Origin: a virus
Strand: one strand, 5' to 3'
Virus record (IMG/VR): IMGVR_UViG_3300048872_000038
Span: 1 to 25,209 of that record
DNA length: 25,209 nt
Made by a program: the position numbers and the translations under genes
In this document: one piece after another, positions 1 through 25,209 of the stretch
Position numbering within the stretch: position 1 is the first letter of the stretch
Layout of the letters: the number at the start of each line of letters is the position of its first letter
The notes under the pieces: generated by a model
Database searches by the model: none
What the model was told of the DNA's origin: nothing
Seen by the model: only the letters and a program-made list of their open reading frames with translations

Positions 1-2
1 GC

Positions 3-1736
3 TGGGCGACTTTATCGGCCGGCGGCATGCGGGGCTGGGATTGGCCGGCGGAAACACGGCGCGTCACCATCTTCGCCGATGCGGGAAAGGACGGCACCGA
101 GTCCGCAGCCGCGCTCGCCGAAAAGCTCGTGGCTGCAGGCATTCCGGCGGCGATCCGCACGCCAATCCGCGGTGATGATTTCAACGACGATCTGCGCCAT
201 GGCGAGACGGCCGCGGAGTATCCCGCGCTCGACGAACCAGCACCGCCCTTACCTGTCGCGGCGCCGCCAGCAACTTACGCTGACATCGAGGCGATGATCG
301 GCACGCTGACCAAGGCGAACGCCTTGCAGCAGCTCGGCTCTGTCATCATCGCCATCGTCAAGGCAAGGCTGGAACCCTTGCCGGAAGATCAGCTGCTGGG
401 CCTGCTAAAGCGCAACACTGGCGCAAACGTCAGCGCATTGCGCGAACAGTTGAAGCTTTTGAAACGCCGCTTCAACGCGTCTGGCGATCCGCACATCGAA
501 AGCGAAAGGCCGCGTTGGGCGGCACAGTTAAGGAAGGATGTTATGGGTCAGGCGCAACGGAACGAGGCGAATGTTGCAATAGCTCTATCGAATGACGAGG
601 CCTTCGCCGGGGCAATCGCGTTCGACGAGTTCAAGCAGGAGATGGTTGTGCAGAAGCGGCTGCCATGGGATGGGCCATTTACCGAGCTGCCGCGCTCGTG
701 GGGGGACAGCGACGATGTGCGGTGCGCCGTATGGATGCAGCACCGCGACATCAACGTCTCGCCAGCAACCATTAGCCGGAGCGTGCTGGCTGCGGCGCGC
801 GATAATACCGTACACCCGGTTCGGGATTATCTGGGTTCGCTCCTTTGGGACGGCAGACCCAGGCTTGAAACCTGGACGATGGATTACCTCGGCGCTGCCG
901 ATACCGTGCTGCACCGCGTCTTCGGTTCGCTATGGGTGATTTCTGCGGTAGCCCGCATTATGCAACCCGGCGCAAAAGCAGATCACATCCTTATTTTGGA
1001 AGGCCCTCAAGGCGCGCGAAAATCGAGCGCATTGGAACTGATCGCCGGCAAGCGATGGTTCACGGACGAGCTCGCGGAGCTTGGCTCCAAGGACGGTTCC
1101 CAGCAATTGCGTGGCGTCTGGATCATCGAGCTTGCTGAACTGGATGCACTTGGCCGCGCCGACGTCACGCGTATCAAGTCGTTTCTCTCGCGCACCGTCG
1201 ACCGTTACCGCCCGCCATATGGCCGCTACGTCATCGACGTGCCGCGCCAATGCGTGTTCGCCGGCAGCGTCAACCCCGACACCTATCTGCGTGACGAAAC
1301 CGGCAATCGGCGGTTCTGGCCGATCCGGTGCGGCGCCATTGACCTGCCCGCGCTTGGCCGCGCCCGCGACCAGCTATGGGCCGAAGCGGCAGCCCGATAC
1401 GCTGGCGGTGCTGTCTGGTGGCTTACCGATCCCGCACACATTGCCCTGGCAACAGGGGAGCAGGGAGAGCGATACCAAGGAGACGTTTGGGATGACCGGA
1501 TTGAAAATTGGCTGAGGAATGACGGCATGATCACGCGCCTGGAACCGCTGCACGATGTCTCGATCAGTGAGGTTTTGCAGCACGCGATTGGGCTGGAAGC
1601 TGGGCGCTGGGGGCGTGCTGAGCAGATGCGGATTGCAGCACATCTCAAGGCGCATGGGTGGGAACGATACAAGAGCGGGGGACGCGGGCAACGCGCCTGG
1701 CGGTATAGGCGATCAACAGTATGCGCCCCAACATGA
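3..1736 (+). CDS. Primase-helicase, Toprim remnant plus VapE-type P-loop ATPase (5' partial)
   Basis: This is probably the phage replication protein that primes and unwinds DNA. The reading frame is open to the left window edge with no stop, so the gene starts outside the window. The ATG at 27 is internal, because Toprim-like sequence already precedes it. Numbering from that ATG, residues 12-60 hold a Toprim-like stretch (VTIFADAGKDG, later DDFNDDL). A VapE-type ATPase domain follows, with Walker A GPQGARKS at 326-333 and a Walker B-like WIIELAEL at 365-372. The segment FAGSVNPDTYLRDETGNRRF is the typical sensor-like region of this family. The C-terminus is basic and may bind DNA. The N-terminal zinc finger/primase part is not visible. 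A gene-free regulatory gap separates it from the packaging genes. The family call is firm; the exact role in this phage is inferred. Confidence 0.88.
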   Translation, partial: WATLSAGGMRGWDWPAETRRVTIFADAGKDGTESAAALAEKLVAAGIPAAIRTPIRGDDFNDDLRHGETAAEYPALDEPAPPLPVAAPPATYADIEAMIGTLTKANALQQLGSVIIAIVKARLEPLPEDQLLGLLKRNTGANVSALREQLKLLKRRFNASGDPHIESERPRWAAQLRKDVMGQAQRNEANVAIALSNDEAFAGAIAFDEFKQEMVVQKRLPWDGPFTELPRSWGDSDDVRCAVWMQHRDINVSPATISRSVLAAARDNTVHPVRDYLGSLLWDGRPRLETWTMDYLGAADTVLHRVFGSLWVISAVARIMQPGAKADHILILEGPQGARKSSALELIAGKRWFTDELAELGSKDGSQQLRGVWIIELAELDALGRADVTRIKSFLSRTVDRYRPPYGRYVIDVPRQCVFAGSVNPDTYLRDETGNRRFWPIRCGAIDLPALGRARDQLWAEAAARYAGGAVWWLTDPAHIALATGEQGERYQGDVWDDRIENWLRNDGMITRLEPLHDVSISEVLQHAIGLEAGRWGRAEQMRIAAHLKAHGWERYKSGGRGQRAWRYRRSTVCAPT

Positions 1737-1748
1737 TGCTGTGTCTCA

Positions 1749-1764
1749 ACGTTGTATCCAACGT
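1749..1764. promoter_or_regulatory. Inverted repeat, possible operator or hairpin
   Basis: The sequence ACGTTG-TATC-CAACGT is a perfect 6-base inverted repeat with a 4-base spacer, 13 bases after the VapE stop codon. No T-run follows, so it is a poor intrinsic terminator. It may be a repressor site or an RNA hairpin. There is no direct evidence for either. Confidence 0.35.
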
Positions 1765-1901
1765 GTCGGGACGCGGAAACTCCTTACTCAGCAACGGCTT
1801 TCTCTATGGTGTCCCAAGGTCCCAACCTTTTTCATCTGTATACATGAGGGAAATATATAAAATGACTGGGATGAGCATTAGGGGAGTCAGGGATTCATGA
1901 T

Positions 1902-1915
1902 TCCCTATATAGGGA
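1902..1915. promoter_or_regulatory. Perfect 14-base palindrome, possible operator
   Basis: TCCCTATATAGGGA is a perfect 14-base palindrome about 105 bases before the first downstream gene. A 14-base perfect palindrome with an AT centre fits a dimeric DNA-binding protein. Its location at the replication/packaging boundary suggests late-gene control. The regulator is not identified in this window. Confidence 0.4.
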
Positions 1916-2006
1916 GTATGCGACCCCGTTAGGACACACAGAGGTTGGTGCAAAATCCAACAAACCGTTGAAATAAAACAAGAATTCTGTGGGCCAACAT
2001 TGAGGA

Positions 2007-2588
2007 ATGTCCCAACTCACCATGAAAACGTCGGCAGAGAACACTCCGAACGTGCAATTCGACAACATCGCAACCCCATCGCATCCGGTGTGGCGTAAGC
2101 GATGGCGGAAGCCCTTCACCTGCCGAGCCATCCGGATGGAATTGGCACGACAGGCAGCCCTGCAGCCCGTGGCGGAACGGATGCGCTATCTCAGCCGCAG
2201 ACTGACGGCACTCGATAAGGCGCTCGACGACGGCCAAGTCCAGGCGCTTGAAGCATGGCTGGATGCCGAGGAAATTCTCGCCGGCCGGGCCAAGATCACA
2301 AATTACGAGGGCGGCAGCGGTGGCGGGGGCAAGCCATCTCCCGTGCCGGATGATTGGCTCAGGATGCTGTGCGAGCACGCTGCACGAAGGCGTCACCTCT
2401 CGCTCGATCAGCGCCGCGCGCTGCACATCCTGCTGTTCATGATGGGCGATCGCGAATGGGATTATGCCGCAGGTGGTTGCATATTGCTGGGGGGAAATCT
2501 CGGCTACGCCAAGGCGAAGCGCGCCTTCATCAGTGCTGTGCAATCGGCAGCCGCAACGCTGGAAAAAACTGCACAGTGCAAAAAATAG
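2007..2588 (+). CDS. Hypothetical phage protein, 193 aa
   Basis: I do not recognise this gene. Codon use shows strong G/C preference at third positions like the neighbouring genes, which supports this strand over the 250-codon antisense frame. The protein is basic at the N-terminus (WRKRWRKPFTCR), has a helical charged middle (residues 60-90), a Gly-rich linker with GGSGGGG near residue 104, and a C-terminal region ending in basic residues. The start is uncertain: GAGG at 2002-2005 sits one base from the ATG at 2007 and 16 bases from the next in-frame ATG at 2022, so neither spacing is ideal. It lies just before the terminase genes, where small DNA-binding or late-regulatory proteins are often found. 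That placement is the only hint of function. Confidence 0.65.
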   Translation: MSQLTMKTSAENTPNVQFDNIATPSHPVWRKRWRKPFTCRAIRMELARQAALQPVAERMRYLSRRLTALDKALDDGQVQALEAWLDAEEILAGRAKITNYEGGSGGGGKPSPVPDDWLRMLCEHAARRRHLSLDQRRALHILLFMMGDREWDYAAGGCILLGGNLGYAKAKRAFISAVQSAAATLEKTAQCKK

Positions 2589-2671
2589 CTTGATAAAAAA
2601 TTGCGAAATGGAAAGAGAGTAATCCTTAGCGTGGCGCATTCTGCTCGCGCTTCCTGCCCATCGATGAGCCC

Positions 2672-2962
2672 ATGACGCCAAATGAAGCGATCGCGCGGAA
2701 ATTTGCCGAGCAGTTCACGCCGCAGCTGACCGCGTGCCGCACCGAGCGGATCAACAACGTGCCGATGCCGGACGCCTGGGTCGTCAGTCACTGGGACGAC
2801 ACTCACAAGATCGGCATCACGGCCGTCGCCCATAGTGGGGCATTGCACGCCTTCATCGAGGCTGCCGGCAGCGGCGACATTGCGGAACATGCGGGCGAGG
2901 TCATCGCGCGAGCGCTTGGGCTGTTTGCGGAGAAGGACGACAATGGGAAAACCGAAGGCTGA
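2672..2962 (+). CDS. Hypothetical phage protein, 96 aa
   Basis: This small acidic protein is not recognised. It opens with MTPNEAIARKF and has a central segment WVVSHWDDTHKIGITAVAHSG that looks like a small alpha/beta domain; no catalytic motif or membrane segment is visible. The ATG at 2672 has only a weak ribosome-binding site, and the next in-frame stop upstream is at 2627-2629, so the start cannot move far. Its 3' end overlaps the terminase small subunit gene by 20 bases. That suggests translational coupling and membership of the packaging operon. The 83 bases upstream hold no clear promoter. Confidence 0.55.
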   Translation: MTPNEAIARKFAEQFTPQLTACRTERINNVPMPDAWVVSHWDDTHKIGITAVAHSGALHAFIEAAGSGDIAEHAGEVIARALGLFAEKDDNGKTEG

Positions 2963-3470
2963 TCGAAAGGCCAAGGTTGAGAAGCGAGACGACAAGGGCA
3001 GGTTTGCCCAGGGCAATCCGGGCGGCGGGCGCGATACGGTTTACACCGATGAGCTGGGCGACAGAATCGCCGAACGCCTCGCTGGCGGCGAAACCCTTAT
3101 TGCAATTTGCCGTGACAAAGACATGCCCAGCGAACGAACAGTCCGGAACTGGGCGCTCGACTTGGCGCATCCGTTTTCGCCGAAATACACGCGAGGTCGG
3201 GAACTCGGTTACATGCGGATGGCCGACGAGCTCGTCGATATCATCGACAACGGCCAGAACGACTGGATGGAGCGGCACGGCAAAGACGATGCGGGCTGGG
3301 TCGCCAATGGCGAACACGCCAGCCGGTCTCGCCTACGCTTTGAAGGCCGCAAATGGTTGCTCGCCAAGGCGCTGCCGAAGGTCTACGGCGACAAAGTCGC
3401 GCTGACCGACGCGGAAGGCGGCAAGCTGACAGTCGAAATCGTGAGGTTTTCTGGTGGTGGTGGCGTCTGA
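2943..3470 (+). CDS. terS: Terminase small subunit
   Basis: The small terminase subunit recognises phage DNA and hands it to the large subunit for packaging. The protein (175 aa) starts with a basic, Gly-rich lead (DDKGRFAQGNPGGG) common in phage small terminases. A helix-turn-helix follows (ETLIAICRDKDMPSERTVRNW), then a helical stretch with YTRGRELGYMRMADELVDI, which resembles Sf6-type small terminases. The start at 2943 is chosen over upstream in-frame codons because GGAGAAGGA at 2929-2937 is well spaced from it. The gene overlaps the previous gene by 20 bases. The large subunit follows after an inserted endonuclease gene. Position and HTH agree; which DNA site is bound is unknown. Confidence 0.85.
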   Translation: MGKPKADRKAKVEKRDDKGRFAQGNPGGGRDTVYTDELGDRIAERLAGGETLIAICRDKDMPSERTVRNWALDLAHPFSPKYTRGRELGYMRMADELVDIIDNGQNDWMERHGKDDAGWVANGEHASRSRLRFEGRKWLLAKALPKVYGDKVALTDAEGGKLTVEIVRFSGGGGV

Positions 3471-3498
3471 GTTGGGTTGAGATAGTAAGGTTTGGTAA

Positions 3499-4023
3499 AT
3501 GAGTGATTTGACTGGCTGCGTTTTTAGCCGATGGACTGTCGTTTCCTATGCCGGCGCTGGCAAGTCGCGAGCCAGCGAATGGTTGTGTCGATGCGAATGC
3601 GGAAAAGAAAAGACGGTGGCTGGGTCGAACCTAAGGCGGGAAAAATCTCGCTCCTGTGGTTGTTTATCTATCGAGCTTGCTAAGGAACGCAGGCTCAAAA
3701 ACATCGACCGATTTACCGGTGCTCGTTTGACGCACGGCATGTTCAACACACCGACATGGCGATCATGGGCATCCATGATCCAGCGATGCACGAATCCAGC
3801 GCGCGAGAACTACCGGTATTACGGGGGCCGAGGCATCAAAGTCTGCGATCGATGGAGAAGAAGCTTTGAGAGCTTCCTCGCCGATATGGGTGAGCGGCCA
3901 GACGGTCTTACGCTGGAGCGGCTCGAGAATGATGGAAATTATCAGCCGGACAATTGTGTGTGGGCGAGCAAAAGTGCGCAGGCGTTAAATCGGAGAGAGC
4001 GTGCGCGTTCGTCTGCCTGCTAG
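3499..4023 (+). CDS. Free-standing homing endonuclease-like protein (zinc ribbon plus HNH/AP2-like domain)
   Basis: This is a likely selfish DNA endonuclease. The N-terminal part carries a zinc-ribbon-like cysteine set: C30, C32, C34, then SCGC at C53 and C55. The C-terminal half has the pattern of phage HNH/AP2-like homing endonucleases: HGMFNTPTWRSWASMIQRC, NYRYYGGRGIKVCDRW, and LERLENDGNYQPDNCVWA before a basic tail with NRR. A complete canonical H-N-H triad is not obvious, so activity is uncertain. It lies between the two terminase genes, is visibly less GC-rich than they are, and its last 23 bases overlap the large-subunit start. TAAGG at 3486-3490 is spaced 8 bases from the ATG. The mobile character is inferred from family and position. 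Confidence 0.8.
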   Translation: MSDLTGCVFSRWTVVSYAGAGKSRASEWLCRCECGKEKTVAGSNLRREKSRSCGCLSIELAKERRLKNIDRFTGARLTHGMFNTPTWRSWASMIQRCTNPARENYRYYGGRGIKVCDRWRRSFESFLADMGERPDGLTLERLENDGNYQPDNCVWASKSAQALNRRERARSSAC

Positions 4024-5371
4024 CGATTGGCAGCCGCGGCCATATCAGCTGCCGCTTTGGTCTTATCTCGAAAACGGTGGCAAGCGCGCCTGTGCGCTTT
4101 GGCATCGGAGGGCTGGGAAAGATGAGGCGGCATTGCACTGGGCAGCGGTAGCGGCGCATCAGCGCGTAGGCAATATATGGCATTGTCTGCCCGAGGCGGC
4201 ACAAGCCCGTAAGGCTATCTGGACTGCGGTGAATCCACACACCGGCAAGCGGCGCATTGACGAGGCGTTCCCGTCCGAACTTCGAGCGAACACAAACGAC
4301 CACGAAATGATGATCCGCTTCAAAAGCGGATCGACCTGGCAGGTCATCGGCAGCGACAATTTCAGAAACCTTGTCGGTGCTGGCGTGATGGGCATCGTGT
4401 TTTCCGAATGGTCGAAGGCGCACCCCGCCGCATGGGCTTATCTTGCGCCGATCCTGGCGGAAAACGACGGTTGGGCGATTTTCATCACGACACCGGAAGG
4501 CCGCAATCATGCGCATGCCACTTACGAGATGGCCCGGCGCGATCCGACGTGGTTCGCCGAACTAAGGACAGTCACTGATACCGGCGCGATCACGCTGGAA
4601 ATGGTGGAAGAACAGCGTCTGGAGTATCATGCGATGTTCGGCGAGGCGGCCGGCGACGCGCTGATCCAGCAAGAGTTCTTCTGCTCATTCACTGCGGCAA
4701 TCCTGGGCGCCTATTACGGTAAGCAGATTGAGGCCGCTGAGCGCGCTGGGCGTGTCTGCCAGCTGACGCCGGTGAAGGGCTATCCAATCAACACAGCCTG
4801 GGACATCGGTGTCGACGATCCGATGGCCATCTGGGTGTTTCAGGCTGGCCCCGGCTGGCTGCATATCCTCGACTATGTCGAGGGCAGCAATGAGGGTTTC
4901 GATTTCTACTGCGGGTGGCTTGATGAGCGTGGTTACAAGGGCGGCGTCGATTGGGTGCCCCACGATGCCAAGCAACGCGAGCCTGGCGCGCCTGGTGGAC
5001 GCACCCGTATCCAGACGCTGTTCTCGCTCGGCCGCAATCCAACACTGGTGCCGGATCACAAGCCGATGGACCGCATCAACGCTGGGCGCCGGCTGATAGC
5101 GATGCCGGGCACGCATTTCGACGAAACGCGCTGCGACATGGGGTTGAACTGTCTGCGGTCGTACAAGCAGCAATGGGATCAGATCAACCGCGTTTTCCGC
5201 AAGACCGCCACTCACGACTGGGCCAGCCATGGCGCGGATGCCTGGGGGCACCTGGCCGTCGCCGTCGAGTTCCCGATGCCGATTGCCGACAAGCCGAAGC
5301 CGCCACCACCTAACCAGATCACGGTGAACGACCTGCTGAAATTGCACAAACCCGAGCGGAAATGGGCATGA
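4001..5371 (+). CDS. terL: Terminase large subunit
   Basis: This is the packaging motor ATPase and DNA-cutting nuclease. The protein is 456 aa. The ATPase domain shows a Walker A-like HRRAGKDE at 35-42 and a Walker B-like GIVFSEW at 131-137 with catalytic Glu136. A coupling-motif region FITTPEG lies at 161-167. The RNase H-like nuclease domain shows acidic residues at WDIG (D268), HDAK (D322) and HGADAW (D413). The start is a GTG at 4001, supported by GGAG at 3992-3995 with 5-base spacing. Both the ribosome-binding site and the start lie inside the end of the endonuclease gene. The portal gene follows 7 bases downstream. Length and motifs are usual for gp17/Terminase_6-like proteins. Confidence 0.93.
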   Translation: MRVRLPASDWQPRPYQLPLWSYLENGGKRACALWHRRAGKDEAALHWAAVAAHQRVGNIWHCLPEAAQARKAIWTAVNPHTGKRRIDEAFPSELRANTNDHEMMIRFKSGSTWQVIGSDNFRNLVGAGVMGIVFSEWSKAHPAAWAYLAPILAENDGWAIFITTPEGRNHAHATYEMARRDPTWFAELRTVTDTGAITLEMVEEQRLEYHAMFGEAAGDALIQQEFFCSFTAAILGAYYGKQIEAAERAGRVCQLTPVKGYPINTAWDIGVDDPMAIWVFQAGPGWLHILDYVEGSNEGFDFYCGWLDERGYKGGVDWVPHDAKQREPGAPGGRTRIQTLFSLGRNPTLVPDHKPMDRINAGRRLIAMPGTHFDETRCDMGLNCLRSYKQQWDQINRVFRKTATHDWASHGADAWGHLAVAVEFPMPIADKPKPPPPNQITVNDLLKLHKPERKWA

Positions 5372-5378
5372 CCGAATA

Positions 5379-8240
5379 ATGTACCGGCCCAACCTCTACG
5401 CCAAGCCAGAGCCTGGCTCCGGCAAAGGTGAAGCCGCGTCCTCGGATAAGCCCAAGGCGAGCAAGCTGGTTGCGCAATATTGGCGCGAGATCGAGCGCTA
5501 TAAGCGGGCGACGTCGAGCTGGCACGAAGAAGGCGAGCAGATCGAGAAGCTCTATCTCGAAGAGGATCGTACGCAAACCTCTGCGCGCCGCTTTGCATTG
5601 CTCTGGGCCAATATCGAGACGCTCAAGCCGGCGGTTTATGCCAAGCCCCCCGTTGTCATGTGCTCGCGCCGCTACAAGGACCGCGATCCCATCGCCCGCA
5701 TTGCCGCGGAGCTGATGGAGCGGGCCACCAACACGACATTCGATCTCTACAACGTCGACGAAACCTTCCAGGCGGTCCGTGACGATCGCCTGCTGCCCGG
5801 CCGCGGACAGGCCTGGGTGCGCTATGAGGCGGACTTCGAGCAGTATGAGGATGACGACGCCGAAGGTGATGGCGAAGACGGTCCCGCGAACGATCAGCCC
5901 GATGATGATACCTCGCAGCAGGCCGAAGCCTCTGCCCCGGGCAGTGACGGCGCCGAGCCGGCGATGCGTGAAAGACTGTCGGGTGAGCGCGTGTGCACGG
6001 ACTATGTGCACTGGACCGATTTCGGCCATAACGTCGCCGGCGTCTGGAGCGATGTCTGGCTCGTCTGGCGCGCGACCTACAAGACCGAGGACGAAGTCTC
6101 GGATCGATTCGGTCCGGAGATGGCGGCCAAGCTAACATACGACGCCAAAGCGCCGGCCAGCATGGGCGAGAAATCGGCGTCCTCGATGGGCGAGAACGCC
6201 GAGGATTTCTGCAAGATCATCGAGGTCTGGGACAAACGCCGCAAGCTGACCAGTTGGATTTCCGAGGGGCTGACGGGCGAGTTCATCGAGTCCGGTCCGC
6301 CGCCGGTCAATCTGAGCAACTTCTTCCCGTGCCCGAAGCCTTGCTACGCGACCAAGACCAGCAAGAGCCTGATCCCGCGCCCCGATTACATCTACTACCG
6401 AGACCAGGCGAAGGAGATCAACGACCTCACGGCCAAGATCGCCAACATGACGGATTGGCTGGTGGTCAAGGGCTTCGTGCCTGGCGCGCCGAGCCGTGTA
6501 TCCGATGCGATCGAGGAGGTGATCCGCGACAAGGGCAATCGCGAGATGTTCACCCAGGTCGAAAGCTGGACGGAGTGGACGGAAAAGGGCGGCATCGCCA
6601 AGCTGATCGACTGGATGCCGATCGACATGATCATCAAGACGCTGCAGGCGGCGATCCAGGCCCGCACGCAGTTGATCCAGGACGTGTTCCAGGTCACCGG
6701 CCTGTCGGACATTCTGCGCGGCCAGACGGATCCCAGCGAGACGCTCGGCGCCCAGGAACTGAAGGCCCAGACCGGCTCACGCCGCCTGCGCAACACCAAG
6801 GACGAGGTGGCGCGGTTCTGCAAGGACGTGGCGCGCCTGAATGCCGAGATCATCGCGGAAAAATTCGAGCCCGAGACCATCGCGGCGATCACCGGCTACC
6901 GCTATGTGCCGCCAATCGGCATAGGCCACAATGGCGGCCCCCCGATGGGCGGCAACGTCATCCCGATGCCCGGTATGGGGCAACCCCCTGCGCCAGGAAT
7001 GCAGCCGCCGGTAATGGTCGGCGGCAATGGGGCCATGAACCCCGCCGCTCCTGATGCCATGGTGGGCGCCAACCCTCCAGGAGCGGCGGCTGCGCCTCCC
7101 CGAATGCCGCCGGCACTCGCGTCTCCGATGCCTCCGGCCATGCCGCCGCCCGGCGCGCCGCAGCAACCCATGGGCATGAATGCGGACCAGCAGCAAGGTC
7201 CGGACATGGTCTTTGACGACCGCGTCATGCAGCTGCTGCGCGATGACCGGTTGCGCTCATTCCGTGTCGACGTCGAGACAGACTCGACCGCACAGGCTGA
7301 TGAGCAGGCCGAAAAGCAAAGCCGCACCGAGTTCCTGAACGCCACCGGCGAATATATGAATAAGGCGGTGCAGGCGATCACGGCTGTGCCCGAAACATCG
7401 AGCCTGATGGGCGAAATGCTGATGTTCGCGGTGCGCGGCTTCCGCGCCGGCCGCTCCCTCGAGGAAGACATCGAGCGCACCTTCAGCCAGCTATCCGCGA
7501 AGGCGACAGCCGCGGCGCAACAGCCGCCGCAGCCCAATCCGGAGCAGGTGAAAGCGCAAGCCGCCGCCCAGGCCACACAGCAGAAGATGGCGCAGGATCA
7601 GCAGTTGCATGAGCAGGCTCTTCAAGTGGCGCAGGCCAAGGCCCAAGCCGAGGAGAGGAAAGCGGAGCTAGATCTGCAGAGCGCGCAGACCAAAGCGCAA
7701 TCCGACCAAGCGCTTGCCGCGGCCAAGATCAAGGCCATCGAAGACAAGGCGCGTTACGATCTCCAGGAGCACCTGGCGACGATGGAGCAGCTGACTGCGC
7801 AGGGCGATCTGCAGGCGCAAGCCGAGATTTCACGCCAGAACATCGCGCTGATCGAAGCGGAACAGGCGCGCGAGGAGCGCGAGCTGACCCGGTTTACCAA
7901 ACATCTCGATCTCCTGCATGCCGATCGCAAGGCGCAGCGTGACGAGGCCCTATTCCAGCGCAAACATGAGGGCGAGATCGCTCTCGCGCAGGCCAAGGGT
8001 CAAGACCGCGCCACCGGCGAAGCCGCGCGTCGCGAGAGCACGGCGCAGTCGCAAGACTTCATGAGCAAGATCGACGGGCTGCGTTCCTCGCTACCTCAGC
8101 CGCAGCAAACCGCTGGGGATTCCGCTGATGCCACCGTGCCTGCGGAAGAACCGGCGCAGTCGGACGCGGCAGCTCACGCTGCAGCGCTGCTGTCCGATGA
8201 AGAACCGCCGGCCGGTCCGGCTACTCCACCAGCCGCATAG
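5379..8240 (+). CDS. Portal protein with low-complexity insertion and long C-terminal coiled coil
   Basis: The portal is a ring at one capsid vertex through which DNA is packaged and ejected. At 953 aa it is long even for P22-like portals (about 725 aa). Residues 25-500 look like the portal body, with an acidic low-complexity stretch near 150-195. Residues about 510-605 form a Pro/Gly/Met/Ala-rich linker that begins with GIGHNGGPPMGG. Residues 610-700 carry the P22-portal-like helix with SFRVDVETDSTAQADEQAEK. Residues about 705-890 are Gln/Ala/Glu/Lys-rich and almost certainly coiled coil, like the P22 barrel but more polar. The end is an acidic, Pro-rich tail. The ribosome-binding site is weak, suggesting coupling to the terminase gene just upstream. 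Confidence 0.9.
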   Translation: MYRPNLYAKPEPGSGKGEAASSDKPKASKLVAQYWREIERYKRATSSWHEEGEQIEKLYLEEDRTQTSARRFALLWANIETLKPAVYAKPPVVMCSRRYKDRDPIARIAAELMERATNTTFDLYNVDETFQAVRDDRLLPGRGQAWVRYEADFEQYEDDDAEGDGEDGPANDQPDDDTSQQAEASAPGSDGAEPAMRERLSGERVCTDYVHWTDFGHNVAGVWSDVWLVWRATYKTEDEVSDRFGPEMAAKLTYDAKAPASMGEKSASSMGENAEDFCKIIEVWDKRRKLTSWISEGLTGEFIESGPPPVNLSNFFPCPKPCYATKTSKSLIPRPDYIYYRDQAKEINDLTAKIANMTDWLVVKGFVPGAPSRVSDAIEEVIRDKGNREMFTQVESWTEWTEKGGIAKLIDWMPIDMIIKTLQAAIQARTQLIQDVFQVTGLSDILRGQTDPSETLGAQELKAQTGSRRLRNTKDEVARFCKDVARLNAEIIAEKFEPETIAAITGYRYVPPIGIGHNGGPPMGGNVIPMPGMGQPPAPGMQPPVMVGGNGAMNPAAPDAMVGANPPGAAAAPPRMPPALASPMPPAMPPPGAPQQPMGMNADQQQGPDMVFDDRVMQLLRDDRLRSFRVDVETDSTAQADEQAEKQSRTEFLNATGEYMNKAVQAITAVPETSSLMGEMLMFAVRGFRAGRSLEEDIERTFSQLSAKATAAAQQPPQPNPEQVKAQAAAQATQQKMAQDQQLHEQALQVAQAKAQAEERKAELDLQSAQTKAQSDQALAAAKIKAIEDKARYDLQEHLATMEQLTAQGDLQAQAEISRQNIALIEAEQAREERELTRFTKHLDLLHADRKAQRDEALFQRKHEGEIALAQAKGQDRATGEAARRESTAQSQDFMSKIDGLRSSLPQPQQTAGDSADATVPAEEPAQSDAAAHAAALLSDEEPPAGPATPPAA

Positions 8241-8252
8241 AGGGGCAAAGCC

Positions 8253-8618
8253 ATGGCACGGGGCAGCTGGATTTACGACGCCGAGAGCGGAAGGCTTTTG
8301 CCGAAAGGTGAGTTTCTGGCGCTCAAGGCAATGCGCGCGCCGCGCCAGCGCTCCGCCCTTTCTGCGCCGCTGGTGATTGGCGCAATGCCGGCAATCAAGA
8401 GCATGGCTGATGGCCAGTACTATGACGACAAGCGCAGCTACTACAAATCGGTGGCGCGCGCGGGCTGCGAAATCGTCGGCTATGACAAGAATTGGACTGA
8501 CTACGTCAAGCAGCCTTACGACGAGAAGACGCACGAGGCTGAGATCGTCGAGGATGTGAAGAAAGCAATCGAGCAGGCGAGTAGCCTGCCATCAACGGCT
8601 GATCGAAAGGCCACCTGA
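8253..8618 (+). CDS. Small head-region protein, 121 aa, unknown function
   Basis: This short protein lies between portal and scaffold. It begins MARGSWIYDAESG and has a central segment IKSMADGQYYDDKRSYYKSVARAGCEIVGYD. A similar pattern is often seen in small uncharacterised proteins encoded just after podovirus portals. No enzyme motif or membrane segment is visible. The ATG at 8253 follows a GAGGGGC stretch at good spacing, and the stop overlaps the next start as TGATG. The position suggests a role in head assembly, but I cannot name it. The family resemblance comes from memory of such phage proteins and has not been searched. Confidence 0.7.
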   Translation: MARGSWIYDAESGRLLPKGEFLALKAMRAPRQRSALSAPLVIGAMPAIKSMADGQYYDDKRSYYKSVARAGCEIVGYDKNWTDYVKQPYDEKTHEAEIVEDVKKAIEQASSLPSTADRKAT

Positions 8619-9895
8619 TGTCACCTGATAATGATGATCCCGTTGCCTCCTACGAGCATGACCTGCACGAAGCCGCGCTGTCGGCATATCGTGAGGTTGC
8701 CGCGCGTCCGGACGAGACGGAAGCCGCACTCCTAGCGGAGACCCCGGCGACTGAGGAGCCGGCTGAACGGCAAGCCCGGTCGAGTGAAGAGGACAAGCCC
8801 GCCAAGGCCGCAACGGAAGGTCGTGACGAAAAAGGCCGGTTTGCCGCCAAGCCCGGCAAGGAAGAAGCTGCCGCGGAGCCGGACGCCGCTGCGGCCGCCG
8901 CCGCAGCTGAGCAGCCTGAAGGCCAAGAGGCCGCAGCCGGCGAGGCGCCAGCCGCTGTTGCGCCGCCGCCCTCATGGGGCATCAAGGCGAAGGCCGCATG
9001 GGACAAGGTGCCGCCCGAAGTGCAGGCGGAGATCGCCAAGCGCGAATCCGAGATGGGCCAGGGCTTGGCCGCGCTGAGGGACTTCAAGGACCTGAAGCCC
9101 TATGCCGAGATGGCGGCACAGCAGGGGACGACGATCTCGAGGGCGCTCGACCACTACATCGGCATCGACAATCTGATGAAGCGGGACATGGCCGGCGGGC
9201 TAGCGATGTGCGCCGAGAGCTACGGCATGAATCAGCAGCAGATCGGGCAGATGTTCGCCAATCTGGCACAGCGCTACGGGGCGAGTGTCGCTCCGGCAGC
9301 AGCGGCGCCGGCAGCGACCAACGGTGGCAGCAACGGCAACGCCGCGCCAGCGATCGATCCCGACGACCCTCTCATGGAGGTCTTGAACCCAGTTCTGGCG
9401 CCGATCCTGGCGCAGTTGAACGAGCTGAAGACGAACCATTCCAAAGAACTTACCGAACTGAAATCATACCATTCTACGCGGGTAGAGGCGGATCGAAACG
9501 CCTCGGTGCAGTCGCTCGCGCAGGAGATCACCCGGTTTGCCGCCGATCCGAAGAACATCTATTTCCCGAACGTCGAAGCGGATGTCGCGCGCCTCTTCGA
9601 AAAGGGAATGGTGCCGCTTACGGGGAACCATGGGGCCGACCTTCAGGCTGCATATGATTTGGCCGTCCGCATGCATCCAGAAATCCACCAGGCGCTGATC
9701 GAAAAGCGACTGGCAGCTGAACGGAGCACGGCGCGGCAGCGGGAACAGGAGGCGGCCGACAAGGCTCGGAATGCCTCACGTTCCCTGGGCGGATCGAGAG
9801 TGCCGGGGACAACCGTAAAGTCCCCGGCCGCCACCGATTCAGACGACATCGAGGCTGCGGTGCGGGCCGCTTACCGGCAGCACGCGCAGGCCTAG
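8618..9895 (+). CDS. Scaffolding-like protein
   Basis: The scaffold probably directs capsid assembly and then leaves the procapsid. The 425-aa protein has an acidic, Ala/Glu/Pro-rich N-terminal third (residues 1-118, including a run of Ala near 95). A helical core begins with SWGIKAKAAWDKVPPEVQ at residue 119 and contains DHYIGIDNLMKRDMAGG. A second low-complexity Ala/Asn/Gly stretch follows around 225-245. The charged C-terminal helices contain ELTELKSYHSTRVEADR and a basic ending. This layout and the position between portal and major capsid protein fit phage scaffolds. The start overlaps the previous stop by one base. No protease motif is seen, so the scaffold is probably not cleaved by itself. 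Confidence 0.75.
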   Translation: MSPDNDDPVASYEHDLHEAALSAYREVAARPDETEAALLAETPATEEPAERQARSSEEDKPAKAATEGRDEKGRFAAKPGKEEAAAEPDAAAAAAAAEQPEGQEAAAGEAPAAVAPPPSWGIKAKAAWDKVPPEVQAEIAKRESEMGQGLAALRDFKDLKPYAEMAAQQGTTISRALDHYIGIDNLMKRDMAGGLAMCAESYGMNQQQIGQMFANLAQRYGASVAPAAAAPAATNGGSNGNAAPAIDPDDPLMEVLNPVLAPILAQLNELKTNHSKELTELKSYHSTRVEADRNASVQSLAQEITRFAADPKNIYFPNVEADVARLFEKGMVPLTGNHGADLQAAYDLAVRMHPEIHQALIEKRLAAERSTARQREQEAADKARNASRSLGGSRVPGTTVKSPAATDSDDIEAAVRAAYRQHAQA

Positions 9896-9913
9896 GCATA
9901 GGAGGTCTGGCAG

Positions 9914-10915
9914 ATGCCAGCCAATCCCAATTTTGACGACATCGTCACGACCACCCTGCGCAACCGCACGGGGAAAACTGCCGACAACGCCACCAAGACC
10001 ATGGCATTGCTCGACCGGCTGCGCCGCAAGGGCAAGGTCAAGGAGGCCGAAGGCGGCCGCACCATCGTGCAGGAGCTGGAAACAGCTCTGAACCCGAACG
10101 GCGGCTGGTACGCCGGCGCCGACGTCCTGAACGCCAATTCGTTCGAGCCGTTCTCGGCGGCCGAATATGACTGGAAACAGGCCTATGTCCCGGCAGTCTG
10201 GACCGGCCTCGAAAAGCTCAAGAACACCGGCGAGCTGGCGGTGATCAACCTGGTGACGGCCCGGGTCAAGAACAGCGAGAAATCGCTGACCGACCTTGTC
10301 GCGCAGGCGTCCTTCAGCGATGGCACCGGCTTTGGCGGCAAGCAGCTGCATGGCACCGGCTTGTTCATTGTCGCCTCGCCCTCGACCGGCGTTGTCGGCG
10401 GTATCGATCGCGCGGCGAATACCTTCTGGCGTAATCAGGCGACTACGGTTGCCATGTCTGTCACGACCAGCGTGGTCAACTTTGCCACGCAAAACCCGCC
10501 GCCATTCCTGATCGCGCTGAATCAGCTGGCTATCGCCTGCACACGCGGCACAGATAGCCCGGATCTCTATATCGCCGATGCGGTTGGTTACACAAATTAT
10601 CTGCAAAGCGTGCAGCCGATTCAGCGCATCACCAACGTCGATATGGGCGGCTACGGGTTCATCAACCTGAAATATTCCGGCATGGGCGGCAATGCCGACT
10701 TCGTGCTGGACAACGGCTACTGCCCGGCGAAGACGGTCTATGCGCTGAACACGGATTACATCTATCTCCGCCCGCACCCTGACCGCAACTTCGTGCCCTT
10801 CGGCGGCGATCGCATTCCTGTCCAGCAGGATGCAACTGTGCGTTTCATCGGCTTCACCGGCAACCTGACGGCGAGCAATCTCTTCCTCCAGGGCGTCATG
10901 ACGTCCACGAACTAA
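9914..10915 (+). CDS. Major capsid protein
   Basis: This protein (333 aa) probably forms the icosahedral shell. It follows the scaffold gene and has a strong ribosome-binding site, GGAGG at 9901-9905, 8 bases from the ATG, as expected for a highly made protein. The N-terminal helix region with RRKGKVKEAEGGRTIVQELE and the WYAGADVLNANSFEPFSAAEYDWKQ region match a capsid family common in alphaproteobacterial podoviruses. Further marks are ARVKNSEKSLTD, SDGTGFGGKQLHG and the late segment FVPFGGDRIPVQQDA. An HK97-like fold is expected but cannot be shown here. No signal or cleavage site is visible. Translation of the next gene starts 12 bases after the stop. Confidence 0.85.
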   Translation: MPANPNFDDIVTTTLRNRTGKTADNATKTMALLDRLRRKGKVKEAEGGRTIVQELETALNPNGGWYAGADVLNANSFEPFSAAEYDWKQAYVPAVWTGLEKLKNTGELAVINLVTARVKNSEKSLTDLVAQASFSDGTGFGGKQLHGTGLFIVASPSTGVVGGIDRAANTFWRNQATTVAMSVTTSVVNFATQNPPPFLIALNQLAIACTRGTDSPDLYIADAVGYTNYLQSVQPIQRITNVDMGGYGFINLKYSGMGGNADFVLDNGYCPAKTVYALNTDYIYLRPHPDRNFVPFGGDRIPVQQDATVRFIGFTGNLTASNLFLQGVMTSTN

Positions 10916-10927
10916 GGGATTGGATCA

Positions 10928-11227
10928 ATGCTTTATGAAGTCACGGGAACGCCGGTCGTCTTAACAGGAAGCGGCTCTCAAAGAGCCGCTATCCCGGCTC
11001 TTGGAAATCATGGCGCAATCCGGCTTACACTCGACACTCCCGGATTCTTTGCCTTCGGCGACAGTATGGTCGTGGCAGATGATGATGCGGCTAGCTCGGC
11101 CATATTGGGCCCTGTGAACGCTGGCTTCATCGAATTCATCGTTCCAACGGCTGGGGCCACGCACATAGCAGTGCTCGGTGGCAGTGGCTCACGCGCGACG
11201 GTTACTCCCGTTCGCGTCATCCGGTAA
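10928..11227 (+). CDS. Small beta-rich protein, possible capsid decoration, 99 aa
   Basis: This small protein is not recognised. It is rich in Gly, Ala, Val and Thr, with alternating hydrophobic residues that suggest beta strands (VTGTPVVLTG, GFIEFIVPTAGATHIAVLG). No catalytic residues or membrane segment are visible. It follows the major capsid gene with AGGGA at 10915-10919, 8 bases before the ATG. Small beta-rich proteins in this place are often head decoration or cement proteins. That job is inferred only from position and composition. Confidence 0.65.
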   Translation: MLYEVTGTPVVLTGSGSQRAAIPALGNHGAIRLTLDTPGFFAFGDSMVVADDDAASSAILGPVNAGFIEFIVPTAGATHIAVLGGSGSRATVTPVRVIR

Positions 11228-11239
11228 GGAGACATCATC

Positions 11240-11776
11240 ATGTACATTGTTGGAATGCGGCCCAATCAGGGGCTTTTCACCAAGGCGGACTTCCTGCAGG
11301 GCAAGGCCGCTGCGCCTGGTACCCGAGCGGCAGTTCCCGGGGCAAACGGTCAGACCAATGAATTTGTTGCGATCAAACTTGCCGCAGCAACTTGGCTGAA
11401 TGGCGTTGCTGTCATCATCGATGGTGGCGCCGCCCCCGGCAGTGCAGTGACAACTGCTTCTGGGAATCCCGCAAACGTTCAGGGCGCTCGCGTCGGCATT
11501 CTCTGCTTCGCTAGCGTGACGGCAACCCAGACCTTGGTCGGCACCGGCTTCGGCTGGGCGCAGATCTATGGTGAGGCAGTAGCATTCGTGTCCGCCTCTG
11601 TATCAACCCCTGGAGCAGCCCTGGGAATTGGCGCCAGTGGCCAGCTTGTTGCCCTGGCAAGCTTATCTGCATCAGCAGTTCTTATGGGGGTTACCCTTGC
11701 GACGGCTACAGCGGCTGCTGGCGGGTTGACGAAAGTCTTCCTGACCTACCCCCATTTTGAGCCGTTCGGGGCATAG
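11240..11776 (+). CDS. Possible capsid decoration protein, 178 aa
   Basis: This Ala/Gly/Val/Thr-rich protein begins MYIVGMRPNQGLFTKADFLQG and has a predicted beta-rich body, with GVAVIIDGGAAPGSAVTTASG and a middle segment QTLVGTGFGWAQIYGEAVAF. Several hydrophobic Ala-rich stretches occur, but none looks like a real membrane helix. The ribosome-binding site AAGGAG (11226-11231) is strong and spaced 8 bases from the ATG. A GC-rich hairpin lies just after the stop. Its position two genes after the capsid protein and its strong translation signal suggest an abundant virion protein, perhaps a head decoration. I do not recognise a named family. Confidence 0.68.
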   Translation: MYIVGMRPNQGLFTKADFLQGKAAAPGTRAAVPGANGQTNEFVAIKLAAATWLNGVAVIIDGGAAPGSAVTTASGNPANVQGARVGILCFASVTATQTLVGTGFGWAQIYGEAVAFVSASVSTPGAALGIGASGQLVALASLSASAVLMGVTLATATAAAGGLTKVFLTYPHFEPFGA

Positions 11777-11786
11777 CAACAAATCT

Positions 11787-11810
11787 GAGGGGGGCCATGT
11801 AGTCCCCCTC
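11787..11810 (+). terminator. GC-rich hairpin without T-run (weak terminator or attenuator)
   Basis: GAGGGGG (11787-11793) pairs with CCCCCTC (11804-11810) around a 10-base loop. It lies between two head genes. No T-run follows, so full intrinsic termination is unlikely. It may reduce read-through or protect the 3' end of the capsid messenger. Confidence 0.45.
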
Positions 11811-11829
11811 AATCAATGGAGAGATGAAA

Positions 11830-12177
11830 ATGCAGCTTCCCGTAAGGCTTCTGGACGAGAAGGCCGATAATACGCCTGGCGATCCCGTTCCGTTGCAGAA
11901 TTTCATTTATCTAGCGACTTGTTTCATTAGCCCATCGTCTGATTTTACCGGGACACTCACCATTAATATGGAAATGGCAGAGAATGAGACTGGGCCATGG
12001 AGATCAATGGGCGATATAGGCAATCTTACCACCGGCGATGCTGGTAAATTGCTCGTTGCGTCTTTGGGTGGTTTCACGAGCGGTCATTTCGTTCCCTGGC
12101 TGCGGGCAACGCTCAGTGCATCGCCAACGACTGGCGATGTCACCGTGAATGCCTTCGCGCTCAAATTTCAGCCCTAA
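11830..12177 (+). CDS. Small structural-like protein, 115 aa
   Basis: This small protein of unknown function is probably beta-rich: it has FTGTLTINMEMAENETGPWRS and later LRATLSASPTTGDVTVNAF. Such patterns resemble small head or tail-attached proteins that sense 'mean plus error' style beta domains, but I cannot name a family. The ATG at 11830 is preferred over the one at 11824, because GGAGA at 11818-11822 is 7 bases from the former and only 1 base from the latter; using 11824 adds two residues. It is the last gene before a strong terminator, so it ends the capsid transcription unit. The upstream hairpin may lower its expression relative to the capsid gene. Confidence 0.62.
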   Translation: MQLPVRLLDEKADNTPGDPVPLQNFIYLATCFISPSSDFTGTLTINMEMAENETGPWRSMGDIGNLTTGDAGKLLVASLGGFTSGHFVPWLRATLSASPTTGDVTVNAFALKFQP

Positions 12178-12210
12178 GTCCCATCGTCGTAATCTGGCGT
12201 AATCAATCTC

Positions 12211-12240
12211 GAGGGGGCTTTCTGCCCCCCCCTTTCTTGT
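12211..12240 (+). terminator. Rho-independent terminator closing the capsid operon
   Basis: GGGGGC (12213-12218) pairs with GCCCCC (12224-12229) around the loop TTTCT, followed by CCC and a T-rich tail TTTCTTGT. This is a convincing intrinsic terminator 35-60 bases after the last small capsid-region gene and before the glycosyltransferase gene. The downstream accessory and tail genes therefore need read-through or a promoter of their own. Confidence 0.75.
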
Positions 12241-12273
12241 GGCCATAGCCCCAAATCCACCGGAGAACGTCGT

Positions 12274-13026
12274 TTGTCCAATATGCGCAGCATTTTTGTC
12301 GGTTATGACCCTCGGGAGACCGAGGCTTTCGATGTTTGCCGGTTCTCGTTGCGCCGGCACGCGCCAAAACTCACGGCCAAGGGACTGTGCCTAGAGCATT
12401 TGCGTGACGCCGGGCTTTACTGGCGTCCCACGACGCGCCGCAATGAACGGCTGTGGGACGATATCTCGGAAGCGCCGATGGCGACGGAGTTCGCCATTTC
12501 TCGCTTTCTGACGCCGATCCTGGCTAAAGAGGGCTGGGCGCTGTTCATGGATTGCGACATCCTTGCCCGCCGCGACCTCGATGCGCTGTTCGCGCAGGCT
12601 GATCCATCCAAGGCGGTGATGTGCGTCAAGCACGCTTACACGCCGACGGAGGCGGTCAAGATGGATGGCCAGCTGCAGACGCTTTACGCGCGCAAGAACT
12701 GGTCGAGCGTGATGCTGTTCAACTGCGCGCATCCGGCCAATGCGCGACTCGACGTAGATCTGGTGAACACGCGTCCGGGCCGCGACCTGCATCGCTTCTG
12801 CTGGCTCGATGATGATGAGATCGGCGAGCTCAATCCAGCGTGGAACTGGCTTGTCGGGGTCTCCGACCCGGCGATCGACCCGGCGCTGGTGCATTTCACC
12901 AATGGGTTGCCGAACATCCCCGGCTATGGCGACAGCGCTTATTCCGATGAGTGGCGCGCCATCTATCGCGAATGGATGGACGACCGCATCGCCAATTGTG
13001 AGGTGCCTTATGCCGCTGATCTCTGA
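12274..13026 (+). CDS. Glycosyltransferase-like protein (GT8-like, DxD motif)
   Basis: This protein (250 aa) probably transfers a sugar from a nucleotide sugar. The N-terminus has IFVGYDPRETEAFDVCRFSLRR, a beginning shared by phage-encoded glycosyltransferases resembling GT8 enzymes. A metal/nucleotide-sugar-binding DxD motif is seen as FMDCDILARRD (D93-C-D95). Near the end, LVHFTNGLPNIPGYG fits the usual acceptor-side region. No membrane segment or signal peptide is present, so it acts in the cytoplasm. The start is a TTG at 12274, supported by GGAGA at 12262-12266 with 7-base spacing; the next ATG at 12283 is too far away. It overlaps the next gene by 17 bases, which ties the two together. 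The substrate is unknown. Confidence 0.78.
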   Translation: MSNMRSIFVGYDPRETEAFDVCRFSLRRHAPKLTAKGLCLEHLRDAGLYWRPTTRRNERLWDDISEAPMATEFAISRFLTPILAKEGWALFMDCDILARRDLDALFAQADPSKAVMCVKHAYTPTEAVKMDGQLQTLYARKNWSSVMLFNCAHPANARLDVDLVNTRPGRDLHRFCWLDDDEIGELNPAWNWLVGVSDPAIDPALVHFTNGLPNIPGYGDSAYSDEWRAIYREWMDDRIANCEVPYAADL

Positions 13027-14770
13027 AAGCTATCGCGAGCAGAACAAAGAGTTGCATAGGCGCGAGCCGACCTTTGGCAACGACAATTTCGGCTGGAGCA
13101 AGTTCGCGCTGCAGCTTGTTAGCGGCAACGGTTATCGGACCGTGCTCGATTATGGTTGCGGCAAGGGCAATCTCAAGCGGACGCTTGCCAACGCCGATTG
13201 CATCGTCGCGGAATATGATCCGGCGATCGAGGGCAAGGACGGCGAACCGGACCCGGCCGAATTGGTCGTCTGCACTGACGTCCTCGAGCATATTGAGCCC
13301 GTGCATCTCAATGCGGTGCTGCGACATCTGCGCGAGCTGACCAGGCGCCGGCTATTCGTGACCATAGCGACCCGCCCAGCCGTAAAGACGCTCGCTGATG
13401 GCCGCAACGCGCACTTGCTGGTGAAGCCCGGCAATTGGTGGCGGGCCAAACTATTGGAGTTCTTTCAGATCTTGACCTGGGATGAACGCGGTTCGACGGT
13501 CGCGGCCGAGCTGGTCGCCAAGAAGCACACGGGCTGCATCAAGCCGGCTGGCCGCCGCGTCATGACATCGCCGATGCGGGCACATTTCGACACCATCCGA
13601 GACGAGATCAACAGCAATTCCGATGCCTTTTCGCAGATTGCCAGCGTCAGGATGTTCGAGGCTATTGATGATGAGCAGGCCGACTTGCAGGCCGCCTGCG
13701 ATATCATCGAACATCTGGACGATATCGATGCTGCGCTTCACGCCCTGGCTGCCAAGTCACTGAAATGCACTTTCGTCGCCGTCAAGATCACCGATCTGCA
13801 AAGCGAATGGGATTGGCGTCGCATCCTGGAAAAGCGTTTTCGCGTGGCTCAGTGGCAGGTCGACGGGAGATATGTGGTCATGATCGGGGCGCCTGGGGTC
13901 ATGGTGCAGGGCATCACTGCCATTGGCGCCGTCGCTAGCGATGAGCGCTGGAAAAACGTGGAAGCCGCTGTGCAGCTGTTTTCTGACCGCATCGCTCTAT
14001 CGGAGGCGCACGAGCGCACGGCGCTCATCGCCTGTTACGGCCCGTCTCTTATCGAGACCATCGACCTGCTGAAGCGCGAATCCGAGCGGCCCGATGTCGA
14101 TGTAATCTCGGTCTCTGGCGCGCACGATTTTCTGCTGAGCCACGGCATCGTGCCGAGGTATCACATCGAATGCGACCCTCGCCCGCACAAGGCCGACAAT
14201 ATCGAGAAGTTCCGTCCCGATGTGACCTATATGATCGCATCGGTTGTACACGAGGCGTATTTCACCAAGCTGGTTGCAGATGGCGCCGCGGTCAAGCTGT
14301 GGCATGTCTCGACCGGCGAGCATGCGCTGCGCATCATCAACGAGCTGAAAGAGAACCCCAAGCACGTGGTTTCCGGTGGCGGTTCTGTCGGCCTGCGCTC
14401 CATCCCGCTGCTCTATGCCATGGGCTACCGCGACATGTCGGTGTTCGCCATGGATTGCAGCTTTAAGAGCGAAGGCGAAACGGTGCAGCAATGGGCTGGC
14501 AAGCACGCGGGTAAAAAGCAGGACTGCTGTGAGGTGCTCTGCAACGGCGTGATGTTCATTTCATCGCCAGTGCTGCTGACTTATGCCACCAACTTCTTCG
14601 AGATGGTGCAGAAAGTCACGGATCTGAATGTGCGGCTCTACGGGCACGGCCTGCTGCAGAGCATGTGCCAATATTACATGGCCGAGCCATCAAGCCAGAC
14701 CGGCTTTATGGACCGCATCGAGCACGTCGAAGATGAGACTGATCCCGTGCTCGAGGAAAAAGTGGCCTAG
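13010..14770 (+). CDS. Fusion protein: SAM methyltransferase, second methyltransferase-like half, DUF115/MptE-like domain
   Basis: This 586-aa protein shows three parts. Residues 30-170 form a class I SAM-dependent methyltransferase: motif I is VLDYGCGKGNLKRTL (45-59), and VVCTDVLEHIEP is at 86-97. Residues 186-297 resemble the second half of a methyltransferase (ACDIIEHLDDID at 229-240, EWDWRRILEKRF), but no SAM-binding glycine motif is seen. Residues 335-560 resemble the DUF115/MptE-like domain found in flagellin Maf glycosylation proteins: ALIACYGPSL (338-347), ISVSGAHDFLLSHGIVPRYH, ECDPRPHK, and SGGGSVGLRSIPLLYAMGY. The start at 13010 has GAGG at 13000-13003 and overlaps the glycosyltransferase gene. 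A role in glycan synthesis or decoration is inferred. Domain 3 is a family-level call, not proven activity. Confidence 0.75.
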   Translation: MPLISESYREQNKELHRREPTFGNDNFGWSKFALQLVSGNGYRTVLDYGCGKGNLKRTLANADCIVAEYDPAIEGKDGEPDPAELVVCTDVLEHIEPVHLNAVLRHLRELTRRRLFVTIATRPAVKTLADGRNAHLLVKPGNWWRAKLLEFFQILTWDERGSTVAAELVAKKHTGCIKPAGRRVMTSPMRAHFDTIRDEINSNSDAFSQIASVRMFEAIDDEQADLQAACDIIEHLDDIDAALHALAAKSLKCTFVAVKITDLQSEWDWRRILEKRFRVAQWQVDGRYVVMIGAPGVMVQGITAIGAVASDERWKNVEAAVQLFSDRIALSEAHERTALIACYGPSLIETIDLLKRESERPDVDVISVSGAHDFLLSHGIVPRYHIECDPRPHKADNIEKFRPDVTYMIASVVHEAYFTKLVADGAAVKLWHVSTGEHALRIINELKENPKHVVSGGGSVGLRSIPLLYAMGYRDMSVFAMDCSFKSEGETVQQWAGKHAGKKQDCCEVLCNGVMFISSPVLLTYATNFFEMVQKVTDLNVRLYGHGLLQSMCQYYMAEPSSQTGFMDRIEHVEDETDPVLEEKVA

Positions 14771-14808
14771 CCAGGCCGCGCCCCCAGCGAAAACAACGGA
14801 GACCATGA

Positions 14809-15507
14809 ATGAACATGGATGACGACTTCCCGATGATGATGGAGATCGAATTCAACTCCAATCCGCACAATCCCTATCCGCCTGTCGCGGTCGCCTTCGG
14901 CATCTATCCGCTGCTCGATGCGGTCAAGACGGCTAAGGTCGGACACGACTTCTATTCGGATGTCGAGTTCGTCAAGATCGCCGTACCTGGCGACAAGAAC
15001 AGCGTCGTATTCCAGCCCGCCGCAGATACGCATCGAAGGCGATTCCCGAAGGCCTATGCCGAATTCAAGGCGCGCACGGCCGGCGCGGAAACGCGCGAAG
15101 GCTTGCCGATCGAGCAGTGGGCGCCGATCAGCCGGTCCGTGGCCATGACCTTGCGTGCGGCGCATATCCACACGGTTGAGGCACTGGCGGCCGTGCATGA
15201 CGGGCATATCGACCGCATCGGCACCAACGGGCGCGAGCTGCGTGCCAAGGCGCAAGCGTTCCTGGAGCAGGCGAAGGATTCTTCGGCAGTCCTAAAGCTT
15301 GCCGCCGACAAGAAGGAGCTGCAGGACCAGCTCGCCGCCATGCAACTGCAGATCAACCAGCTTGTGCAGATGCAGTCGGCTCCTCCCGCAACGCCTGCGG
15401 TGCCAGAACCTGGTGAGAAGCTTCTGGAAATGGCATCGACGGCGCCAGCCGCTACCGACCCCGCCGTGGCCGCCCGCCAGCCCAGCCGCCGCGCCAAGGC
15501 CGAATAA
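14809..15507 (+). CDS. Phage protein with helix-hairpin-helix-like region and coiled coil
   Basis: The function of this 232-aa protein is unknown. Residues 1-100 are a mixed domain rich in acidic and aromatic residues. Residues 113-152 (TLRAAHIHTVEALAAVHDGH, then IDRIGTNGRELRAKAQAFL) closely resemble the helix-hairpin-helix pattern seen in the RNA polymerase alpha C-terminal domain and DNA repair proteins. Residues 155-188 form a short coiled coil (DKKELQDQLAAMQLQINQL). The remainder is a Pro/Ala-rich flexible tail ending in basic residues. GGAGA at 14798-14802 is 6 bases before the ATG. It precedes the gp4-like adaptor gene, so a head-completion or DNA-contact role is possible, but that is inference. 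Confidence 0.7.
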   Translation: MNMDDDFPMMMEIEFNSNPHNPYPPVAVAFGIYPLLDAVKTAKVGHDFYSDVEFVKIAVPGDKNSVVFQPAADTHRRRFPKAYAEFKARTAGAETREGLPIEQWAPISRSVAMTLRAAHIHTVEALAAVHDGHIDRIGTNGRELRAKAQAFLEQAKDSSAVLKLAADKKELQDQLAAMQLQINQLVQMQSAPPATPAVPEPGEKLLEMASTAPAATDPAVAARQPSRRAKAE

Positions 15508-15513
15508 ACCGCC

Positions 15514-16221
15514 ATGACTCTGCTGTCGATCGTCCAGGACGCCGCGGTCATTCTGGGGCTGCCGGAGCCGTCGGCTGTCGTCTCCTCGACAGATCTCGCG
15601 ACGAAAAAGCTGCTCAAATACGCCAATCAGGGTGGCAAGGAGCTGGCCAAATATCACGACTGGCAGGCGCTGATCATCGAGAAGACCTTCACCACGCTGG
15701 CGACGGAGGAACAGACGAACGCTCTTCCGCCGGCCGACTATGGCCGCATGGTCTACAATCCCGAAATCTGGGACCGCACCAGCAATCTAAGGCTGACCGG
15801 CCCGACGCCGCAACGCTATTGGGCGCTGCTGAAGACGAACATCAGCGTCGGCGGCGTGACCGGCTATTGGCGTATCCTGGGCAACCAGCTGCGCGTTCTG
15901 CCGGCGATGACCGCTGGGCACACGCTGGGCTTTGAATATATCTCCAAGCGCTGGGCGCAATCTTCCGGCGGCTCGCGCCAGGAAAGCTTCATGGCGGACA
16001 CCGACACGGCGCTGATCTCGGAGGATTTGATCACCTTGGAGGTCATCTGGCGGTTTCGGCAATCGCGCGGCTTCGCCCAATACGCCGAGGATCTGTCCAC
16101 TTGCGAGCGCGAGAAGGAGAAGGCCGCAGCCGCCGATCGCGGCACGGGCCGCATTCGTCCGGAATCGAGCGCTTATGGCCAGAGCCCGCAGCAGCCGGGT
16201 TGGACGGGCATCATCACATGA
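15514..16221 (+). CDS. Head-tail adaptor, P22 gp4-like tail accessory factor
   Basis: This 235-aa protein probably binds the bottom of the portal ring and forms the first tail layer. The start MTLLSIVQDAAVILGLPEPSAV and the segments LLKYANQGGKELAKYHDWQAL, LPPADYGRM and NQLRVLPAMTAGHTLGFEYISKRWA are typical of phage adaptor proteins of the P22 gp4 kind. A later segment RFRQSRGFAQYAED is the family's usual late helix. No cell-wall hydrolase motif is visible, although P22 gp4 itself has muralytic activity. The stop overlaps the next start as ATGA. The following gp10-like gene supports the call. Confidence 0.82.
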   Translation: MTLLSIVQDAAVILGLPEPSAVVSSTDLATKKLLKYANQGGKELAKYHDWQALIIEKTFTTLATEEQTNALPPADYGRMVYNPEIWDRTSNLRLTGPTPQRYWALLKTNISVGGVTGYWRILGNQLRVLPAMTAGHTLGFEYISKRWAQSSGGSRQESFMADTDTALISEDLITLEVIWRFRQSRGFAQYAEDLSTCEREKEKAAAADRGTGRIRPESSAYGQSPQQPGWTGIIT

Positions 16222-17825
16222 CGCGCCGGGCATTGGCGGGCGTCTCGGCCAGGGGGCCGCGGTTCCAGGTCCGGGCGGTGCCCGAGATCGCTCGCGGCGT
16301 TTCCATTCCGGCGCCCGTGCAGGGCTGGGACGCCATCTCACCACTTGCCGCGATGCCGGAAACGCGCGCGGTGACGCTCGACAATCTCTTCCCGCAGCCC
16401 GGCTATGTGGAGATCCGCAAGGGGCACAGGCGGCACAACACACTTTCCCCGGTCATCACGCCGGTGGAGAGTTTGATGGCCTACCACGCGCTGAGCACCG
16501 CCAATAATAAGCTGTTCGCCGCCTCGGGCACAGCGATCTACGACGTTACAGCGACCACCACCACGACCATTCCCGCCTCGCTCTCAGGCCTCGCCAATGC
16601 GCGGTGGCAACACATCAATTTCTCGACCAGCGGCGGCAACTTCCTGTGGATCTGCAACGGCGCCGATGTGCCGCGCACTTGGGACGGCACCGTTTGGGCG
16701 ACGGCTTCGGTGACCGGCATTACGCCGACGGATATCGTTCATGTCGCGGCCTATTCCGAGCGCATCTGGATGACGCGCAAGAACCAGATCAGCCCCGCCT
16801 ATCTGAACACCGACAGCATCCAAGGGGCTGCAACGATCCTTGACCTGACCGGCGTCTTCAATAAGGGCGGCTTTCTGGAGGCCGTTGGCGCCTGGTCTCG
16901 CGACGGCGGCCAAGGGCCGGACGATTACGTCGCCTTCATCACCTCCCGCGGCGAGGTGGCGATCTATTCCGGCGATCCATCCCGGAACTTCGAGCTCGCC
17001 GGCGTCTATGAGATGGGCGCCCCGATCGGGCGGCGATGCCTGACCAAGGTCGGGCCGGACCTCGCAGTGGTCTGCGTTGATGGGGTCGTGCCCCTCTCGC
17101 GCGCCATCAATACGGACAGGGCGGCGATTCTCAACGCCACCATCACCGCGCAGATCCAGCCAGTGATGAACCAGTCGGCGCGGGACTGGAGCACGCTTTT
17201 CGGCTGGCAGCTGACCTCATATGCCAGAGGCACGCGGGCCATCCTCAACGTTCCCGTCCTGGAGAATGGCGAGCAGCGCCAATATGTGATGAACACCATC
17301 ACCGGCGCCTGGTGCCGGTTTCTGGACGAGAACGCCAATTGCTGGGAGATATTCCAGGATCGGCTGTTTTACGGCGGCAATACCGGCCACATCGTCGAGG
17401 CCGACTGCCAGGGCTTCGATTATGACGGGCCGATCGAATACAACCTGGAGACCGCGTTCAACTACTGCAAGAATCGCGGGCGGCTCAAGGATTTCACCAT
17501 GTGCCGCAGCCTGCTGCTGACCGATGGGCAGGCATCGGCAGGTTTGGCGCTCAACATCGATTTCGCCCGCAATGCCGCCATTGCCAGCCTGTCCGTTGCC
17601 GCCGACACGCTGGCGCTCTGGGATGTGGCGCTCTGGGATGCCGGCGTATGGCCGGAAACCAGCCGTGTCATCACCAATTGGTCCGCCGTCGAGGGCGAAG
17701 GCTTTGTCGCCAGCATTCACATGCAGGGCGCGGTGACGCTCGGGGCAGGCGGTGACGCGTCGCAGCCGGTGGTGTTCCAGATCAATGGCTGGGACCTGCA
17801 GGTCATCGACGGAGCATTTATGTGA
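16218..17825 (+). CDS. P22 gp10-like packaged-DNA stabilisation / tail hub protein
   Basis: This 535-aa protein likely forms the tail hub below the adaptor and helps keep packaged DNA inside. The N-terminal part with DAISPLAAMPETRAVTLDNLFPQ and YVEIRKGHRRH is typical of podovirus tail hub proteins. A repeated beta-strand (propeller-like) body follows, with FLWICNGADVPRTWDG, VHVAAYSERIWMT and VAFITSRGEVAIYSGDPS. No catalytic motif is seen. The start is the ATG at 16218, sharing bases with the previous stop (ATGA). Earlier in-frame codons would overlap the adaptor gene much further. The end overlaps the next gene by four bases (GTGA). The gp4-gp10 order matches P22. Confidence 0.83.
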   Translation: MTRRALAGVSARGPRFQVRAVPEIARGVSIPAPVQGWDAISPLAAMPETRAVTLDNLFPQPGYVEIRKGHRRHNTLSPVITPVESLMAYHALSTANNKLFAASGTAIYDVTATTTTTIPASLSGLANARWQHINFSTSGGNFLWICNGADVPRTWDGTVWATASVTGITPTDIVHVAAYSERIWMTRKNQISPAYLNTDSIQGAATILDLTGVFNKGGFLEAVGAWSRDGGQGPDDYVAFITSRGEVAIYSGDPSRNFELAGVYEMGAPIGRRCLTKVGPDLAVVCVDGVVPLSRAINTDRAAILNATITAQIQPVMNQSARDWSTLFGWQLTSYARGTRAILNVPVLENGEQRQYVMNTITGAWCRFLDENANCWEIFQDRLFYGGNTGHIVEADCQGFDYDGPIEYNLETAFNYCKNRGRLKDFTMCRSLLLTDGQASAGLALNIDFARNAAIASLSVAADTLALWDVALWDAGVWPETSRVITNWSAVEGEGFVASIHMQGAVTLGAGGDASQPVVFQINGWDLQVIDGAFM

Positions 17826-18322
17826 TCGTTCCGGCCGTGACCGACGCTCAGAAGACGATGCTGGTCAATTATCTGGCGGAGAAGGTTGGCGTCGGCGTGG
17901 AAAGCCTCGTTGGCAAGATGCCTTTCGAGGTGCTCGCGGTGATACGCGGCGGCCGAGGCCTTGGTGCGGTCCTCTACACCAATTACCGCGAGACCTCGAT
18001 CGAGATGTGCTGGGCCGGCGAGCCGGGATGGGTGACGCGCGGCGATCTGCGCTCGATCTTCTCCTATCCGTTCATCCAGCTCGGTTGCCTCAGGGCATCG
18101 GGCTGCATCAAGCGTTCCAACAGCGCCAGCCGGCTGTTTGCGGCGCGCATCGGCTGCCGGGAAATCGGCGTGCTGGAAGACGAGTACGGCCCTGGCGCCG
18201 ACGGCATTCTCTACACCATCACGCGGGACAAGTGCCGCTGGATTGGGCCTGACTGCAAACTTCAGATGAACGGATACCGCTCGCATGGGCAAGAAGACAC
18301 CCAAAACCCCCGATCCTTATAA
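17822..18322 (+). CDS. GNAT-like acetyltransferase-family phage protein
   Basis: This 166-aa protein resembles short GNAT-fold proteins often encoded in podovirus tail modules. Marks are FEVLAVIRGGRGLGAVLYTNYRE, EMCWAGEPGWVTRGDLRSIF, PFIQLGCLRASGCIKRSNSAS and FAARIGCREIGVLED, followed by a late RDKCRW. The usual acetyl-CoA-binding Q/RxxGxG/A loop is not clear, so it may be a structural or inactive relative. The start is a GTG at 17822 overlapping the previous stop as GTGA. The 3' end overlaps the next gene by 38 bases. That strong overlap suggests coupled translation. What it acetylates, if anything, is unknown. Confidence 0.7.
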   Translation: MIVPAVTDAQKTMLVNYLAEKVGVGVESLVGKMPFEVLAVIRGGRGLGAVLYTNYRETSIEMCWAGEPGWVTRGDLRSIFSYPFIQLGCLRASGCIKRSNSASRLFAARIGCREIGVLEDEYGPGADGILYTITRDKCRWIGPDCKLQMNGYRSHGQEDTQNPRSL

Positions 18323-19241
18323 GGTCGCGGACGCGCAGACGCAGTCGAACATCCAGACAGCGCAGGAGCAGGCACGCCTCGGCATGACCGGGCAGCAGTC
18401 CGATCTTGGCTCGGTGCAATATGTCGCCGATCCGTCGAGCCCGTCCGGCTACAAGGCGGTGTCGTCGCTGTCGCCGGAGGAAAAGGCGCTGCTGACGCAG
18501 CAGCAGGGCACGCGCGCGGCGCTGGGCACCAATATCGACAATACCATCTCGACGCCCTTCAGCCTGGACGCGTCGCGCGGCACGCATCTTGCCGACATCA
18601 ACAAGACTTTTCTGGATCCGCAATGGGACCAGCAGAGCAAGGCGCTGGAAAGCACCCTGCTCAATAAGGGCATCCGGCCGGGGAGCGAGCAATATGACAT
18701 CGCCATGCGCCAGTTCGGCCAGCAGAAGGACGACGCCTACAACAAGATGTTCCTCGACGCTTTCAGCACGGCGAACAATGCCGCGCTGACCGAGCGGAAC
18801 CTGCCGATCAGCGACTATGCGGCCTTGAATGGGCTGAAGCCTGCCACGCCCGCGCCGGTCAATACCCCTGCGCCTGGGGTCTCGACCACGCCCGTCGGGC
18901 AATATGTCTACGACAGCAGCAAGCAAAACCAGGCGAATGCAGCGGCGGCAAATCAGGGGCTGTATGGGCTCGCCGGCACCCTCGGCTCTGCCTATGCGGG
19001 ATCGAGCGCAGGGAGCGCTGCGATCACGGCCTTGCTGGCCTCGGACAGGCGTATCAAGACCGACATCAAACGGGTCGGCAAGCTCGATAATGGGCTGCCG
19101 GTCTACGCCTTCCGCTACAAATTCGGCCCCGCCGGAATGCAGATCGGTTTGATGGCCGATGAGGTGAAGGAGCTTCACCCCGAGGCCGTCGTCGCCATCA
19201 ACGGAATCGATCACGTCAACTACGCTCAGGCGGTGCAGTGA
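18285..19241 (+). CDS. Virion protein with C-terminal S74-type self-cleaving chaperone domain
   Basis: Residues 1-250 of this 318-aa protein are Gln/Ala/Asn-rich and helical, without fibre repeats. They include LDPQWDQQSKALESTLLNKG and DYAALNGLKPATPAPV. Residues 253-318 match the Peptidase_S74 intramolecular chaperone seen at tail-fibre C-termini: SDRRIKTDIKRVGKLDNGLP, VYAFRYK, IGLMADEV, PEAV and HVNYAQAV. The catalytic pair would be Ser253 and Lys258, in the S-x4-K spacing known from endosialidase chaperones, with cleavage expected just before Ser253. The domain is short. Lying beside ejection genes, the N-terminal part may be a tail needle-like or internal virion protein. Its role is uncertain, but the S74 match is convincing. 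Confidence 0.78.
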   Translation: MGKKTPKTPDPYKVADAQTQSNIQTAQEQARLGMTGQQSDLGSVQYVADPSSPSGYKAVSSLSPEEKALLTQQQGTRAALGTNIDNTISTPFSLDASRGTHLADINKTFLDPQWDQQSKALESTLLNKGIRPGSEQYDIAMRQFGQQKDDAYNKMFLDAFSTANNAALTERNLPISDYAALNGLKPATPAPVNTPAPGVSTTPVGQYVYDSSKQNQANAAAANQGLYGLAGTLGSAYAGSSAGSAAITALLASDRRIKTDIKRVGKLDNGLPVYAFRYKFGPAGMQIGLMADEVKELHPEAVVAINGIDHVNYAQAVQ

Positions 19242-21076
19242 TGGGGACGCTGGAAACTCTCGGCCTCGGCGATCTGGGGCTCGGCAATTCTGGGAGCAGC
19301 GGCGACAGCGCCCTGACGCCTGAATCGATCGAGCAGCGCCGCCGGCTGGCGGAAGCGATGCTGAAACAGGGCCAGAGCGAGCAGCCGATCCAGCATTGGT
19401 CGCAGGGCGCCAATCACGTGCTGCAGTCGATCCTGGGCAGCTATCAGCTCAAGCAGCTCGACAATGAGGACAAGGCCGGGAAGAAGCAGGCCGACAGTCT
19501 TATTGCGAACGTCTTCGGTGGCGGTGCCACGCCAGCAGCGCCAGTCACGGCACCCGCCGCGCCGGTATCCTCGGCCATGCCCCGGCCGGTTCCGCAAACG
19601 ACCATGCCGTCCATTGGCTCACCCGCTGCTGGTGCGCAGGCAGCGTCGGGCATGCAGGAACCTCCGGCGCCCGAAATTGACCCCGCCGATGCAAGGGCGT
19701 TCATCAAGGCGCAGGAAGGCTATGCGCCGGTCGCGAAATGGGATGTGCGCCAGAATAGCGGCGGCTATGGCTCCAAGGCCGCGCCGGGCGAGGTGTTCAC
19801 GCCGCAGAAGGCCGAGCTCTATCTCAGCCGCGACATGCAGCCCGTCAACCAATGGCTGGACGCCAATGTGAAGGTGCCGCTCACGCCGCAGCAACGCACC
19901 GCGCTCTTGTCTTTCGGCTATAATCTGGGCACCGACGATCTGGACAAGCTGCTGCCGGACATCAATCGGGGCGACTGGGGGGCGGTCGCGCGGCGCATGC
20001 CGAGCTTCAACAACGCCCGAAACGCGCAGACCGGTCAGCTTGAGCCGCTGGACGCCCTGACAACGCGGCGGCAGCGCGAAGCTGCGCTGCTCACCCAAGG
20101 CGCCCCTGCGCCCACAGCGGCCGCTGCAACGCAGCCCGATGCCTCGGCAGGCGTCGTCATCCCGCCGACCGGCGCCGGCCGTCTGCAGCAGCAGGCGCTC
20201 GCCCTGATGGCAAACCCACGCACAGCGGACCTTGGCAGGCAGCTGCTGATCAAGGCGGCGACGGCAGAGGCGCCCAAGCAGCCCGAAGCCGTGCAGGAAT
20301 ATGCTCTGGCGGTCAAGCAGGGTTACAACAAGCCCTTCATGGACTACCAGATCGAGATGAAGCAGGCGAGCCGGCCGCAAACGAACGTTTCCGTCAGCGG
20401 CGATAAGAAGGGCGCCGAGGAGATGGCCAAGCTCCATGCGCAGGAATACGACAAGATCCGCGCCGGCGCGAATGCGGCGCGCAACAACCTGTCCAATCTG
20501 GACGCGCTGGAGGGTGCACTCAGCGCCGGCGTGAATACGGGCGCGCTGGGCGAGACGGAACAAAGCCTTCGCAAGCTCGCCCAATATTTCGGCGTCGGCA
20601 ATGTCAACAAGGTCGCCGCCGGCGATCTCACCCAGGCGATTTCCAACCGGCTGGCGCTCGCCGTGCGTTCGCCGAATGCCGAGGGCGGCGGCATGCCTGG
20701 CGCCATGTCGGATGCGGACCGCGAGTTCCTCAAGTCGACCGTGCCGGGCCTCAGCCGGACGCCGGAAGGCAATCGCCAGCTCATCGACATCGCCCGGAAG
20801 CTGGGCCAGCGCTCGATCGACATGCATAAGATGGCGGTCAGATATGCCCAGGCGCATGATGGGCAGCTCGACCCTGGCTTCGAAGCCGATTTGGATGCGT
20901 GGGCCGATGCCAATCCGCTGTTTCCTCAGGTGGCGCCAAAGCAGGGAGGCAACCCGGCGGCAGGGGCCCCTGAATTGCGAGAGGTGACACGGATCAAGAC
21001 GAAGCAGGAATATGACGCCCTTTCGCCGGGCGCGCGATATATCGCCCCTGATGGCTCGCCGAGGACCAAGCAGTAA
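19241..21076 (+). CDS. Ejection protein with GH24-like lysozyme domain
   Basis: This 611-aa protein is likely carried inside the virion and helps open the peptidoglycan during DNA entry. Residues 1-90 are helical; 95-145 are a Pro/Ala linker. Residues 150-285 form a T4-lysozyme-type (GH24) domain: AFIKAQEGY with catalytic Glu159, Asp168 nine residues later as in T4 lysozyme, and SGGYGS where T4 has TIGIGH, so the catalytic Thr is replaced by Ser173 and the nearby His by Ser. RTALLSFGYNLGTDDL (219-234) is the family's second signature. Residues 400-580 are helical. The start may instead be GTG 19238 (one residue more); both overlap the previous stop. The role is inferred from position. Confidence 0.8.
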   Translation: MGTLETLGLGDLGLGNSGSSGDSALTPESIEQRRRLAEAMLKQGQSEQPIQHWSQGANHVLQSILGSYQLKQLDNEDKAGKKQADSLIANVFGGGATPAAPVTAPAAPVSSAMPRPVPQTTMPSIGSPAAGAQAASGMQEPPAPEIDPADARAFIKAQEGYAPVAKWDVRQNSGGYGSKAAPGEVFTPQKAELYLSRDMQPVNQWLDANVKVPLTPQQRTALLSFGYNLGTDDLDKLLPDINRGDWGAVARRMPSFNNARNAQTGQLEPLDALTTRRQREAALLTQGAPAPTAAAATQPDASAGVVIPPTGAGRLQQQALALMANPRTADLGRQLLIKAATAEAPKQPEAVQEYALAVKQGYNKPFMDYQIEMKQASRPQTNVSVSGDKKGAEEMAKLHAQEYDKIRAGANAARNNLSNLDALEGALSAGVNTGALGETEQSLRKLAQYFGVGNVNKVAAGDLTQAISNRLALAVRSPNAEGGGMPGAMSDADREFLKSTVPGLSRTPEGNRQLIDIARKLGQRSIDMHKMAVRYAQAHDGQLDPGFEADLDAWADANPLFPQVAPKQGGNPAAGAPELREVTRIKTKQEYDALSPGARYIAPDGSPRTKQ

Positions 21077-23349
21077 TGGCTCAGTTTTGGGAAACCGACC
21101 CGATATCGAATGCCGCGCAGTCGCAAGCGGTGGCGGCGGATTGGTGGTCAAAAGACCCGGTAGCCGAGCAGACCGCAGCGGAAAAAGCCGACGCCGACGT
21201 GCGCGCCGGCAAGTCGCCGGACTATTTTCGCCCCAGCATGATGGGCGGCCGTTTCGACCGACTCTCTGATCAGCTCGCCGACCCATTGGGAATCCAGGAC
21301 GAGATGGTGGGCGCGGGACAGGCCATCAGGGAATTTGTGACTGGCGCCCGCGCTAAGAAAACCGGCAACCCCTCGATCTGGAACAGCGCCGGGGATGCGT
21401 ATAACGAGGCGGCGGAATATGTTCGTGCTCGCCGGCGCGTCGCCAGAGAAGAAAATACCATCGCGCCTGAGATCGTCGGCGGCCTTGCCACGGCCGGTGC
21501 GGCCAGAGCCGCCGGACCGGCAATGACCTGGCTGCAGAGCTTGCGTCCCGCCGCGCAAACCGGCGCGGGTTTCGGAGCTGTCACCGGATTTGCGCAAGGC
21601 GAGGGAGGCGTTGGGAACCGTCTGGCTGATGCGGCGGAAGGTGCGGGCGTGGGTGCTGTTGCTGCCCCGGTGGTGTCAAGTGTTGTTGTGCCAGGGCTTG
21701 TGCGGACCGGAAGAGGCATTCGTGACGCCGCCCGTTATGGTGCAAACGCATTGCGCAGCGCGAGGGATCCCGCGCAGGCCGCCATTGAGACGCTCGCTGA
21801 CCGTATGGTCGCCGCGGGCGTAGACCCGGCTGTGGCGCGCGCCCGTGTTTCACCTCAGCCGAGCAACCAGTTGCAGGGCCGCATAAATCCGAACACAGGA
21901 CAGAATTACTCGGCCGAGGACATGGCCGATATCGTCAGCCGCAGCATGCGCGGCGAAACCGACGCTGCTATCGCCGCAGACCACGGTCTCCATCCGACGA
22001 CGGTCCGCAATTACGTCAACACCTATCGGGAAAATAATCCGACGCCCATGAACATCATGGATGTCGCAAAGGAGGTCGTCGGTGAGGGCGGATCAGCCCC
22101 GATCACGCGGCTCGGCCGGGCCACATACAGCCTTGCGGGCGACGAAAGCGGCGAAGCAGCCCAGCGCCTGGTCGGTCGACAGGACACGCAAGCTGGCCGC
22201 GTGTCCAATATCATCAATCGCTCTGTCGCGGGCGGTGATTTTGAGGCGACGCGTGCGACCGGGCTGACGAACCTACAGAATGAAGCGAGGCAAGCTTACG
22301 GGCAATTCTATGCCGAACCAGACCTTGCCACGAACCAGCTCGGCGACCTTATGCAGGATCCGTTGTTTCGGCGCGCGACCGTTCAGGCGCAGCGTCAGGC
22401 GCGGGTCGAGGCAATTCGGCGCAACCAGAACGCAGCGCGCACTGGCGGCGCTCAAGAACCCGTACCGACCGTATCCGAAGATAATGAGGTCTTCTCGCCG
22501 GAGATGCTCGACCACATCCAGCGCCAGCTTCGCATCACCAGCGAAGGCGCGGTCAGCAATCCCAACAACGCCCGTCATGCCAGGAATCTGCGCGAAGTGT
22601 TTCTGGACCGGATCGAGGACCATTATCCGACCTTCCGAGACATTCGCCGCAACTATGCGCAAGGGCAAGACGAGTTTGGCGAGCATGGCGCGTTGGAAGC
22701 CGGCGCTCAACTCACGACGCGGCTCGGCGCGCCCTCGCGTGAGGCGCTGCGTGACTTCCATACCATGACGCCCGCGCAGCAGGGGCTGTATCGTCTCGGC
22801 TTCGCCCGCAGCCTCATGGACAAGGCAGCCAACCCGCAGATCGGCGGCGCCGTCGCCAATCAGTTCAATTCGCCGGCCGTGCGCGAGATCGTTGAAACGC
22901 TTTACCCGGCAACCGACCGCCAACTGCATCAGCAAGGGCAGCGTTTGCTGCGCGATCTGCAGCGGGAGGCCATCACGACCAGAACCAAGAACGATGTGAT
23001 GTCTGGGGCCCGCACGGCCGAGCTCGGTTCCGATATGGGGCGGGTGATGGAGGGCGCGAAAACAGCAGCCGATGTTGCCACGGGGCGATGGGGCAAGTTG
23101 CTCGACAACCTCTCGACCCGGCTTTCAACCCAGCTCGGAAGGCGTGGCTCGCGCGAAGTGCTGGATCTGCTGACGCAGACCGATCCGGCGCAATTGCTGC
23201 CGACGTTGAACCGGCTGGCGCGCGCGGCGCAGACGACGCAGGAGCGCCAAGCCTATGTCACAGCGATCCGCGATGCCATGAGCGGGGCCATCCGCAATCT
23301 TGCCCCGGTGACCGGCATTGCTGCGGGTGACTATGCCGCGCGTCAGTGA
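21076..23349 (+). CDS. Large internal virion / ejection protein, with an HTH-like segment
   Basis: This 757-aa protein is probably injected with the DNA. Residues 145-225 are Gly/Ala/Val-rich and could insert into membranes (GAGFGAVTGFAQGEGGVG, VGAVAAPVVSSVVVPGL). Residues 279-320 look like a resolvase-type helix-turn-helix: MADIVSRSMRGETDAAIAAD, then HGLHPTTVRNYVNTYREN. The rest is long, charged and helical, with RQAYGQFYAEPDLATNQL and RNYAQGQDEFGEHGALEAG, typical of phage ejection proteins. The ATG overlaps the previous stop by one base (TAATG), and the end overlaps the convergent minus-strand gene by 7 bases. No lytic transglycosylase Glu motif is obvious. The specific role is inferred from neighbours. 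Confidence 0.72.
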   Translation: MAQFWETDPISNAAQSQAVAADWWSKDPVAEQTAAEKADADVRAGKSPDYFRPSMMGGRFDRLSDQLADPLGIQDEMVGAGQAIREFVTGARAKKTGNPSIWNSAGDAYNEAAEYVRARRRVAREENTIAPEIVGGLATAGAARAAGPAMTWLQSLRPAAQTGAGFGAVTGFAQGEGGVGNRLADAAEGAGVGAVAAPVVSSVVVPGLVRTGRGIRDAARYGANALRSARDPAQAAIETLADRMVAAGVDPAVARARVSPQPSNQLQGRINPNTGQNYSAEDMADIVSRSMRGETDAAIAADHGLHPTTVRNYVNTYRENNPTPMNIMDVAKEVVGEGGSAPITRLGRATYSLAGDESGEAAQRLVGRQDTQAGRVSNIINRSVAGGDFEATRATGLTNLQNEARQAYGQFYAEPDLATNQLGDLMQDPLFRRATVQAQRQARVEAIRRNQNAARTGGAQEPVPTVSEDNEVFSPEMLDHIQRQLRITSEGAVSNPNNARHARNLREVFLDRIEDHYPTFRDIRRNYAQGQDEFGEHGALEAGAQLTTRLGAPSREALRDFHTMTPAQQGLYRLGFARSLMDKAANPQIGGAVANQFNSPAVREIVETLYPATDRQLHQQGQRLLRDLQREAITTRTKNDVMSGARTAELGSDMGRVMEGAKTAADVATGRWGKLLDNLSTRLSTQLGRRGSREVLDLLTQTDPAQLLPTLNRLARAAQTTQERQAYVTAIRDAMSGAIRNLAPVTGIAAGDYAARQ

Positions 23350-23588
23350 CCGAAGAGGAAGAACCGCAGGAATTTCGAGAAGTAATAGGTGAGTGTGATG
23401 GTCAGCACCACCTGGACGAAGTTACTGATGCCATGAGGTGATAAGAATGGCTCGCCCTTTACCGGGGCTTCGAGGCGCGGAATGTAGCCTTTTTGATCGG
23501 CCTCTTCCTGGCTCATGTAATGGTTCTTGCCGACCCGGACCATTTCAACTTCAGCGTCTTTTGAAACGTCGTCGTTGGGCAAGGCCAT
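23343..23588 (-). CDS. Small membrane protein, 81 aa, C-terminal anchor
   Basis: This small protein runs against the flanking late genes. Residues 1-55 are polar and acidic/basic (MALPNDDVSKDAEVEMVRVG), and residues 56-80 form one hydrophobic segment, FVQVVLTITLTYYFSKFLRF, ending FFLFGH. This fits a tail-anchored membrane protein. The start at 23588 is chosen over a longer frame from 23678, because GGAG lies 7 bases upstream (on the minus strand) and because the longer version overlaps the 51-aa gene. CTCC just before the ATG can pair with that GGAG, which could restrain translation. The stop overlaps the end of the convergent ejection gene. Holin-like or exclusion roles are possible, but nothing proves them. 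Confidence 0.6.
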   Translation of the reverse strand: MALPNDDVSKDAEVEMVRVGKNHYMSQEEADQKGYIPRLEAPVKGEPFLSPHGISNFVQVVLTITLTYYFSKFLRFFLFGH

Positions 23589-23653
23589 GGAGCGTCTCCG
23601 TCCAATGCATGGAGTGTGCACAAAAGGTACACCAAGCCGCGGCGGCTGGCAAA

Positions 23654-23809
23654 TCAGGTAAGGACCGCGACCAGCCATAAGGTCGCGGTGATGCCGATCG
23701 GAACTGCGCAGACGATGGCCAGGAAGCCGTAAAAACGCCGATACCCCTTCGCTCTTTCGGTATCGATTTGGCGGAGAAGTTCTTCGCCGGACTGCGCAGA
23801 ATCATTCAT
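23654..23809 (-). CDS. Very small single-span membrane protein, 51 aa
   Basis: This gene is easily missed because of its size. The protein has a charged N-terminal helix (MNDSAQSGEELLRQIDTERA, then KGYRR) and one strongly hydrophobic segment (FYGFLAIVCAVPIGITATLW, then LVAVLT) that reaches the C-terminus. That is the size and shape of a small holin- or antiholin-like or inner-membrane exclusion protein. Its ribosome-binding site is weak (GGGGC near the start). It is followed on the same strand, after 65 bases, by another small membrane gene, and its start lies only 15 bases from the divergent start of the peptidoglycan-binding ejection gene. Function is not known; the membrane prediction is from hydrophobicity by eye. 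Confidence 0.5.
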   Translation of the reverse strand: MNDSAQSGEELLRQIDTERAKGYRRFYGFLAIVCAVPIGITATLWLVAVLT

Positions 23810-23824
23810 GGGATGCCCCGAAAA

Positions 23825-25209
23825 ATGAAATACGACCTTGAATCCCTCAACTCAGTTGACACCAAGGACCCGGCGGCCGTCAAGGAGCTGCAGGAAGTCC
23901 TGAAATCGCGCGGTTATTACAAAGGGCCAATCGACGGCAAGTGGGGCGGTGGCACAACCGACGGGGCGGTTAAGGCGCGCGAAGATCTGACAAACGCGCA
24001 GAACAACAACGTCGCGATTTCGAATAACAATCGCATCGCCAACGATCCGACAAACAACGCTATTCGCGGCGCGACCGAGTACGGCCCATATGCCGCTGGC
24101 GCAGGCCTCGGCATATGGGGAGGATATGGGGTCGGAAAGGGGTTGACCTCGCTCGGAGCGAGAGACGCCGCCGCGACAAAGGCGATGGCAAACGATCCGG
24201 CGATTTCTGGAGCGGTCGGGGAAGCGAAAATGGGCAGCATGCGCACCGCGCGCAATGCGGCCACCGGCGCGCAATTCCTGGCCCCTGCCGCGCTGCTCGG
24301 CTCGGCACAATTCATGCGGGATTATGTAAACCCTCGCTTCGAAGGCGAGACCAAGAAATGGATGGATTTGGGCGTAAACGGCGAGCAAGGCGCAGGGCTT
24401 GGCATGGCCGCGCATCAGCTCCTCGACTTGCGCAACCGCTTTGCTACCCCAGCTGACCCGACAGACGAGGCACGGATCGAGACGCGTGCCGCAGCAGAGC
24501 GTGCGCCGCCACCTCCGCCGCCCCCGCCGAACGAGCTGCGGCCGAACAGCGAGCGGCTGACCGCCGCCGCAAGAGCTGCAGGAGCCACGCGCAATCTGCC
24601 CAAGGCATCGGCCGCCGACTTCATCGCCAACAACCTCACCGACGCCAACCGCGCCGCAGTGCTGGCGGAGTTGCCTGAGGGAACGCCGGGAAGGCAGCTG
24701 ATCGCGACGGTGAAGCGCCTGGCGGCGAAACCCGGTGCGTCGTCGATCATCGCGCCGTTGGTCGGCGGCGCCTTCGCCTATGACGCTGCCTCGAGCGATG
24801 CCGAGGCTGCCGGGGCGACCCCTGGCGAGGCGAGGACCGAGGGTGCGAAGGCTGGCGCTGGCGGAGCGGCACTAACCGCGGGCGCAGGCTACGGGCTGAA
24901 CAAGATCCTGGAGAAGGCCCCGACGCTCGGCACGGCACTCGGCATTGGCGGCGCAATGACCACGCCCCTGATGGCGATGAGCATGGGGCCTAACACCGAC
25001 CTCGAGCACCAGAAGGAGCGCACCGCCATCGCCCAGAATTATCCCAGGCTGGCGCGCTTTTTCGGCATTCAGGACGAGACGGCGCAGGTGCCGGAGCGCA
25101 ACATGGGCAAGACCGACGAATTCGCCACCGCGCGGTCGCTGGGGATCCCCGAGGGCATCCCGATGCCGCGCCCCGATGGGCAATCGCCCTATCCTGATCT
25201 CGTCCGGGC
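23825..25209 (+). CDS. Ejection-type protein with N-terminal peptidoglycan-binding domain (3' partial)
   Basis: The frame stays open from ATG 23825 to the right edge: at least 461 codons, the end is outside the window. Residues 15-50 form a PG_binding_1-type domain (PAAVKELQEVLKSRGYYKGP, IDGKWGGGTTDGAV). An Asn-rich stretch follows (55-80), then Gly/Ala/Leu-rich segments that could enter membranes (near 88-108, 148-162, 300-315, 345-385). A run of eight prolines is at 228-235. The start has only a weak ribosome-binding site, and 15 bases separate it from the opposite-strand gene. The mixture of wall-binding and membrane-active regions fits a protein that travels with the DNA across the envelope. 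No catalytic domain is visible in the part seen. Confidence 0.72.
   Translation, partial: MKYDLESLNSVDTKDPAAVKELQEVLKSRGYYKGPIDGKWGGGTTDGAVKAREDLTNAQNNNVAISNNNRIANDPTNNAIRGATEYGPYAAGAGLGIWGGYGVGKGLTSLGARDAAATKAMANDPAISGAVGEAKMGSMRTARNAATGAQFLAPAALLGSAQFMRDYVNPRFEGETKKWMDLGVNGEQGAGLGMAAHQLLDLRNRFATPADPTDEARIETRAAAERAPPPPPPPPNELRPNSERLTAAARAAGATRNLPKASAADFIANNLTDANRAAVLAELPEGTPGRQLIATVKRLAAKPGASSIIAPLVGGAFAYDAASSDAEAAGATPGEARTEGAKAGAGGAALTAGAGYGLNKILEKAPTLGTALGIGGAMTTPLMAMSMGPNTDLEHQKERTAIAQNYPRLARFFGIQDETAQVPERNMGKTDEFATARSLGIPEGIPMPRPDGQSPYPDLVR

Follow-up and report, generated by a model that had tools for sequence, protein, structure and literature searches.

We found that a glycosyltransferase (GT) gene and the methyltransferase/DUF115 fusion gene behind it probably represent one form of an exchangeable cassette for Maf-type virion glycosylation, which occupies a constant position in P22/Mx8-like podoviruses, behind the head genes and ahead of the first gene of the tail module. 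The domains and folds of both proteins, the pairing of their genes, the fixed site and the modular exchange of its content are directly apparent from the loci and models compared. The window that we analyzed is a virus fragment of 25,209 bases from IMG/VR (IMGVR_UViG_3300048872_000038), which encodes helicase/primase, terminase, portal, scaffold-like, major capsid, decoration-like, tail and lysis-type genes on its plus strand. By sequence it is a fragment of a P22/Mx8-like podovirus, whose capsid and tail proteins are similar to those of the Myxococcus phages Mx8 and Mx9, Bradyrhizobium phage ppBjS10J-1 and Stenotrophomonas phage BUCT555. A 249 kb Rhodomicrobium sp. R_RK_3 contig contains a syntenic relative, with 53-77% identity for most structural genes from the large terminase to the tail, and a host of the window virus within the Hyphomicrobiales is therefore likely.

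The initial annotation had located the pair between capsid and tail genes, which is borne out by the major capsid protein (MCP, phrog_9953) upstream and a tail protein (phrog_6013) downstream (Table 1). All genes of the pair and its neighborhood lie on the late strand, and the gene following the MCP gene probably encodes a decoration protein. Two other genes of the window deserve mention: an acyl-CoA N-acyltransferase-like gene in the tail module (17822-18319, phrog_4470) is kept in relatives and present in two copies in L009 (L-numbers label the related loci compared here), and an HNH endonuclease gene (3499-4020) lies between the small and large terminase genes, with a GC content of 0.55, below that of its neighbors.

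Table 1. The glycosyltransferase/fusion pair and flanking features in the window
Feature	Position	Strand	Details
Major capsid protein (MCP)	9914..10915	+	phrog_9953, E 3.7e-85
Probable head decoration protein gene	11240..11776	+	Conserved behind MCP in relatives
Small gene, family unassigned	11824..12177		Just before hairpin and island; lowest GC (0.51) among genes measured
GC-rich hairpin behind head module, terminator- or attenuator-like	12213..12229	+	
GT-A glycosyltransferase, GT8-like	12274..13026	+	250 aa; TTG start
Putative ribosome-binding site of fusion gene, inside GT gene	13000..13005	+	GAGGTG; from sequence
Three-domain fusion: SAM methyltransferase, truncated methyltransferase, DUF115/MptE-like (Maf-central-domain-like) transferase	13010..14770	+	586 aa
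Domain 1, class I SAM methyltransferase	13010..13543	+	Residues 1-178; motif I VLDYGCGKG intact
Domain 2, truncated methyltransferase half without motif I	13553..13915	+	Residues 182-302
Domain 3, DUF115/MptE-like, Maf_flag10 fold	13916..14689	+	About residues 303-560
First gene after island, borders insertion site	14809..15507	+	p50/phrog_20268
Tail protein	15514..16221	+	phrog_6013, E 7.9e-50
phrog_5107 protein, named amidase	16101..17825	+	Relatives annotated as phage stabilization or tubular tail B protein

The genes of the pair share 17 bases (13010-13026), so that this part of the initial annotation stands, as do its coordinates, which follow from the open reading frames 12274-13026 and 13010-14770. 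The mechanically called frame of the fusion gene opens at 12809. We chose the ATG at 13010 as its start because of the GAGGTG at 13000-13005 and because the N-termini of relatives (MLISDDYRRLN... and others) match, while the TTG start of the GT gene is supported by the N-terminus MSNMRSIYIG of L098. Stop and start codons of the two genes lie no more than about 10 bases apart in 9 of the 10 relatives measured, a closeness which suggests that their translation is coupled.

The predicted structure of the GT (AlphaFold, pLDDT 91.8) shows a confident GT-A fold, with WbbM, GlyE, LgtC, the GT8 structure 3tzt, glycogenin and UGGT as the best PDB matches in Foldseek. Its DxD motif, noticed in the initial annotation, is D93-x-D95; both aspartates, together with H207, G211 and P213, are invariant across 30 GT homologues. 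The latter three residues form an H-x3-G-x-P motif (H207-x3-G211-x-P213), a variant resembling the HxxGxxKPW motif of GT8, and the combination of GT-A fold, DxD and HxxGxxKPW-type motif that marks GT8 enzymes is thus present, the last element as a variant. Membership in GT8 by Pfam was rejected, since the PF01501 match (E 0.024; 14.6 bits versus a gathering score of 24.3) is below the cut-off. The designation as GT8-like consequently holds for the modeled fold and its Foldseek matches, but not for the Pfam family. By profile, the protein matches phrog_28018 (E 3.2e-51). PDB searches with the single sequences of the GT and the fusion gave chance-level matches only, and profile-based searches with both gave weak but sensible ones.

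For the fusion (AlphaFold, pLDDT 86.9), both initially annotated domains were recovered, but its makeup is not two-part, as a second, truncated methyltransferase lies inside the protein. Domain 1 matches Pfam Methyltransf_23 above cut-off (E 1.8e-8) and the phrog_24759 methyltransferase (2.3e-21), and aligns with SAM methyltransferases over residues 4-175 (VIA-align, Z about 13-16). Domain 2 is related to domain 1 (hhalign probability 97.9, E 4.3e-13), and the strand/helix order of residues 83-170 recurs at 224-295 of the model; judged from alignment and model, it is another methyltransferase domain that lacks its first half. Domain 3 matches the MptE-like/DUF115 family PF01973 above cut-off (E 2.6e-16) and carries the invariant motifs GPS, SGxHD, HxECDPRxHKA, GG, MD and AGxH; H499 is one of the invariant residues of the fusion. 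Its best structural match is Maf of Magnetospirillum (5mu5; Z 20.9, rmsd 3.2, 228 residues aligned), and MptE/HPPK of M. jannaschii (8sd5, Z 14.7) follows below Maf as the second distinct fold; as modeled, the domain folds like the central domain of Maf, better than like MptE. Structure prediction, suggested initially as a check on the two proteins, thus yielded both a GT-A and a Maf/DUF115 fold. Similar MptE-like proteins of uncultured phages are present in structure databases, where no role is given for them.

The DUF115/Maf_flag10 domain (PF01973) is common to the phage fusion and to Maf, a flagellin glycosyltransferase. In Maf, a degenerate Rossmann-like domain with weak methyltransferase-like motifs precedes the DUF115-type domain (PMC11339370), and its place is occupied in the phage fusion by the truncated methyltransferase domain. 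This likeness of the N-terminal parts is suggestive and concerns layout, which is what we compared, rather than homology: the VIA alignment of the fusion to 5mu5 extends over residues 309-585 only, and a match to a Pfam family of the Maf N-terminus was not obtained. Unlike Maf, the phage protein adds an intact SAM methyltransferase and lacks the C-terminal helical-bundle domain, as it ends at residue 586 with pLDDT values below 50 for residues 559-583. Maf belongs to a flagellar context, whereas the fusion is part of a virion module and no flagellar gene occurs among the window genes; yet both are encoded beside genes for a protein polymer that assembles by itself. Flagellin glycosylation islands next to fliC likewise bring together GTs with AdoMet/FkbM methyltransferases (PMC4875605). 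Like the phage islands, they combine variable GTs, sugar-nucleotide genes and methyltransferases at a fixed site next to a structural gene, but they are located on the bacterial chromosome and concern flagellin, whereas the phage islands occupy the head-tail junction and include DUF115 in every filled site listed.

To define this site, IMG/VR was scanned with the MCP alone, for up to 80 loci, so that loci were not chosen through the pair. Among the matches listed, 73 loci reached the tail gene and formed 60 clusters at 99% MCP identity. The site was filled (2020-6564 bp) in 27 of these 60 clusters and empty (737-1894 bp) in the other 33; again among the matches listed, DUF115 was present in 27/27 filled and 0/33 empty sites, and a GT of the window type in 8 of the 27, most others having a GT::DUF115 type. 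In a list of 35 filled sites, which unlike the 27/60 count includes some loci found through the GT, GTs were present in 33 and methyltransferases in 30, the former from two families and the latter from three (Methyltransf_23, Methyltransf_24 and FkbM). A close relative of the window, L125 (79% MCP identity), is island-less. Identities of capsid and GT do not run in parallel (35% versus 68% for L108, 78% versus 50% for L102), which suggests from sequence comparison that the cassette moves between phage lineages. In BUCT555 (L120, 7041-8960), the head-tail gap harbors holin and endolysin genes instead of glycan genes, and HNH-like genes were also seen in this gap.

The idea of a paired system, which the initial annotation had made dependent on homologues being adjacent elsewhere, survives this comparison: homologues adjoin each other in many phages, and GT and DUF115 are fused in others. 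On contigs that are long enough, nearly every fusion relative is accompanied by a GT, directly adjoining or at most 2.3 kb away and on either side. Those with no adjoining GT are on truncated contigs (L093, L096, L111), in L113, or are separate short DUF115 genes (L114-L116). Variants of the pair include a reversed gene order (L097), absence of the middle domain (L015), a separate DUF115 gene (L020), replacement of the N-terminal methyltransferase by Methyltransf_24 (L112, L104) and an additional C-terminal FkbM methyltransferase (L010). The L112 island furthermore encodes a GDP-mannose 4,6-dehydratase (PF16363, E 2.8e-117), homologues of which occur in L109 and L113. The other island type has a protein of 458-691 residues that joins a glycogenin-like GT (profile match to glycogenin, E 4e-5) directly to DUF115. 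Next to this Rosetta-stone fusion, or as part of it, there is usually a methyltransferase of the FkbM or Methyltransf_24 family. That the GT of the window belongs to the same family as this DUF115-fused GT was rejected: the match is confined to the DxD region with an hhalign probability of 9.4, and the two are therefore treated as different families.

Related arrangements were seen in other contexts. The virus IMGVR_UViG_3300050500_000083 has, in addition to L109:9965-11146, a second, separate DUF115 gene (L114:9785-10621) behind portal-like genes and ahead of glycine-rich proteins. In Caulobacter phage CcrColossus (gp126-gp131), a GT homologue lies directly beside a homologue of the domain-1 methyltransferase, as in the window, and a weakly matching MptE-like gene is found near a tail gene; this phage differs in its separate genes, its 280 kb genome and the location at the tail rather than at the head-tail site. 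The GT family as a whole comprises at least 598 relatives among IMG/VR candidates. In about 40 loci of marine T4-like contigs (L040-L091, e.g., L082:9228-10001), it directly follows a nucleotidyltransferase-cupin fusion (CTP_transf_like + MannoseP_isomer), a gene neighborhood which suggests that large marine phages have a further glycan pathway. Apparent siphoviruses (L034, L088, L016, L018) encode GT homologues adjoining head-tail connector-like genes and accompanied by FkbM-type or other methyltransferases and further GTs, and in Synechococcus phage S-SCSM2R (L004, 4998-8523) the homologue adjoins carbohydrate phosphorylase, KdsB and KdsA genes. As the same family thus occurs outside head-tail modules in large marine phages, the GT alone is not proof of virion glycosylation.

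According to the initial annotation, a clear intrinsic terminator precedes the pair. A hairpin is indeed present, but it is not clear-cut: the terminator scan of the region gave 6 sites versus 5.7 +/- 2.5 in shuffled sequences, and the stem at 12213-12229 alone is not clearly above chance (p = 0.075). GC-rich hairpins at the same spot exceed chance in L009, L098, L092, L104, L097 and L112, which makes the hairpin of the window believable and probably real. Since a hairpin also follows the decoration gene in island-less relatives, namely ppBjS10J-1 and ctMlz233 (L117 and L118) as well as L125, it is a feature of the head module, and a terminator as part of the pair was rejected.

Integrase genes are present in 5 of 11 relative contigs and several relatives are temperate, and the main rival explanation is therefore that the enzymes modify the host surface, altering LPS or exopolysaccharide during late infection or lysogeny, as in serotype conversion or superinfection exclusion. 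Such modification by phage GTs is known according to a review statement (PMC12619734), the syntenic relative sits in a Rhodomicrobium genome, and the GT family also adjoins KdsA/KdsB and sugar-nucleotide genes in large phages. We nevertheless consider host-surface modification unlikely. The cassette holds one position in the late structural operon across many genomes, unlike usual conversion genes, and our scan found no promoter-like site ahead of the pair. The two window proteins have no clear membrane segment, and thus no hydrophobic stretch typical of membrane conversion GTs, and the DUF115 fold matches a protein O-glycosyltransferase. The site might also merely tolerate inserts unrelated to the virion, as the holin, endolysin and HNH-like genes in the same gap could indicate. 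Such a cargo hotspot is improbable, given that the presence of DUF115 in all 27 filled sites of the MCP scan, among the matches listed, is far too uniform for neutral cargo, and that the catalytic motifs are conserved.

Hypermodification of DNA or nucleotides by the GT and the methyltransferase appears very unlikely. DNA-modifying phage GTs are common, as the same review states (PMC12619734), but a thymidylate-synthase-like gene was absent from 11 relative contigs, some of them fragments, in a search with positive controls, and both the resemblance of the DUF115 domain to Maf and the site in the virion module speak against it. For a TET/JBP gene, these 11 contigs gave no match in a search whose control was silent, too. 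Even less credible is a role of the DUF115 domain as a genuine MptE-type 6-hydroxymethylpterin diphosphokinase, with the pair making a pterin or another small molecule: although the Pfam family bears the name of MptE and HPPK ranks second among the distinct folds matched, the match to Maf is much better (Z 20.9 versus 14.7), and the GTs, sugar-type methyltransferases and GDP-mannose dehydratase that constantly accompany the domain also speak against this reading.

Among the three roles offered initially, the comparative evidence hence favors decoration of the virion over changes of host surface glycans or action on a nucleotide-linked substrate. The makeup of GT, DUF115 and methyltransferase, with an occasional sugar-nucleotide enzyme, the late-operon site, the GT::DUF115 fusion and the Maf fold all point to cytoplasmic glycosylation of a virion protein, and the GT is linked to structural genes, as in virion glycosylation systems. 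We infer enzymatic activities, donor, acceptor, order of steps and virion effect as follows. The GT8-like enzyme and the Maf-like DUF115 domain would use nucleotide-activated sugars in the host cytoplasm, where they would synthesize a short glycan on, or transfer it to, a subunit of the virion (decoration, capsid or tail protein) prior to particle assembly, similar to the way in which Maf glycosylates flagellin ahead of its export. The N-terminal methyltransferase would O-methylate the sugar, and the truncated second methyltransferase domain is probably structural. The window's own island contains no donor-synthesis gene. The putative decoration protein is one candidate acceptor. It is not supported as the proven one, as its family occurs with and without islands (present at 23 of 34 island-less sites); its Ser/Thr content is just slightly higher with islands, at 0.21, than without, at 0.17 (p = 0.005, kinship ignored).

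Virion glycosylation by phage enzymes is already known from mycobacteriophages: proteins of the capsid and the tail tube are glycosylated by GTs of Che8, Corndog and Myrna (Freeman 2023, cited by PMC12619734, PMC12363180 and PMC11256854). According to these citing accounts, phage-encoded GTs act on virion proteins there, as proposed for the cassette. The mycobacteriophages have different hosts, the citing papers' accounts mention no Maf-like enzyme, and in Maravista, as described there, the GT genes are near the 3' end of the genome and not beside the capsid gene. In the literature that we covered, which is incomplete, we found no description of a Maf/DUF115/MptE-like island in a phage virion module.

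Virion glycosylation has been documented in few phages, mainly mycobacteriophages. We tentatively propose that podoviruses of environmental bacteria may possess an island devoted to Maf-type protein glycosylation, which is exchanged horizontally and would cover a head protein with a methylated glycan. In this phage counterpart of flagellin glycosylation islands, DUF115 would be the constant core, and the GTs, methyltransferases and sugar-nucleotide enzymes around it would be replaced by others so that the virion receives a different type of glycan. If true, a fixed and often occupied Maf-like site would make virion glycosylation predictable, widespread in environmental podoviruses and findable by sequence, and would join the enzymes of bacterial flagellin glycosylation with the surfaces of phage particles. 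The enzymes may furthermore be useful as soluble protein glycosyltransferases. The presence of different glycan cassettes at one site suggests selection for variety of the particle surface, which could concern adsorption, recognition by host defense, predation or sticking to surfaces.
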